Of a stretch of 64,000 bases of DNA, positions 1-64,000 are shown in pieces. The stretch is taken from assembly GCF_000739375.1 (NCBI RefSeq), contig NZ_CP006704.1:3224001-3288000 (forward strand), written 5' to 3'. The notes below the pieces were generated by a model. The model ran no database searches. It was not told where the DNA came from and saw only the letters and a list, made by a program, of their open reading frames with translations. This stretch comes from Comamonas testosteroni TK102 (GTDB lineage: Bacteria; Pseudomonadota; Gammaproteobacteria; Burkholderiales; Burkholderiaceae_C). The translations under genes were made by a program, and so were the position numbers. Each line of letters begins with the position of its first letter. The stretch's first letter is position 1.

Positions 1-518
1 CCGAGGAATACGGCATCAGCCGCACGCCCCTGCGCGAGGCATTGAAGGTGCTGGCCGCCGAAGGCCTGGTGACCATGAAGCTGCGCCGGGGTGCCTACGT
101 GACCGAGGTCTCGCGCAAGGACATCTCCGACGTCTATCGCTTGCTGAGCCTGCTGGAAGCGGATGCAGCGGCCGAGGTTGCCGGCAAGGCCACGGACGAA
201 CAATTGCAGCGTCTGCAGCAGACTCATGAGGAGCTGAAACAGAACACAGCCGACGCCGAGCGGTTTTTCGCGCTCAACGAAAGCTTTCATATGCAGATTC
301 TCGACATTGCCGACAACCGCTGGCGTAACCAGCTAGTAGCCGATTTGCGCAAAGTCATGAAGCTCAACCGCCACAAGTCGCTGTTCAAGCAAGGCCGTAT
401 CGAAGACTCTCTGGCAGAGCACGAAGCCATCATGCAAGCATTGCTGCAGCGAGATCCGAAAATCGCCATGAGCGCAGTGCAGCAGCATTTCGCGAATGGA
501 CTCGATGCGGCGATCTAG
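1..518 (+). CDS. GntR-family regulator, FCD type (5' end missing)
   Basis: The open frame runs in from the window edge, first full codon at base 3, so the true start lies outside. The first visible residues (EYGISRTPLREALKVLAAEG) are the recognition part of a GntR winged helix, followed by the wing RRGAYV. The rest is a helical FCD effector domain with the typical FHMQIL segment. About 171 residues are visible, so roughly 50 are missing. FCD regulators usually bind a small carboxylate and repress a neighbouring catabolic operon; that operon is probably to the left and not visible. Family is certain, ligand unknown. Confidence 0.9.
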   Translation, partial: EEYGISRTPLREALKVLAAEGLVTMKLRRGAYVTEVSRKDISDVYRLLSLLEADAAAEVAGKATDEQLQRLQQTHEELKQNTADAERFFALNESFHMQILDIADNRWRNQLVADLRKVMKLNRHKSLFKQGRIEDSLAEHEAIMQALLQRDPKIAMSAVQQHFANGLDAAI

Positions 519-652
519 ACGATCCCTCTTTGTCGGCTCATGGAAAATGCGCTTTGGTATTTATCCTACAAATTTGAAATATTGGATTACCCGATTCATG
601 CGATGCTCGCAAAGTAACTGAATGTGCTTTCAGTGTTACAGGATCATGATTC

Positions 653-2197
653 ATGCTGGCGCAATTTTTCTGGGGCTCCTCTGCTGACGCTCACTTGATC
701 AAGGGCGAATATGACCCTTTGCTTGTAATCCTGTCGCTGGCAGTTTGCTGGATTGCTTCCGGACAGGCATTGCGCCATGCGTCTTTTGCCCGATCAGCCA
801 CTTCACGACAATTGCGCTACTGGTCTATTGTGAGCGGATCGCTGGCATTAGGCATAGGCATATGGGCCATGCATTTCATCGGCATGCTCGCTTATTCCCT
901 GCATGCGGCGGTTCAGTATGATTTGACGGTCACGGTCCTTTCCATTATCCCGGGCATTGCGGCGTCTGCAGTGGCTCTCGCCTTGCTGACTCACAATGAG
1001 CTCAATCTCAGGCAATTGATCTTGGGAGGATTGGCGGTAGGCATTGGCATTGCAGCCATGCATTATTGCGGCATGGCTGCAATGCGCACACCGGCGACCC
1101 ACCAGTATTCAGCCGCCTGGTTTTTCATCTCCTTGGTTGTCGGCGTCGCACTGGCTACGCTTGCTCTCTGGGTCCGTTTCGGGCTGGCGCGCTTCAAACT
1201 CAAACAGGACCATTGGCGCAAGACACTGGCGGCTGTCACCATGGGCGCAGCAATATCCGGCATGCATTACACAGCCATGCTGGCGCTGCGAGTCACTTCG
1301 GACCATGAGATCCATGATGCAACAACATCGAACGACCGCCTGATTCTGGCGCTGACGATTGCCCTGATTACGCTTCTATTCGGTGGATTGATTGCACAGG
1401 CCAATGCCTTGATCCATTACCGTAGTCGCTGGCAGAAAGTGGATATGAATGAGGCCAGACTGCAAGCCTTGGTCAATATGGCGGCGGATGGAATTATCTG
1501 CATCGACAATCAGGGCCGAGTGACGGATTACAACCCTGCAGCGGAAGTCCTATTCGGCTGGAGCCCGGGGGAAGTATTGGGCAAGAACGTGAAAATGCTC
1601 ATGCCAGCCGCGTTAGTCACCCAGCATGATGCCTATCTGGAACAGCATGAAGCTGGTCAGCGCAATAACGCGCCCCCTCTGCAGAACAAGATTTCAGAGG
1701 TGCTGGGCCAGCACAAGGACGGTACGCTGGTTCCAATGCGTCTGGCATTGAGCCAGGCCGAGGCACGGGGCCAGCGGATGTATGTAGGGCTTCTGACCAA
1801 TCTCTCGGACCGCAAGCGAACCGAGCGCCAATTGCATATCGCAGCCACGGTATTCGATCATTCCCACGAAGGCATGGTGGTACTGGATGCGAACCGAAAA
1901 ATCGTGGACATCAATCCGGCTTTTTCGCGTATCAGCGGCTTGAAGCGCCAAGCCGCCAAGAACAAGGAGTTCGCCAGCCTTTTCATCCGTGGCGATGACG
2001 ATTCGGATGTCCAGTGGTCGCAGATCTGGACGGAAATCGGCAGAAAAGGACACTGGCAAGGCCCGTGCGTCATGCAGCACGACATGAACCGGCACCAGAT
2101 TTCCCTGACGGCGGTGCGTGACGAGCAGCAGCGCCTGCACCATTACATTGCCGTCTGCTACCAAAGCATCGATATCCCGCTCGGAGCCGCATTCTGA
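653..2197 (+). CDS. MHYT-domain membrane sensor with two PAS domains and no output domain
   Basis: 514 residues. An N-terminal integral membrane MHYT domain (about 20-255) has three signature motifs, MHFIGM at 73, MHYCGM at 136 and MHYTAM at 204. MHYT domains have been proposed to bind a metal and sense O2, CO or NO. A first PAS domain (about 266-395) resembles the FixL heme PAS, with HDAYL at 325-329 aligning with the FixL heme-ligand segment. A second PAS follows (about 396-510). The protein ends there: no GGDEF, EAL, kinase or HTH. It must act on a partner or have lost its output. Start chosen at the ATG ten bases after AGGA. It stands alone between a GntR gene and an acyl-CoA synthetase. 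Confidence 0.85.
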   Translation: MLAQFFWGSSADAHLIKGEYDPLLVILSLAVCWIASGQALRHASFARSATSRQLRYWSIVSGSLALGIGIWAMHFIGMLAYSLHAAVQYDLTVTVLSIIPGIAASAVALALLTHNELNLRQLILGGLAVGIGIAAMHYCGMAAMRTPATHQYSAAWFFISLVVGVALATLALWVRFGLARFKLKQDHWRKTLAAVTMGAAISGMHYTAMLALRVTSDHEIHDATTSNDRLILALTIALITLLFGGLIAQANALIHYRSRWQKVDMNEARLQALVNMAADGIICIDNQGRVTDYNPAAEVLFGWSPGEVLGKNVKMLMPAALVTQHDAYLEQHEAGQRNNAPPLQNKISEVLGQHKDGTLVPMRLALSQAEARGQRMYVGLLTNLSDRKRTERQLHIAATVFDHSHEGMVVLDANRKIVDINPAFSRISGLKRQAAKNKEFASLFIRGDDDSDVQWSQIWTEIGRKGHWQGPCVMQHDMNRHQISLTAVRDEQQRLHHYIAVCYQSIDIPLGAAF

Positions 2198-2263
2198 GTC
2201 CCGAATTTCCATAACGCTATCATTCACGTAGCGGGAAGCTGCCTGCTTCTTGAAGGTAAGCGC

Positions 2264-4210
2264 ATGAACCAACAAAGTGAAATCGACGTACTGGGTCTCC
2301 GGACAGAGAATCGACATCTGACTATCGAGCAGGTGCAGACCTTGCCGGAGCTCCTGGCCATGCGGGTCAGCGCCACGCCATCAGCGGAGGCTTACCGAGC
2401 GTTCGATGAAAGCAGCAACGTCTGGAAAAGCCTGAACTGGGCCGAAACAGCCCAGCGGGTTGCCCTGTGGAGCCGCGCCTTGTGCGCATCGAATCTTCCT
2501 GCCGGTGCAAGGGTGGCAATCCTGCTGCCCAATGGCTTTGATGCGATGACCATCGACCAGGCCTGTCTGCGCTGCGGCTACGTACCCGTTCCTCTGCATG
2601 CCATAGACAATGCCGGCAGCATTGCCTACATCCTTGCCGATTCGGGGGCGTCCTTGCTGGTGGTGGCCGATGCCAAAGCCTGGCAAAAAATTTGCGCTAC
2701 CGGTCAGGAGCTGCCCGAACTTCAGGCCGTGATCCACGCACAGCAAGGCCGTACCAACGAGTCATCGAGCGCCTCTCCCATACCCGCCGAACAAGCTGCG
2801 CAAGAGTCCGTCAAGACCCTTCAGCGAAAACCGCTCATCGTCTTGTCCGCCTGGCTTCAGGCTGGTCAACGGTATACCTCTGCCCTCCCCGAGCCACCAG
2901 ACAAAACACAGCTAGCAGGCATTGTCTATACCTCGGGGACGACCGGAAAGCCCAAGGGGGTCATGCTCACCCATGACAACGTGGTCAGCGACTTGCACGC
3001 TGTGATGCAACGTGTGAAGGCTTTTCCCGAGGACGTCTTCCTCTCGTTTCTGCCGCTTTCACACACTTTCGAGCGCACTGCTGGCTACTACCTGGCCATT
3101 GCCACCGGCTCCTGCGTGGCCTACGCGCGTTCTGTCGCACAACTTGCGCAGGACATGAAGCAGGTCAAGCCGACCGTGCTGATATCCGTGCCTCGCATCT
3201 ATGAACGTGTTTATGCCAAGGTTCAGGAATCGCTTGCCTCCAGCAGCCTCAAGCGCAAGCTGTTCGAGGCGGCAGTCAACAAGGGCTGGAAGCGTTTTTG
3301 CGCTCGTCAAGGCATCCCCTTGAGCGAGCAGCTCGATGCCCAAGCAAGCTGGGCTTCTGCCTTGCCAGCCTGGCTGCTGCGCAGCCTTGTCGCACAACCC
3401 TTGCTCGCACAGTTTGGAGGCCGGCTACGCGTGGCCGTGAGCGGCGGAGCCCCTTTGTCTCCAACCATTGCGCGCTGTTTTCTGGGTCTGGGCCTGCCCA
3501 TGCTGCAAGGTTACGGAATGACCGAAACCGCCCCTGTGGTCAGTGCCAACGGCCTCGACGACAACTGGCCCGATACCGTTGGCCGGGTGCTGCCGGGGAT
3601 TGAAGTCCGCATTGGCGATGATCAGGAACTGCAGGTCTCTGGCCCGGTGGTGATGCGAGGTTACTGGAACCGTCCGGAAGACACGGCCAAAGCCTTTACT
3701 GCCGACGGCTGGCTCAGAACCGGGGACCAAGCGGCCATCGAAAACGGTCGCATTCGAATCAAAGGTCGAATCAAGGAAATCATTGTGACGTCGACGGGTG
3801 AGAAAGTGCCTCCCAATGATGTGGAACAGGCCATCCTCGTCGATCCCCTGTTTGAGCAAGTGTTTGTGGTTGGCGAGGATCGTCCTTTCATCGCCTGTAT
3901 CGCCGTTGTCAGTCAAATGGAATGGGAAGTGCTTGCCAGGAGTGTCGGCCTGAACCCGGATGACGCTTCCAGCCTGCACCATGCTGCTGCTGAGAGAGAA
4001 GCACTTGCCAGAATCGAAAAGCAGACACGTAGCTTTGCCCGTTATGCAGTGCCCAGAGCGATCCATCTGGTCAGGGATAGCTGGAGCATTGACAACGGCT
4101 TGATGACCCCTACCCTCAAGCTCAAGCGCAAGAACTTGATGGCTTACTACGAAGATGCCATCGAGCAGATGTATGGCAAGCCCATCGAAAGCTGGAAAAC
4201 AAAAGCCTAG
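2264..4210 (+). CDS. Long-chain acyl-CoA synthetase (AMP-forming, FadD15-like)
   Basis: 648 residues of the adenylate-forming superfamily, which activates a fatty acid with ATP to acyl-AMP and then to acyl-CoA. Visible motifs: the P-loop-like YTSGTTGKPKGVMLTH near 220, GYGMTETAPVVS near 420, GWLRTGD near 480, and a C-terminal TPTLKLKRKN carrying the catalytic lysine. Length and motifs fit the long FadD15/AMP-binding enzymes of actinobacteria and betaproteobacteria rather than E. coli FadD. Start at the ATG after GAAGG. It is monocistronic and followed by a hairpin. Chain-length specificity cannot be read from sequence. Confidence 0.88.
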   Translation: MNQQSEIDVLGLRTENRHLTIEQVQTLPELLAMRVSATPSAEAYRAFDESSNVWKSLNWAETAQRVALWSRALCASNLPAGARVAILLPNGFDAMTIDQACLRCGYVPVPLHAIDNAGSIAYILADSGASLLVVADAKAWQKICATGQELPELQAVIHAQQGRTNESSSASPIPAEQAAQESVKTLQRKPLIVLSAWLQAGQRYTSALPEPPDKTQLAGIVYTSGTTGKPKGVMLTHDNVVSDLHAVMQRVKAFPEDVFLSFLPLSHTFERTAGYYLAIATGSCVAYARSVAQLAQDMKQVKPTVLISVPRIYERVYAKVQESLASSSLKRKLFEAAVNKGWKRFCARQGIPLSEQLDAQASWASALPAWLLRSLVAQPLLAQFGGRLRVAVSGGAPLSPTIARCFLGLGLPMLQGYGMTETAPVVSANGLDDNWPDTVGRVLPGIEVRIGDDQELQVSGPVVMRGYWNRPEDTAKAFTADGWLRTGDQAAIENGRIRIKGRIKEIIVTSTGEKVPPNDVEQAILVDPLFEQVFVVGEDRPFIACIAVVSQMEWEVLARSVGLNPDDASSLHHAAAEREALARIEKQTRSFARYAVPRAIHLVRDSWSIDNGLMTPTLKLKRKNLMAYYEDAIEQMYGKPIESWKTKA

Positions 4211-4220
4211 GAATGGTTGA

Positions 4221-4244
4221 ATTCAGGGTTTTGGAACCTTGAAT
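4221..4244 (+). terminator. Hairpin after the acyl-CoA synthetase
   Basis: Arms ATTCAGGGTT and AACCTTGAAT pair over ten positions (one G-T) around a TTGG loop, 10 bases past the stop codon. No U-run follows, so it is only a candidate terminator or mRNA-end stabiliser. Confidence 0.4.
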
Positions 4245-4720
4245 GAATTCATGTAAGTTACATTAAATAAGCCATATTATCTCTTGGAGGCCCATATGAC
4301 ATGCATGTACAGGCTAAAGAACTGTTGTTGTCCAAAGCCATGGCCCTGCAACCCGATGCTCCGGCAGTAAAAATGCCCGCTCGACTATGCAGCCTCGAGA
4401 ACCCAAGAAGTGCTCAGAATCCTCACCCGGTTGTTTGCCAGTGTTGATCTTCGCCTCTGCCTCATTACGGCAGTGACACCCGCGTCAGCCGCTTCGTCGC
4501 TTGCACGGCCGGCCTCCTGCTGGCGACAACTGCAGCATCGCAAATGCATAGAGCCATCACCTATGCATCCATGCACTGACTGATATGGCGCTATGTGAGC
4601 TGGCGAAGTTTCATAAATCCCTGCGACAGTTGCTGATTTCACTGCTCATCGGCAGATGTCTGCACGCCATCGTATGCTTCGCTGGCCTGGTTGCATCCGC
4701 GGCGCATAGCCTGCCCTGCA
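4245..4720. other. Degenerate non-coding stretch with a palindrome and an orphan start site
   Basis: No convincing gene. It contains the 13-base palindrome ATGTAAGTTACAT at 4251-4263. Further on, a good ribosome site (TTGGAGG, 4285-4291) precedes a 48-codon frame from 4301 to 4447 that resembles nothing I know. This looks like a promoter and 5' end left behind after its gene was lost, in line with the regulator and nnrS remnants next to it. Confidence 0.4.
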
Positions 4721-4724
4721 ATCT

Positions 4725-5083
4725 CCGGAACATGAAAGTACTAAGCGGACTACTGCCCGTGATCGCTCTCAGCGCATTGCGTTTCCACTGCCCTACCCTC
4801 ACCGGCAAGAACCTGGCCGGTCGTCACTGCCAAAGCATTCAACCAGCGCGAAGTCGGGCTTCATTCAACGCACCACGGCGCCGATATTGATCTGTGCGTC
4901 ATATGGGACAGGTGCATGCCGCCTCCTTTGCCACGCACCGTGACTATCCAGCCTTGCAGGGCCGGTTGATGCGTCACCTTCATCAGATGCGCCTCGGAAA
5001 TTTCATAGGCCTGCGCGATCTCGGGAATCGTGCACAGCCGCTGGGATCAGAGTGAGAAGCATCGAAGGATTCCGTTGAAGCGG
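4725..5083 (-). pseudogene. nsrR: Remnant of an Rrf2-family regulator (NsrR-like), frameshifted
   Basis: Read on the minus strand, the segment ending near 4990 gives RLCTIPEIAQAYEISEAHLM, then VTVRGKGGGMHL: the helix-turn-helix and wing of Rrf2 regulators. After a frame change come INIGAVVR, a stop codon, and PDFALVECFGSDDRPGSC, which matches the NsrR segment holding the first two cluster-binding cysteines. The N-terminal part (like MRLT-DYSLRVL) is recognisable only across another frame change near 5060. NsrR is an NO-sensing Fe-S repressor; this copy cannot be functional. Coordinates are approximate. The family is clear from the wing motif; the NsrR subtype rests on PDFALVECF. Confidence 0.7.
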
Positions 5084-5094
5084 ATTGTCTGGAC

Positions 5095-5490
5095 TTGATC
5101 GCTGGCTGGGCTGCGGACAGTCCAGCAGGGGGTAGGCGCGGCCGAATCAGCAATGGCACAAAGCGCCACAGGTACAGGGCAAAGGCCAGCCACCTTCATC
5201 GGCTGCGCCCAGGCCAAATACCAGCAGCGGCAGACCGTAACTTGCTTCCAAGTCTCGTCAGCATGCAGGTTCTGATGCCTTGTCGATCATTGATGCGAGT
5301 CCTTGAGCAGCCGCCAGGGAGTCAAGGCGCAGCCGTCACGCCATCACAATATGGAACCGACCTTTGTGCAGGTAAGGGCCGCCGCACGGTGAAGCAAGGC
5401 GGACTGCACAGCAGCTGTTTTCTGAACCAGAACCACAACAGCAAGGGCCGCCCCACTCTTCACCACGCCCGGTCGATGAAGTCGAACTAG
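5095..5490 (-). pseudogene. nnrS: Remnant of nnrS (heme/copper membrane protein of NO response), C-terminal part
   Basis: On the minus strand between about 5180 and 5110 the frame reads AFALYLWRFVPLLIRPR, the characteristic last transmembrane helix and tail of NnrS. A frame change upstream gives GLPLLVFGLGAADEGGW, a plausible preceding helix, and near 5460 GRPLLLW resembles the NnrS TGRPL segment. No intact frame joins these. It lies immediately upstream of the nsrR-like remnant on the same strand, the gene pair often seen in betaproteobacteria. Identity of the last helix is fairly convincing; the remainder is tentative. Confidence 0.55.
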
Positions 5491-5552
5491 ATACATTTCA
5501 TGCCTCAACAACCTGCAGCAGCGCAAGCCACGAAGGAGGCGTCAGGAGAGCT

Positions 5553-5612
5553 GTTTTGATAGCTGTCATCGCTTTATGGGTAAGCGATAGAGGCGTTTTT
5601 ACTTGCTTTCAA
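5553..5612 (+). repeat. Dispersed Comamonadaceae-type repeat, copy A
   Basis: TTTTGATAGCTGTCATCGCT followed by TTATGGG and TAAGCGATAGAGGC. ATCGCTT and AAGCGAT form a hairpin. It matches seven other places in the window in order and spacing. This copy sits between the nnrS remnant and the uspA promoter. Confidence 0.7.
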
Positions 5613-5616
5613 AGTT

Positions 5617-5630
5617 TTGATTGTCATCAA
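5617..5630. promoter_or_regulatory. FNR/ANR box upstream of uspA
   Basis: TTGATTGTCATCAA is a perfect match to the FNR/ANR consensus TTGATnnnnATCAA. Its centre is about 129 bases before the uspA start, allowing a class II activator position if transcription begins near 5665. It predicts induction of uspA under low oxygen. It could also once have served the decayed divergent nnrS gene. Confidence 0.75.
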
Positions 5631-5724
5631 GAAATCGTCTGAATACTGATGCAGTGTGTTGCTTTGGCCGGCCCGGAGTGTGAGTATGAATACGGCATTC
5701 GATCGAATTCATTGCTCAACAACA

Positions 5725-5746
5725 GGCGCGCTGACGCGCCAGGAGG
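5725..5746 (+). promoter_or_regulatory. Hairpin abutting the uspA ribosome binding site
   Basis: GGCGCG CTGA CGCGCC (5725-5740) forms a GC-only stem that ends exactly where the strong Shine-Dalgarno AGGAGG (5741-5746) begins. It could stabilise the 5' end or modulate ribosome access. Confidence 0.4.
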
Positions 5747-5752
5747 CTGGAT

Positions 5753-6199
5753 ATGTTCAAGCACATTTTGATTCCTACGGACGGCTCGAAACTCTCCGAG
5801 GCCGCGCTACGCGCGGGCATGCAGTTGGCCAAGGAGCAAGGTGCAAAGGTAACGGCGCTGTATGTAATGCCGGATTACACCGCCATGATCTATGGTGCTG
5901 AGGCGATGATGGCCTACAACTCTGCAGAAATGGCTAAGAGCGCTGAGAAGGAAGCCGACCAGGTGCTCAAGATTGCGACGGACATCGCCGCAGCCGAGGG
6001 CGTGGACTGCAAGACCGCACGGATGACGAATATCTCTATCAGCCAGGCCATCATCCACCAGGCGCAAGACAGCCATTGCGATCTGATCTGCATGGCATCG
6101 CACGGCCGCAAGGGTATCGCCGGCATTTTGCTGGGCAGCGAAACCCAGCGCGTGCTGGTCAACAGCAGCATTCCGGTATTGGTGCATCGCCCCGTGTGA
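5753..6199 (+). CDS. Universal stress protein, UspA family
   Basis: 148 residues, one Usp domain. The N-terminal strand FKHILIPTDGSKLSEAA and the C-terminal nucleotide-binding loop ASHGRKGIAGILLGS are typical; the first Gly of the ATP motif is Ala, as in many proteobacterial members. Cytoplasmic, usually dimeric, supporting survival under energy or oxygen limitation. Start fixed by AGGAGG six bases before the ATG. Its promoter carries a perfect FNR/ANR box, so anaerobic control is likely. A strong hairpin terminator follows. Confidence 0.93.
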   Translation: MFKHILIPTDGSKLSEAALRAGMQLAKEQGAKVTALYVMPDYTAMIYGAEAMMAYNSAEMAKSAEKEADQVLKIATDIAAAEGVDCKTARMTNISISQAIIHQAQDSHCDLICMASHGRKGIAGILLGSETQRVLVNSSIPVLVHRPV

Positions 6200-6215
6200 T
6201 TCATCAGCACTGCGA

Positions 6216-6258
6216 GTGAAAGCCTCGGGCGCTCGTCTCGTCTGAGGCTTTCACCTTT
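6216..6258 (+). terminator. Rho-independent terminator of uspA
   Basis: Arms GTGAAAGCCTC (6216-6226) and GAGGCTTTCAC (6244-6254) pair over 11 bases and are followed by CTTT. Confidence 0.8.
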
Positions 6259-6479
6259 GCAGGAATGAACCAGATCGAAAACATCACCCCCTACGAGCGA
6301 ATCGCCTATCAATGCGCACCGGCGAAACAGCTGCCACTGGCTGCTGACTGTGCCAGCCTGATTACCGCCCCCCAGGCCGCCCATCGGTTCAATCTGCCTC
6401 AGGTCAAAAGGGCAGCAGCACCAGGATGCGTGATGGCATTGAACAGCTATGGAGTTCTAAATCATGGAACAAACCTGCA

Positions 6480-6720
6480 TTCAAGGTCTGACTTCCTTTC
6501 TGTGGCCGGGCAGAAAACAGCAGCTCCCCAGATGAATGTCAGCCATGTACTCGCAACCTCCGCCGGCATGAAAGTCAGCGCCGAGGTCGAGCTCATCGCC
6601 ATCAATGTCAAGGTCGCGTGCCATGACGAAGCGGCTTGATGGGTGAAAGAATGCACCGGCGTGCAATCCTTGACGTTGCTCGCTTTATACAAGGTCTTGG
6701 CACGATGCAAAGCATTCTGC
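6480..6720 (-). pseudogene. Possible remnant of an OsmC/Ohr-type peroxidase gene
   Basis: Minus-strand reading gives KTLYKA near 6690, then SRFVMARDLDIDGDELDLGA and, past GGG, EYMADIHLG and LPGHRKEV. These line up loosely with Ohr/OsmC proteins (K-LYTA; the A-KFVA helix; AELHI; LPGLDRAEA). Upstream and C-terminal parts, including the second cysteine motif VCPYSNAT, are missing. The similarity is weak and this may be chance. Confidence 0.3.
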
Positions 6721-6742
6721 ATCTTGCTGCGCAACTCGAAAC

Positions 6743-7234
6743 CTAGATCAATGCCATTGCTTTCGCACAAAGATAGAGGTTCCCACCAAAAACAAGATGC
6801 GTAGTCAGTCCCACCGCGCGGTTGCGCCAGGGACGAGGTGTTTTTCCGCTAGCCACCCCAGCTCCTAACGCTGGCTGCAGAACGAACCAGGGCAGCGCCA
6901 CGGTTGCTGCGCCAAATACCAGCGCGGGCACTAGGGCAGGATCCTCTGTCCACGAAGGTTCCGCAATGCTCAAGAACATCATGGCAAACAGGATGCCGGT
7001 CAGGTAATGCACCGTCCAGCCAATGATTTTTTCGCCATGTGCAGCGCAAGCTTCTCCAATGGACTGGTGGAACCAGGTACCGCTTCGCCAGTGGAGGCAC
7101 CAGCGTCCAAGCAGTGCGTAATTCAGGGTGGCAACGCCCATGCGGCGCAGCATTGCAGACCACAGGTCCATCAGCAATGTCGCGCCGATACCGACAGCCA
7201 GAGCCGGTGTAAAAATACTCGTCAGATTAATCAT
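6743..7234 (-). CDS. DUF2938 family membrane protein
   Basis: 163 residues with about four hydrophobic segments: ALAVGIGATLLMDLW at the N-terminus, VHYLTGILFAMMFLSI in the middle, LVPALVFGAATVALPWF, and a final THLVFGGNLYLCAKA. The motifs MDLWSAMLRRMG, NYALLGRWCLHW and LQPALGAGVASGKTP are those of the uncharacterised DUF2938 family. Inner-membrane, function unknown. It is divergent from a merR gene and reads from a promoter with a 19-base spacer filled by a palindrome, so the MerR protein very likely activates it. Confidence 0.85.
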   Translation of the reverse strand: MINLTSIFTPALAVGIGATLLMDLWSAMLRRMGVATLNYALLGRWCLHWRSGTWFHQSIGEACAAHGEKIIGWTVHYLTGILFAMMFLSIAEPSWTEDPALVPALVFGAATVALPWFVLQPALGAGVASGKTPRPWRNRAVGLTTHLVFGGNLYLCAKAMALI

Positions 7235-7273
7235 TTCCTAGCATCGCCTCTGAGGATTACAGTGATGCGAACC

Positions 7274-7304
7274 ACTGTAGGTGCTCAAGTGCACTTGAGC
7301 GCAA
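7274..7304 (-). promoter_or_regulatory. MerR-type promoter of the DUF2938 gene with operator palindrome
   Basis: On the minus strand TTGCGC (7304-7299) and TACAGT (7279-7274) are separated by 19 bases, the stretched spacing typical of MerR-activated promoters. The spacer overlaps the perfect 18-base palindrome GCTCAAGTGCACTTGAGC at 7283-7300. The predicted transcript starts near 7267, about 33 bases before the DUF2938 start codon. Confidence 0.75.
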
Positions 7305-7313
7305 GAGCTGAAT

Positions 7314-7754
7314 ATGGAAATCTCAGAAGTAGTAAGAAGAACCGGGCTACCCCCATCGACACTTCGCTTCTACGAAGAGAAGGGATTGATACATTCCATC
7401 GGCCGACAGGGACAGCGACGCCTGTTCGATGCACAGGTACTGGAGCGACTGTCCGTCATCGCCCTTGGGTGCGCTGCCGGGTTCTCACTGGAAGAAATCC
7501 GCTCAATGCTGCCCTCTGACGGAAAAGTGCAGGTCAGTCGCGAAATGCTGCTTGCCAAGGCAGATCAGGTGCAGCAGTCCATCAAGCGGCTGAAGGCCGT
7601 GCGTGACGGCTTGCGGCATGCGGCCAATTGCCCTGAGAAAAATCATCTGGATTGCGCTAGGTTTCAAGGACTGATGCATGCAGCCCTGGCAGGGAAAATC
7701 ACGCCATTAACAGTCGCAGCCAGCAAAGCCAAAGGGGTTGAGCTCCTGCTCTGA
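7314..7754 (+). CDS. MerR-family transcriptional regulator
   Basis: 146 residues. The N-terminal winged helix (EISEVVRRTGLPPSTLRFYE, then EKGLI) and the dimerisation helix near 75-100 are clear MerR features. The C-terminus has two cysteines (CPEKNHLDC, about 107-114) and Cys54, but not the SoxR four-cysteine cluster nor a known metal loop, so the signal is unknown; thiol or drug sensing is possible. It starts 10 bases past the operator it probably shares with the divergent DUF2938 gene. Confidence 0.88.
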   Translation: MEISEVVRRTGLPPSTLRFYEEKGLIHSIGRQGQRRLFDAQVLERLSVIALGCAAGFSLEEIRSMLPSDGKVQVSREMLLAKADQVQQSIKRLKAVRDGLRHAANCPEKNHLDCARFQGLMHAALAGKITPLTVAASKAKGVELLL

Positions 7755-8019
7755 TGGTTCACCGAGCAATCCACAGCCAACCGCTGTAGGTCACCCCAAG
7801 CCTGCACGAATGTCCGCCGAGACAAACGTTCTGGATCACCGCATCCCGGCTGTGCCTGCTAGCTGTACCCCGCTGGTCATTTCCTGGCAGAGTAAGTCGC
7901 AAAGCTTGGCGGGCTGATTGCGACCTTTTTAGCTTCAGGCAGCCCAGGCTGAACTTCCTGTGCGTGCTGCTGGCCGCCGCACTTGCGAAAGCTTCCTGTA
8001 CGGATTGAGCCTGCGGTTC

Positions 8020-9018
8020 TTACTGCGGCTGGAGTTGAATGTTTTTGGCCATGGCGCGAAATTTGACGGTGTCTTCCCTGAGTTTCCGCTCCGCCTCAGC
8101 CAGCGTCTGGGGTTGCGGCGCTTCCGATCCGGTGGCCGCAATCTGGCGCCGCACCTCGGGATCACGCAGCACTTCGGCCAGTGCCTTGTTCAGACGTACC
8201 ACCATGTCCTCGGGAGTTTTGCGGCTCACCATGAGACCGGCCCAGGTGGAATGGCTGAAGTTCTTCAGAATCTGGCCTTCGCCAAGAGCGGGCACAGAGG
8301 TATCCAGCTCGCTGCGTGTGGGAGCCAGCCACCCGATGAGCCTCAGGCGCCCCTGCTCGGACATTCCCTTGAAGCTCGTTGCATAGGGCAGGATGGCAAA
8401 GTCGATGCTGTTTCCTCCGACATCCTGCACCATGGGTGCCATGCCCTTGTAGGGCACATGCGTGACGTGGATCTGGGTCTGCTGCGCCATGCTTTCAGCC
8501 AACAGGTGATACATGGAGCCCATGCCGACGCTGCCATAGGACAGACCTTTGTCCTGGGTCTTGGCATAGGCAATGAATTCATCGACGTTGCGCACCGGCA
8601 GTGTGGAGCGGGTCAGCAAAACCAGCGGATTCACTGCCACCTGGCCCAGCATGCGAAAGTCTTCGGCTCTTAGCTTCACGGCGGCGTTGACCATCGGCGA
8701 GAGAATCACCTCGTTGGGTGAGCCGAGAAAGATCATGTGCCCGTCAGCGGGCGCGTTCAACACCTTCTGCGCGGCCAGTGATCCGCTGACGCCGCCCAGA
8801 TTGTCCACAATGACCTGCTGGTTCAAGGCCCGGCCCAATGCCGCGCTTATCGCCCGGGCGATCGAATCCGACAGGCCACCGGCCGGATACGGAACGAGCA
8901 AAGTCACCACACGCAGATCGGCTGCCCGGGCAGCGCCCATTGCGAATGGGGCCACACACAAGGAAGCCAACGACAGGACGAAGGCATGTCGACGGAAGGT
9001 GGAGACGGTTTTTTTCAT
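8020..9018 (-). CDS. Bug/TctC-family periplasmic solute-binding receptor
   Basis: 332 residues. A Sec signal peptide (MKKTVSTFRRHAF..., cleavage near ARAAD, residue 33) precedes a full Bug fold with VPYPAGGLSDSIAR near 44, the D-N-GG ligand loop near 70, and VTHVPYKGMAPMVQD near 185. Bug receptors bind carboxylates for tripartite tricarboxylate transporters; no TctA/TctB genes are nearby. It begins two bases after the stop of the M20 amidohydrolase, so the two form one operon. The ligand may be the amide substrate of that enzyme or its acid product. Confidence 0.9.
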   Translation of the reverse strand: MKKTVSTFRRHAFVLSLASLCVAPFAMGAARAADLRVVTLLVPYPAGGLSDSIARAISAALGRALNQQVIVDNLGGVSGSLAAQKVLNAPADGHMIFLGSPNEVILSPMVNAAVKLRAEDFRMLGQVAVNPLVLLTRSTLPVRNVDEFIAYAKTQDKGLSYGSVGMGSMYHLLAESMAQQTQIHVTHVPYKGMAPMVQDVGGNSIDFAILPYATSFKGMSEQGRLRLIGWLAPTRSELDTSVPALGEGQILKNFSHSTWAGLMVSRKTPEDMVVRLNKALAEVLRDPEVRRQIAATGSEAPQPQTLAEAERKLREDTVKFRAMAKNIQLQPQ

Positions 9019-9020
9019 GA

Positions 9021-10241
9021 TCAGCTTGGGGCGTGGGTTGAAAGAAAGAAATGGGCCAGAGCCGTCCAGAATGTGGCGCCGGTTTCGAGGTTGCGATCGT
9101 TGAAGTCGAAACTGGGGTTGTGCACATTGCAGGGTCCCGAGGCGCTGCCATGTGTGTGACCGTTGTCACCATTGCCTATGAAGAGGTAGCAACCAGGGCG
9201 CTCTTCCAGCATGTAAGCGAAATCCTCACTCGCGCACAGCGGATCGGCATTGGCTATGACCCGCGCATCGCCGAACAGCGACCGCGCTATACCCATCGCA
9301 AGCCGGGTTTCAGCGGGAGAGTTGACCAGCACCGGGTAGCCGCGCTCATAGGTGATGTGACACTGTGCGCCAAAGCTGTCGGCCTGACCTTGCGCCACAG
9401 CCCGAATGCGCTCCTCCAGCAGGTCGCGCACCTCGGGCTTCAGGGCCCGGATGCTCAACTCCAGTTCGGCGGTCTCCGGGATCACGTTGTAGGTTTTCCC
9501 GGCCTGAAGGCGTCCCACGGTGATTACTGCAGATGCCAGCGGATCTACATTGCGTGCGACGATGCTTTGCAAGGCCATTACTGTGGACGCGGCAACCACC
9601 GTAGGATCGGTCGCCAGGTGCGGCATGGCGCCGTGGCCGCCGCAGCCCTCGAACACCAGAGTTGCCCTATCGGAGGAGGCCATGCAAGCCCCTTCACGAA
9701 ACAGGATCTGGCCCTGCTCCATGCCTGGCATGTTGTGCATGGCAAAGACCGCGTCGCAGGGAAAGCGCGAAAACAGTCCCTCCTTCATCATGCGCTGGGC
9801 GCCGCCCGCACCGCCCAGTTCTTCCGCAGGCTGGAAGATCAGATGCAGCATGCCATCCATTACATGCTTGCCTTCGCGATGCAGCTTGGCTAACGCCTGT
9901 GCCGCGCCAAGCAGCATGGTGGTGTGACCATCGTGCCCGCAACCGTGCATTTTTCCGGGCACCTCGCTGGCCCATGGCAGGCCCGTGTCCTCCTGAATGG
10001 GCAGTGCGTCCATTTCCGCACGCAGTCCCAGGCGTCTGGAACCAGGGCCAAACTTCAGGGAGCCAACCAATCCTGTTCCCGCGAGGCCGGTGGTGACTTC
10101 ATAGCCCCATTCGTGCAGGCAATGCGCTACCAGCGCGCTGGTCTGGAACTCCTCAAAACCCAGTTCAGGCTGGCGATGGATGGCGTGCCGCCATGCAAGC
10201 ATGGCATCGGTATCTATGTAGGAGCTGAATTTCGAGTGCAT
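9021..10241 (-). CDS. M20 family metallo-amidohydrolase (hippurate hydrolase/IAA-amino acid hydrolase type)
   Basis: 406 residues. Binuclear metal ligands are visible: MHGCGHDGH (Cys101, His103), QPAEELGGAGG (Glu140-Glu141), a middle MHNMPG and the late SEDFAYML. A lid/dimerisation domain lies at about 190-300. These enzymes hydrolyse N-acyl amino acids, and the M20D branch includes HipO. Cytoplasmic, no signal peptide. It is the first gene of an operon with the Bug receptor and faces a LysR regulator across 94 bases, the usual arrangement for LysR control. Confidence 0.9.
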   Translation of the reverse strand: MHSKFSSYIDTDAMLAWRHAIHRQPELGFEEFQTSALVAHCLHEWGYEVTTGLAGTGLVGSLKFGPGSRRLGLRAEMDALPIQEDTGLPWASEVPGKMHGCGHDGHTTMLLGAAQALAKLHREGKHVMDGMLHLIFQPAEELGGAGGAQRMMKEGLFSRFPCDAVFAMHNMPGMEQGQILFREGACMASSDRATLVFEGCGGHGAMPHLATDPTVVAASTVMALQSIVARNVDPLASAVITVGRLQAGKTYNVIPETAELELSIRALKPEVRDLLEERIRAVAQGQADSFGAQCHITYERGYPVLVNSPAETRLAMGIARSLFGDARVIANADPLCASEDFAYMLEERPGCYLFIGNGDNGHTHGSASGPCNVHNPSFDFNDRNLETGATFWTALAHFFLSTHAPS

Positions 10242-10335
10242 GCAAAAAATGTAGCGTCTCGGTCATCGCACCAAAAGCCGGTATATTTTCCGAGGAGACA
10301 ACCAAAACGATTCACCCGATGAAAACCCTGCCCCC

Positions 10336-11229
10336 ATGAAAAATCATCAGATTCGGGCTTTCACCCAGGTCGCCGAAAGCGGCTCCATACGTGCTGCCGC
10401 CCGTGCACTCTTTCTGAGCCAGAGCGCCCTGACCAAGTCGCTTCGCGAACTGGAGGAGGATGTAGGTGCAGAGCTGCTGGTACGCAGCTACAGGGGCATT
10501 GAGTTCACCCCGGCTGGAAAAGTGCTGCTATCCCATACACGCCTGGCGCTGTCGATGCTGGACAAGGCGCGCGAAGAGGTACGGCTGATCCGCGGCGGCT
10601 CGGGCGCCCGGGTGGCCGTGGCAATGTCGCCCCTGGTTTCGATCAAGGCGCTGCCCGAAGTCTGGAAAACGTTTGAACAGTTGGCGCCGGGTGTGCAACT
10701 AGCGCTCAGTGAAGGCTTTCTTAGCAGCTTGATTCCGGCTCTGCTCGAGGGACGACTGGACTTCGCGCTGGCCATTGCCGACCCCACAGATCTGCCTTAT
10801 GAACTGGTCTTCAAACCGCTGATGGACGTGATTGCCTTGCCCGCCGGAAGACAGGGCCATCCGCTGGCCAAGGCGAAAACCTGGGATGAGCTTCGTGACG
10901 CGACCTGGGTTTTGAACTACTCGGCGGGCAGTCAGAGCGAGACGCTGGTGAGCTGGCTTCGAGGCCAGGGTCTGGCGGAGCCACGCAAGATGGTCAACTG
11001 CACCTCCTCCACGCTGATGAGCGAGCTGATGAGGCGCACTGATGTACTTGGCTTCTGCCCCGAAATTCTCCTGAACGACAAGATTTATGGAGCAGGACTA
11101 CAGCGTCTGCACGTGGAGCCACTGCCACCCCCCATGGCGCTTGGCTTGGTCCAGTTGCGCGGTGTGCCGTTGAGCAGCGCAGCGAAGCCACTGGCGACAC
11201 TGTTCATGAAGTATTTCCGCAAGACTTAG
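10336..11229 (+). CDS. LysR-family transcriptional regulator
   Basis: 297 residues. The N-terminal winged helix-turn-helix is textbook (FTQVAESGSIRAAARALFLS then QSALTKSLRELEEDVG), followed by a LysR substrate-binding domain (about 90-295). It is divergently oriented to the M20 hydrolase/Bug operon with a 94-base intergenic region and is its likely regulator. The presumed effector is the hydrolase substrate or product. Confidence 0.93.
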   Translation: MKNHQIRAFTQVAESGSIRAAARALFLSQSALTKSLRELEEDVGAELLVRSYRGIEFTPAGKVLLSHTRLALSMLDKAREEVRLIRGGSGARVAVAMSPLVSIKALPEVWKTFEQLAPGVQLALSEGFLSSLIPALLEGRLDFALAIADPTDLPYELVFKPLMDVIALPAGRQGHPLAKAKTWDELRDATWVLNYSAGSQSETLVSWLRGQGLAEPRKMVNCTSSTLMSELMRRTDVLGFCPEILLNDKIYGAGLQRLHVEPLPPPMALGLVQLRGVPLSSAAKPLATLFMKYFRKT

Positions 11230-11892
11230 GAAGTGATTAGACATGCTTGTATCGGCCCAGAGCTCTGAGAATCATTGCGCAGACTGATATCCGGCCCTGG
11301 GGCTGCTTCAGGCTACAGAGAGCCGCAGACTCTCCTGCGATCCAGATGTAGCCAGGCCATGAACAGCGACATGCTCATGGACGGCATCCGCTGCGACTCC
11401 ACCACCAACCGTAACTTTGAAGATCGTCAAGGCCGAGGGGATATCACCCACCTCATGAGTGCCGTGATCGCGCACCAGATGGACACCGTCTGCCAAGCCC
11501 ATTCCAGGCTCAGCCCGGCAAGCCGTTCGACTTGACCGAGCTGCGGGTCAGCAAGCGCTGTGAACAGTTCACCATGCACCAAGTACATACCGGCAAGAAG
11601 CCCTGGCAGGCCGCCGGCCATAACTGTGTAGGACACAAAAGCCGTGATCCGCGAGGGCCTGCAGTCCGGCCCTGAGCATGCCTGGCTCAGCCGCAGCGAT
11701 GCCCACATTCCTGCCGCAACACAGGTGCTCTGCGGCGGCGAGCATGCCTCGGTGACCTTCCCCGTCCAGCGACTGGTAGCCCTTCTTCTGGCTCCCTGGG
11801 TTCTCGGGTCGCAGAGATTGAAGGCGCCTATTCCCGCCCATCCATGATGGCTAAGTCTCTGCCTGACTTGGTCTTGCTGAGTCCAGATGGGT
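11230..11892. other. Unassigned 660-base region
   Basis: Between the LysR gene and puuE several overlapping frames of up to 169 codons are open, but none has a convincing start, codon pattern or recognisable motif. I see no hairpin or insertion-sequence ends. It may be a decayed gene whose family I cannot name. Confidence 0.4.
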
Positions 11893-12846
11893 TCATCGCA
11901 TAGGGAAACGCTCGGCCCAGTGGCGAGCCAAATCAATACGGCGGCACACCCACACGTTGTCGTGCTTCTGGATGTGGTCGAGGAAGCGCTGCAGCGCTGT
12001 AATCCGGCCGGGACGGCCCAGCAGTCGGCAGTGCATGCCGATGCTCATCATCTTGGGGGCGTTGTCGCCGCTGGCATTGCCCTCGGCGTACAGGACATCG
12101 AATGTGTCCTTCATGTACTGGAAGAACGGATCGGCATGCGAGTAACCCTGGGGCAGCGCAAAGCGCATATCGTTCACGTCCAGCGTGTAGGGAACGATGA
12201 GCTGGTTGTGCGTCGTGCCGTCGCTCTTGGCGACCTTCATCCAGAAGGGCAGGTCGTCGCCGTAGTAATCGCTGTCGTAGCTGAAGCGGCCGGCATCGGC
12301 CACCAGACGGTGGCTGTTGGGGCTGTCGCGGCCGGTGTACCAGCCCAGGCCGTGGTCGCCGTCCGCTCCGTACAGCTCTTCAAAGATGTCCACGCATTGC
12401 TGCATGTGGGCGCGCTCGATCTCCTCGGGCACGTTCTGGTAGTGAATCCACTTCAGGCCGTGGCAGGCCACTTCGTGACCGAGTTCGTCAAAGGCCTGGG
12501 CCAGCTCGCGATGCTTTTGCAGCGCCGTGGCCACGCCGAACACGGTCAGCGGCAGACCGCGCTTCTCGAACTCCTTGAGAATGCGCCACACGCCGGCGCG
12601 CGAGCCGTATTCATAGATGCCGTCCATGCTCATGTGACGGTCCGGGTAGCTGGCGGGATTGAACATCTCCGACAGAAACTGCTCGCTGCCGGGGTCGCCA
12701 TGCAGGATATGGTTCTCACCGCCTTCTTCGTAGTTCAGCACGAACTGAACGGCCACGCGGGCTTTGCCGGGCCATTCGGGATGGGGCGTGTTGCGGCCGT
12801 AGCCAATCAGGTCGCGTGGGTAGGAGGCGGTGGAATCGTAAGTCAT
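11893..12846 (-). CDS. puuE: Allantoinase PuuE / polysaccharide-deacetylase-like amidohydrolase
   Basis: 317 residues. Opening PRDLIGYGRNTPHPEWPGKA, then VQFVLNYEEGGENHIL, HMSMDGIYEYGSRAGVWR and CHGLKWIHYQ are hallmarks of the PuuE allantoinase family, a cofactor-light relative of NodB deacetylases that opens the hydantoin ring of allantoin to allantoate. Its start codon overlaps the stop of the upstream GntR regulator (ATGA), so the two are translationally coupled. Nearby NCS1 permease and hydantoin-racemase-like genes support a role in uptake and breakdown of allantoin or a related ureide/hydantoin. Confidence 0.85.
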   Translation of the reverse strand: MTYDSTASYPRDLIGYGRNTPHPEWPGKARVAVQFVLNYEEGGENHILHGDPGSEQFLSEMFNPASYPDRHMSMDGIYEYGSRAGVWRILKEFEKRGLPLTVFGVATALQKHRELAQAFDELGHEVACHGLKWIHYQNVPEEIERAHMQQCVDIFEELYGADGDHGLGWYTGRDSPNSHRLVADAGRFSYDSDYYGDDLPFWMKVAKSDGTTHNQLIVPYTLDVNDMRFALPQGYSHADPFFQYMKDTFDVLYAEGNASGDNAPKMMSIGMHCRLLGRPGRITALQRFLDHIQKHDNVWVCRRIDLARHWAERFPMR

Positions 12847-13520
12847 AGGGATACGGATGAAAGTGCCATCGACAGATCGCGCGTTGGCAAAATACGGTTG
12901 AAGGACATGTCCTCTTCCATGTGATCGAGGTGCTGCAACATCAGCTGCACCGCATGTTCGGCATCGCCCGCAGCCAGCGCGGTCACGATGTCGGCATGTT
13001 CTTCGTGCGAATGCTCGGCCGCCGGTGCAGACTGGTACATCAGGGTGATCAATGCGCAGCGGGAAATCAGCTCGCCCAGCAGCTGTGCCAGCACCTCGTT
13101 GCCCATGAGCTCGGCCATGCGCACGTGGAAGTCGCCCAGCATCTCGGAGCGTTGGCCCACGTCATTCGCTTCCATGGCCTTCCTCTCGGCAGCCACATGT
13201 GCCTTGAGTTCCAACAAGCGAGAAGGTGTCTGCTGCGCAGCAAAATTGCGCACCATTTCGGCCTCTAGCATTCGGCGCACGGCAAACACCTGGCGCGCTT
13301 CCTCGACCGAAGGCGTGGCCACAAAGGCACCGCGCGTAGGCTCCAGCTTGATCAGGCGGTTCTGTGAAGCCTGAAACAAAGCCTGGCGAACCAGAGTGCG
13401 GGAAACGCCAAAGTGGTTGGCCAGCTTCTGCTCCGACAGCTTGGTACCCGGCATCAGTCGATGTTCAACGATTGCTTTGGTCAGACTTTCAGCGATAGAC
13501 CAAGTGAGTGAGGTTTCCAT
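12843..13520 (-). CDS. GntR-family regulator, FCD type, coupled to puuE
   Basis: 225 residues from METSLTWSIAESL; an upstream in-frame Met exists, but this start begins right where the winged helix does. N-terminal HTH (KLSEQKLANHFGVSRTLVRQ) and wing TRGAFVATP, then an FCD domain with the metal-type histidines of DFHVRMAEL and the late HADIV. It precedes and overlaps puuE by four bases. Its own promoter carries the composite motif at 13535-13559 that recurs before the permease, so it is probably autoregulatory and controls both units. Confidence 0.9.
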   Translation of the reverse strand: METSLTWSIAESLTKAIVEHRLMPGTKLSEQKLANHFGVSRTLVRQALFQASQNRLIKLEPTRGAFVATPSVEEARQVFAVRRMLEAEMVRNFAAQQTPSRLLELKAHVAAERKAMEANDVGQRSEMLGDFHVRMAELMGNEVLAQLLGELISRCALITLMYQSAPAAEHSHEEHADIVTALAAGDAEHAVQLMLQHLDHMEEDMSFNRILPTRDLSMALSSVSL

Positions 13521-13534
13521 TGCTTCATCATAAA

Positions 13535-13559
13535 TCTTGAACTCAAGACTTGTATACAA
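13535..13559. promoter_or_regulatory. Putative GntR operator, copy 1 (before gntR-puuE)
   Basis: TCTTGAACTCAAGA then CTTGTATACAA contains two palindromes, CTTGAACTCAAG (near-perfect) and TTGTATACAA (perfect). It matches the segment at 15223-15246 at 21 of 24 positions with the same spacing. It lies 15 bases before the METSL start, within the promoter/leader of gntR-puuE. Confidence 0.65.
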
Positions 13560-13802
13560 CATCAATAAATGAAAGCCTAGGTGTTCTCCCTTGGTTCACC
13601 TTCGCAGTTCACCAAGCAACCGTCAGCGGACGATAAAGAGATAGCACGCCCGGCCTATTTGGCCTACTCTCCTCCTTAGGAGGGCGCCATTACATGACCT
13701 TCTGCATGCAACCGTTGCCAGTTGCTATCGCGGGCACGGGCGAACTCTTCCACTCTGCAGAGCAACCACTTAGGTATGGTACGGTCGCATAAAATCAATT
13801 GA

Positions 13803-14504
13803 ATGAGTACTCCAGTCATCACTAAAACCAAGATCGCCGAGCGTCTCATAGAGTCGATCCTGACAGCCAAGCTACGTCCGGGAGAGAAGCTTGGTGAACA
13901 AGACATTGCGGACTTATTTCAGGTCAGTCGAACCTTGGTCCGCGAGGCATTGATGCATCTGCAGACCCGAGGTTTTGTGGAGGTCCGATCCAGGGTTGGC
14001 TGGTATGTTGCAGAGCCTTCGTTTGAAGAGGCTCAGGAAACCTATGCGGCGCGGCGCGTCGTTGAGCCAGGCATGCTACGTGATGCTGGTCAGCCCTTGC
14101 AGACGACACTTAAGCGCCTGCGCAAGCATATCGCTGAAGAACGCAAAGCCATTGCCTGTGGAGATGCGGAAGCTCGCAGCTGGCTGCTGGCCGACTTTCA
14201 TATCTGCCTGGCCGAGTGTCTTGGCAATCGTTTTTTGACGTCCATGATGGTCGATCTCTCTGCGAGAACGACTCTGATTTCGGATCTATACCAATCGAAA
14301 ACCGAGGCCAAGGTTTTCAATGACGATCATGCAGCCATCGTTGATGCGCTGGCGGAAGGCGACAATTTAAAGGCTGAACAGTTAATGATTGCTCATATCG
14401 ATGCCTTGGCATCGCGCCTTGATGAAAGCCTGATTGGTCGTCGCGGAGCCCGCAACCGACTGCGCTCCATCCTGGCTCCTGAAGATTCGTCTTCAGCCAA
14501 ATAA
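13803..14504 (+). CDS. GntR-family regulator, FCD type
   Basis: 233 residues. HTH (KLGEQDIADLFQVSRTLVRE) and wing SRVGWYVAEPS, then an FCD domain with DFHICLAECLGN and DDHAAIVDAL. It is a clear relative of the regulator at 12843-13520 (same architecture, similar VSRTLVR recognition helix), arranged head-to-head with it across about 280 bases. Probably a duplicated regulator acting on the same ureide/hydantoin genes or on a related substrate. Confidence 0.9.
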   Translation: MSTPVITKTKIAERLIESILTAKLRPGEKLGEQDIADLFQVSRTLVREALMHLQTRGFVEVRSRVGWYVAEPSFEEAQETYAARRVVEPGMLRDAGQPLQTTLKRLRKHIAEERKAIACGDAEARSWLLADFHICLAECLGNRFLTSMMVDLSARTTLISDLYQSKTEAKVFNDDHAAIVDALAEGDNLKAEQLMIAHIDALASRLDESLIGRRGARNRLRSILAPEDSSSAK

Positions 14505-15222
14505 GTGTTCTGACGCCAGCAGGCGTCCTCCAATTCAGCCCGATCCAGCCGCTCGGCTGCTTCGCTGATTTTGGCCCTAGCTCCCAACACTTCCTGGCGA
14601 GCCAGCATTGAAGCTTGAAACGCTGGCCCTCCCAGTGATAGTACTGGCAGCGATTAAGTTCGCCATCTGTGCCGGTGATGACTTACGCGTTCGCTGATCG
14701 CGCCGTGGAATGGGCTTCCCGCAAGAATTGCCAATGCCACTGAACGCAACGATGTGCCCGTCTCCGCAGTCCCTGCCGAATGGGCTGCCCAGCTATCTCG
14801 GTTGCTGCAACGCCAGGTGAGTGCAGCGGCCAAAGTCTTGCCCTTCATTTCAACTAATCTCACCGCCATAGAAAAATCAGCGCCAATTACTCCTTGGCAA
14901 GCAATAGTGGTGTGGTGCGGTGCAAGCAGCCCGAATGTGGGCTTTGCAGCCGCTGGGAAATGACTGCGCTGCTCAGCTTCGAGGCTCTCTTCTATGGCAC
15001 AGCAACATCACAGCACCTAGCAGTGCCTGGCGGTGCTCGTCGACGATTCAAAGATAGAGATCTGCGCAAAACAGCCGTGATCAAAGTGTAGCTTCCCGTC
15101 TTTGCCTGTGACTGAAATGCCCGCCAGAGCTTGCTAGGCCTGATAGCGACCAGTTCTCATCGCCCCCAAGGATTGCGCCAAGCCTGGATTCACTGCCGAT
15201 AGAACAAGGGTTCTTACTAGCG
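14505..15222. other. Unassigned region before the permease promoter
   Basis: About 720 bases with many stops in all frames. A minus-strand segment near 14560-14605 reads LARQEVLGARAKISEAAERL, which looks like real coiled-coil coding sequence but is interrupted. No start sites, hairpins or IS ends were recognised. Likely decayed DNA. Confidence 0.4.
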
Positions 15223-15248
15223 TCTTGAATTCATGCCTTGTATACATT
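15223..15248. promoter_or_regulatory. Putative GntR operator, copy 2 (before NCS1 permease)
   Basis: TCTTGAATTCATG then CCTTGTATACATT; same double-palindrome layout as 13535-13559 (21 of 24 bases identical). It lies about 225 bases upstream of the permease start, so the leader is long or a second promoter is nearer the gene. Confidence 0.65.
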
Positions 15249-15472
15249 GAATGCATGTCAGCGATGTGTTCAACAAATCGCTGCACAGACTTGCTGAAAC
15301 AGGTGTTCATGGGGGCAAATTCGATTGGCTTCATGAGCTTTGGCAGCAAACGCATGGCTGCAGGCTTGCATCGTCTGTAGCCGTTAATAACGGTAGACAA
15401 ACATGGTCTTACTCAGCCGAAATGAGGCCATGGCAAAGGGGCTCCACGGTGCACCCTGATGGAAGGCGGCAT

Positions 15473-17008
15473 ATGAACAACCTAGTACTGGACACCCATG
15501 GTGAGTCATTGACCTCGGGAGCCAACACCACAAGCCATAAGCGCGATAAAGGCCTGCCGGCCGGGGTTTCTCCCGCGCTGTACAACCATGATCTGGCTCC
15601 CACCTCGAAACAGGGACGCACCTGGGGCAGCTACAGCCTGTTCACCCTCTGGGCCAACGATGTTCACAGCCTTGGCAACTACGCCTTTGCCATCGGTCTT
15701 TTCACGCTTGGACTCGGTGGACATCAGATCCTGATGGCACTGCTGCTGGGTGCCGCATTTCTGTTCGTACTACTGTCCCTCTCCGGCTTTATGGGGACCC
15801 GTACAGGAATCCCTTTTCCGGTGATGAGCCGTATCAGCTTTGGTACACGCGGCGCTCAGATTCCTGCACTGATCCGCGGCGGAGTCGCCATTGCGTGGTT
15901 TGGCATTCAAACCTATCTGGCATCCATGGTGCTCGACGTGATGCTGATCACGCTGTTTCCCGGCTTACAGCCGCTGAAAGAGCAAGTCGTGCTGGGCCTG
16001 CCATTGCTGGGCTGGATCAGCTTTTCCATCCTGTGGGTTGTGCAGGTGCTCATTGCCTGCTGGGGCATGGAGAGCATACGAAAGTACGAGGCCTTTGCGG
16101 GACCGGTGATTCTGCTGACCTTCATTGCCCTGGCAGGATGGATCTTCCATAGCGCAAAATGGACCTTACATTGGTCTGCCCCGTTTGCAAGCAGCGGCGG
16201 AGCCATGTGGCTGCAGATCCTGGGCGCTGCTTCGCTATGGGTGGCGATCTACGGGACCTTCGTGCTGAACTTCTGTGATTTCACACGCGCCGCCACCTCA
16301 AGCAGCGCCGTGGTGAAAGGCAATTTCTGGGGCATTCCGATCAATATGCTGATCTTCGGCTTGATCGTGGTCATCCTGACGGGCGGCCAGCTTGCCATCG
16401 ACGGCACGCTGATTCAAAGCCCGACCGACATCGTCCAGAACATTCCCAATAAGCCGCTGTTGATGTTGGCCAGTCTTTCGCTGCTGATCTTGACCGTTGC
16501 CGTGAACCTGATGGCCAATTTCGTGGCTCCTGCCCTGGCACTGGCCAACCTCATGCCCAGGCATCTGAACTTTCGCCGGGCAGCTCTTGTCAGCGCAGTC
16601 CTCGGCTTCGTGATCCTGCCCTGGAACCTCTACAACTCTCCGCTGGTCATCGTCTACTTCCTGGGCGGACTAGGTTCATTTCTGGGTCCGCTGTTCGGCA
16701 TCGTGATGGCCGACTATTGGCTGATCCGCAAACAGCGTGTGAATGTGCCGGCGCTCTATACACACGACCCTGCAGGCCCTTATCACTACCGCAATGGCAT
16801 CAATCCCAAGGCAATTCAGGCCCTGATTCCCTCGTCCCTGATCTCGCTGTTATTTGCGTTCCTGCCGACGTTGCAATCGCTGTCCCAGTTCTCCTGGTTC
16901 ATCGCAGCCGGACTAGGCGCCCTGTTCTATTGGATGGTTGCACCCAAAGGCCTCACCTACGAAGACCAGGATGGCGAAGCCATTTCCGTAGCCTCCGCCA
17001 AGCACTGA
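15473..17008 (+). CDS. NCS1-family permease (allantoin/hydantoin/nucleobase type)
   Basis: 511 residues and about 12 transmembrane helices. The family motif is seen in GRTWGSYSLFTLWANDVHSLGNY near 45-67; also GTRTGIPFPVMSRISFG near 110 and a central FCDFTRA near 275 as in Mhp1/PucI/FurA. These proton- or sodium-driven transporters carry allantoin, hydantoins, uracil or cytosine. Start taken at the ATG after GGAAGG; a 74-codon upstream extension is open but lacks hydrophobic or conserved sequence. The racemase gene follows after 18 bases, indicating an operon. The upstream operator links it to puuE. Confidence 0.9.
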   Translation: MNNLVLDTHGESLTSGANTTSHKRDKGLPAGVSPALYNHDLAPTSKQGRTWGSYSLFTLWANDVHSLGNYAFAIGLFTLGLGGHQILMALLLGAAFLFVLLSLSGFMGTRTGIPFPVMSRISFGTRGAQIPALIRGGVAIAWFGIQTYLASMVLDVMLITLFPGLQPLKEQVVLGLPLLGWISFSILWVVQVLIACWGMESIRKYEAFAGPVILLTFIALAGWIFHSAKWTLHWSAPFASSGGAMWLQILGAASLWVAIYGTFVLNFCDFTRAATSSSAVVKGNFWGIPINMLIFGLIVVILTGGQLAIDGTLIQSPTDIVQNIPNKPLLMLASLSLLILTVAVNLMANFVAPALALANLMPRHLNFRRAALVSAVLGFVILPWNLYNSPLVIVYFLGGLGSFLGPLFGIVMADYWLIRKQRVNVPALYTHDPAGPYHYRNGINPKAIQALIPSSLISLLFAFLPTLQSLSQFSWFIAAGLGALFYWMVAPKGLTYEDQDGEAISVASAKH

Positions 17009-17026
17009 GAAAGAAAGTTAAAAATC

Positions 17027-17815
17027 ATGCGCATTTTGATCGTGAACGTGAATACCACCGAGTCGATGACCCATGCCATCGGCATGCAGGCTCAGAAAGT
17101 GGCTGCGCCAGGCACGGAGATAGTCGCTCTGACCCCGCGCTTTGGGGCCGAATCGGTTGAGGGGAATTTCGAGAGCTATCTTGCCGCGGTCGGAGTTATG
17201 GATGCGGTGATGAGCTATGGCCAATCCTTTGACGCCGTCATTCAAGCTGGCTACGGTGAGCATGGCCGCGAAGGCCTGCAGGAGTTGCTGGATGTTCCCG
17301 TGGTGGATATCACCGAGGCTGCGGCCACGGCTGCCATGTTCCTGGGCCACAAATACTCTGTGGTCACGACGCTGGATCGCGCTGTGCCATTGATCGAGGA
17401 TCGACTCAAGCTCGCAGGCCTGAACGACCGCTGCGCATCGGTTCGCGCCAGTGGCATGGCTGTGCTGGAGCTGGAGACCCAACCCGAGCGTGCGGTCGAA
17501 GCGATTGTTCGCCAGGCTGGCCTTGCCGTCAGCGAAGACCATGCGGAAGTCATTTGCCTTGGCTGTGGAGGTATGGCCGAACTGGATGCCAAGATCCGCG
17601 AACTCACCGGTGTGCCGGTAGTCGATGGTGTGGCTGCTGCCGTGGCCATTGCTGAGTCGCTCGTGCGTCTGGGCCTGAGCACATCCAAGGTGCGGACCTA
17701 CGCCCCGCCCCGCACCAAGCGTGTGACGGGCTTCCCCTTCACGGGTCACACCCCTACTGCCCGGATTTTTGCGAATGGTTCCAAGTCTCTTGCTCCAGTC
17801 AAGCAAGCGTCTTAA
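17027..17815 (+). CDS. Asp/Glu/hydantoin racemase family protein lacking one catalytic cysteine
   Basis: 262 residues. N-terminal MRILIVNVNTTESMTHAIG, the EGNFESY segment, PVVDITEAA near 91-99 and LGCGGM near 178-183 place it with hydantoin/allantoin racemases. Two cysteines normally act as acid and base; Cys180 is present, but the first, usually ACF(G/D)xPG, is replaced by Gly75 in QAGYGEHG. It may therefore be a non-racemising lyase/isomerase of the family or use another residue. It is co-transcribed with the NCS1 permease and probably acts on the imported ureide or hydantoin. A terminator lies 125 bases downstream. Confidence 0.82.
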   Translation: MRILIVNVNTTESMTHAIGMQAQKVAAPGTEIVALTPRFGAESVEGNFESYLAAVGVMDAVMSYGQSFDAVIQAGYGEHGREGLQELLDVPVVDITEAAATAAMFLGHKYSVVTTLDRAVPLIEDRLKLAGLNDRCASVRASGMAVLELETQPERAVEAIVRQAGLAVSEDHAEVICLGCGGMAELDAKIRELTGVPVVDGVAAAVAIAESLVRLGLSTSKVRTYAPPRTKRVTGFPFTGHTPTARIFANGSKSLAPVKQAS

Positions 17816-17940
17816 TGAACAGTCTTCATCGCCTCGAAGAATTCCGGGGTGAAGGGCCGAAACGGCTCTGAAAACAAGACCATGGCAAGGTCGATGTCTC
17901 AGGTCATTCGGCATGATCCGACCTTGCCGTACCAGCATAC

Positions 17941-17973
17941 AAAAAAGCGCTTCATTGAAGCGCCCTTTTTTTT
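17941..17973 (+). terminator. Rho-independent terminator of the permease-racemase operon
   Basis: GCGCTT and AAGCGC (with inner pairing) flank CATTG, with an A-run before and eight T after. It could work in both directions. Confidence 0.8.
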
Positions 17974-18206
17974 GGGGGGTAGCTCAGGAGCTTGCACAAA
18001 GCCGTTGAAAGGGCCGCTTCACGCAGTCATCAGCCCGGAGCCAGCCTCGTGTACTCGGGCAAAAGATGTCCCGAAGCCTGAAATCAAAGGCAGTGTGCCA
18101 CGGCGACACCAGGCAGATTGCCATTGCCATGAAGTCACCATTCAAGGTTAGCCCGACAGTTGCAGGGTTGATCGCATTACCGGCTCTAGCTGCCCAGTCC
18201 GTCCAG
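17974..18206. other. Short non-coding stretch
   Basis: Together with 17816-17940 this leaves about 390 bases without a gene. Apart from the terminator I see no conserved signal. Confidence 0.5.
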
Positions 18207-18440
18207 TCAAGGAAGACTCAAGTCCATACCGAGCATCCTGGCGAGGCCAAAGGTAAAGAGCAATACACCCAGCAGTGCGAGCATGAAGATGGCAACCAGC
18301 TTGGCACTCGTGCGTAGTAGCGCGCGCCTGTCCACGCCCTTCTTCCCTTGGTCGTAATGCCACTTGATGGCGAAGAACATGCATGTGCCGAAGATGAGCA
18401 CCTTGAACGTTACAAAGACTACAGGGACCCAATCGATCAT
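18207..18440 (-). CDS. Small two-helix membrane protein of unknown function
   Basis: 77 residues from MIDWVPVVFV. Two hydrophobic helices (about 5-22 and 48-70) flank a charged cytoplasmic-type loop (KWHYDQGKKGVDRRAL). The upstream open extension starts with GTG and has poor ribosome spacing, so the internal ATG after GGAAA is preferred. No family recognised. It is divergent from the MocR regulator, with about 160 bases between the two starts. Confidence 0.6.
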   Translation of the reverse strand: MIDWVPVVFVTFKVLIFGTCMFFAIKWHYDQGKKGVDRRALLRTSAKLVAIFMLALLGVLLFTFGLARMLGMDLSLP

Positions 18441-18600
18441 TTTGAGAATTTCCAGCCTATGACTGACACTGTCTGTTGTGGGGAACACCACCTCCCAGGC
18501 ATGAGAGGCAAAACGTCAGCGATTGCCATACAAGAGTGATTTCGCTGCCGTGTCGAGGCATATTACTTAAAAGCAATTTCCATACATTGAGACAGAATGT

Positions 18601-19998
18601 ATGTATATGAAAGCCATACAAGATGACCGTTTGCGCGCGTGGTTGCCGCGATTGTCCGCGCATGGAGGGCCGCGTTTTCTGCAGATTGCAGATGCCTTGC
18701 AGGCAGCCATGGCAGACGGATTCTTGAGTCCGGGTGACCGTCTACCTCCACAGCGCCAACTGGCAGCACAACTAGGCATCGACCTGACAACGGTCACGCG
18801 CGCGTATGACGAAGCCAGACGCCGCCACTTGCTGGAAGGCCGCGGCGCCCGAGGCACCTATGTCGCAGCACCGAAAGTGGAACTGACCACTGTCCTCGAC
18901 CTGGGCATGAATACCCCACCGCCGCCCGACGGTGTGGACTTTGAAGATATGTTGAAGCAAGGCCTGTCCCAGGTGCTGATGAGAGCAGATGCCAATCTGC
19001 TGATGACTTACCACCTGGGCGGAGGGAGCGACTCCGACCGCAAGGCGGGAGCCCGATGGCTTGAGCCCATGCTTGGACAGCGGGATCCAGAGCAGGTTGT
19101 TGTCTGCCCAGGCGCACAAGCGGCGATCGCTGCATTGATTCTTGCGCAGACCAAGCCTGGCGATGTGATCCTGGCGGAACCGATGGCTTATCCGGGCCTG
19201 CGCACCGCAGGGACACAGTTCGACCGACGCATCGTTGCAGTGGATGCGGATCAGCACGGCATGGTGCCCGAAGCGCTTGAGCAGGCGTGCCACAAGCACA
19301 AGCCTGGGCTGATCTATCTCAATCCGACATTGCAGAACCCGACAAGCATCACCATTCCTGAGCACCGCCGAAGGGAACTCGCCAGCATCGCGAAGCGCTG
19401 CAATGTACGCATCGTCGAAGATGACCCCTACTGGCTGCTTGCCGATGCCCCGCCGCCGCCTATTGCCTTCTTCGCTCCAGAGCAGGTGTGCTACATCTCG
19501 ACCCTGTCGAAATGCCTGACTCCGGGCTTGCGCGTGGCCTTCGTTCTCGTTCCTGATATGCACGAACGCGAACGCTTCCTCGCCACGCTCAGATCATTTG
19601 CGCTGATGGTCGCACCTCTGACGGCCGCACTGGCCACGCAGTGGATCTTCGATGGTTCAGCAGCTGAATTGATGGAAGGAGTACGCAAGGAGGCCCGCCT
19701 GCGCCACTGGATGGCCAGAGACATTCTAGCGGGACGCTACATCGGCGTCGGAGATGGCCTGCATGTATGGCTCGAATTGCCGAGCTACTGGAGCTCCTCG
19801 CAGCTCGCACATGCCGCTGGCAGCGAAGGCATAGCAGTCACGCCGGCGGAGGCATTCGCCACTGGCAACCGCTCCGTAAACGCCATTCGCATCTCTTTGG
19901 GCAGCATCAAGGACCGTGAACGCTTGCAAGCCGGTCTTCACCGGCTATCTCATCTGCTGGCGCGACAGCCCGACTCGTTGATTGCCGCCGTGGTCTAG
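18601..19998 (+). CDS. MocR-type regulator (GntR HTH fused to aminotransferase domain)
   Basis: 465 residues. A GntR winged helix (about 22-90: GDRLPPQRQLAAQLGIDLTT then VTRAYDEARRRHLLEGRGARG) is joined to a fold-type I PLP aminotransferase domain (about 110-450) with DDPYW and the cofactor lysine in STLSKCL (Lys304). MocR proteins use PLP, often with an amino acid or amine, to control transport and metabolism genes. The gene starts inside a run of ATG/GTATG repeats (ACAGAATGTATGTATATG); the exact start could be either of two in-frame ATGs. No obvious divergent target other than the small membrane protein. Confidence 0.9.
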   Translation: MYMKAIQDDRLRAWLPRLSAHGGPRFLQIADALQAAMADGFLSPGDRLPPQRQLAAQLGIDLTTVTRAYDEARRRHLLEGRGARGTYVAAPKVELTTVLDLGMNTPPPPDGVDFEDMLKQGLSQVLMRADANLLMTYHLGGGSDSDRKAGARWLEPMLGQRDPEQVVVCPGAQAAIAALILAQTKPGDVILAEPMAYPGLRTAGTQFDRRIVAVDADQHGMVPEALEQACHKHKPGLIYLNPTLQNPTSITIPEHRRRELASIAKRCNVRIVEDDPYWLLADAPPPPIAFFAPEQVCYISTLSKCLTPGLRVAFVLVPDMHERERFLATLRSFALMVAPLTAALATQWIFDGSAAELMEGVRKEARLRHWMARDILAGRYIGVGDGLHVWLELPSYWSSSQLAHAAGSEGIAVTPAEAFATGNRSVNAIRISLGSIKDRERLQAGLHRLSHLLARQPDSLIAAVV

Positions 19999-20331
19999 CG
20001 TCCAGCAAGCGGCTTTTCGCGTCGCAGACATGCGTCCTTACTGGCGATTCCGCAGCCTCCAGCGAGCGGATATCCAAAGTCATCGCGCTTCTGGCTCCGT
20101 GATTCCCACAGCCATGTCTTCGCCAAAGCCTTGCTCGTGAAAGTCTGCGCCTGTGTGTGCACAATACTGCCCTTATCTTTTGGGCGAGTCTGGGCCGTAT
20201 ATACGCTTGGGTCATCTACCCTTTCCTGGCTGAAATAGTCCCCATAGTGAAGGCACTGAGGGGCAAAATATTGGGGTTTCTGGGTGTTTTTCAGGGCGAT
20301 GTATGGTGCTGCAAGCCCACAGATTTCATCA
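19999..20331. other. Promoter-proximal gap before dusA
   Basis: 333 bases. A 114-codon minus-strand frame covers it but has no ribosome site or recognisable features. It presumably holds the dusA promoter; nothing else seen. Confidence 0.45.
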
Positions 20332-21366
20332 ATGAACAAAGAAAATATCCAAACGAATCAACCAGTTCACAGCATGTGGCGCATGTCGGTGGCCCCTATG
20401 ATGGACTGGACGGACAAGCATTGCCGCTACTTCCACCGTCTGCTCAGCCAGCACACCCTGCTCTATACCGAAATGGTGACCACCGGTGCTCTGGTGCATG
20501 GCGATGTGGCCCGCCATCTGCGTTTCGAAGCCGAGGAACATCCTGTGGCGCTGCAGCTGGGAGGCTCGGAGCCGGCCGATCTGGCGCACAGCGCGCGCCT
20601 GGGCGTGCAGTGGGGCTATGACGAGATCAATCTCAACTGCGGCTGCCCTAGCGAACGCGTGCAGCGCGGCGCTTTCGGCGCCTGTCTGATGAACGAGGCC
20701 GCACTGGTGGCCGATTGCGTCAAGGCCATGGCAGATGTGGTGTCCGTGCCGGTCACCGTCAAGCACCGAATCGGCATCGACAAAATCGAAAGCTATGATT
20801 TTGTGCGCGACTTCGTCGGGACCGTTGCCGACGCGGGTTGCCATGTGTTTGTGGTTCACGCTCGCAATGCCTGGCTCAAAGGCCTCTCCCCCAAGGAAAA
20901 CCGTGAGATTCCGCCGCTGCGCTATGAGGTCGTGGCACAGCTCAAGCGCGACTTTCCGGGCCTGACAATCGCCGTCAACGGCGGCATCAAGACCGATGAT
21001 GTGGTGCTGCAGCAACTGCAGCAGGTCGATGGAGTCATGGTGGGTCGCGAGGCCTATCACAATCCCTGGTGGATGGCGTCCTGGGATGCTCTCTACTATC
21101 AGGATGAGAGCAGAGAACGCACGCGCGAGGGAATTGAGGAGCAAATGGTGCTGTATATGGAGCGCGAAGCACGCGAGCATGGCACGCACTGGTATTCGAT
21201 TGCCCGGCATATGCTCGGTCTGCGCAACGGTCTTGCCGGTGCGCGCCGCTGGCGTCAGGTCTGGAGCGACCACCGCCTCAAGCCCCTGCCACCGCACGAG
21301 GTGATGAAACTGGCCCGCACCAAGCCGAACGAGATCCAGCAGGAAGCCGCAGAGCAGATGCTATGA
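20332..21366 (+). CDS. dusA: tRNA-dihydrouridine synthase A
   Basis: 344 residues. FMN-dependent reduction of U20/U20a in tRNA D-loops. SVAPMMDWTDKHCRYFHRLL, YTEMVTTGA, LQLGGSEP and the active-site NLNCGCPSERV (Cys105) are all DusA signatures; VNGGI and GREAY follow near 215-230. Start placed at MNKENIQ, since the upstream 16-codon extension is not conserved-looking. A strong terminator follows at once. Confidence 0.95.
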   Translation: MNKENIQTNQPVHSMWRMSVAPMMDWTDKHCRYFHRLLSQHTLLYTEMVTTGALVHGDVARHLRFEAEEHPVALQLGGSEPADLAHSARLGVQWGYDEINLNCGCPSERVQRGAFGACLMNEAALVADCVKAMADVVSVPVTVKHRIGIDKIESYDFVRDFVGTVADAGCHVFVVHARNAWLKGLSPKENREIPPLRYEVVAQLKRDFPGLTIAVNGGIKTDDVVLQQLQQVDGVMVGREAYHNPWWMASWDALYYQDESRERTREGIEEQMVLYMEREAREHGTHWYSIARHMLGLRNGLAGARRWRQVWSDHRLKPLPPHEVMKLARTKPNEIQQEAAEQML

Positions 21367-21375
21367 GCCTGCATG

Positions 21376-21401
21376 AAAAGCTGACTTCAGTCAGCTTTTT
21401 T
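21376..21401 (+). terminator. Rho-independent terminator of dusA
   Basis: AAAAGCTGACT pairs with AGTCAGCTTTTT around TC; T-run present. Confidence 0.85.
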
Positions 21402-21501
21402 ACTTTCAGACACCGCGAAATTCGGCCTTCGTTGCGCAATCCCCGCAGATCCGGAGCTTGAAGGGAATTCACTACTTCGCATGTCAAACTCTGCTGTTAT
21501 A

Positions 21502-21512
21502 TTGCACTGCAA
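21502..21512. promoter_or_regulatory. Palindrome TTGCACTGCAA before phaZ
   Basis: A perfect inverted repeat 24 bases before the phaZ start. Its TGC/GCA halves resemble the sites described for the PHA-responsive repressor PhaR, which would couple depolymerase expression to granule status. Identification as a PhaR site is inference. Confidence 0.4.
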
Positions 21513-21535
21513 CATAACCCGCAAAAGTGCCTCCG

Positions 21536-22969
21536 ATGCTCTATCAGATCTACGAAATGCAGCGCGCAATGGTCGAGCCATTTGCAGACTTTGCCCAGGC
21601 CGCGTCCAAGTTCTACAACAATCCTCGTTCGGTCTTCAGCCAGGTGCCCTTGGCCCAGCGCATGGCTGCGGGCTTCAACCTGATGTATCGCCTGGGCAAG
21701 GACTACGAAAAGCCCGAGTTCGATCTGCATAACGTCGAGGTCAACGGCGTGGATGTCACCATCCGCGAACGTGTGGAGATCGACAAGCCGTTTTGCGAAC
21801 TGCGCCGCTTCAAGCGCTTCTCCGACGACCCTGAGACGCTGGATCTCATGCTCAGCCAGCCTGTGGTGCTGATCGTGGCCCCACTCTCCGGCCACTACGC
21901 CACCTTGCTGCGCGACACCGTGCAAAGCATGCTGGGAGGCCACAAGGTCTATATCACCGATTGGAAAAACGCCCGCATCGTGCCGCTGTCCGAGGGCGAA
22001 TTCCATCTGGACGACTATGTGAACTATGTGCAGGAGTTCATTCGCTATCTGCAAGGGCGTTATGGTCAGTGCCATGTGGTCAGCGTCTGCCAGCCAACGG
22101 TGCCGGTGCTGGCGGCGGTTTCGCTGATGGCCAGCCGTGGCGAAGTCACGCCGCTGTCCATGACCATGATGGGCGGGCCCATCGATGCGCGCCGCTCGCC
22201 AACGGCTGTGAACAATCTGGCCGAAACCCGCAGCTACGAATGGTTCGAGAACAACGTCATTTACGAAGTACCGAACAATTACCCCGGCGCCGGCCGCCGT
22301 GTCTACCCGGGCTTTTTGCAGTACTCGGGCTTTGTGGCCATGAATCCCGACCGCCACGCCAACAGCCACTACGACTATTTCAAAGACCTGATCAAGGGCG
22401 ACGAGGCCAGCGCCGAACATCACCGCAAGTTCTATGACGAGTACAACGCGGTACTGGACATGGACGCCGACTACTACCTGGAAACCATCGCCACCGTGTT
22501 TCAGGAATACAAGCTGGTCAAGGGCACCTGGGAAGTCAGGAACGAGCAAGGCAAGCCCGAGCTGGTGCGCCCGCAGGACATCAGGAACACGGCCTTGCTG
22601 ACGGTTGAAGGCGAGCTGGACGATATTTCGGGTGCCGGCCAGACCCGTGCCGCCCATGATCTGTGTGCCGGCATCGCTGCCGAGGCACGCCAGCATATCG
22701 AAGTGCAAGGCGCGGGCCATTACGGCATCTTCAGCGGCAGCCGCTGGCGCAAGACCGTCTACCCTCAGGTGCGTGACTTCATCCTGTCCCACCAGCCAGC
22801 CAGCGCCACGGCCGCCAGCGCCGCTGGTCATCTGAGCAGCGTCAGCGATGATGGGCCCGAGCTGGAAAGCAATGAAGCCCATGCCGACAAGCCTGTCAAG
22901 ACTGCGAAAACAGGTGAAAATAGTGCTCCTGCCCAGAAAGGACGCGGCTCCCACCGCGCCAGGGCGTAA
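21536..22969 (+). CDS. phaZ: Intracellular polyhydroxyalkanoate depolymerase
   Basis: 477 residues. Granule-associated thioesterase-like hydrolase that mobilises [14 protein letters not shown] matches the start of Ralstonia PhaZa1; [20 protein letters not shown] holds the active-site Cys185 (Cys183 in the Ralstonia enzyme), and [16 protein letters not shown] and [14 protein letters not shown] (catalytic His) follow. A 50-residue Ala/Ser/Lys-rich tail beyond DFILSHQ is extra to the family core. A GTG three codons upstream is also open; the ATG is preferred by homology. It probably works with phaC/phaA/phaB 20 kb away. Confidence 0.93.
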
Positions 22970-22986
22970 AGGCTCACCAGACCAGA

Positions 22987-23661
22987 ATGAACTCATCCCT
23001 GTCCGCAGCCTCTTCGCTTCAAGCATTGGCTGCGAACATTGATGCAGCCCTGCCCCAGACACAGTGCACGCGCTGCGGTTATCCCGACTGCGCGTCCTAT
23101 GCCCAGGCCATTGCAAGTGGAGAAGCCGCCATCAACCAATGCCCCCCCGGCGGCCAGGAGGGCGTACGCCGACTGGCGTCCATCACCGGCAGGCCAGAGT
23201 TGCCGCTCAATCCCGAGAACGGCCTGGAGGCACCCCGCGCCCTGGCAGTGATCGACGAAGCATGGTGCATAGGCTGCACGCTGTGCATCAAGGCCTGCCC
23301 TACCGATGCGATTCTGGGTGCCAACAAGCGCATGCATACCGTGATTGCCGACCATTGCACGGGCTGCGAACTGTGCATTCCCGTCTGCCCGGTCGACTGC
23401 ATAGAACTGATCAATGCCAGTGCTGACACCACAGGCTGGTCTGCCTGGAGCGCTGCGCAGGCGGAACATGCCCGCAGCCGCTATGGCTCACATCTGCAGC
23501 GCACGGGCCGCAAGGCCAACGCGCCGGTGCGCACCACGGCGCAGCCCGCGGCAACAGGAACCGGCGCTCAAGCCGTCACGACGGCAGCGCCAGCTCAGGA
23601 CAAAAAGGCGGCGATTGCCGCCATTCTCGCCAAGGCCAAGGCTCAGCGCGCCCAGAATTGA
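22987..23661 (+). CDS. RnfB-like soluble ferredoxin (two 4Fe-4S plus Fe-S N-domain)
   Basis: 224 residues. An N-terminal PF04060-type motif ([13 protein letters not shown] and the following QCPPGG) is followed by two ferredoxin motifs, [12 protein letters not shown] and [12 protein letters not shown] (about 95-140). The C-terminus is Ala/Thr/Gln-rich low complexity ending in [12 protein letters not shown]. True RnfB has an N-terminal membrane anchor and sits in rnfABCDGE; here the anchor and the other subunits are absent, as is common in Comamonadaceae. It is probably an electron carrier of unknown partner. It starts 17 bases after phaZ and may be co-transcribed. Confidence 0.85.
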
Positions 23662-23722
23662 TACCAAATAAGCCTCTATCACTTATATATAAAGCGCCAG
23701 ATGCTCTTAATTCAATAGTATC
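23661..23722 (-). repeat. Dispersed repeat, copy B
   Basis: On the minus strand: CATCTGGCGCTTTATATATA then AGTGATAGAGGCTTATTTGG. It aligns with copies A and G in the GCGCTT...AGGC part. It sits right at the 3' end of the ferredoxin gene, overlapping its stop codon. Confidence 0.7.
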
Positions 23723-23754
23723 CTCTGGGACTGCAAAGGTCTCTCGGGGTTTCA

Positions 23755-25248
23755 CTAGGCGCCGACCAGGCTCTTGTAGACGCCACAACCCCAGTAAAGG
23801 CCTGCGTGCTTGCAGACATAGGACATCTTGGTCTGCACCTGCTGATTGCTGGGGTTGATGTAGTCGTATTCCACCCAGCCCGGGCGAAGTTCGGCCTGGG
23901 CCATGATATCGGCCATCAGGCGGTCGCCGTCGATACCGGGTACGTCCTGCACACGCAGACCCACTTTGGCCGGATTGCCGCCGAAGGCCCGGTACTCCCC
24001 TTCGGAGGACAGGGCAAACACATACATATCGCGGTCGTGAAACGGCTGCGCAGGATCGGAGACGACCTGCAGCAGGCTGGCGACACTCGAGGAGCTTCTG
24101 GCTTGCCGCATGGTCGCATTCACCAGCGCCACGGCCTCCTCGGCCGTGCCCTGCTGCAACCTGAAGCGCGACACTGCGTCCGACAGATGCTGGGCACGCA
24201 GCTGCAACTCCTGCGCCTGCTGCAACGCCTGGCTCACCATCTGGGCGTTGTGCTGGGTGATTTCATCGATCTGGTGCACGGCATTGCTGATTTCCTGAAG
24301 CCCTGTGCTCTGGCTGCTGGCCGAGTCCGAGAGCTCCCCCATATGACTCACCACGTCGTGGACGGCCCGCGTCACACCCTGGATTTCCTCGACTGCGCCG
24401 CGCAGCAGCTGCGTGCTCCGGCCGACCTGCTGCACGGTTTCGCCTATCAGTTGCCGAATCTCCTTGGCTGCCTCGGCGCTGCGCTGGGCCAGCGTACGCA
24501 CCTCACTGGCCACCACGGCAAAACCGCGCCCCTGCTCGCCGGCCCTGGCGGCTTCCACCGCCGCGTTGAGCGCGAGAATATTGGTCTGAAAGGCAATACC
24601 GTCGATCACCCCGATGATTTCCCGCATGCGCCCTGCATTGCGCTCGATCAGTTCCACCGACTGCACCGCATGCTGCATGGCTCGGGCCCCCTGGTCGGCA
24701 GCCGAGCGCACTCCGTCGGCGCGGCCATGGGCCGCCTTGCTCACCTCGGCATTGTGCTGAACCGCCGCCGTGAGCTGCTCGACACTGACCACGGTCTGCG
24801 CCAGATTGCTTGCCTGCGTCTCGGTACGCTCGGACAGGGCCTGATGGTCCTTGACCATACTCTGCCCGGCCTGGGCCACCAGGGCCGCGTTGCTGCGGAC
24901 ATCGGCCACCATGGCCGACAGCGCATGCACCATGGACCCGGTGAGGCTTGATGCCTCCGGTCCATGGCCGGGCTTAGCGCCAGCGCTCATGCTCAGGTCT
25001 CCTTGGGCGACCTTTTCCAGCGCCAGCTGCATGTCCTGCCACTGCTGCTGCCAGCGTTTGTGAAGAGCGCCTAGCCACAGCAGCACTCCCAGGGCCCACA
25101 ATGACAACCAGCCCAGCTGCAAAGTTGCGCTGAGCCCCAGCACGGGCAAAACAGGCCCGGCGAGCAGCCATGGCAGCCCCAGCCACAGCAATCCGGAATT
25201 CCTCACTCGTACGTGGTTTTTTTTGTCGGGCAAGATGCGCTTTTGCAT
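23755..25248 (-). CDS. Methyl-accepting chemotaxis protein with C-terminal cache-like domain
   Basis: 497 residues from [10 protein letters not shown] (good GGAGA site; longer starts are open). Two adjacent N-terminal transmembrane helices (about 20-60) with almost no periplasmic loop, a short HAMP-like linker, then a methyl-accepting domain with the invariant hairpin [21 protein letters not shown]. After the coiled coil a 110-residue domain ends the protein ([20 protein letters not shown]...[12 protein letters not shown]), resembling a single cache sensor but placed at the cytoplasmic end. It would sense something inside the cell. Start and domain order are clear; the ligand is unknown. Confidence 0.88.
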
Positions 25249-25437
25249 TGCCAGTCTCCATTCGTTTTTTGTTGTTGACTTCGTTTGCTGACTTCGCAGC
25301 TTGTTCACGGTAGCCACTTGCTCTGTCATCCAGCTTACGTAACAAATTGCAATTTCCAGAGCCTGCAAACCCGCAAATTCGAAACCATGAGCACTGTTTT
25401 CTCATGCGAAAATGGCATCAGCCCATAATGTGTCACT

Positions 25438-26643
25438 ATGAATCCCCTGCTCTCGCGCTTACAGCCTTATCCGTTTGAACGTCTTCGCCAACTGTTTGCC
25501 TCTGCTCAACCGCCTGAGGGCCTGCGCCCCATCAGTCTGGGCATTGGAGAGCCGCGTCATGCCACGCCAGCGTTCATTGAAAAAGCACTGAGCAGCGAAC
25601 TGCAGGGTCTGTCCGTCTACCCTGCCACCGCCGGTCTGCCGGCCTTGCGCCAGGCCTGCGCCCAATGGGCCAACCGACGCTATGGCATCGAACTGGATGC
25701 CGCGACCCAGGTTCTGCCCATCAATGGCTCGCGTGAAGCCCTGTTTGCCTTCACCCAAGTGGTGGTGGACAGCACCCGGACCGGTGCGCGCGTAATCTGC
25801 CCCAACCCCTTCTACCAAATCTACGAAGGTGCGACGCTGCTGGCTGGGGCTACCCCGTATTACGCCGCCAGCGATGCCGCGCGCAACTTCGCCGTGAACT
25901 GGGACGCCGTGCCCGAGGAGGTATGGCAGAACACGCAGATGATTTTTGTCTGCTCGCCCGGCAATCCCACCGGCGCCGTGATGCCGCTGGGCGAATGGGA
26001 AAAGCTGTTTGCGCTGTCCGACAAGCACGGCTTTGTGATTGCCAGCGACGAGTGCTACAGCGAGATCTACTTCCAGGAAGAAGCTCCGCTGGGCGGTCTG
26101 GAAGCCGCTCAGAAGCTGGGACGCCATGATTTCAAGAATCTGGTGATGTTCACCAGCCTGTCCAAGCGCAGCAATGTGCCAGGATTGCGTAGCGGCTTTG
26201 TGGCGGGCGATGCGGCCCTGCTCAAGTCCTTCCTGCTCTACCGAACCTATCACGGCGGTGCCATGAGCCCTGTGGTGCAGACGGCATCGGTCGCTGCCTG
26301 GGGCGACGAAGCCCATGTGCAGGAAAATCGCCGCCTGTACCGCGAGAAGTTTGCCCAGGTCACGCCCGTGCTGCCCAAGGTCATGGATGTCAAGCTGCCC
26401 GATGCCAGCTTCTACCTCTGGGCCGGCATTCCGCCGGAATTGGGCATGGATGATGCACAATTCGCCAAAGAGCTGTATATTCATACAGGCGTGACGGTTT
26501 TGCCGGGAAGCTATCTGGCACGCGAGGCCCATGGATTCAACCCCGGAGCCAACCGCATCCGAATGGCTCTGGTGGCCGAAACGGCAGAATGCCTTGAAGC
26601 AGCTCAGCGTATTGCCCAGTTCATCGAGTCCCGCACACGCTGA
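25438..26643 (+). CDS. dapC: Succinyldiaminopimelate transaminase
   Basis: 401 residues, fold-type I aminotransferase. It converts N-succinyl-2-amino-6-ketopimelate with glutamate to succinyl-LL-DAP in lysine/peptidoglycan synthesis. Opening [30 protein letters not shown] near 170, [10 protein letters not shown] near 200 and the PLP lysine in [15 protein letters not shown] (Lys243) are DapC signatures. It starts the dapC-dapD-pilU-dapE-prmB cluster and is divergent from the chemoreceptor. Confidence 0.94.
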
Positions 26644-26722
26644 TTTCCACCCAAGGTCTGCCTTGCGCAGGCCTCATGACCCAACGATTCACCTCAACTT
26701 TCGATCTTTGACCGAAAACATC

Positions 26723-27556
26723 ATGACGCAACAACTGCAATCCATCATCGACAACGCCTGGGACAACCGTGCCAATATCTCGCCTTCCGCCGCCCCCAAG
26801 GAAGTGGTGGATGCCGTGGAGCACGTGATTGCCGAGCTCAACGACGGCAAGCTGCGCGTGGCCACCCGCGAAGGTGTGGGCCAGTGGACGGTGCACCAGT
26901 GGATCAAGAAGGCCGTGCTGCTGTCCTTCCGTCTCAAGGACAATGCACTGATCAACGGCGGTGCCCTGAACTTCTTCGACAAGGTGCCCACCAAGTTCGA
27001 AGGCATGAGCGAAGCCGAGATCGCCGCCACCGGCGTGCGCGTGGTGCCTCCTGCCGTGGCCCGTCGCGGCTCCTTCATCGCCAAGGGCGCCATCCTGATG
27101 CCTTCCTATGTGAACATCGGCGCCTATGTGGACGAAGGCACCATGGTCGACACCTGGGCCACCGTGGGCTCCTGCGCCCAAGTGGGCAAGAACGTGCACC
27201 TGTCCGGTGGCGTGGGCCTGGGCGGCGTGCTCGAGCCCCTGCAAGCGAACCCCACCATCATTGAAGACAACTGCTTCATCGGCGCCCGCTCCGAAGTGGT
27301 CGAAGGCGTGATCGTGGAAGAGAATTCCGTTCTGGGCATGGGCGTGTACATCGGCCAGTCCACCCCTCTGTTCAACCGCGAAACCGGCGAAATCACCTAC
27401 GGCCGCGTGCCCAGCGGCTCGGTGGTGGTCAGCGGCAACATTCCAAAGCAGACCAAGGACGGCAAGGACTACTCCATGTATGCCGCCATCATCGTCAAGC
27501 GTGTGGATGCACAGACCCGCTCCAAGACCAGCATCAACGACCTGCTGCGCGACTGA
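26723..27556 (+). CDS. dapD: 2,3,4,5-tetrahydropyridine-2,6-dicarboxylate N-succinyltransferase
   Basis: 277 residues. A left-handed beta-helix acyltransferase using succinyl-CoA. Recognised by [38 protein letters not shown] and the hexapeptide repeats [20 protein letters not shown] near 110-130. The longer open frame back to 26531 is ruled out because it overlaps dapC. A terminator-like hairpin follows at 27617. Confidence 0.96.
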
Positions 27557-27616
27557 TAGGCGCCCGGCCATGCTCGCTCCGCCCTGGTGCGGAAGCTGCA
27601 CCGGCAAGCCCTGCAC

Positions 27617-27652
27617 AAAAGCCTGCCCGCTTATTAGCGCGCAGGCTTTTTT
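27617..27652 (+). terminator. Terminator-like hairpin after dapD
   Basis: AAAAGCCTGC and GCAGGCTTTTTT, with a further small stem CGCttattaGCG in the loop. Confidence 0.8.
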
Positions 27653-27754
27653 CATGCCGAAGGTCGGCTTTGGGCGTCATGCACCATCTGTACCGATTGG
27701 ACACGCGCTAACATGCGCGGACAGAGAGGCTGCGCAAAAGAGGATGAAGAGCAA

Positions 27755-28924
27755 ATGAGCACCATGGAAAAAATTCTGCGTCTGATGTCCGAGAAAAAGG
27801 CATCGGACGTGTATCTCTCCGCCCGGGCACCCGCGCTGATCAAGATCAACGGCATCTGCATCCCCATCAACAATCAGGAGCTGCCGGTCGAAGCTCCCCT
27901 GGCCTTGCTTTCCGAAGTCGTCAAGCCCGAAGCCATCGAAGAGCTCAAGCAGACTGGCGAGCTGAACATGGCGATTCCCATGAGCGGCATCGGCCGTTTT
28001 CGTATCAGCGCCATGCGACAGCGTGGCTCCTATGCGGTGGTCGTACGCTTTATCTCGTATCAGATTCCGTCGCGCAATGAACTGAATCTGCCTGCCATCG
28101 TCAGCGAACTGGTCATGGAAAAACGCGGCCTGGTGCTGGTGGTCGGCGCAACGGGCTCGGGCAAGAGCACGACGCTGGCGACCATGATCGAAGAACGCAA
28201 CGAAAAGCTCACCGGCCATATCCTGACGGTGGAAGACCCCATCGAATTCCAGTTCCGCAACAAGAAATCGATTGTCAACCAGCGTGAGGTCGGCACCGAT
28301 ACCAGCACACTGGCGACCGCACTCAAGAATGCGCTGCGGCAGGCCCCCGATGTCATTTTGATCGGCGAAATCCGCGACCGCGAAACCATGTCGGCCGCGC
28401 TGGCCTATGCCCAGTCCGGTCACCTGTGCCTGGCCACCCTGCACGCCAACAACAGCTATCACACGCTCAACCGCATCCTGTCCTTTTTCCCCGAGGAAGT
28501 GCGGCCCAGCATGCTGGGCGAGCTGGCAGCCTCGCTCAAGGCAGTGATCTCCCAACGCCTGGTCCGCACCGTCGACGGCACGCGCGTGCCGGCCGTGGAG
28601 GTGATGCTCAACACCAAGCTCATCAGCGACATGATCGTCAAGGGCGACTTCGGCGGCGTCAAGGAGGCCATGGAAAAATCCATGGCCGAAGGCTCTCAGA
28701 CCTTTGAGGAAGCACTGGCTGCGCTGGTGCGCAGTGGCACAATTGAGCGCAACGAAGCGCTGGCCTATGCCGACTCGCCCACGAATCTGATGTGGCGTAT
28801 GGATAATGACGTCAGCCATGCGGCCACTGCTGTCAAAGCTCCGGCCATCACCGATGTGATCCTGCCCGGCGACGACGATATGCCGTCCTTCACGGAAATC
28901 ACCCTGGATGTCAGAACCGCCTGA
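27755..28924 (+). CDS. pilU: PilT/PilU family type IV pilus retraction ATPase (PilU-like)
   Basis: 389 residues. Walker A GATGSGKST (near 131), the Asp box ALRQAPDVILIGEIRD and His box ATLHANNSYHTLNR are intact. The N-terminus (LRLMSEKKASDVYLS) and INTxLI-like LNTKLISDMI match PilU more than PilT. Hexameric motor at the inner-membrane base of pili. No pilT or pil assembly gene is next to it; it lies alone between dapD and dapE, so it may be a second PilU copy in this genome. Start set by GAGGATGAAGAG before MSTMEK. Confidence 0.88.
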   Translation: MSTMEKILRLMSEKKASDVYLSARAPALIKINGICIPINNQELPVEAPLALLSEVVKPEAIEELKQTGELNMAIPMSGIGRFRISAMRQRGSYAVVVRFISYQIPSRNELNLPAIVSELVMEKRGLVLVVGATGSGKSTTLATMIEERNEKLTGHILTVEDPIEFQFRNKKSIVNQREVGTDTSTLATALKNALRQAPDVILIGEIRDRETMSAALAYAQSGHLCLATLHANNSYHTLNRILSFFPEEVRPSMLGELAASLKAVISQRLVRTVDGTRVPAVEVMLNTKLISDMIVKGDFGGVKEAMEKSMAEGSQTFEEALAALVRSGTIERNEALAYADSPTNLMWRMDNDVSHAATAVKAPAITDVILPGDDDMPSFTEITLDVRTA

Positions 28925-28978
28925 AGCCGTCCGCCAAGGCGGCTTTGGCATTGTTTTAGTTTCAAGCCTTCTCCCTAC

Positions 28979-30178
28979 ATGTCCCGGACCCTGCAACTGA
29001 CCGAGCAGCTCATCAGCCTGCCCTCCGTCACTCCCGAAGATGCTGGCTGCCTTGAGCTGCTCGCCGCTGCCCTGATGCCCATGGGCTTTGCCTGCGAGCG
29101 GCTGGATAGCGGCCCCGCCGACTTCCGCGTACAGAATCTGTGGGCAAAACGCTCTCCAGCGCTTTCTCAGTCTACGCAAGGCGCTATCAATCCAGATAGA
29201 TCTGTGCTGGTCTTTGCCGGCCATACCGATGTGGTGCCACCCGGTCCGCTCAAGGAATGGACCAGCCCGCCTTTTGTGCCCATGCACCGCGACGGCAAGC
29301 TCTATGGCCGTGGGGCCAGCGATATGAAGACCTCCATCGCGGCCTTTGTCGTGGCGCTGGAAGAGTTTCTGCAGGCCACGCCCGAGCCCGCCTTTGACAT
29401 TGCGCTGCTGCTGACCAGCGACGAGGAAGGCCCCTCGGTCGACGGCACCAAGGTCGTGGTCGAGCAGCTACGCCAACGCGGCGAACGCCTGGACTGGTGC
29501 ATTGTGGGCGAGCCCACCTCGGTCAAACAGACCGGCGACATGATCAAGAACGGCCGCCGCGGCACCATGAGCGGCAAGCTCACCGTCAACGGCGTACAAG
29601 GCCATATCGCCTATCCGCAGCTGGCACGCAATCCCATTCACGAGGCCCTGCCTGCACTTGCCGAGCTCGCCGCCACGGTCTGGGACCAGGGCAATGCCTT
29701 CTTCCCGCCCACCAGCTGGCAGATCAGCAATATCCATGGCGGCACGGGCGCCAGCAACGTCATTCCCGGCCACGTGGTGATCGACTTCAATTTCCGTTTC
29801 TGCACCGAGTCCAGTTCCGACTCCCTGCAAAAGCGCGTGCATGAAATCCTGGACCGTCACGGGGTCGAATACTCGCTGATCTGGACTGTGGGCGGCCAGC
29901 CCTTTTTGACCACGCCGGGCACGCTGGTGCAGGCCGTGCAGACCGCCATCAAGGATGAAACCGGACTGGATACCGAGCTGTCCACCACCGGCGGCACCAG
30001 CGATGGTCGCTTCATCGCCCAGATCTGCCCCCAGGTCATCGAGATGGGCCCGCCCAATGCCAGCATCCACAAGATCGACGAACACATTGCCGTGGCCGAT
30101 ATCGAGCCGCTGAAGAACATTTACCGCAAGACGCTGGAGCAACTCCAGCGCCAGCAGACCGCAACCCAGACCGCATGA
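28979..30178 (+). CDS. dapE: Succinyl-diaminopimelate desuccinylase with repeat-derived insertion
   Basis: 399 residues, M20A binuclear zinc hydrolase. [11 protein letters not shown] (metal His/Asp), [28 protein letters not shown] and the late [10 protein letters not shown] are present. Typical DapE proteins have 375-385 residues. The extra segment lies between NLWAKR and VLVFAGH (about residues 55-75) and coincides with repeat copy C, inserted in frame. It overlaps prmB by four bases (ATGA). Confidence 0.95.
29145..29195 (-). repeat. Dispersed repeat, copy C, in frame inside dapE
   Basis: Minus-strand reading GATTGATAGCGCCTTGCG then TAGACTGAGAAAGCGCTGG, a diverged copy of the repeat. It encodes residues of dapE that other DapE proteins lack. 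Confidence 0.5.
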
Positions 30179-31113
30179 GCACTACCAGTACAACCCTGAT
30201 CTCCGGCAACACCGTTGCCGAACTGATTGCCAGCGGCACCCGGGCGCTCACCGCTGCCGGCGTGGCTTTTGGTCATGGTACGGCCACGGCCGAAGACGAA
30301 GCGGCCTGGCTGGTGCTCTGGAAGCTGGGCCTGCCCCTGGACAGCGAGCTCACTCCAGGCGCTCCGGAATCTGTCGCAAATCAGCCTGTTTCCCTTGATA
30401 TACAAGCGCAGACAGCTAAGCTTTTTGATGAGCGTATCCGCAGCCGCAAGCCCGCCGCCTATTTGACGAACGAAGCCTGGCTGGTAGGGGTACCCTTCTA
30501 CATCGACGAGCGCTCCATCGTGCCGCGCAGCTTCATCGCCGAGCTGCTGGCCGACGGCAGCATCGACGGCTGGCTGTCCGACAAGACCGTTCAGGTGCTG
30601 GATCTGTGCACCGGCAACGGCTCCCTGGCCTGCCTGGCCGCCATGGCTTATCCCGAAGTCCGGGTGACCGGAGCCGATATCTCTACCGATGCCCTGGCCG
30701 TCGCACGTATCAATGTGGACAAGCATGGGCTGCAGGATCGCGTGACACTGCTGGAGAGCAATGGCATGAGCCAGGTGCCCGGCCCCTGGGATCTGGTGCT
30801 GTGCAACCCACCCTATGTGAATTCGGACAGCATGGGCAAGCTGCCCGCCGAGTACCAGGCCGAACCCGAGCTGGCCCTGGCCGGCGGCACCGACGGCATG
30901 GACTTCATCCGCCAGCTGCTAGAGGATCTGCCTGCGCGCCTGAACAAGGATGCCGTGGTGGTGCTGGAAATCGGCAATGAAAAGCCGTACTTCGAGGCCG
31001 CCTTCCCTGATCTTCCCGTGTTCTGGCTCGACACCAGCTCGGGTGACGAGCAGGTGCTGCTGATTACCGAAGAGGCCCTGCGCCACTGGTCCGACAACGC
31101 GCTATCCTCATAA
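30175..31113 (+). CDS. prmB: Ribosomal protein uL3 N5-glutamine methyltransferase
   Basis: 312 residues, SAM-dependent. The N-terminal helical domain ends in [20 protein letters not shown], followed by [12 protein letters not shown] (SAM site) and the catalytic [14 protein letters not shown]; the ending [15 protein letters not shown] is typical of PrmB. It starts in the dapE stop codon (ATGA). The segment before [14 protein letters not shown] contains repeat copy D, translated in frame as extra residues. A strong terminator follows. Confidence 0.94.
30376..30428 (-). repeat. Dispersed repeat, copy D, in frame inside prmB
   Basis: Minus strand: CTTAGCTGTCTGCGCTTG, TATATCAAGGG, then AAACAGGC, with the same 37-base register as copies A and E. 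Confidence 0.6.
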
Positions 31114-31131
31114 AGGCCGAAGCTGTCAGCC

Positions 31132-31166
31132 AAAAAGGCCCGGTCGAACCGGGCCTTTTTCTTTTT
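31132..31166 (+). terminator. Terminator after prmB
   Basis: AAAAAGGCCCGGT and ACCGGGCCTTTTT; also suitable for the convergent ferritin-like gene. Confidence 0.85.
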
Positions 31167-31188
31167 GCCGCTCGCCAGGCATGCCAAG

Positions 31189-32067
31189 TCAATACGCCAT
31201 GATGCGTGTGGCCAGCTTCGAGATCGGCGTGCGTATCAGTCCCTCGACCCTGGTCGGCAACAACATGGGTTTGAGCAACATGCGCACGGCCAGGTCGGCA
31301 GGCAGACGGCGGCTGACCAGCTCGTAGATGCGCTGGGCCATGTCCTCGAAGCGCGTGCTGCCATCGGCGAAATAGCGGCCCTTGTGCGCCCAGACATGGC
31401 GCAGCGCGATATCCGAATCGCTCTCGCGCAGCTCCTTGAGGCGGCCGTAAAGGGCCTTGGCAATGCGCGCACGGCCCACGGGCGACTGCTGCTGCAGCTC
31501 CTTGAAATACTTGAGGAAGTGCTTGAAGTGGTTGACCTCGTCATTGCGGACATTGCCCAGCAACTCGCTGAGTACCGGCTCGTCGCTGAGCTCGCGCAAG
31601 GTGTGATAGTAGGCCGTGGTGCCGGTCTCCACCACGCAGCGCGCCACCATCTCCAGCCGCGGGTCGGGGTAGAGCTCCTCCATGGTGCACAGCTGCGAAT
31701 ATTCAGCGAAAAAGCTGTCGTAGGCTTGCTGCCAGGGAAACTCCGGCCATACGGTCTCCACATAGGCCCGCAGCGCGCGCCCGTGTTGCAGTTCCTCGAA
31801 CTCCCATTGATCCTTGAGCCAGACCGCGATTTCGGGCCAGGCCGCGTAATGCTCCGCGAGGTTGGCCGCGTAAGTATCCGAGCCGGTTTCGATGAACGAG
31901 GCGCTCATCAGCAGAAAGAAAAGATCCTGGTTGTGCTCTATGGCGCGGCGATCGATGGCAGAGAAGTCAATGTCTTCAATGCGCCAGTGGGCAGAGCCGT
32001 TTCTGCTCGGAGTGTTTGAAGGTGAAGAGAGGGACACGTTTTGCTGCATCAGTTGTAGGACCGACAT
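31189..32067 (-). CDS. Ferritin-like di-iron protein of unknown function
   Basis: 292 residues, all-helical. Motifs WEFEELQHGRAL (about 88-99), VETGTTAYYH (about 146-155) and RNDEVNHFKHFLKYF (about 173-187) look like the Glu and ExxH ligands of a four-helix di-iron site, as in acyl-ACP desaturases and ferritin-like oxidases. The C-terminal 80 residues (RRLPADLAVRMLLKPML...) are extra. No signal peptide. It is convergent with prmB and divergent from a LysR gene. The reaction is unknown. Confidence 0.72.
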   Translation of the reverse strand: MSVLQLMQQNVSLSSPSNTPSRNGSAHWRIEDIDFSAIDRRAIEHNQDLFFLLMSASFIETGSDTYAANLAEHYAAWPEIAVWLKDQWEFEELQHGRALRAYVETVWPEFPWQQAYDSFFAEYSQLCTMEELYPDPRLEMVARCVVETGTTAYYHTLRELSDEPVLSELLGNVRNDEVNHFKHFLKYFKELQQQSPVGRARIAKALYGRLKELRESDSDIALRHVWAHKGRYFADGSTRFEDMAQRIYELVSRRLPADLAVRMLLKPMLLPTRVEGLIRTPISKLATRIMAY

Positions 32068-32230
32068 ACTGAATATGTCGGACTTCAGACTTAGAGATAT
32101 GCCATCTTGTCGACATTTGGCCCTTGCGCCATGTCAGATTACGCCGACATTACAGGAGGCTAACAATTCTTCAATTAGCCTTCTACAGGCTTTCACACCA
32201 GCCTTCAAGCTGATTTTTTAAGTGGCAATC

Positions 32231-33211
32231 ATGGATCTTCGCGGGCTTCGCTATTTCATCACCGTGCTGGAGGCTGGCTCGATCTCGCGGGCTGCCCATT
32301 CCCTCTATGTGGCCCAGCCGGCACTGACCGCGCAGATCAAGAAGCTGGAGTCCGAGCTCGGCATCCAGTTGCTGGAGCGGACCCACGCGGGAGTCACGGC
32401 CACGCCAGCGGGCAGCCGGCTGTACGAGGATGCCCGCCGCCTGCTCTCCGATGCCGACGCCATGTGCGAACGCCTGCAGCGCCTGCCCATGGGGCCGGAA
32501 GGCTCGGTCAGCATTGCCATGCCGTTCCTGCTGACCGGACTTCTCATGGGACCGGTGATTGCCGGTCTTCGCCAGAGCCACCCGCGAATACGGGTGTTTG
32601 TGCTCGACGACTCCAGCCTGATGGTGCAAAAAGCCATGCTGGAGCGTCGTGCCGATCTGGGCGTTCTGGTGGACACAGCCAGTCTGCAGGGCCTGCAGGT
32701 GCAGCCCATGGCCACCGAGCCCATCTATTTCTGCGGCCATGACGCACTGGGCAAGGTCGCACCCCTGCTCTATCGACACAGCACCGCAGAAAACACTCCC
32801 TGCCTGGACTTTGCCCATGCTGCGGCACAGCCACTGGTGTTGCAGTCACGGCGCTTTTCCATACGCCAGACGGTGGAGCAAGCCGCCAGCGATCTGCAGC
32901 TCGGTCTAAACATCGTGCACGAGCATGACTCTGCCCGTGTCATTCGATCGCTCTATCAATGCGGCGGGGGCTTTACCTTCAGCCCCGCCTGCTCGGTGGC
33001 AGAGAACCCCCTTCCCCAGAACGCCGGCAGCGCCTGGATCGTGGCCAGAGTCTGCAACCCCGACCTGCAACGACGCTACTATCTGGCACGCCAGCCCGGA
33101 CGCACCCACGACGCTGCGGTACAGGTGGTTCAGGACGCCGTTCTGCGGCAGGTCGAGGCCATGATCGGCGAGGGCCGCTGGCCAGCCCACTGGGACTACG
33201 CTGAGGCATAA
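32231..33211 (+). CDS. LysR-family regulator (Nac/Cbl type)
   Basis: 326 residues from MDLRGLRYFITVLEAGSISR; a GTG three codons upstream is also open. HTH QPALTAQIKKLESELG, then a substrate domain (about 90-300). It reads in the same direction as the CoA ligase, acyl-CoA dehydrogenase and Bug genes that follow after 250 bases, and probably regulates them. Confidence 0.9.
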   Translation: MDLRGLRYFITVLEAGSISRAAHSLYVAQPALTAQIKKLESELGIQLLERTHAGVTATPAGSRLYEDARRLLSDADAMCERLQRLPMGPEGSVSIAMPFLLTGLLMGPVIAGLRQSHPRIRVFVLDDSSLMVQKAMLERRADLGVLVDTASLQGLQVQPMATEPIYFCGHDALGKVAPLLYRHSTAENTPCLDFAHAAAQPLVLQSRRFSIRQTVEQAASDLQLGLNIVHEHDSARVIRSLYQCGGGFTFSPACSVAENPLPQNAGSAWIVARVCNPDLQRRYYLARQPGRTHDAAVQVVQDAVLRQVEAMIGEGRWPAHWDYAEA

Positions 33212-33461
33212 AGCGCAGCCAAGCACGGTGAACACGGCAAATGCAGCGGCCAACTGTCAGCTGTGCTCCTGGCACGGGACAAACCCGCAGCACAGCACCC
33301 TGCAACCAGGCACGTGGGGCACAAGTCATTGATATTCCAAGCCATCAAAAATATTGATGAGGATGGATAAGCAAACGGTATTTCCTTGATCTCCTTCGTT
33401 TTGGGACAGTCCGAGCAGATGCCGCACACCGGTGCGACGCTGCTTCAACAAGGACTTGCCC

Positions 33462-35084
33462 ATGACCACTGCTTTGCCCGCGGCCCATATGCCCGGCGTC
33501 CCTACCGCCCCTGTGCCGGGCGCTCCTATATCCAATGTCGGTGCACTCGTTGCGCGCTGCTGCCGTCTGTATGCCGACCACCTCGCGGTGACCAGCGCCA
33601 GCAAAAGCCTCAGCTATACCGCGCTGGAGCAGCGCAGCAACCGCCTGGCCAATGCCTTGCTGGCTCAGGGTCTGCAGCGTGGCGACCGCGTGGGCATCTA
33701 CCTGCCCAACTGCACCGAAATCGTCGAAATCGAGCTGGCCTGCTACAAGGCCGGTCTGGTCAAGGCACCGTTCAACGCCCGCCTGTCGCCCCGTGAAGTG
33801 ATCGAGATAGCCGACAACAGCGATGCAGCCCTCATCGTCACCACGGCGGAACGTGCCGAGAGCTTTCGCGCCCAGCTACGCAAGCCGCAGGTTCGGCTGA
33901 TACTGTTGGGTGACAATGAAAATAATAGCTATGAGCGCTTGCTGGAAAGGGCTTCAGACCAATTTTCATCGGTATCCGTGCATGAACACGAAGTGGCCGT
34001 GCTGCACTACACCTCTGGCTCTTCGGGCACGCTCAAGGCCGCCATGCAGACCTTCGGCAACCGCCTGGCCCAGCTGCGCAAGTTCCTGATGCGCGGCGAA
34101 GGGATGCAGCCTGGTCATACCCTGGGTCTGGTAGGCCCTGTCACCCATGCCTCGGGCATGCAGCTGATGCCGGCCCTGTGCACAGGCGCCACCATCCACC
34201 TTTTCAGCAGCTTCGAGCCTGCGCGCTTTCTGCAGGACATGCGCAGCCTGCGCGTGACCCACACATTCATGGTGCCGACCATGATCAATATGCTGCTGGC
34301 AGAGACCGCAGGCCGATACCGTCCCCTGCCCGATCTGCTGCGCCTGGGCTACGGCGCCGCCCCCATGGCACCGACTCGCATTCTGCAGGCCATGGATGTA
34401 TTCGGGCCCGTGCTCAGCCAGGGCTACGGCGCGGGAGAAACCACCTCGGGCGTCTGCGCACTTACCGTGCAAGACCATCTTTATGCCCGCGCCGCCAGGC
34501 CCGAGCTGCTGTCCTCCTGCGGGCGGCCTTTTCTCGAGTCCTGCGTGGAAGTGGTGGATGACGAAGGCCGGCCGCTACCCCAGGGTGAGGTGGGAGAGAT
34601 CGTGGTCAGCGGGGCCGACGTGTTTGCCGGCTACTGGCGTGCCCCCGAACTGACAGCCGAGGTGCTCAAGAACGGCCGCTATCACACCGGCGACCTGGCA
34701 CGTGTGGACGAACATGGCTTTGTCTACATCGTGGATCGCAAGAAAGACATGGTGATTTCGGGCGGCTTCAATGTCTATCCGTCCGAAGTGGAGGCCGTGC
34801 TCCATGAACATGCGGCGGTGCAAGACGCCTGTGTGTTTGCCATACCCGACGACAAATGGGGTGAAGCCGTGGCTGCCCACATCGTGCTCAAGCAGGGGCA
34901 GACACCCGGTGACACGGGAATCAACGAGGCCATCGACCGCTTCTGCGCCGATCGCCTGGGCGGTTTCAAGCGCCCGCGCCATATCGAGTTTGTGCAGCAG
35001 CTGCCCAAGAACCCGAATGGCAAGGTCATGCGCAAGACCGTACAAGCGCCCTACTGGGCCAACCACATCCGAAAGGTGAACTGA
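33462..35084 (+). CDS. Acyl-CoA ligase (AMP-dependent synthetase)
   Basis: 540 residues; start after AAGGACT. HYTSGSSGTLKAAMQT near 190 is the adenylation loop (the usual GKPKG reads GTLKA), GYGAGETTSGV near 325, GRYHTGDLARVDEHG near 405, RKKDMVISGGFNVYPSEVE near 425, and the catalytic lysine in NPNGKVMRK near 525. It activates an unidentified carboxylic acid. Residues around 150-170 (ENNSYERLLERASDQFSSVS) come from in-frame repeat copy E. The acyl-CoA dehydrogenase gene starts two bases later, so the two are one operon. Confidence 0.88.
   Translation: MTTALPAAHMPGVPTAPVPGAPISNVGALVARCCRLYADHLAVTSASKSLSYTALEQRSNRLANALLAQGLQRGDRVGIYLPNCTEIVEIELACYKAGLVKAPFNARLSPREVIEIADNSDAALIVTTAERAESFRAQLRKPQVRLILLGDNENNSYERLLERASDQFSSVSVHEHEVAVLHYTSGSSGTLKAAMQTFGNRLAQLRKFLMRGEGMQPGHTLGLVGPVTHASGMQLMPALCTGATIHLFSSFEPARFLQDMRSLRVTHTFMVPTMINMLLAETAGRYRPLPDLLRLGYGAAPMAPTRILQAMDVFGPVLSQGYGAGETTSGVCALTVQDHLYARAARPELLSSCGRPFLESCVEVVDDEGRPLPQGEVGEIVVSGADVFAGYWRAPELTAEVLKNGRYHTGDLARVDEHGFVYIVDRKKDMVISGGFNVYPSEVEAVLHEHAAVQDACVFAIPDDKWGEAVAAHIVLKQGQTPGDTGINEAIDRFCADRLGGFKRPRHIEFVQQLPKNPNGKVMRKTVQAPYWANHIRKVN
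33912..33972 (+). repeat. Dispersed repeat, copy E, in frame inside the CoA ligase
   Basis: AATAGCTATGAGCGCTTG, CTGGAAAGGGCTTCAGACC and AATTTTCATC. It has the same 37-base register as copies A and D, and its AT-rich ends differ from the flanking coding sequence. Confidence 0.65.
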
Positions 35085-35085
35085 G

Positions 35086-36306
35086 ATGAATGCCAAAGAC
35101 ACCATGCAAGCCGTATCCCCGAGCTCTGCCTTGCTTGCCATGCCGTTTGAGGGCTCGCCGCGCGCTGCCGAGCTGATTGCAGCCCTGCAGGATTTCCTGC
35201 ATGGCGAGCTCGCAGAGCTGACCCAAAAGCACGGCATCAGCCATGACAACAGCGCCAGCAAGGAGTTGCTGCGACAGGTCTGGAAGCGTTCGCGCGAGCT
35301 GGGCTTCTACGGCATGACGCTGCCCCGCGCCATGGGCGGCGAAGAGCTCTCGGTGCTGGACCAGGTGCTGATCAAGGAAGCCATCTATGCCAGTGGCTCA
35401 CCGTTCGCCCCCCATGTGCTGGGCGAGCTGAGCGGCCCGCCGCGTATCGGCTCTCTGGTGCGCAAGGCCACGCCTTTTCAGATGGAGCAGTTCATCGCAC
35501 CCGTGGCGCGCGCCGAAAAAGCCATCTGCTTTGCGCTGACAGAATCCCAGGCGGGATCCGATGCAGGCGCTCTGCAAACCAGGGCCGTGCGCGAAGGCGA
35601 GCACTATGTGCTGACCGGTCGCAAGCGCTTTATTTCGGGATCGCCGTTTGCCGACTTTGCCGTGCTCATGGCCTCCACCGCCCCCGAGGGCAGCGCCGAA
35701 CGGGAGATCAGCGCCTTCTTTGTGGACCTGGCCGCCCCCGGCGTGGAAGTGGTCGGCGGCTACAAGACCATGGCCGGGCAGTCGCACACCGGCGATATTC
35801 ATCTGAACGCCGTGCGCGTGCCCGTGGCGCAGCTGATTGGCGAGCCAGGCCGCGGCCTGGGCCTTGCGCTGGGGCGCATTACCGTCAACCGGCTGCTGCA
35901 CTGCCCCGCCATGCTAGGTCTGGCTCAGTGCGCGCTGCGCGATGCGCGCGACTATGCGCTGAGCCGCCGGCAGTTCGACCGCAGCATTGCCCAGTTCCAG
36001 TCCATACAGCACATGCTTGCCGATATGGCCACCGACTGGACAGCCGCCCGCGCGCTGATGATCCAGACCGCCCGCGCGCTGGATGCAGGCATTGATGCAC
36101 GCGCCCAGGCCTCGATGAGCAAGCTGTTTTGCTCGGAAAAAGCCTTTGCCATCGCCGATCGTGCTGTGCAGATCCACGGCGGTGAAGGCATTGTCCAGGG
36201 CCGTCGCGTCGAATTTCTGTTCCGCATGCTGCGCATGTACCGTGTGCTCACCGGCACCAGCGAAATCCAGCGCAACACCATCGCCAAGGAACTGCTTACG
36301 CCCTGA
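35086..36306 (+). CDS. Acyl-CoA dehydrogenase family protein
   Basis: 406 residues, FAD-dependent. CFALTESQAGSDAGAL near 145-160 and IHGGEGIVQGRRVEFLFRML near 365-380 are family motifs. In MCAD-type enzymes the catalytic base is the Glu of YEGTSEI; here the site reads VLTGTSEIQRN (Thr389), so the base must lie elsewhere, as in IVD-like enzymes, or the chemistry differs. Forms an operon with the CoA ligase and Bug receptor, suggesting oxidation of the activated acid. Confidence 0.88.
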   Translation: MNAKDTMQAVSPSSALLAMPFEGSPRAAELIAALQDFLHGELAELTQKHGISHDNSASKELLRQVWKRSRELGFYGMTLPRAMGGEELSVLDQVLIKEAIYASGSPFAPHVLGELSGPPRIGSLVRKATPFQMEQFIAPVARAEKAICFALTESQAGSDAGALQTRAVREGEHYVLTGRKRFISGSPFADFAVLMASTAPEGSAEREISAFFVDLAAPGVEVVGGYKTMAGQSHTGDIHLNAVRVPVAQLIGEPGRGLGLALGRITVNRLLHCPAMLGLAQCALRDARDYALSRRQFDRSIAQFQSIQHMLADMATDWTAARALMIQTARALDAGIDARAQASMSKLFCSEKAFAIADRAVQIHGGEGIVQGRRVEFLFRMLRMYRVLTGTSEIQRNTIAKELLTP

Positions 36307-36344
36307 CGAGACATAACCAATTAGCGATAAAAACAGGAGACAAA

Positions 36345-37358
36345 ATGAGCACGCAACCCTTGAACCTCTCAGCCAGCAACAGCGAGCGCCGCCAGTGGCT
36401 GCGAATCGCTGGCGCCCATCTGGGCGCCGCAGGCCTGGGTGCTGTCGGTCTGGCCGCCCAGGCCCAGAGCTGGCCCAGCCGCCCCATCAAATGGGTGGTT
36501 CCCTATATGGCAGGTACCGGTCCGGACAATGCCGCGCGCATCGTCTCCGAGGCGCTGGGTCAGCAGCTGGGCCAGCCTGTGGTGATCGAAAACCGCCCCG
36601 GCGCAGGCGGCAACATCGGTGCGCGCCAGGTCGCCCGCGCTGCCGCAGACGGCTACACGCTGCTGTATTCAGGCTCGCCCATGGCAGCCGCGATGCGCAT
36701 GTACAAAAACCCGGGCTTTGAGGTGTTCAAGGATTTCCGGCATGTGATGGGCATGTCCCGCTCGGACATTCTGCTCGTGGTCCACCCTGGCTCCGGACTG
36801 CGCAGCCTGGCCGACCTGATCGCCGCCAGCAGATCCCGCGATATCGACTACGCCTCTGGCGGCGTGGGCACGCCGTCGCACCTGGGCGTGGAGCTGCTGC
36901 TCTCGGCGCTGCAGATCAAGGCCACGCATGTGCCTTACAAGGGGGCATCCGATCTGGTCAACGCAGTGCTGGGCCAGCAGGTGGTGTTTGCGGCACCTAT
37001 CTTTTCCGTCGCCTACCCCCATGTGCAGGCGGGCAGGCTGATCCCGCTGGCAGTCGCCGGCGAGCAACGCAATGACAAGCTGCCCCAGGTCCCCACGCTG
37101 GAGGAAACCGGCGTGAAGAACGTGCATCTGAGCTCCTGGGGCGGCCTTTCGGTGCCCAGGGACACGCCGCAAGCCATCACCACCAGGCTGCGCAATGCCA
37201 TGGATGCGGTGCTGAGCCAGCCCAAGGTGCGCCAGCTGCTTGAGATGGATGGCGGCAAGGTGCAGATTCTGGACTCCGCTGCCTACACCCAGGCGTTCGA
37301 GCATGAGCTGAAATTCACCGAAACCATGATGAAGCGCATAGGCCTTCAAGCGGTATGA
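36345..37358 (+). CDS. Bug/TctC-family solute receptor with twin-arginine-like signal
   Basis: 337 residues. The leader has SERRQWLRIAGAHLGAAGLG, a Tat-like motif before the hydrophobic stretch, cleaved near AQAQS. The Bug core follows: WVVPYMAGTGPDNAARIV, IENRPGAGGNIGARQVA, THVPYKGASDLV. Bug proteins bind organic acids with high affinity. It is the third gene of the ligase/dehydrogenase operon (38-base gap), so the ligand is probably the acid activated by the ligase. No membrane subunits are encoded nearby. Confidence 0.9.
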   Translation: MSTQPLNLSASNSERRQWLRIAGAHLGAAGLGAVGLAAQAQSWPSRPIKWVVPYMAGTGPDNAARIVSEALGQQLGQPVVIENRPGAGGNIGARQVARAAADGYTLLYSGSPMAAAMRMYKNPGFEVFKDFRHVMGMSRSDILLVVHPGSGLRSLADLIAASRSRDIDYASGGVGTPSHLGVELLLSALQIKATHVPYKGASDLVNAVLGQQVVFAAPIFSVAYPHVQAGRLIPLAVAGEQRNDKLPQVPTLEETGVKNVHLSSWGGLSVPRDTPQAITTRLRNAMDAVLSQPKVRQLLEMDGGKVQILDSAAYTQAFEHELKFTETMMKRIGLQAV

Positions 37359-37457
37359 CGACTCCGACTGAGCCGCCGTACCCGGGGCGCCGCTGCCGCC
37401 TGCTCATTCCCGCATGCTCCTGAGGCTGCGGGCATTCGCGGATAATCGGCTCCAGTC

Positions 37458-39503
37458 ATGATCAGTCTCAAGAACATCACGCTGCGCCGCGGCACCAAAG
37501 TCCTGCTCGACCAAGTCAGCACCACCATCAACCCGGGAGAGTCCGTCGGCCTTGTCGGCCGCAACGGTGCCGGCAAGTCCAGCCTGTTTGCCCTGCTCAA
37601 TGGCAGCATCAGCGAAGACGGCGGTGATTTTTTCATCCCTCCTCAGTGGCGCATGGCACAGGTGGCCCAGCACATGCCGGAAACCGACGAATCTGCCACC
37701 CGGTTCGTACTGGATGGCGACACGCGCCTGGCCGAGCTGAACGCCCAGCTGGCTGCAGCCGAAGCTTGCGGCGATGGCATGGAGATCGCCCAGGCCTATG
37801 TGGATCTGGCCGATGCCGGTGCACATGATGCAGAATCGCGCGCACAAGCCTTGATTCTGGGTCTGGGCTTCAAGGTTTCCGAACTGGATCACCCCGTCAA
37901 CAGCTTCTCGGGCGGCTGGCGCATGCGTCTGCAGCTGGCCCGCGCACTGATGGCTCCCAGCGATCTGCTGCTGCTGGATGAACCCACCAACCACTTGGAT
38001 CTGGATGCCCTGGTCTGGCTGGAGGCCTGGCTCAAGCGCTATAGCGGCACGATGATCGTCATCAGCCATGACCGCGAATTCCTGGACGCCATCACCAACG
38101 TCACACTGCAGATTCAGGGCGGGCAGATCAACCGCTACGGCGGCAACTACTCGCGCTTTGAAGAGCTGCGCGCCCAGCAGCTGGAGCTGCAAGCGGCCAG
38201 CTTTGCCAAGCAGCAGGAAAAAATGGCTCACCTGCAGAAGTTCATTGACCGCTTCAAGGCCAAGGCCAGCAAGGCCAAGCAGGCACAAAGCCGGGTCAAG
38301 CAGCTGGAGCGCATGGAAAAGATCGGGCCGGTCCTGGCCGAAGCCGAGTTCACCTTCGAATTCAAGGAACCTGCCAACCTGCCCAACCCGATGCTGGCGA
38401 TTTCCGACGCCAGCTTCGGCTATGAAGACGAGGACGGCAGGCAGACCACCATCTTGCGGGGCGTCAACCGCTCCGTACTGGCAGGCCAGCGCATCGGCAT
38501 TCTGGGAGCCAACGGCCAGGGTAAATCGACCCTGGTCAAGACCATCGCCCGCGAGATGAAGGCGCTGGCCGGTACCGTCACCGAAGGCAAAGGCCTCAAT
38601 ATCGGCTACTTTGCCCAGCAGGAGCTGGACGTGCTGCGCCCCAGCGAGAACCCGCTGGAGCACATGATCCGCCTGGCCAGGGAACTCGGCGCTGCCGCAC
38701 CTGCCGCCAGCCGTGAACAGGACTTGCGCAACTGGCTGGGCACTTTCAACTTCAGCGGCGACATGGTCAAACAGTCCGTGGGCAGCATGAGCGGCGGCGA
38801 AAAAGCCCGGCTGGTGCTGGCCATGATCGTCTGGCAACGCCCCAATCTGCTGCTGCTGGACGAACCTACCAACCACCTGGACCTGGCCACCCGCGAAGCG
38901 CTGGCCATGGCGCTCAACGACTTCGACGGCACCGTGATGCTGGTCTCCCATGACCGCCACCTGCTGCGCGCCGTATGTGAAGACTTCTGGATGGTGGGCC
39001 GCGGCGTTGTCGGCCCCTTCGATGGCGACCTGGACGACTACCAGCGCTATCTTCTGGAAGAGTCCAAGCGCCTGCGTGAGGAAGCACGCAATGCCGAACA
39101 GCAGGCCGCAAGCACGCCAGCGGTGCAGGCTCCGGAAGAGTTCAAACCAAATACGCCTGAAGCCCTCGCTACAAAAGTGCCAGACGCTCCGAAAACAGAA
39201 GCAATCACTGACGCAGCTGACCCTAAGGAAGCCCGACGCCTGGCTGCTGCAGCTCGCCAGCAACTGGCCGAAAAGACCAAGCCTTTCAAGAAAGAGCTGG
39301 AACAGATCGACAAGACGCTGCCCAAGCTCAATGCAGAGCGCGGCACTCTCGAAGCCAAGCTGGCCACGCCTGGCCTGTCGGGCGGCGATATCGTTGAAGC
39401 CGGCAAGCAGCTGAGCGCCGTCAACGCCGAAATCGATCAATTGGAGGAGCGCTGGCTGGAGCTTTCGGAGCAGATCGAAGCCCTGTCCACCGAAACCTGC
39501 TGA
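37458..39503 (+). CDS. ABC-F family ATPase (YheS/Uup-like)
   Basis: 681 residues, two ABC domains and no transmembrane part: Walker A GRNGAGKSS (about 36) and GANGQGKST (about 350), signatures FSGGWRMR and MSGGEKAR, Walker B LLLDEPTNHLDL twice. The interdomain linker (FAKQQEKMAHLQKFIDRF...) and the C-terminal coiled coil (about 595-680, TLPKLNAERGTLEAKL) fit YheS. ABC-F proteins act at the ribosomal E site to relieve stalled translation. A Pro/Ala/Thr-rich stretch at 565-600 precedes the coiled coil. Confidence 0.92.
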   Translation: MISLKNITLRRGTKVLLDQVSTTINPGESVGLVGRNGAGKSSLFALLNGSISEDGGDFFIPPQWRMAQVAQHMPETDESATRFVLDGDTRLAELNAQLAAAEACGDGMEIAQAYVDLADAGAHDAESRAQALILGLGFKVSELDHPVNSFSGGWRMRLQLARALMAPSDLLLLDEPTNHLDLDALVWLEAWLKRYSGTMIVISHDREFLDAITNVTLQIQGGQINRYGGNYSRFEELRAQQLELQAASFAKQQEKMAHLQKFIDRFKAKASKAKQAQSRVKQLERMEKIGPVLAEAEFTFEFKEPANLPNPMLAISDASFGYEDEDGRQTTILRGVNRSVLAGQRIGILGANGQGKSTLVKTIAREMKALAGTVTEGKGLNIGYFAQQELDVLRPSENPLEHMIRLARELGAAAPAASREQDLRNWLGTFNFSGDMVKQSVGSMSGGEKARLVLAMIVWQRPNLLLLDEPTNHLDLATREALAMALNDFDGTVMLVSHDRHLLRAVCEDFWMVGRGVVGPFDGDLDDYQRYLLEESKRLREEARNAEQQAASTPAVQAPEEFKPNTPEALATKVPDAPKTEAITDAADPKEARRLAAAARQQLAEKTKPFKKELEQIDKTLPKLNAERGTLEAKLATPGLSGGDIVEAGKQLSAVNAEIDQLEERWLELSEQIEALSTETC

Positions 39504-39515
39504 GACCGTAAAGCC

Positions 39516-39550
39516 GCCCTGCCCTTGCCCAGCATTGGCAGGGCGCTATT
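39516..39550 (+). terminator. Terminator-like hairpin after the ABC-F gene
   Basis: GCCCTGCC (39516-39523) and GGCAGGGC (39537-39544), followed by the AT-rich GCTATTCATTTT. Confidence 0.65.
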
Positions 39551-39631
39551 CATTTTGAATAGATTCAGTAGCCGCTTACAACATCAGCAAACGTGAGTTG
39601 CATTTTCTTGCGCGGTTGATTCAGCTTCTTG

Positions 39632-39681
39632 TCAACCTGCAGTTCAGGCCAGGCGTTGAACACGCAAAGGAGTGAACTGCA
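39632..39681 (+). repeat. 5' leader of mini-gene 1, tandem repeat unit 1
   Basis: TCAAC, 13 bases, CAGGCGTTGAACA, then AAGGAG before the ATG. The same series recurs 217 bases downstream (39849-39899) with equal spacing, showing that leader and gene were duplicated together. Confidence 0.65.
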
Positions 39682-39804
39682 ATGACCACCACTGTTACCG
39701 ACACCGCCAAAGCCCAGCCTGTAAAGGCAGCAGCAGCTATGTCTCTGATGGCCTGGCCTTGGGACGAGCGCGATCGCAAGCGTACCCCTGCATTCGCAGC
39801 CTGA
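39682..39804 (+). CDS. Mini-gene 1: 40-residue peptide with WPWDERDRKR motif
   Basis: A 40-codon frame with an excellent ribosome site (AAGGAG, nine bases before ATG). The Thr/Ala-rich first half (MTTTVTDTAKAQPVKAAAA) is followed by MSLMAWPWDERDRKR and the tail TPAFAA. The motif is shared with the second mini-gene at the DNA level (GACGAGCGCGATCGCAAG versus GACGAACGCGATCGCAAG). There is no signal peptide and no modifying enzyme nearby. It could be a small regulatory protein, a leader peptide or a dual-function RNA. Not a family I recognise. Confidence 0.65.
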   Translation: MTTTVTDTAKAQPVKAAAAMSLMAWPWDERDRKRTPAFAA

Positions 39805-39848
39805 TGATCACTGGATAAAAGAACAGGCAAAAAATTTCCAAAAAGCTG

Positions 39849-39899
39849 TCAACGAGCTGAATCTGTCAGACGTTAAACAGACATACAGGAGAGATTCCC
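39849..39899 (+). repeat. 5' leader of mini-gene 2, tandem repeat unit 2
   Basis: TCAAC, 13 bases, CAGACGTTAAACA, then CAGGAG before the ATG; copy of 39632-39681 offset by 217 bases. Confidence 0.65.
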
Positions 39900-39959
39900 A
39901 TGCAAACCACGAACATCATGTCCATCTGGCCCGAAGACGAACGCGATCGCAAGCGCTAA
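39900..39959 (+). CDS. Mini-gene 2: 19-residue peptide MQTTNIMSIWPEDERDRKR
   Basis: Nineteen codons with a strong AGGAG eight bases before the ATG, ending exactly after the shared motif WPEDERDRKR. The last ten residues differ from mini-gene 1 only at the third motif position (W/E). Translation is supported by the ribosome site and by the conserved motif, whose codons differ at a synonymous site (GAG/GAA). A terminator at 40105 closes the transcript about 145 bases later, leaving a 3' untranslated part. Confidence 0.6.
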   Translation: MQTTNIMSIWPEDERDRKR

Positions 39960-40104
39960 GCGCTCGCCGCGCAGCACTGTGCAGACCAAAGCGCAGTGTG
40001 TTGCAGCCAGGTGCCCGGGCAGTCGGCACTGATAGGCCAAAGAACCCACAAGCCTTGCTGCCCCGCGCTTGACCTGCCGCTCTCTGAAGTGGCTCCCCTT
40101 CCTC

Positions 40105-40138
40105 AAAACCCGCATGAATGATTTCTGCGGGTTTTGTC
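40105..40138 (+). terminator. Terminator of the mini-gene transcript
   Basis: AAAACCCGCA and TGCGGGTTTT, 11-base loop, short T-run. Confidence 0.8.
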
Positions 40139-40193
40139 ATTTGCTGAACCGAATTTCCCGGCCGCAGGCGAGCAATGCAAAGCGAGGGGCATG

Positions 40194-40220
40194 AAAAAAA
40201 GGAGCCTGAGCTCCTTTTTT
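40194..40220. terminator. Terminator of phaB (works in both directions)
   Basis: Seven A, GGAGCCTGAGCTCC, six T; stem GGAGC/GCTCC. It lies 20 bases past the phaB stop on the minus strand. Confidence 0.8.
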
Positions 40221-40239
40221 GCTGAATGCCTGAACAGGC

Positions 40240-40977
40240 TTAATGCATGTGCAGACCGCCGTTGACCGCAAAGTCAGCGCCGGTGGAATAGCTGCCCTCT
40301 TCCGAAGCCAGCCAGGAGATGATGGAGGCAATCTCTGCAGGCTCGCCCAGACGCTTGACGGGCACGCCCGCCACGATCTTTTCGAGTACATCGGGACGAA
40401 TGGCCTTGACCATATCGGTGCCGATATAGCCCGGGCTGACCGTATTCACGGTCACTCCCTTGGCGGCCATCTCTTGCGCCAGCGCCATGGTGAAGCCATG
40501 CATGCCCGCCTTGGCGGCCGAGTAGTTGGTCTGGCCGGCCTGGCCCTTGGCACCGTTGACCGAGCTGATGTTGATGATGCGGCCCCAGCCCTTTTCCACC
40601 ATGTCTGCCACCACCTGCTTGGTGACGTTGAACATGGAGTTGAGGTTGGTTTCGATGACCGACTTCCAGTCATCCGGCGTCATCTTGACGAACATTCGGT
40701 CGCGAGTGATACCCGCGTTGTTCACCAGCACATCGATGTTGCCGTGCTCTGCCTTGGTCTGGTTGAAGGCTTCGACGGTGGATTCCCAATCCCCCACATT
40801 GCCAACCGAGGCATAAAACGTGTAACCCAATTGCGCCTGCTCGTCCAGCCACTTGCGGTAGTCGCGCGATGGTCCGCAACCCGCGATCACCTTGAAGCCA
40901 TCCTTATGCAAACGCTGGCAGATTGCGGTACCGATACCGCCCATGCCCCCCGTGACGTACGCTACTTTCTGACCCAT
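40240..40977 (-). CDS. phaB: Acetoacetyl-CoA reductase
   Basis: 245 residues, short-chain dehydrogenase. NADPH-dependent reduction of acetoacetyl-CoA to (R)-3-hydroxybutyryl-CoA for PHB. YVTGGMGGIGTAIC (cofactor loop), NNAG, NISSVNGAKGQAGQTNYSAA with the Ser/Tyr/Lys triad, and C-terminal GLHMH are typical PhaB. It is third in the phaC-phaA-phaB order on the minus strand, but a 259-base gap with an inverted repeat suggests it has its own promoter. Confidence 0.95.
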   Translation of the reverse strand: MGQKVAYVTGGMGGIGTAICQRLHKDGFKVIAGCGPSRDYRKWLDEQAQLGYTFYASVGNVGDWESTVEAFNQTKAEHGNIDVLVNNAGITRDRMFVKMTPDDWKSVIETNLNSMFNVTKQVVADMVEKGWGRIINISSVNGAKGQAGQTNYSAAKAGMHGFTMALAQEMAAKGVTVNTVSPGYIGTDMVKAIRPDVLEKIVAGVPVKRLGEPAEIASIISWLASEEGSYSTGADFAVNGGLHMH

Positions 40978-41021
40978 TCATCTCTCCTGTCAATCAATGG
41001 TTATTTCACGATCACCCTATC

Positions 41022-41054
41022 AACGATAAACACTCTTAGGTATTGCTTATCGTT
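41022..41054. promoter_or_regulatory. Inverted repeat before phaB
   Basis: AACGATAA (41022-41029) and TTATCGTT (41047-41054), 17 bases apart, about 45-75 bases before the phaB start. Candidate operator; no known regulator assigned. Confidence 0.4.
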
Positions 41055-41236
41055 TTGAACGCCACACACCCTGCACGCTGGCCATGCCAGTATGCAATCG
41101 AGTAGGTCCGAATGAACCCGCTTTCGCCGTGGTTTACCTCGTGATCTTCCCTAGGGTCGATGGGAGGCGGGCTTCAGCAGGCTGCTCAGACTGCCCGGCC
41201 TTCAGGAGCACCGCAGCAGTCTGCAATCCTGAAGCC

Positions 41237-42418
41237 TCAGCAGGCTTCCAGAGCCATAGCAACACCCATGCCACCGCCTATGCACAGGCCGGCCAGGCCC
41301 TTCTTGGCACCGCTGCGCTGCATTTCATGCAGCAGCGTCACCAGAATGCGGCAGCCCGATGCACCAATGGGGTGACCGATGGCGATGGCACCGCCGTTGA
41401 CGTTGACCTTGGCGGTGTCAATGCCCAGATCCTGGTTCACCGCGCAGGCCTGTGCGGCAAAGGCTTCGTTGAGCTCGAACAGGTCCACATCGGCAGCCTT
41501 CCAGCCGGCGCGATCCAGTGCCTTGCGCGTGGCATAGACAGGGCCCAGGCCCATGACCTCTGGGGCCAGGCCGCTGGTGGCATAAGACACGATCTTGGCC
41601 AGAGGCTTGAGGCCCAGAGCCTTGGCCTTGGCCGCCGTCATCACCACCACGGCTGCGGCGCCGTCGTTCAGACCCGAGGCATTGCCGGCGGTCACCGAAC
41701 CCGCCTTGTCGAAAGCGGGCTTGAGGGTGGCGAGCACATCGGCATTGGTCTTGCGGTTGATGTATTCGTCGCTGTCGAACACGATGGGGTCTCCCTTGCG
41801 CTGGGGAATGTTCACAGGAACGATTTCGTCCTTGAACTTGCCCGCATCCTGCGCAGCCGCAGCCTTTTGCTGGCTGGCCAGCGCCAGCGCATCCTGCTGT
41901 GCCCGGCTGACGCTTTTTTCCTTGGCCACGTTCTCGGCAGTGATGCCCATGTGGTACTGGTTGTAGGCATCCCACAGACCATCCACGATCATGGTGTCCA
42001 CCATCTTCCAGTCGCCCATGCGCTGGCCGTCGCGCGAATTGGGTACGGCATGGGGGGACAGGCTCATGTTTTCCTGACCGCCGGCAACCACGATTTCGCT
42101 GTCTCCGGTTGCCACGGCCTGAGCCGCCAGCATCACGGCCTTCAGGCCGGAGCCGCAGACGGCATTGATCGTCAGCGCAGGAGTCTCCTTGGCAATGCCG
42201 GCCGCCATCATGGCCTGACGTGCAGGGTTCTGTCCGGTCGCTGCCGTCAGCACCTGACCCATGATGACTTCACCGACCTGGTCCTTGCCCACCTTGGCAC
42301 GGGCCAGAGCCTCGGAAATCACGGTCGCACCCAGCTGGGTTGCAGGAATCTTGGCCAGAGAGCCGCCGAACTTGCCGACCGCCGTACGCACGGCGGAAAC
42401 GATAACGATGTCTTCCAT
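41237..42418 (-). CDS. phaA: Acetyl-CoA C-acetyltransferase (beta-ketothiolase)
   Basis: 393 residues, biosynthetic thiolase joining two acetyl-CoA. Active-site Cys88 in [19 protein letters not shown] (His near 348) and LCIGGGMG (Cys near 378). It follows phaC by 145 bases on the same strand. First committed step of PHB synthesis; it also serves ketone and amino-acid catabolism. Confidence 0.96.
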
Positions 42419-42563
42419 TGCTGACGAACCTTTCTAGGTTTCTTACAAGTGATGCATGCGTGCGGGTCGCATTCTGTTCATCGTGCCACCCGACGCTTCC
42501 TATCACGGTGCAAGCCTTGTTTGCTGCACCGCAATATGGAACTGATTGTGCCTCATGCCTCTC

Positions 42564-44462
42564 TCAGGCTTTTGACAGAACGTAGCGACCCGGTGCCTCT
42601 TCGATGGCAGCATAGGCGCGCGCACGGCCATAGCTCCTGGGAGCCGCCAGCTGCTTGCCCGCATGGCTGCCCAACCAGGCGCTCCAGTCGGTCCACCAGC
42701 TTCCCGGATACTCCGTGGCATCGGCCAGCCAGTCGCTGAACGACTCTGGAAACTCGCCATCCTCACGCAGCCAGTGGCTGCGCTTGTTCTTGGCCGGAGG
42801 ATTGATGACGCCGGCGATATGGCCGGAGGCCCCCATCACGAAACGCAGCTCACCGCCCAGCACCTGGGAGGAGGCGTAGGCCGCGCCGACAGGGACGATA
42901 TGGTCCTCGCGCGAGCCGTAGATATAGACCGGCATCTTGAGCTGACCCATATCGATCTTCTCGCCGCACACGGTCAGCACGCCAGGCTTGATCAGATTGT
43001 TTTCGAGGTAGAGATTGCGCAGATACCAGGCGTAGAACGGGCCGGGCAGATTGGTCGAGTCACTGTTCCAGTAAAGCAGATCGAAGGGCGGTGGCGTTTC
43101 GCCCTTGAGGTAGTTGCCCACCACATAGTTCCAGACCAGATCGTTCGGCCGCAGAAAGCTGAAAGTGGACGCCATGTCCTGACCCTTCATCAGCCCGCCC
43201 TTGCCCATCTGCATCTCGCGCAGACGCACCATGTTTTCATCGATGAAGATATCCAGAATGCCGGTGTCGCGAAAGTCGATCAGCGTGGTCAGCAGCGTCA
43301 TGCTGGCCACGGGGAATGGCTGGGCCTGCGTCTTGACCGCAGCAGCCGTCCTGGTGCCGGTCTTTGCTGCAGCAGCGCGGCTGCGCGCAGGCCTGGCGGC
43401 TGGTAGCTCTCCATGCTCGCGGGCGTGGCGTGCGGCCAGCACTGCCATGGCCGTAGAGACCATGGTGCCGCCCACGCAAAAGCCCAGCACATTGATTTGC
43501 GGCGCCTCGCAGATGTCCTGCACCGTGCTCACGGCCTTGAGCACGCCATCTTCGATGTAGTCGTCCCAGGTCTTGTGGCCCAGGCTTTCGTCGGGATTTC
43601 GCCAACTGACCACAAAGGTGCGATGGCCCTGGCTGACGGCATAGCGAATGACCGAGTTGTCCGGCTGCAGATCCAGGATGTAGAACTTGTTGATGCAGGG
43701 CGGCACCATCAGAAAAGGCTTCTCGAAGACCTTGGCCGTCAGCGGCTTGTACTCGATGAGCTGGAACAGCTCGTTCTCGAAAACCACCGCGCCTTCGGTG
43801 GTCGCCACGTTCTGTCCCACGGTGAACAGGCTTTCGTCGGTCATGGAGACATGACCTTGACGCATGTCGGCCAGCAGGTTGGCAATGCCCTGGGCCAGGC
43901 TCTCGCCCTTGGTTTCCACGACCTTGTTGAGCGCATCGGCATTCAGCGCCAGAAAATTGCTGGGCGCCATGGCCGCCACCCACTGCTCGACCGCGAAGCG
44001 CACGCGGTTGCGCGTTTTCTCGTCACCCTGCACTGCCTCGGCCATGCCGGTCAGCATGCGGCTGCCGAGCAGATAGTTGGCTGCGGCCATCGCCGCAACA
44101 GGATTGGCGCTCCATTCGGGCTTGGCGAAGCGCTTGTCCCTGGCCAGCAGGGCCTGAACCTGATTGGCATCCGCAAGCGACTGCACGGACTGGAGATACT
44201 CCTGCTGCAACCCCTGCAGTTTGGGGGTATCGAACTGAACCGTCTGAGCCGAGCCGGCCGCCACCTGGGGCATGGCCGACTGCATGGCCTCCGTGATGGA
44301 GGCCCAGGGGTTGGGTGCAGCGCCCAGACCCGGCATGGCGCTGAGCCCCATGGGGGCACCGGCCTGCATTTGCTGGAGCGTCTGTAGACTTTTGCTCCAA
44401 TGCTCCTGCCAGAATTGTTGAACGGATTGGCCAGCCTGGCCCCAGCTCGGGTCAAAATTCAT
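42564..44462 (-). CDS. phaC: Class I polyhydroxyalkanoate synthase
   Basis: 632 residues. The lipase-like box reads VLGFCVGGTM with nucleophile Cys329; the Asp and His of the triad lie in YGSREDHIVP and GASGHIAGVINPP. The N-terminal 100 residues are the variable dimer/granule region. Between REHGEL and PVASMTL (about 352-385) is a Lys/Arg/Ala-rich insert (PARSRAAAAKTGTRTAAAVK) absent from the Ralstonia enzyme. Granule-bound; polymerises hydroxyacyl-CoA. First gene of phaCAB. Confidence 0.95.
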   Translation of the reverse strand: MNFDPSWGQAGQSVQQFWQEHWSKSLQTLQQMQAGAPMGLSAMPGLGAAPNPWASITEAMQSAMPQVAAGSAQTVQFDTPKLQGLQQEYLQSVQSLADANQVQALLARDKRFAKPEWSANPVAAMAAANYLLGSRMLTGMAEAVQGDEKTRNRVRFAVEQWVAAMAPSNFLALNADALNKVVETKGESLAQGIANLLADMRQGHVSMTDESLFTVGQNVATTEGAVVFENELFQLIEYKPLTAKVFEKPFLMVPPCINKFYILDLQPDNSVIRYAVSQGHRTFVVSWRNPDESLGHKTWDDYIEDGVLKAVSTVQDICEAPQINVLGFCVGGTMVSTAMAVLAARHAREHGELPAARPARSRAAAAKTGTRTAAAVKTQAQPFPVASMTLLTTLIDFRDTGILDIFIDENMVRLREMQMGKGGLMKGQDMASTFSFLRPNDLVWNYVVGNYLKGETPPPFDLLYWNSDSTNLPGPFYAWYLRNLYLENNLIKPGVLTVCGEKIDMGQLKMPVYIYGSREDHIVPVGAAYASSQVLGGELRFVMGASGHIAGVINPPAKNKRSHWLREDGEFPESFSDWLADATEYPGSWWTDWSAWLGSHAGKQLAAPRSYGRARAYAAIEEAPGRYVLSKA

Positions 44463-44666
44463 GCTTACATCCTAGTCAAGGCAAGCGACCGGCGATCTCA
44501 GGGTCTGGGGACGCTTGCGGAATCTGCAATACGGCTCACACGGCGGCATTGTCACCTATGTGCCACTCGGTTCCGACAAGAAGCTGCGTCATTTCGCCGT
44601 TATGAAGCTGTTTTGACACAAAACACAGTGCTGCCGACATGCCTGGCGACTCTTAAGATAGACACC

Positions 44667-44981
44667 ATGTACCTTATAGCCATCGCCTGGATGTACGTTG
44701 TCGTGATGATGACGATCGCCGAGGCAGCCAGCCCCGGCGGCACCCTGCTGGGTGCATTTTTCACCTTTGTGCTCTATGGTCTGCTGCCGCTTTCCATCCT
44801 GCTCTACATACTGGGCACGCCGGCCAGAAAGCGCCGCCTCAAAGCCCGCCAGGAGCAGGAAGCACTAGCTGCAGGACACGTGCCGCCTAGCCCCTATTCA
44901 GGCGTCGCGCCAGATGCTGGCAGCCAACCGACCGCTGCTGCCCAGACGGACGGCATCGCGTCGGTGCGAGAAGAAACGTGA
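44667..44981 (+). CDS. Small membrane protein of unknown function
   Basis: 104 residues. Two transmembrane helices (about 3-20, MYLIAIAWMYVVVMMTI, and 28-52, LLGAFFTFVLYGLLPLSILL) and a charged, Pro/Ala-rich cytoplasmic tail. The start is the ATG after AGATAGACACC; upstream codons of the longer frame look non-coding. Its 3' end overlaps the end of pgeF on the other strand by 84 bases. TTGACA at 44612 may be its promoter -35. Confidence 0.65.
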   Translation: MYLIAIAWMYVVVMMTIAEAASPGGTLLGAFFTFVLYGLLPLSILLYILGTPARKRRLKARQEQEALAAGHVPPSPYSGVAPDAGSQPTAAAQTDGIASVREET

Positions 44982-45815
44982 TGCATTGCTGACCGTGCAC
45001 CAGGGCTGGCTGCCATCGTTGCCGAAGATTGCAGCAATGCCCAAAGCAGCAAGCCTCTGACGCGCCAGTTGCGCCAGATCGGCCAGATATTTGCCCCTGC
45101 TGCCCGCTACCGGCACAAAATGCTGCGCAGCACCAGGGTCATGGGCCATAAAGATATCGCGCACCTCGGCCCCCACCTCGAAGGAATCGGGGCCTATGCA
45201 TGGGCCCAGCCAGACCTGGCTGTGCGCAGCAATCCGGGAGCGCTCTGTTTCAGCCCCTGAGAGCGATGGCTGCATCTGCACCTTGCGACAGAAAGCTTCG
45301 AAAAGTGTCTCCAGCACACCGCCGGGCAAGGGCCCGTCAGACGGCTTTCTGCCGGGCGGCATGCCGGCCAGACCGCGCCAGCCCGCATGGGCCGCTCCCA
45401 CGACCAACCCCGAATCATGGGCCAGCAACACGGGCAGGCAGTCCGCCACCATGATGGTGCAGACCACGCCTGCCTCGTCGCTCACACAGGCATCAAAGGC
45501 CGCACCGTTGGATTCGGCCACATTGCCTGCATCCAGCGTCAGCACGCCCACACCATGCACCTGCTGCAAGAACGCCGTACAGGCACCAGGCGTGCGGGCC
45601 TGCAGCGCCGCATTGAACAGTTCACGGTTGCGGCGCACATGAGCGGGGTCGTCGCCCACATGCTCGCCCAGATTCAAGCTCCCCCAGGGGGCCTGACTGA
45701 CGCCGCCCTCGCGCGAGGTACAAAGCGCATGCACGCCGGGCAAGGCAGGCCATTCAGGAACCAGCCAGGAGTCGGGCCAGGAGTTCGACAGGTCCGGCCT
45801 GTAGTTCTCGCTCAT
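44898..45815 (-). CDS. pgeF: Peptidoglycan editing factor PgeF (laccase-domain, DUF152)
   Basis: 305 residues from MSENYRPDLSN. LCTSREGGVSQAPWGSLNLGEHVGDDP, FLQQVHGVGV, MVADCLPVLL and GAAHAGWRGL carry the Cys/His zinc site of the DUF152 family, known in E. coli to remove mis-incorporated L-serine from peptidoglycan precursors. It lies 10 bases after the maiA-like gene, so the two may be co-transcribed. Confidence 0.92.
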   Translation of the reverse strand: MSENYRPDLSNSWPDSWLVPEWPALPGVHALCTSREGGVSQAPWGSLNLGEHVGDDPAHVRRNRELFNAALQARTPGACTAFLQQVHGVGVLTLDAGNVAESNGAAFDACVSDEAGVVCTIMVADCLPVLLAHDSGLVVGAAHAGWRGLAGMPPGRKPSDGPLPGGVLETLFEAFCRKVQMQPSLSGAETERSRIAAHSQVWLGPCIGPDSFEVGAEVRDIFMAHDPGAAQHFVPVAGSRGKYLADLAQLARQRLAALGIAAIFGNDGSQPWCTVSNASRFFSHRRDAVRLGSSGRLAASIWRDA

Positions 45816-45825
45816 GGCGCCCTCT

Positions 45826-46491
45826 TCACTCCGCATCCGGACAGGCCGAAGGATGGGCCTGCTTGAAAGCCGGCAAGGCGTTGCAGCGCTCGACCACGCC
45901 CATCAGGCGCGGCAACGCATCAAGATTCACATTGAAGCGCTGGGCGTTGTAGATCTGCGGCACCAGGCAGCATTCAGCCAGCGTGGGCGTGTCACCCCAG
46001 CAAAAAGTCGAGGGCACCAGCCCCGCGGCCTTGCGTTCGGCATCCAGCAGCGCCAGCTGACGCTCGAAGGCTTCGAGGCCGGAGCGTACCCAGTGCGCAT
46101 ACCAGCCATTCTTGGCTTCGTCGCCGACCCCCATTTGATGCACCAGATACTTGAGCACGCGCAGATTGTTGAGCGGATGGATTTCACAGGCCACCATCTG
46201 CGCCAGTGCCCGCACATGGGCACGGCCCAGCGCGTCTGCGGGCAGCAATGGTGTTTGAGCATGGGTCTCATCGAGATATTCGATGATGGCCATGGACTGC
46301 GTGAGCCAGAGCCCTTCATCCGTCACCAGTGTGGGCACCAGGGCATCGCCCACATGGGAGGCATAGGCCGCAGCCTTTTGCTCGCCGCGCACCAGATGTA
46401 CGGGTACGGAGTCATAGGGCAGGCCCTTGAGTTGCAGCGCAATGCGCACACGGTAAGAGGCGGAGGAGCGGAAATAGGTATGCAGCTTCAT
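45826..46491 (-). CDS. maiA: Maleylacetoacetate isomerase / zeta-class glutathione S-transferase
   Basis: 221 residues from MKLHTYFRSSASYRVRIAL, whose SSASYRVR is the zeta-class GST active-site motif. VPTLVTDEGLWLTQSMAIIEYLDE is the thioredoxin-fold glutathione site; QIYNAQRFNVNLDALPRL ends the helical domain. It isomerises maleylacetoacetate (or maleylpyruvate) in tyrosine or gentisate breakdown. It is divergent from the FAH-family hydrolase, the next type of enzyme in such pathways. Confidence 0.9.
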   Translation of the reverse strand: MKLHTYFRSSASYRVRIALQLKGLPYDSVPVHLVRGEQKAAAYASHVGDALVPTLVTDEGLWLTQSMAIIEYLDETHAQTPLLPADALGRAHVRALAQMVACEIHPLNNLRVLKYLVHQMGVGDEAKNGWYAHWVRSGLEAFERQLALLDAERKAAGLVPSTFCWGDTPTLAECCLVPQIYNAQRFNVNLDALPRLMGVVERCNALPAFKQAHPSACPDAE

Positions 46492-46653
46492 GATGTCGCC
46501 AGCATAGCGCGAGCCGCGCAGACTGGCATTTTCCCTAGGTCCGGAATACGTAAAAGCCGACGAACGCCGCGCCGCCGGCGCGCCCGCACCGTGGCACACT
46601 GCTTGCCACATCAACCATTGCTGATTTCAGCGCCTGTTCCTGCCGAGGACCTC

Positions 46654-47350
46654 ATGAGTTACGTGTTCACCCCCCCCTGCTGTTGCCTGCCTGCCTGTTG
46701 TGGGCCGTGGCGAGCGCTTTCCCATTCACCGCATCTACTGCGTGGGCCGCAACTATGAGGATCACGCCAAGGAAATGGGCTTCACAGGCCGCGAGCCACC
46801 GTTCTTCTTCATGAAGCCTGCGGACGCGACCGTGGCGCTGGAAGCCGGCAGCACCGGCCAGGTGGCCTATCCCACGCTGACCCAGAACCTGCATCACGAG
46901 ATCGAGCTGGTCGTCGCCATCGGCAAGGCCGGCAAGAACATCAAGGCCGCCGATGCACTGCAGTACATCTACGGCTATGCCGTGGGTCTGGACATGACGC
47001 GCCGCGATCTGCAAAACGAGATGAAAAAGCAGGGCCGCCCCTGGTGCATCGGCAAGGCTTTCGAGCAATCGGCTCCCATCGGTCCCATCACGCCAGCCGA
47101 TCAGGCGGGCGACATCGCCAACGCCGAGATTTCGCTGCAGGTCAATGGCGACTATCGCCAGCGCAGCCACATCCACAAGCTGATCTGGAACATCGCCGAG
47201 ACCATCGAACATCTGTCCAGCGCCTGGGAGCTGCAGCCCGGCGACCTGATCATGACCGGCACTCCCGAAGGCGTGGCCGCCGTGGTCAAGGGCGATGTGC
47301 TGGAAGGCGCCATCACCGGACTTGAGGCCATCAGGATCCAGATTGCCTGA
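46654..47350 (+). CDS. Fumarylacetoacetate hydrolase family protein with a 5' poly-C frameshift
   Basis: From the GTG at 46700 the frame gives a 216-residue FAH-fold protein: IHRIYCVGRNYEDHAKEMG, metal-binding HEIELVVAIG, DMTRRDLQ and PGDLIMTGTPEGVAAV. The natural-looking start is the ATG at 46654 (MSYVFTPP), but a run of eight C puts it out of frame. With seven C it would read MSYVFTPPAVACLPVVGRGE into the body, as in relatives. Thus a sequencing error, a phase-variable tract, or a downstream GTG start. Function: hydrolysis of fumarylpyruvate/fumarylacetoacetate or similar C-C bonds. Confidence 0.85.
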
Positions 47351-47355
47351 AAACC

Positions 47356-47430
47356 GTTGGCGCACAAGCATTTAGCGCCAACCAAGCTCCAGGGGAGTCA
47401 CACCGGCATCAGGGTGTGACTCCCTTTTTC
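47356..47430 (+). terminator. Double hairpin terminator after the FAH gene
   Basis: First GTTGGCGC/GCGCCAAC (47356-47382), then GGGAGTCACACC/GGTGTGACTCCC with TTTTTC (47393-47430). Confidence 0.85.
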
Positions 47431-47480
47431 ATAGCTATTTGCACATGTCGGGCCTGCGCCTGCGGCCTGATTTGCTTATA
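47427..47480 (+). repeat. Dispersed repeat, copy F (diverged)
   Basis: CATAGCTATTTGCACATG, TCGGGCCTGCGCC, TGCGGCCTGATTTGC. Same length register as copies A, D and E, but more diverged in the middle. Confidence 0.45.
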
Positions 47481-47488
47481 GTTGCGGA

Positions 47489-48049
47489 ATGATTTTTCGC
47501 AGCCCCATCAAGTTCTGCCGCGAATGCGGCACCGCAGTCACCTACCGCGTTCCTGACGATGGGGACACACGCGAACGTGCCGTTTGCCCGGCCTGCCACA
47601 CCATCCACTATGAAAACCCGCTCAATGTGGTCGGCACCCTGCCCGTGACGGACGACGGGCGCGTGCTGCTGTGCAAGCGCAATATCGAACCGCGCCGCGG
47701 CAAGTGGACGCTGCCCGCGGGCTTCATGGAACTGGCCGAGACCACCAGCCGCGGAGCCCAGCGCGAAACCGACGAGGAAGCCGGAGCCGACATCGAACTG
47801 GGCAGGCTGTTCAGCCTCATCAACGTGCCCCAGGTGGGACAGGTCCACCTCTTCTATCTGGCCCGCCTCAGGAGCACCCAGCTCTACCCCGGCCCCGAGA
47901 CCATGGAGGCCCAGCTGTTTGCCGAGGCCGACATCCCCTGGGAAGAAATCGCGTTTCGCACCGTCAAGCTCACTCTGGAGCGCTTCTTTGCCGACCGCAG
48001 GGCCGGCGTGCTGGAGCAGCCGCAGGTGCACTGCATAGACCTGATCTGA
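47489..48049 (+). CDS. Nudix hydrolase with N-terminal zinc ribbon
   Basis: 186 residues. Two CxxC pairs (CRECG, CPACH) form a zinc ribbon at 10-40; the Nudix box GFMELAETTSRGAQRETDEEAG matches Gx5Ex7REUxEExG. Similar to NudC-type NADH pyrophosphatases but shorter; likely hydrolyses a nucleotide-sugar, NADH or ADP-ribose. Single gene after a terminator. Confidence 0.9.
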   Translation: MIFRSPIKFCRECGTAVTYRVPDDGDTRERAVCPACHTIHYENPLNVVGTLPVTDDGRVLLCKRNIEPRRGKWTLPAGFMELAETTSRGAQRETDEEAGADIELGRLFSLINVPQVGQVHLFYLARLRSTQLYPGPETMEAQLFAEADIPWEEIAFRTVKLTLERFFADRRAGVLEQPQVHCIDLI

Positions 48050-48346
48050 GCTGCCAGACTGGCTACCCACTTTCTCACAGAAATCACCGCTCTGTCGTCG
48101 AGGGACAGAGGAAGTTGTCTGACGCCACGCTCACGTCTGCAGGCCAAAAATTACCAATGAATACAAATTGCGTGTGACCTGACATATCTCCTACGCAATG
48201 CTGTGAAAGGTCGAGCATGAGAGCGGGCATCGCGACGGAGTTCTGATCGCCAACGGGCATGGCGCCTGCTGGCTGTTTCGTACCCCCGTGCGCCTTGTGG
48301 ATGCCTGAGCCCATGCTTCTACAGTCTATTTACTGGATGAGGCGTC

Positions 48347-50821
48347 ATGAAGGCATCTTTGAGCCCCGCACTGAAGTCTCAACAATTGCTGCAGCGTGTC
48401 TGGGCTTTTGCGCTCCTGGCACTGATTCTGCTGCTCAGTGCCAGCTGCAGCCTGTACCTGCTCTCGGCCGTGCGCGCCTTCGTCAACGGAGAAAGCCTCT
48501 GGTCCAAGGCCCAGAAGGATGCGATCTACTCGCTGTCCCGCTATGCCGACGAAGGCAACCCGGTGGACTTCGCCCACTACCAGCGGGCCCTGCAGGTGCC
48601 CCGCGGGGATGCCGAGGCACGCATCGCCCTCTACGACAAGCCACTGCGCCTGGACCTGGCGCGCAAAGGCATAGAACAAGGCCAGAACCACCCCGATGAC
48701 GTCAGCTCCCTGATCTGGCTGCTGCGCACGTTCCGCTACTTCAGCTGGGTGCAGGAGCCCGTGGCCTACTGGAAGCTGGGCGACGAATATCTGAATCAGC
48801 TGGACACCCTGGCCCAGGAAATCCGGCGCGGCTACGAAGTGGGCAATATCAGCCGCGAAAACATTGCCACCTGGAAGCGCGAGATCGACCTGATCAACCA
48901 GGGCGTGACGGCCCTGACCCGAGCCTTCAGCGACTCTCTGGGCCAAAGCTCACGCAACATCGTCTGGCTGCTGCTCGCGCTCAACGGTGCCCTGGCTATC
49001 GGACTGGTGAGCCTGTGGGTCTGGAACACCTGGCGGCTGATCCTGCTGCGAGAGCAGGTTCAGGAAGGCCTGAACAGCGAGAAAGAGCGCGCGGAAACCA
49101 CGCTCGCAGCGCTCAGCGATGCGGTCATCACAACCAATGCCAAGGGCCTGATCAACTACGTCAACCCGGCCGCCATCGGCTTGTTGGGTCTGCAAAAGCA
49201 AAACTATCTGGACAAGCCCATCAAGCAGGTGCTGCAGTTCTACACCATGGACGCCTCCATCACCAGCGAAGGCCTGCTCGCCCAGCTGGTCAGCGAAACC
49301 AAGGAAAGCACCGTCGTGCGTGACGAGCAAACGCACTGGGTGCGCCGCACCGACCACAGCATCGTGCCGGTCAAGGTGCTGGGCTCCGCCATGCAGCGCG
49401 AGGGTCAGACATCGGGCGCCGTCTTCGTGCTGCGCGATGTATCGCGCGAGCAGCAATACATGGATCAGATCTCCTGGAACGCGCGCCACGACACGCTGAC
49501 TGGGCTGGAAAACCGCGGCGAATTCGAGCGACGCCTGCAAAAAATGCTGACCCAGGGCCTGCATCAGGTCAAGCCCTATGCCCTGCTCTACATCGACCTT
49601 GACCAGTTCAAGCTCATCAACGAAACCAGCGGCCATGCCGCCGGCGACGAGGTGCTGTGCGAAGTCTCGCGCATGCTGCAGGCCAATCTGCGCGAAACCG
49701 ATTGCCTGGCACGCATGGGCGGCGATGAGTTTGCCGTGCTGCTGGAAAACTGCCCCCCCTCCAATGTGGCAAGCATTGCCGAGAAGCTGCGCCTGGCAGC
49801 CCAGCAATTGCAAACCACATGGGGAGAGAAGATATTGCGCACCGGCTTTTCCATCGGCGCCGTGCATGTTCCGGGCGATGCGGTGAATGCCTCCGACCTG
49901 CTGCGCATGGTCGATATGGCCTGCTACCAGGCCAAGGAGCGTGGGCGCAACAAGGTCTTTTTCTACAAGGCCGAGGATGGAATCTACAGCCGCTATGTCA
50001 GCGAGATGGAATGGGCTACGCGCATTCGCACCGCCTTGGACGAAGAGCGCTTTTGCCTGTATGCCCAGAGCATTGCACCGCTGCAGCACAGCAAGAGCGG
50101 CAAGCATGGCGGCATGCACTTCGAGGTCCTGCTGCGCCTGCGCGACGAAAACGGACAGATACTGGCGCCCGGCCATTTCATCCCCGCCGCGGAGCGCTAC
50201 GGACTGATGCCCTCGCTAGATCGCTGGGTGATCTCCAAGACTCTGCAGACGCTGGCCCAGCAGCCAGGACATGCCAAGCTGGTGGAAACCTGCGCCATCA
50301 ATCTCTCCGGCCCCAGCCTGGACGACGACGGCCTGCTGGAGTTCGTCAAGGAGCAGCTGCAGCTGCACGCAATTGCAGCGCAGAAGCTGTGCTTTGAAAT
50401 CACCGAAACCAGCGCCATCGGCAACCTCAGCAATGCCACGCGGCTGATTCAGGCGCTGCGCGCCCTGGGCTGCCGCTTTGCCCTCGATGATTTCGGTGTC
50501 GGCATGTCGTCGCTGACCTATCTGAAGCAGCTGCCCGTCGACTACCTCAAGATCGATGGCGGCTTTGTGCGCGACATGCTCAAGGACAAGGGCGATCACG
50601 CCATGGTGGAGATGATCAATCGCATCGGCCAGACCCTGGGCAAAAAAACGGTTGCCGAGTTCGTCGAAAGCCGCGAAATCGCCGAGGAACTCATGAGCAT
50701 GGGCGTGGACTATGTCCAGGGCTACGCCATCGCCCGCCCCAAGCCCATGACCAGCGAATACTTTGCTCCCACGCAGGAAAACCAGCTGCCCCAGTGGTGC
50801 GGGGCACTGGCCATGAGCTGA
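48347..50821 (+). CDS. Membrane PAS-GGDEF-EAL cyclic-di-GMP protein
   Basis: 824 residues. Transmembrane helices at about 18-42 and 205-228 enclose a periplasmic sensor region; a PAS follows (about 245-370). The diguanylate cyclase domain has an intact RMGGDEFAVL (about 457); the phosphodiesterase domain begins with FEVLLRLRD (EVL instead of EAL, still ExLxR, about 593), with EITETSAI, ALDDFGVGMSS, LKIDGGFVRD and VQGYAIARP retained. Probably bifunctional or one-sided in c-di-GMP turnover. The 297 bases upstream have no other gene. Confidence 0.92.
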   Translation: MKASLSPALKSQQLLQRVWAFALLALILLLSASCSLYLLSAVRAFVNGESLWSKAQKDAIYSLSRYADEGNPVDFAHYQRALQVPRGDAEARIALYDKPLRLDLARKGIEQGQNHPDDVSSLIWLLRTFRYFSWVQEPVAYWKLGDEYLNQLDTLAQEIRRGYEVGNISRENIATWKREIDLINQGVTALTRAFSDSLGQSSRNIVWLLLALNGALAIGLVSLWVWNTWRLILLREQVQEGLNSEKERAETTLAALSDAVITTNAKGLINYVNPAAIGLLGLQKQNYLDKPIKQVLQFYTMDASITSEGLLAQLVSETKESTVVRDEQTHWVRRTDHSIVPVKVLGSAMQREGQTSGAVFVLRDVSREQQYMDQISWNARHDTLTGLENRGEFERRLQKMLTQGLHQVKPYALLYIDLDQFKLINETSGHAAGDEVLCEVSRMLQANLRETDCLARMGGDEFAVLLENCPPSNVASIAEKLRLAAQQLQTTWGEKILRTGFSIGAVHVPGDAVNASDLLRMVDMACYQAKERGRNKVFFYKAEDGIYSRYVSEMEWATRIRTALDEERFCLYAQSIAPLQHSKSGKHGGMHFEVLLRLRDENGQILAPGHFIPAAERYGLMPSLDRWVISKTLQTLAQQPGHAKLVETCAINLSGPSLDDDGLLEFVKEQLQLHAIAAQKLCFEITETSAIGNLSNATRLIQALRALGCRFALDDFGVGMSSLTYLKQLPVDYLKIDGGFVRDMLKDKGDHAMVEMINRIGQTLGKKTVAEFVESREIAEELMSMGVDYVQGYAIARPKPMTSEYFAPTQENQLPQWCGALAMS

Positions 50822-50841
50822 AAGCAGCGCACGCCAGCAAT

Positions 50842-50876
50842 AAAAAAACGACGCCTGAGGCGTCGTTTTCCTTTTT
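50842..50876. terminator. Terminator between the c-di-GMP gene and ygiQ
   Basis: AACGACGCC TGA GGCGTCGTT with A-run before and TTTTCC/TTTTT after; bidirectional. Confidence 0.85.
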
Positions 50877-50899
50877 AGGCGGCACTCAGGCTGCTGCCA

Positions 50900-53374
<2,475 letters not shown>

Positions 53375-53530
53375 GTGGATGGGCTTTATATGGCCTCATG
53401 GCCTATGCGGAGAAAGAACCCGTCAGTGTACTTTTCCGCCCTCGGCCTTGCACGAGCAAGGTCTTGCGAAAAAAGGGCTGAAACTCTGAACTTCATAGCA
53501 GCCAGCGCTTGTGACCATTGAAATTCAATG

Positions 53531-53594
53531 CTTAAAACATCTTAAACCTTTGATTGACAAGCGCCAGATACTCACTTATTAATAGCATCAAAAT
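53531..53594 (-). repeat. Dispersed repeat, copy G
   Basis: Minus strand: TTTTGATGCTATTAATAAG, TGAGTATCTGGCGCTTGTC, AATCAAAGG. Its TATCTGGCGCTT matches copy B. Lies just beyond the 3' end of the PepSY gene on the same strand. Confidence 0.55.
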
Positions 53595-53611
53595 CCCGCC
53601 GCCACGCTGCC

Positions 53612-54151
53612 TCAATCCTTTTCCTGGCCCGTGACGGCACCGGTGACCGGGTCCAGCCGCAGCTTCATGACCGTCTGGTCGGCCCGCAGCAACTTGACCT
53701 TGTAGCTAGTCCTGCCCCAGTCCGAATCCAGCTGGGCCTCCAGCGGCTTGCCCGGCAAGGAGGCAACGGCGGCATCGACCGCCTGCGCCAGCGTGATCCG
53801 GGTATCGGCCAGACGCTTGACATGCTTGGCCTCGGCCCGTCCCTTGTTCTTCTCCACGGCGGCATCGCCGGTGCTGGCATTCACACGCAGCCTGATTTCC
53901 TCGTTCGCCGGCGACACCAGGGTGACCGCGTAATAAGGAGCGGCGCCTTTCTTGCCCTCTTCCAGCTCGGCGTCTATCGCGTTTCCGGAAACGACGGCCT
54001 GGGCTTTCTCGACGGCCTGGGTCAGGCCGATCTGGACGGCGCCGGTCAGGGCCAGCCATTCGGCAGCCGATCTGGCCAGGGCCGGAGCCGCGCTCCATCC
54101 GGACAGACTCAGGGTGGCAGCTAGCAGCAAGGTGCTGGAACGCAATCTCAT
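53612..54151 (-). CDS. Exported PepSY-domain protein
   Basis: 179 residues from MRLRSSTLLLAATLSLSG, a Sec signal peptide cleaved near ALA-RS. Two PepSY repeats follow: ITLAQAVDAAVASLPGKPLEAQL and, earlier, IGLTQAVEKAQAVVSGNAIDAEL, each ending in strands such as YYAVTLVSPANEEIRLRVN. PepSY proteins are periplasmic and are thought to inhibit peptidases or bind ligands. The longer upstream frame lacks support. Confidence 0.88.
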   Translation of the reverse strand: MRLRSSTLLLAATLSLSGWSAAPALARSAAEWLALTGAVQIGLTQAVEKAQAVVSGNAIDAELEEGKKGAAPYYAVTLVSPANEEIRLRVNASTGDAAVEKNKGRAEAKHVKRLADTRITLAQAVDAAVASLPGKPLEAQLDSDWGRTSYKVKLLRADQTVMKLRLDPVTGAVTGQEKD

Positions 54152-54364
54152 GAACCCATCCTCCGGCAGTGGCGACCCTTGCAGTCTGCCCCGATTCCGG
54201 AGCTCGGGCTTGTCAGATATCAAGCCGTATCGACTTTGAGAAAATCCATGCAAAGCCTTTGCCAGACAAAGCGTTCTCGCTATGACATTCAAGAGTCCCG
54301 TGCAAACAGCCCGCCAGGGCCGGTCCTTGGCGGGCTGCAATCGGATCGGAAACAGGCCGCTGGC

Positions 54365-54553
54365 TTACAGATCGCGCTGGGCTGCGGCAATCAACTCGCC
54401 GAACTGGCCGGCATCACCCAGCCGATTGGCGGCCAGCAGCGCCAGCTTGACCAGCAGCAGCTCGGACTTGTCCGCGCCCACGGCATCGATGGCGACAGCC
54501 AGCTGGTCGTACACGGTCTCCAGACCGGCGATATCAAGGGTGGTGGGTTTCAT
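54365..54553 (-). CDS. DUF2783 family small protein
   Basis: 62 residues from MKPTTLDIAGLETVYDQLAV; the GAGGAG site is eight bases before this ATG but only two before an earlier ATG. The sequence KSELLLVKLALLAANRLGD matches DUF2783, a small helical family usually encoded directly after an FAD monooxygenase. It starts 12 bases after the monooxygenase stop, so it is probably a partner or stabiliser of that enzyme. Confidence 0.8.
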   Translation of the reverse strand: MKPTTLDIAGLETVYDQLAVAIDAVGADKSELLLVKLALLAANRLGDAGQFGELIAAAQRDL

Positions 54554-54565
54554 TTGCATCTCTCC

Positions 54566-56263
54566 TCAGGCGGGCAGGGCCGCCTTGAATGCCGCTTGCA
54601 GGCGATTGGCGTCCAGCGCCATCCAGCGCGCACAGACATGTTGATCGGGACGCAGCAGATAGGCAGCGCCATCTGCCATCACGCCATAGCGGGCGCGGCA
54701 ACGGCCTTCGCTGTCGTCGAGCACCAGATCGGCACCCTGTATCGCGCTGGCGACCTGGCTGCTGACGGCAATCAGGCGCACGCCGATGCCGCGAGCCCTG
54801 ATCCCGGCCACGACCGCTTGCAGTTCGGCAGGTATCGCCTTGCCGTTCGTGAAATACAGCAGATCGAAGCCGCCACCCAGATGGTCGAGCAGATAGCTGT
54901 CCGGCGCAAAGCGTACGTTCAGAGGCGGCGCGCCGTGGGCGGGGCCGGCCTTGAACAGCAGATTGTCGTCGCCCATGCTGTTGAGCGGCGAGCCGCCGTA
55001 CTCATGCGGGCGCGAGGTGCGCCAGTGGTAGAGCGGGCCGACAAAGGGCTGGCTCAGCGACAGGGACAGCACGGCATCGCGCAGCAGTCTGAAGCCTCGG
55101 CTCGGCGGTGCCATGAAACGCGTGCTCTTGCCGGCCTCCTCCACAATCTCGCGGGCCGCACCCACGCGCTCGCTACTGTAGCTTTGCAGCAGCGCGGCGC
55201 TGGCCGCCCCCTTGGCGACGAGTGCCAGACGCCAGCCCAGGCCCTGGGCATCCTGAAAACCGGTGTTGGCGCCGCGCACGCCGAAGATGGGCAGCATATG
55301 GGCGGCGTCGCCCGCAAAGATCACGCGGCCATGCACATAGTCGGGCAGGGTCAGCGCGCGGGCCGAGTAGACGGAGCTCCAGTCCATCTCCCAGGGCGTG
55401 CCGCCAAAGCCGATCATCTCCAGCTGCGCATCGATGCGCGCCTTCAGCGACTCGGGCCTGAGCGCATCCTCGGGATCTTCGCCAGCAGGCAGCTGGTAGT
55501 CCACACGCCAGATGCCATGCGGCTCGCGGTGCATGAGGATGGTGTTGCCCGGGTTCCATGAGGGATCGAAGAATGCGAGGCGCTCGGTGGGCAGGGGCAG
55601 GTCGATGCGAATGTCGGCGATCACGAAGCGGCCCTCGTAGGAGGCGCCCTCCATCAGCAGACTCATGGCCGTGCGAATCCCGGAGCGGGCGCCGTCGCAG
55701 GCCACCAGCCAGTCGGCCCGCAGCTCATAGCTGCCTTCAGGGGTATCCACTTCCACCCAGGCCTGCTCGCCCTTTTGCTCGACCTTGCTCACGCGATTGC
55801 CCCAGCGCAGCTCGATCAGCGGGTTGGCCTGCGCTGCATCGACCAGGTATTCCTCCAGGTACTGCTGCTGCAGATTGATCATGGGAAAGAAGCGGTCGTC
55901 GTCGGCACGCGCGTTCTCCATGCGAAACACGCGCTGGCCGCGATAGATGCTGTTGCCGTAGCACCAGGGCAGTCCGGTCTCCGTCACGCGCTGGGCCACG
56001 CCCACCTGTTGCAGGATTTCCATGGAGCGGCGCGTGAACACGATGGCACGACTGCCTTCGGACACCTGCAACTCGGACTCCAGCACCACGCAGCGCTGGC
56101 CGTGGCGGGCAATCTCCAGCGCTGTGGTCAGGCCCACTGGGCCGGTGCCGACGATGACGATGGGGTGGTTTTGCTCGCCCGGATGCCGGGAGGCGAGCCA
56201 GGGCTGGTGCACCTGGTACTGGTAGTAGATGGAGCAGCGTGGCTCGGCAAATGGCTGGTGCAT
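54566..56263 (-). CDS. FAD-dependent aromatic-type monooxygenase (MhpA/PheA-like)
   Basis: 565 residues from MHQPFAEPRCS (AGGAGA site). IVIVGTGPVGLTTALEIARHG is the dinucleotide site, DGARSGIRTAM the DG motif, and GDAAHMLPIFGVRGANTGFQD the second FAD motif. A C-terminal thioredoxin-like domain (about 440-565) is typical of hydroxylases acting on phenolic acids such as 3-(3-hydroxyphenyl)propionate. The operon contains DUF2783; a LuxR regulator is upstream. The substrate is unknown, and no ring-cleavage gene is nearby. Confidence 0.88.
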   Translation of the reverse strand: MHQPFAEPRCSIYYQYQVHQPWLASRHPGEQNHPIVIVGTGPVGLTTALEIARHGQRCVVLESELQVSEGSRAIVFTRRSMEILQQVGVAQRVTETGLPWCYGNSIYRGQRVFRMENARADDDRFFPMINLQQQYLEEYLVDAAQANPLIELRWGNRVSKVEQKGEQAWVEVDTPEGSYELRADWLVACDGARSGIRTAMSLLMEGASYEGRFVIADIRIDLPLPTERLAFFDPSWNPGNTILMHREPHGIWRVDYQLPAGEDPEDALRPESLKARIDAQLEMIGFGGTPWEMDWSSVYSARALTLPDYVHGRVIFAGDAAHMLPIFGVRGANTGFQDAQGLGWRLALVAKGAASAALLQSYSSERVGAAREIVEEAGKSTRFMAPPSRGFRLLRDAVLSLSLSQPFVGPLYHWRTSRPHEYGGSPLNSMGDDNLLFKAGPAHGAPPLNVRFAPDSYLLDHLGGGFDLLYFTNGKAIPAELQAVVAGIRARGIGVRLIAVSSQVASAIQGADLVLDDSEGRCRARYGVMADGAAYLLRPDQHVCARWMALDANRLQAAFKAALPA

Positions 56264-56450
56264 GTTCTTGTCTCCTGGGGGCGCTGTTGTGGTCAAACCG
56301 GTGCGCGTTCATCCCCTTTGCGGTCTGGTTTGCAATGCAGTGTAGAAAAGCAGCCCACCGCCGATGTCACCAGATGGAGACAACATCTATTCCAAGTCAA
56401 ATTTCAATGGAATCAGCCTTCATCCCTTTTCCATCAATCGATGGCAGCTA

Positions 56451-57335
56451 TCAAAGTTGACCATCGACAGCTTCGGCAGGCTCCATCAGCAACGCAAAAA
56501 GCTCGCGCTGCCCCTGCACGCCCAGCTTGGCGCAGACGCGCTTGACATAGGTGCGCGCGCTGCTGACGGTAATGCCCAGACGCTGCGCCAGCGCATCGGC
56601 ATCCAGGCCCTGGGCCAGCGCCCGCACCACATCGAGGTCGCGCGGCGTCAGTTGCTCGAAGCGCCTTGCCAGTCGCGCCAGCACCAGCCCGACCAGATCG
56701 TCCTGCAGCGTCTGCCCTGCGTAGTGCAGACGCATGGCCTGCATGACCAGGGGCGCGAAAGCCTCGATCCGGGCAATGGCTGAGGCGTCGAAGCTGCCAT
56801 GCTCCTCGCCGCGGTACAGGTTCACGGAGAGCCAGCGCGCGTTTTCCTGCAGCATCAGCAGCGACAGCCGCTCGGCGATGCGCGGCAGCTCATAGCAGAC
56901 ATGACGGTATTCGGGATGCTGCACATCGCGCGGACCCTGGCGATGCAGCCAGACGCGCGGCTTGGCATGCGGGTCCTTGGCAAGGCGTGCCAGCTCGGCC
57001 TGCATCACGCGCTGCGAACCGTCGAGCGGATAGAAGCGTTCGCTGTAATCCTGGGAAATCATGGGCAGTGCCCCCGTGCGCGCCCTGTCGCCCATGCCCA
57101 CCACGCGCGGCCTGGCCATGCCCTGGAAGGAGAAGATCGTGCACTGCGCCAGCGGCACATGGCTCCCCAGCAGTTGCAGGATCTGCCCGGCCACGGCATC
57201 GCTGCTGTTGCGCCCCACCCTTTCCATCATGGCCGTCACATCGGCCAGAGCCACGGGCAACTGCGCTGCCTGCGCGGCAGCCGGCAGCAGCATCCAGTGC
57301 GAGGAATCGGGAAACGGCGCGCAGCAGGCATTCAT
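56451..57335 (-). CDS. LuxR-type transcriptional regulator
   Basis: 294 residues. An N-terminal GAF-like sensor region (about 20-215) and a C-terminal LuxR helix-turn-helix (LTPRDLDVVRALAQGLDADA, then LAQRLGITVSSARTYVKRVC). No receiver domain. Same strand and 187 bases upstream of the monooxygenase-DUF2783 pair, which it probably controls. Confidence 0.88.
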   Translation of the reverse strand: MNACCAPFPDSSHWMLLPAAAQAAQLPVALADVTAMMERVGRNSSDAVAGQILQLLGSHVPLAQCTIFSFQGMARPRVVGMGDRARTGALPMISQDYSERFYPLDGSQRVMQAELARLAKDPHAKPRVWLHRQGPRDVQHPEYRHVCYELPRIAERLSLLMLQENARWLSVNLYRGEEHGSFDASAIARIEAFAPLVMQAMRLHYAGQTLQDDLVGLVLARLARRFEQLTPRDLDVVRALAQGLDADALAQRLGITVSSARTYVKRVCAKLGVQGQRELFALLMEPAEAVDGQL

Positions 57336-57458
57336 AGACCGCGATTCTCGCCGCTGCAGCGCGGCTGCGGACAGGAAAAACCGGCTGTCCCTTTCAGGAG
57401 CGGCCGGCCTGGCTTGTGGCGGAAATTGAGGCAGAAAATGCGGTCGGGCTCTGGCGCC

Positions 57459-57626
57459 CTACCACTCGCCCACATTGCGTATGCGCTGCAGCAGCTCCCA
57501 TTCGTCTTCGGCAGCCGCAGCCTGCAGGGCCTGAGGCTCTGCCAGTTCCTGGGCCAGCGGAGGCGGCGTGAAGTGTTCACGGCCAAAAGTATGTTCGCTC
57601 AGTGACTCTGGGTGCGGATGGTTCAT
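57459..57626 (-). CDS. Small acidic protein of unknown function
   Basis: 55 residues from MNHPHPESLSEHTFGREHF with a perfect AAGGAGG seven bases upstream. The middle is Ala/Glu/Leu-rich (ELAEPQALQAAAAEDEWELL) and it ends RIRNVGEW. No signal, no known family. The strong ribosome site argues it is real. Confidence 0.6.
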   Translation of the reverse strand: MNHPHPESLSEHTFGREHFTPPPLAQELAEPQALQAAAAEDEWELLQRIRNVGEW

Positions 57627-57802
57627 GATGGCCTCCTTTGCTCGAAGCTTAAGCCTCGAAGCGGGCCGCTCCTGTAGGAATTGGCTTAAGGACACTGTCG
57701 AGCAATCCCCACAGGCCGCGTCGTCGTGTCATGGATATGTCACAACTGCCATCATCGTGCCATGCTGCTCGGCCCCGACTTTGCGGTTATGCTGCCGCCG
57801 CT

Positions 57803-58399
57803 ATGCCTCAGACCCTTCGTGCACCCGTCTCCAGCGAACTCATCATCAAGAAAAGCCGCTTCATCGGCTGCGTGCAGCCGATGACGGACCGGGCCAGCGC
57901 ACAGGCCGTGGTGGATGCACTCTGGCGCGAGCATCCGGGCGCGGCCCATGTCTGCTGGGCCCTGCTGGCAGGCGGTCAATCGGCCGCCGTGGATGACGGC
58001 GAGCCCAGCGGCACGGCAGGCCGCCCCATGCTGGATGTGCTGCGCCATCAGGACCTGGAAGGCGTGCTGGCCACCGTGGTGCGCTATTTTGGCGGCGTCA
58101 AGCTCGGCGCCGGCGGACTGGTGCGCGCTTATACCGATGCCGTGGCACAGGCCTTGCTGCAGGCCGAAAAAGTCGCCATCCAACGCATGCAGACCTTGCG
58201 GTGCACGGTCCCCTATCCGCTGGAAGGTCTGGTGCGGCGCATGGCCGACACGGCAGGCGCGGAGTTGCTGGAGGTCGATCATGGTTCTCTGGTGCGCTTC
58301 ACGCTGCAGATGCCCGAGGCCGATGCCGCCCAGTTTGTCAGCACCCTCAATGAAAGCGGCCAGGGCCGCATTGGATGGCTCAAGCCCGACGAGCTATAG
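57803..58399 (+). CDS. YigZ/IMPACT family protein
   Basis: 198 residues from MPQTLRAPVSSELIIKKSRF. The N-terminal UPF0029 domain has KKSRFIGCVQPM, DDGEPSGTAGRPML and VVRYFGGVKLGAGGLVRAY; a C-terminal DUF1949 domain (about 135-195) follows. Bacterial members are implicated in translation or nucleic-acid binding, with no firm reaction. Followed by a terminator. Confidence 0.93.
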   Translation: MPQTLRAPVSSELIIKKSRFIGCVQPMTDRASAQAVVDALWREHPGAAHVCWALLAGGQSAAVDDGEPSGTAGRPMLDVLRHQDLEGVLATVVRYFGGVKLGAGGLVRAYTDAVAQALLQAEKVAIQRMQTLRCTVPYPLEGLVRRMADTAGAELLEVDHGSLVRFTLQMPEADAAQFVSTLNESGQGRIGWLKPDEL

Positions 58400-58404
58400 G
58401 AAGC

Positions 58405-58430
58405 AAAAAACCCGCCTGAGCGGGTTTCTT
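58405..58430. terminator. Terminator between yigZ and the small lipoprotein gene
   Basis: AAACCCGC CTGA GCGGGTTT with A-run before and TTTCTT after; serves both convergent genes. Confidence 0.8.
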
Positions 58431-58441
58431 CAGCAGCCTTA

Positions 58442-58591
58442 TCAGCAATTGCCTTTTTTGGCCTGGCCCGGAGGGCAGCCATGGGGATGGGGCTTTTTGT
58501 AGCCATCGTCGTAATACCCGCCGCGGCCGTCATAGACCGCGCAGCCGCTGAGCACCCATAGGGTCGCAGCCAGCGCAAGCATGGTTTTCAT
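58442..58591 (-). CDS. Small lipoprotein, 49 residues
   Basis: Minus-strand frame MKTMLALAATLWVLSGC with a proper lipobox (LSGC, Cys17), then a Gly/Tyr/Asp-rich stretch (YDGRGGYYDDGYKKPHPHG) and the end CPPGQAKKGNC. The mature part is about 33 residues with three cysteines, including the lipidated one. It is flanked by its own terminator and by an upstream AAAGG site. Similar tiny Gly/His-rich lipoproteins occur in Comamonadaceae; function unknown. Confidence 0.75.
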   Translation of the reverse strand: MKTMLALAATLWVLSGCAVYDGRGGYYDDGYKKPHPHGCPPGQAKKGNC

Positions 58592-58675
58592 GGGTTGGAC
58601 CTTTTTCTGATTTTTCGGAGCGCCAGTCTAGAGGCGATCCCGCTCGCCTTCTGTCAACAATCTTTTCTGCAGCTC

Positions 58676-59164
58676 TCAATTGGCAGACTGCTGCTCGGCC
58701 GCCACCTGCAGGTGCAGCAAGGTGAAATACAGGGTCACATCGCCCTGCTGGTCGATGAAGGTGCCCACGGCGCGCTGCAGGCGGGCGGCAATGCACAGGC
58801 ACTCCATGGCCTCAGGACGGCCGCCGGGAATCCTGGCCGTGGTCAGCAGTGCCAGCTGGTTCTGGCGACCGAAGTCATGCACGACCTCCAGCGCTTCGCC
58901 ATGCTGTCTGGGAATGGCTTCATTAGCCCAACTCCAGACAAAGCTGCCGTCCTGCTCGCTGCTGGTGCCCACCAGGCAGACCGTGGCAACCACCTCATGC
59001 AGCGGAGCTTCCAGTGCCAGCAGCGCACGTTCGAGATCCCAGCGGTACTTGGGGCTGCCCTCCAGGCCGAACTGCCGAGGCCATTCAGCATTGCGGGCCT
59101 GCATCATTTCGACGGCCTCACGGCTCCAGGCGGCCCAGTCGGTGGTTTGTGCGTCGTTGCTCAT
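58676..59164 (-). CDS. Uncharacterised protein, DUF6882-like
   Basis: 162 residues from MSNDAQTTDWAAWSRE (the frame is also open upstream with a TTG). RWDLERALLALEAP, CLVGTSSEQDGSFVWSWANE and ECLCIAARLQRAVGTFIDQQ resemble the DUF6882 family of cytoplasmic proteins. No catalytic motif seen. Monocistronic. Confidence 0.7.
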   Translation of the reverse strand: MSNDAQTTDWAAWSREAVEMMQARNAEWPRQFGLEGSPKYRWDLERALLALEAPLHEVVATVCLVGTSSEQDGSFVWSWANEAIPRQHGEALEVVHDFGRQNQLALLTTARIPGGRPEAMECLCIAARLQRAVGTFIDQQGDVTLYFTLLHLQVAAEQQSAN

Positions 59165-59254
59165 CGCGTATCCATTGCTTTTCAACAGAGCGCATTGTCA
59201 GGCAAGAAGCGAGCATGCCGGGGCGTGGAACCCTATGCACCCGCAGGCCTGCGT

Positions 59255-60214
59255 TCAGTTCTTCATCTGCTGCGCTATCCAGTCAGCCAGAAGCTGCTGC
59301 ACCGAGCCGGCAACCCAGCCTTGCGGGGCCAGCAGACAGTATTGCGAGCCGTCCGGCACAAAGCCCAGCGGCGCCACCAGCCGTCCGGCGGCTATATCGT
59401 CCTGCACCAGCAACTGCGGACCCATGGCCACGCCCAGACCCGCTGCGGCGGCCTGCAGGCTCAGGTAGAAATGCTCAAGCACCAGAGCGCCGGCTGCTTG
59501 TGCTTGCCCCAGCTGCATCGGGAGCTGAAGAGACACAGATTGACACCAATCCGCCCAGGCTCCGGGTCGCGTCCTGCTGTGCAACAGCGCCGCCCCGCCC
59601 CGCAGCTCCAGGCTGCCATCCGCCTTCGAGGCAAAGAACTGCTCCAGCCGGTCCGGCTGGCAGACCGGCCCCATGCGCTCTGCGCACAAGGGCTGTACAT
59701 GGACGTTGCGCCCCCAGTCGAAGTCGTTACGGCGTATGGCCAGATCGATGCCGCGCGCCCATTCGACGGTACCGCCGCCTGCGACCAGATGCACGATGTG
59801 CTGCGGGTAGCGAGCCTGAAAGTCGCCCCAGCGCGGAATCAGCCAGCGCATGAGCAGCGTGGGTTCGCAGGACAGCAGCAAAGGCCTGTCGGCCACCTGC
59901 CGGCGCACCGCTTCTGCCGCGCGCGCCATCTGCGCCAGCCCGACATGCACGCCATCGAACAACAAGCGGCCTGCGGCATTGAGAAACACGCGGCGATTGC
60001 GGCGCTCGAACAGCGGCGCCCCCAGCTCCTGCTCCACCGCGCGCACCGCACGGCTGATGGCGCCATGGGTCAGGTGCAGCTCGTCGGCAGCGCGGCTGAA
60101 ACTCTCCAGCCGTGCTGCGGCTTCAAAGCAGCGCAAGGCCACCAGCGACGGCATGCGCTGAGGACTGACCGCGGTTATCTGTGATCCAGATTCACTATTT
60201 TCTTGAGAAATCAT
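59255..60214 (-). CDS. LysR-family regulator, GcvA type
   Basis: 319 residues. RMPSLVALRCFEAAARLESF, then AADELHLTHGAISRAVRAVE, is the GcvA-like HTH; the substrate domain runs from about 105 to 310. The start could also be the internal MPSLVAL (60154). Divergent from the LysE transporter across 116 bases, its probable target. Confidence 0.9.
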   Translation of the reverse strand: MISQENSESGSQITAVSPQRMPSLVALRCFEAAARLESFSRAADELHLTHGAISRAVRAVEQELGAPLFERRNRRVFLNAAGRLLFDGVHVGLAQMARAAEAVRRQVADRPLLLSCEPTLLMRWLIPRWGDFQARYPQHIVHLVAGGGTVEWARGIDLAIRRNDFDWGRNVHVQPLCAERMGPVCQPDRLEQFFASKADGSLELRGGAALLHSRTRPGAWADWCQSVSLQLPMQLGQAQAAGALVLEHFYLSLQAAAAGLGVAMGPQLLVQDDIAAGRLVAPLGFVPDGSQYCLLAPQGWVAGSVQQLLADWIAQQMKN

Positions 60215-60330
60215 CGTTATTCAAAAAGCTATAACCGCCCTAGAGTTCAGGCCCATAGAGCGCTGGATGCCATTTTCCCGCAGCACAGCCATCAAACAAA
60301 CAGCAATTAAAACTCAACCAAACACATAGC

Positions 60331-60978
60331 ATGAACGCCTGGCCTACCGTGATTCTTGTCACCTCTCTTGCCGTCATCAGTCCCGGCGCCGACTTCGCCC
60401 TGGTCACCCGCACCAGCCTGATGGAATCGCGCCGTGCAGGTCTCTGGGTGGCGCTGGGCATTGGCAGCGGTGTGCTGATCCATGTCGCCTATACCCTGCT
60501 GGGACTGGGCCTGGTCCTGCAGCGCCTGCCCTGGCTGTTCGACCTGCTCAGATATGCGGGTGCAGCCTATCTGGTCTGGCTGGGAATTTGTCTATGGCGC
60601 GGCGCCAGCCGTGCAAGCGTGGGTTCGTCAAAGCCTGCCCGCGGTGCTGCAACCGGCCATGCTGCCGGCTTCTCGCTTTTTGCCCTGGGTTTTCTGACCA
60701 ATGCACTCAACCCCAAGACCGCGCTCTTTATCATCAGTCTGTTCATGCAGGTCGCCGGCCCTGCCGTGCCCATGACCAGCCAGTTGGCCTACGGACTCTT
60801 CATCGCACTGACCCATGTGCTGTGGTTTGCGCTGGTCGCCTGCTTTTTCTCCACCCCGGTGCTGCAACTCAGGATGCAGGCTGTACGCCCCTGGGTGGAC
60901 CGCAGTCTGGGCCTTGTGCTCATGGGCCTGGGTGGGTTGCTGATCGGCGCCAGCACCACACGGCAAATTCAATTTTGA
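60331..60978 (+). CDS. LysE/RhtB family amino-acid exporter
   Basis: 215 residues, six transmembrane helices. The N-terminal SPGADFALVTRTSLMESRRAG is the RhtB/LysE signature and GFLTNALNPKTALFI near 125 the second conserved motif. It exports amino acids or homoserine-like compounds across the inner membrane. The divergent LysR gene is the likely regulator. A dispersed repeat copy (H) begins at its stop codon. Confidence 0.92.
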   Translation: MNAWPTVILVTSLAVISPGADFALVTRTSLMESRRAGLWVALGIGSGVLIHVAYTLLGLGLVLQRLPWLFDLLRYAGAAYLVWLGICLWRGASRASVGSSKPARGAATGHAAGFSLFALGFLTNALNPKTALFIISLFMQVAGPAVPMTSQLAYGLFIALTHVLWFALVACFFSTPVLQLRMQAVRPWVDRSLGLVLMGLGGLLIGASTTRQIQF

Positions 60979-61022
60979 TAGCTGCAGGTAATTGATATGA
61001 AAGGGCTTCAAACCAAAAAGGT
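60971..61022 (+). repeat. Dispersed repeat, copy H
   Basis: TTTTGATAGCTGCAGGTAAT, TGATATGAAAGGGCTTC, AAACC. Overlaps the last codons and stop of the LysE gene (the TGA lies in TTTTGATAGC). Confidence 0.65.
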
Positions 61023-61121
61023 GCTCAATAGCAGTATATGCAACGTAAACGACAGCTTTGGAGCGCTCACCCATGCCATGCTTGGTCGGTATCAGTGAAA
61101 AAGCCAGAGGAGACCAGCACC

Positions 61122-61703
61122 ATGAAGAATCGCTACCCCTTCCCCGATCTGAACAGCCTGCCGGAAGACATCAGGCAGCGCATTGCCGAAGTGCAGGAAA
61201 AAACCGGCTTCATCCCCAACGTGTTTCTGGCCTTTGCACGCCGCCCGGCAGAGTGGCGGGCCTTTTTTGCCTACCACGATGCGCTGATGCTCAAGGAGGA
61301 AGGCAGCCTGAGCAAGGGCGAGCGCGAGATGATCGTCACCGCCACCAGTGCCGCCAACCAGTGCCTGTTCTGCGTGGTGGCCCATGGAGCCATCTTGCGC
61401 ATTCACGAGAAAAAGCCGCTGATTGCCGATCAGATAGCCGTCAACTACCGCAAGGCCGATATCAGTCCTCGCGAACGGGCGATGCTGGACTTTGCCATGA
61501 AGGTCTGCCTGCACAGCCAGGATATCGACGATGCCGATCACGAAGCGCTCTATCCCCACGGCTTTGACGACGAGGATATCTGGGACATCGCGGCCATCAC
61601 CGCCTTCTTCGGCCTGTCCAACCGCATGGCCAGTTTTGCGGGCATGCTGCCCAATCCGGAGTTCTACCTCATGGGTCGCGTGCCGCGCGAGAAAAAGGCC
61701 TGA
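61122..61703 (+). CDS. Peroxidase-related enzyme (carboxymuconolactone decarboxylase/AhpD fold)
   Basis: 193 residues from MKNRYPFPDLNSLPED (AGAGGAG site). The AhpD-like redox motif NQCLFCVVAHGAILR has CxxC and His; TGFIPNVFLAF and FFGLSNRMASF belong to the uncharacterised peroxidase-related subfamily. Probably a small cytoplasmic alkylhydroperoxidase-like protein. Confidence 0.9.
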   Translation: MKNRYPFPDLNSLPEDIRQRIAEVQEKTGFIPNVFLAFARRPAEWRAFFAYHDALMLKEEGSLSKGEREMIVTATSAANQCLFCVVAHGAILRIHEKKPLIADQIAVNYRKADISPRERAMLDFAMKVCLHSQDIDDADHEALYPHGFDDEDIWDIAAITAFFGLSNRMASFAGMLPNPEFYLMGRVPREKKA

Positions 61704-61827
61704 AGCCAGCGGCAACAGGCGGTAACTCGTTGGCTTCAATCTGTGCAATAGGCGCCGGAATGGCGCATCATCCCTCGCAGAGCAGCGGCCGAACCGGCAA
61801 AGCGCTGCTTGCCGGAGGCCTATCGAG

Positions 61828-62388
61828 ATGCGAAAAACCGTTTGCTGCCTCGCCGTGCTCGCGGCGTTCTGCGCCACAGCGGCTCATGCTGCCACCTGGC
61901 AACTCGAGCCAGGGCCCGATAACCGGCTGGAGTTCACTGCCACCTTCGAGAAGACGCCGGTGACGGGGGTATTCAAGGACTTCAGCATTCGCTTTGATTT
62001 CGACCCGCAGCAAGCTGCCGACAGACACCTCAACGTCCGCATTCGTGTCAGCAGCGCCGATATGAACAGCAAGGACATCAACCAGGCCATCGCCGGCATG
62101 GACTGGTTTGACTTTGCCCGCTATCCAGAGGCGGTCTTCGATACCCGCGAAATCCTCGGCACGCCGGGCACTGACCGTCATCTGGCACGCGGCACGCTGC
62201 TGCTGAAAGGCGTTCGGCAGCCGCTTGCGCTGCCGTTCAGCTGGAAGCCCGAGCAGCGCCTGATCGAGGGCGAATTCCTTACCCGCCGCACCCTCTTCGG
62301 CATAGGCACAGGACAGTGGCAGAGCAGCGACGCCGTGGGCGACGAGGTGAAAGTGAAATTTCGCGCCCGGCTGCGCGAGCTGCCATGA
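61828..62388 (+). CDS. Periplasmic YceI-family protein
   Basis: 186 residues. Signal peptide MRKTVCCLAVLAAFCATAAHA, then the lipocalin-like YceI fold: TWQLEPGPDNRLEFTATFEK, VRIRVSSADMNSKDINQAI and LLLKGVRQPLALPFSW. YceI proteins bind isoprenoid-type lipids. First gene of a three-gene overlapping operon; its stop overlaps the next start (ATGA). Confidence 0.9.
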   Translation: MRKTVCCLAVLAAFCATAAHAATWQLEPGPDNRLEFTATFEKTPVTGVFKDFSIRFDFDPQQAADRHLNVRIRVSSADMNSKDINQAIAGMDWFDFARYPEAVFDTREILGTPGTDRHLARGTLLLKGVRQPLALPFSWKPEQRLIEGEFLTRRTLFGIGTGQWQSSDAVGDEVKVKFRARLRELP

Positions 62389-63122
62389 AGGCCGTCAAAC
62401 CGCAGATTGCGGTCCTGATGGTTCTGATGGCCCTTGTGACCCTGATTGCGGGATGCTCCCAACCGGGGCTGGAAGCCGTGCCGCCCACCAGCCCGCAGGC
62501 AAGGCCTGCCGACTTTCCTGCAGCCTTCTACGAGCAGGCCGCAGCCAGCGGTCAGCAGGTACTGAAGGTAGACACCTCGCGTTCACTGGTCTCCATCACT
62601 GTGCGTCGCGCTGGCGCCCTGGCCAGCCTGGGGCACGATCATGTGATTGCCAGCCGGCAGCTGCAAGGCTATGTGGCGCCCCGGTTGGGCCGGGCCGACC
62701 TGTATGTGGCGCTGGACAGTCTCTCGGTCGACGAACCCGCTCTGCGTGCCGCTGCGGGCCTGGACACCCAGCCCAGCGCCGCCGATATCGAGGGGACCCG
62801 CGCCAATATGCTGAGCAGGGTGCTGCAGACCCAGCTCCATCCGTTTGCACGCGTTCAGGTGCGCACCACCCCGAATGCGGACGGCGAGGTCGTGCTGGTC
62901 GTGGAACTCACCGTCCACGGAGTCACGCGCAGCCTGAGCGTTCCGGCCCGGATCGTGAAGGAGCAAGGTGCTATCCGTATCAGCGGAGCGTTGAGCATCG
63001 ATCAATCAGACTTCGGCATCACGCCTTTGTCCATCCTGGGCGGCGCCATCCAGGTCCGGGATAGGCTCGATCTGAGCTTCGAAGTGCTCGCCGGCCCAAT
63101 GAAGCGGGAATCCGGATCATGA
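62385..63122 (+). CDS. YceI-like lipoprotein
   Basis: 245 residues from MKAVKPQIAVLMVLMALVTL, with the lipobox IAGC (Cys near 22). The mature part has VSITVRRAGALASLGHDHVI, ADLYVALDSLSVDEPALRA and VELTVHGVTRSLSVPARI, a second YceI-type barrel. Starts inside the previous stop codon and ends overlapping the next start, so the three proteins are made together and probably act together on a lipid in the envelope. Confidence 0.85.
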   Translation: MKAVKPQIAVLMVLMALVTLIAGCSQPGLEAVPPTSPQARPADFPAAFYEQAAASGQQVLKVDTSRSLVSITVRRAGALASLGHDHVIASRQLQGYVAPRLGRADLYVALDSLSVDEPALRAAAGLDTQPSAADIEGTRANMLSRVLQTQLHPFARVQVRTTPNADGEVVLVVELTVHGVTRSLSVPARIVKEQGAIRISGALSIDQSDFGITPLSILGGAIQVRDRLDLSFEVLAGPMKRESGS

Positions 63123-63706
63123 GACCAGGGAGTTGGCGTGCCCCGAGCGCAGCGCTGCTGCTGATCTGCTGCGGCCCGCTGGTGTCGGCACAGCAGCTGC
63201 AGATCGAGACCGCCGAGCAGGATGAAGCCGTGCTGGTAAACGCCTCGGCCATCATGCAGGTCAGGCCGGCCACTGCCTGGAGCGTGATTTCCGACTACGA
63301 GCATCTGGCCGAATTCGTGCCTGGAATGCAAAGCTCTCGCGTGCTGCAACGCAACGGCAACCAGGTGGTGGTGGAGCAGAAAGGCAGTCTGGGATTCCTG
63401 TTCTTTCGCCAGGCCATCGAAATCAGGCTGGCCGTGAACGAATGGCCGCATCAGCGCATCATCGCCCATGCGGTAGGCGGCAATCTCAAGCAGATGGACG
63501 GCAGCTATACCCTGGAAACCCTGGCGGACGGCCGTGTACGCCTGAGCTATAGCGCCCGCCTGGTTCCTGCGTTCACCATCCCCCCGCTGCTCGGAAAAGC
63601 GGTGGTGCGCCAGTTGCTGACGCGCCAGTTCAAGGCACTGGTGGATGAAATCCTGCATCGCGAGGCATTGAGCCTCGGAAGCGACAGCCTGCCATCAAAA
63701 AATTAG
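63119..63706 (+). CDS. Exported SRPBCC (START/COQ10-like) family protein
   Basis: 195 residues. Signal peptide MRPGSWRAPSAALLLICCG, cleaved near VSAQQ; a SRPBCC lipid-binding domain follows (ATAWSVISDYEHLAEFVPGM, QKGSLGFLFFRQAIEIRL, YTLETLADGRVRLSYSARL). The starting ATG overlaps the previous stop (ATGA). With the two YceI proteins it forms a periplasmic hydrophobic-ligand set. Confidence 0.88.
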   Translation: MRPGSWRAPSAALLLICCGPLVSAQQLQIETAEQDEAVLVNASAIMQVRPATAWSVISDYEHLAEFVPGMQSSRVLQRNGNQVVVEQKGSLGFLFFRQAIEIRLAVNEWPHQRIIAHAVGGNLKQMDGSYTLETLADGRVRLSYSARLVPAFTIPPLLGKAVVRQLLTRQFKALVDEILHREALSLGSDSLPSKN

Positions 63707-63867
63707 CGCAAAGCCTCTCATTGCGAGGAGTACTACCGGATTTTCCGTGACGATCCGCCAAAGCAGTCCAGGGCGTATCCAAGCCTGCACAGAGAGCGAT
63801 TTGCCTGGCCGCCGGGAAGCCATGACTGCCGGCATTCGTTCATCAAGCGCCGACAGCCATGGCGTTT

Positions 63868-64000
63868 TCAGGCCTTGAAAGTCAGCCAAGGCTTCAATTT
63901 CAGGCTCGCCCGGATCAGCCCCGCCTCCTCCTGCGCCTGCAGCACCGGTCCCACGGGTTTGTAGGCACTTGGAGCCTCCTCGATCAAGCGCTCCTCGCGC
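63868..64000 (-). CDS. RtcB-like RNA ligase, C-terminus only
   Basis: The last 44 residues of a minus-strand gene that continues beyond the window: EERLIEEAPSAYKPVGPVLQ, then AQEEAGLIRASLKLKPWLTF. The AYKP(V/I)..V..AQ pattern is the end of RtcB-type 3'-phosphate RNA ligases. Only the tail is visible, so the call is provisional. Confidence 0.65.
   Translation of the reverse strand, partial: REERLIEEAPSAYKPVGPVLQAQEEAGLIRASLKLKPWLTFKA

Follow-up and report, generated by a model that had tools for sequence, protein, structure and literature searches.

Two small open reading frames (ORFs) of Comamonas testosteroni TK102, which lie side by side in a 64,000-nucleotide stretch of the chromosome (the window), belong to a recurrent cassette made of a promoter, a Shine-Dalgarno sequence, a peptide of 18–44 amino acids and, usually, a terminator-like hairpin, arranged singly or in tandems of two or three. 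We think it fairly probable that both ORFs are independent small-protein genes under the control of an ECF sigma factor, with a conserved core that would act as a linear motif.

Two mini-ORFs with duplicated promoters

The source genome is a single contig of 6.06 Mb. Within the window, a preliminary description had pointed to two mini-ORFs of 40 and 19 codons with a common motif, placed behind good Shine-Dalgarno sites and upstream of a convergent phaB gene. All of these features are present in the sequence (Table 1), although ORF2 falls below the 20-amino-acid limit of the ORF listing and was read directly. The two frames share the core W-P-x-D-E-R-D-R-K-R, and the 20 bases encoding DERDRKR differ by a single synonymous change (GAG/GAA), again as first described. 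A degenerate DNA pattern for the core, TGGCCNNNNGAYGARCGNGAYCGNAARCG, has exactly two matches in the genome, both at these ORFs, and none when read backwards, in a search that is blind to variants of the motif.

Table 1. Features of the mini-gene locus, in positions of the window.
Feature	Position	Strand	Sequence or description	Basis
ABC-F type ATPase gene, upstream neighbor	37458..39503	+	outside the cassette; named by eye	conserved neighbor
Promoter P1, ECF type	39630..39658	+	-35 TGTCAAC (39630-39636), spacer 17, -10 CGTTG (39654-39658)	
Shine-Dalgarno of ORF1	39666..39672	+	AAAGGAG	sequence; position conserved in alignment A1
ORF1, 40 aa	39682..39804	+	core WPWDERDRKR; MTTTVTDTAKAQPVKAAAAMSLMAWPWDERDRKRTPAFAA	ORF calling, genome pattern search, relatives
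Promoter P2, ECF type	39847..39874	+	TGTCAAC-N17-CGTT, then A	
Shine-Dalgarno of ORF2	39886..39892	+	CAGGAGA	sequence
ORF2, 19 aa	39900..39959	+	core WPEDERDRKR; MQTTNIMSIWPEDERDRKR	direct reading, pattern search, relatives
3' untranslated stretch	39960..40103	+	similar within the genus	congeneric alignment
Terminator-like hairpin	40104..40138	+	AAAACCCGCA...TGCGGGTTTT with T-rich tail	folding; found in all 6 aligned congeneric loci
phaB, convergent neighbor	40240..40977	-	outside the cassette; named in the earlier description and by eye	conserved neighbor

The leaders of the two ORFs had also been described as duplicated with an offset of 217 nucleotides. Indeed, TGTCAAC-N17-CGTT occurs twice in the window at precisely this offset, compared with a mean of 0.09 matches in 100 shuffles, none of which contained two. 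A published account gives AAC in the -35 element and CGT in the -10 element as hallmarks of ECF promoters (PMC8103513). P1, P2 and the consensus described below all have an AAC-containing -35, and their -10 elements contain CGT at a spacing of 16–17 nucleotides. The duplicated leader is better read, from its sequence, as an ECF-type promoter present twice. The sites lie 52–53 nucleotides before the two ATGs, and transcription of ORF1 is predicted to start at about 39664–39666.

To define the element, 180 distinct copies of the cassette were gathered on condition that each had a site with at most two mismatches. Their consensus is cTGTCAAC-N17-CGTTG, with 11 bases matched exactly in 146 copies, with one mismatch in 29 and with two in 5. 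The spacer is 17 nucleotides in 172 copies and 16 in the other 8. When no site was required, the at least 145 copies listed in a scan of contigs divided into 108 with the exact promoter, 26 with one mismatch, six with two and five with no site. Control windows from the same loci (n = 9998) gave no exact promoter and ten within one mismatch. The 35 nucleotides upstream have an AT content of 0.56, compared with 0.41 further up, and the distance from the -35 to the start codon is 52–57 nucleotides in 144 of the 180 copies, other values coming partly from starts chosen by script.

Because CAACG and CGTTG form an inverted repeat in many copies, the same sequence might instead be an operator or an RNA hairpin. 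The base that follows AAC is G in 102 copies and something else in 78, whereas CGTT begins with C in all 180. The hairpin pair is therefore not maintained, pairing with this invariant C being impossible in those 78 copies. Moreover, no right half among the listed sites reads CGTTGACA. We rejected this reading on base pairing and regard it as highly improbable.

Selection on the peptide core

We searched for the promoter alone in 41 genomes: TK102 itself, 24 of the same genus, which had not been chosen for the peptide, and 16 of other families. Leaving aside TK102, the same-genus loci contained 23 exact sites, 16 of which are followed after 45–70 nucleotides by an ATG that opens an ORF of 15–45 amino acids. 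All 16 short ORFs encode the core. Of the remaining seven sites, four precede genes for exported proteins (L050, L053, L059 and L060) and the other three are apparent chance matches (L041, L052 and L058). None of the ten sites in other families preceded the core.

Among the 15 distinct copies from this blind search, pN/pS is 0.11 over the ten core codons and 0.84 over the six codons before them, which indicates purifying selection on the motif and answers a check of the dN/dS type proposed in the preliminary description. A sample of 28 copies, 12 of which came from genomes selected for being carriers and all of which had passed a loose motif filter, gave 0.147 for the core and 0.93 for the preceding codons, with 2.26 and 1.21 in shifted frames and 0 in an antisense control. 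Because all 16 blind ORFs carry the core and its pN/pS is so far below that of its flank, the core peptide is, by comparative sequence evidence, the selected product. These results are harder to reconcile with a leader peptide, an RNA hairpin or a small RNA with an incidental ORF.

The small-protein reading put forward earlier is supported by a core that persists across genera with synonymous changes. The preliminary description knew no family with this motif, and none was matched in the libraries searched. Pfam contains no match for ORF1 at E values up to 10, DUF1127 included, and neither NCBIfam nor PHROGs matches the peptides. Against a protein database, ORF1 returned seven unnamed predicted proteins, the window's own first. 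Literature searches found no paper on the DERDRKR motif and, judged from the search listing, nothing related on TGTCAAC with sigma factors; among the matches listed for small proteins and sRNAs, Comamonas testosteroni is not mentioned. Across the 180 copies the peptides range from 18 to 44 amino acids, with 24 in 81 copies. By eye they contain no signal or membrane segment, which would place them in the cytosol. Earlier, RDRKR had been suggested to bind RNA or nucleotides. RNA binding is weakly supported: in WPEDERDRKR acidic and basic residues are balanced, four of each, which speaks against a simple arginine patch for RNA binding.

The transcript itself was also considered. As a dual-function sRNA, an RNA reaching to about 40135 would act mainly by base pairing and the ORF would be secondary. 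Positions 39884–40140 do fold better than shuffled sequences (z-score -2.77), and the 3' stretch is in part conserved among congeneric loci. However, the 3' stretches of other genera are unrelated by eye apart from the terminator-like hairpin, only two of 26 predicted pairs in the genus alignment change on both sides, and changes in the core codons are synonymous. Beyond the genus, the features seen to be conserved are the promoter, the Shine-Dalgarno sequence, the peptide core and a terminator-like hairpin. We judge the sRNA reading unlikely. Rfam, at gathering thresholds, has no match in the window.

Similarly, the proposal that the two ORFs form their own unit between two terminators stands in part. 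The downstream hairpin, at about 40104–40135, folds and is present in six of six aligned congeneric loci, while the upstream terminator is an inverted repeat near 39518–39548 recognized by eye only. A simple consensus scan of 39000–40600 listed neither a terminator nor a sigma-70 promoter. The idea of one unit also needs qualifying: P1 and P2 serve one ORF each, and no terminator is visible by eye between the two ORFs.

Distribution and neighborhood of the cassette

To follow the cassette beyond TK102, we sampled 250 genomes of the window's family and 300 of its order. The exact DNA pattern for DERDRKR matches in 36 of the 250, at least two of these matches (L031 and L036) being due to chance. 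A model built from 41 copies (R1, alignment A1) matches 68 of the 250 at E 0.01, and the 39 that match at E 1e-5 or better are taken as carriers. The six weakest of the 39, read singly, all encode the core or a variant behind the same promoter. The other 29 matches are probably chance; three of them were read (L031, L036 and L151) and contain no mini-gene. A motif search across Comamonadaceae, as proposed at the outset, thus found the cassette in 39 of 250 sampled family genomes. In the order sample, eight genomes match at E 0.001. Five of these, all in the window's family, do so at E 7.1e-17 or better, and the three weak matches (L149, L150 and L151, the last also in the family) have no mini-genes on reading.

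At four loci (L127, L129, L130 and L132), a divergent sequence, WPSDDRDRRR or WKKDDRDRRR, lies behind the same promoter. Such members suggest a wider family with the core W..DDRDRRR, which the patterns used here would mostly miss.

The contig scan, which overlaps the sampled genomes (e.g., G093 and L198) and is not independent of them, found at least 119 stretches with at least 145 copies. Among those listed, 96 are single, 20 double and three triple. Genera among the listed matches are Comamonas, Delftia, Acidovorax, Paracidovorax, Paenacidovorax, Simplicispira, Giesbergeria, Curvibacter, Xylophilus, Diaphorobacter, Corticibacter, Rhodoferax, Vandammella, Extensimonas, Lampropedia and Oryzisolibacter, all of which belong to Comamonadaceae. 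The list also includes metagenome-assembled genomes placed only in Burkholderiales, Burkholderiaceae, Comamonadaceae or Proteobacteria/Pseudomonadota. One contig titled Pantoea sp. 18069 (L223, NZ_CACSJA010000005.1) has a mini-gene together with phaB and ABC-F proteins 82% and 76% identical to those of the window; its organism name is probably wrong. Three tandem mini-genes occur at L049 (G547:C32), L163 and L201. All three copies at L049 have promoters of their own, one of which includes a mismatch, and each also shows, by eye, a terminator-like hairpin.

The neighborhood is conserved but not fixed. A phaB gene lies within 1 kb of 106 of the 145 listed copies, and an ABC-F gene within 1.2 kb of 90, always upstream on the same strand (90/90); both are near 72 copies. 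Elsewhere, copies lie near ahpC-like, aldehyde-dehydrogenase-like and ligD-like genes (L133, L139 and L145), where gene names, as in all cases given without a profile search, come from reading the translations. These three have the same promoter, with one mismatch in L145. Since copies with the same promoter occur in other neighborhoods, the cassette, and not its surroundings, is the unit.

This arrangement also bears on the suggestion that the ORFs are leader peptides, which would sense translation and control a downstream gene. Short ORFs with strong Shine-Dalgarno sites are what such a role would use. Yet phaB is convergent in all of the 106 copies, among 145, with a phaB gene at this distance, so that an attenuator's same-strand gene directly downstream is missing there. 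In addition, in many genera a terminator-like hairpin can be seen by eye behind the copies, and tandem copies each have their own promoter. We judge the suggestion extremely improbable.

A candidate sigma factor and a second gene with the same promoter

Which sigma factor might recognize the promoter? The TK102 genome has 28 matches to PF08281, response regulators included. By comparison, the carrier G386, with a genome of 2.3 Mb that is 99% complete, has seven, which by reading are one ECF sigma factor (L303), a FliA-like sigma factor and five response regulators. NCBIfam assigns L303 to PRK09047 (NF006550, 260 bits vs 173), and its gene adjoins a DUF3619 gene. Because L303 is the only ECF sigma factor detected in this 2.3-Mb carrier, the factor driving the mini-genes is, by elimination, probably of the PRK09047 type, with the caveat that PF08281 could miss an unusual sigma factor. 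In TK102, a PRK09047-type ECF sigma gene (L070, C1:2229148-2229675) is followed by DUF3619-like and DUF3106 genes; the DUF3106 profile was tested on the TK102 protein and that of DUF3619 on the G386 protein. The sigma factor of this locus and L303 are 73% identical. No paper was found in a literature search on PRK09047, DUF3106 and DUF3619, and one on ECF sigma factors with Comamonas gave a single match, concerning sulfite; a narrower one on ECF classification gave none.

At E 1e-25, relatives of the candidate occur in 211 of 250 family genomes and 38 of 39 carriers (Fisher p 0.007, a statistic that ignores relatedness). This co-occurrence is weak evidence, as the sigma factor is far commoner than the peptide. 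Carrier G315 (94% complete) has no PRK09047 match at this threshold, and carrier G302 has a weak one (3.8e-45) in two pieces. Autoregulation is common in ECF sigma factors, though not universal. At seven loci, no site with three or fewer mismatches precedes the candidate gene, three-mismatch matches lying at or after the conserved N-terminus, so autoregulation lends no backing to the pairing. Nor do the sigma genes of TK102 show autoregulation by motif; near-matches, as read, are inside genes or far from their starts.

These results leave some room for the same peptide gene to be served by another sigma factor, such as RpoE or an ECF factor that PF08281 does not detect. RpoE-like sigma factors are encoded by TK102 and by G413 and G513, the other two carriers examined, and both the lack of motif-based autoregulation of the PRK09047 candidate and its absence from the matches of G315 favor this alternative. 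On the other hand, G386, whose mini-gene has the exact promoter, has no RpoE-like protein among its seven PF08281 matches. We consider another sigma factor a serious but rather unlikely alternative. One specific candidate, an RskA-type ECF sigma factor beside an anti-sigma-like gene (L083), was rejected: the 250 genomes include 62 with it, the 39 carriers only 14. L083 (C1:3614644) and a second ECF sigma factor, L082 (C1:1700464), are 92% identical as proteins and have similar anti-sigma-like genes and upstream blocks, probably reflecting a recent duplication.

A second conserved gene lies behind the same promoter, with a spacer of 16 or 17 nucleotides. It encodes a small protein rich in alanine, proline and lysine with a signal-like start, MKKLLA. 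In TK102 it is divergent from an icd-like gene (L038, C1:3598302), and it accounts for the four exported-protein genes met in the blind search. Among 12 carriers representing as many other genera, five have it with the promoter (L285, L286, L290, L291 and L293). The acid-shock protein Asr has a similar signal-like N-terminus and a similar composition, and it is the only NCBIfam match listed for the Lys-rich protein of G302 (E 0.096); at 13.5 bits against a cut-off of 50, that protein is no member by the Asr model. The TK102 protein matches only the Spy and BRANT models, far below cut-off.

Proposed mechanism and comparison with known systems

The pieces can be assembled into a working model of the ECF-driven small-protein gene. 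Release of the sigma factor would let RNA polymerase start just downstream of TGTCAAC-N17-CGTTG, close enough to the Shine-Dalgarno sequence to leave a leader of about 16–20 nucleotides, and the product would be a cytosolic peptide of 18–44 amino acids. Function would reside in a core of ten residues, WPx-D-[ED]-RDR-[KR]-R, leaving the N-terminal tail free to vary. We favor a stress-induced, protein-binding role for this core: as a short linear motif with a Trp-Pro anchor and alternating charges, it may bind a conserved cytosolic protein during envelope-type stress. Tandem copies would raise the dose, and their separate promoters suggest a demand for it. Most likely the sigma factor is the PRK09047 protein, encoded with DUF3619, which we propose as an anti-sigma factor with one membrane segment, and DUF3106, a proposed outer sensor. 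Many genomes encode the sigma factor but yielded no peptide gene, so that the peptide resembles an accessory output rather than a component of the sigma switch.

A bolder version is possible, and we offer it tentatively. PRK09047, its DUF3619 anti-sigma factor and its DUF3106 sensor may govern an undescribed ECF regulon, one main output of which in Comamonadaceae would be dose-amplified WPxDERDRKR peptides of 18–44 amino acids. These would reprogram a conserved cytosolic machine under envelope stress, accompanied by the Lys-rich protein as an exported shield.

Gene finders often skip genes as small as these. For a peptide gene that recurs across many genera of one family there is now a defined promoter, together with a core motif and a candidate for the sigma factor, so that an uncharacterized sigma factor, two partners of "unknown function" and the peptide become directly testable. 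The promoter signature also provides a route to other small genes of this kind.

Several described systems resemble parts of the cassette. CcaF1 of Rhodobacter, a DUF1127 protein, is a stress-induced small Arg-rich protein encoded beside tandem sRNAs. Like the predicted mini-gene peptides it is short and charged, and it shares with them a small transcript, predicted for the mini-genes, near tandem repeats. However, the motifs differ, and ORF1 has no Pfam match, DUF1127 included, at E values up to 10. Among promoters, those of ECF41 sigma factors, TGTCACA-N16-CGTC (PMC3426412), share a TGTC-type -35, a CGT-type -10 and a spacer of 16–17 nucleotides with the mini-genes. The boxes themselves are different: the mini-genes have TGTCAAC and CGTT(G) in place of TGTCACA and CGTC. 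In TK102 one sigma factor is ECF41-like by reading (L074), and it has no counterpart among the seven PF08281 matches of G386. EcfG promoters have a wider -35 of GGAAC, whereas that of the mini-genes is TGTCAAC, and NCBIfam places the candidate sigma factor in PRK09047. What the two promoters have in common is the pair of boxes described for canonical EcfG promoters of Alphaproteobacteria, AAC in the -35 and CGTT in the -10 (PMC8103513).
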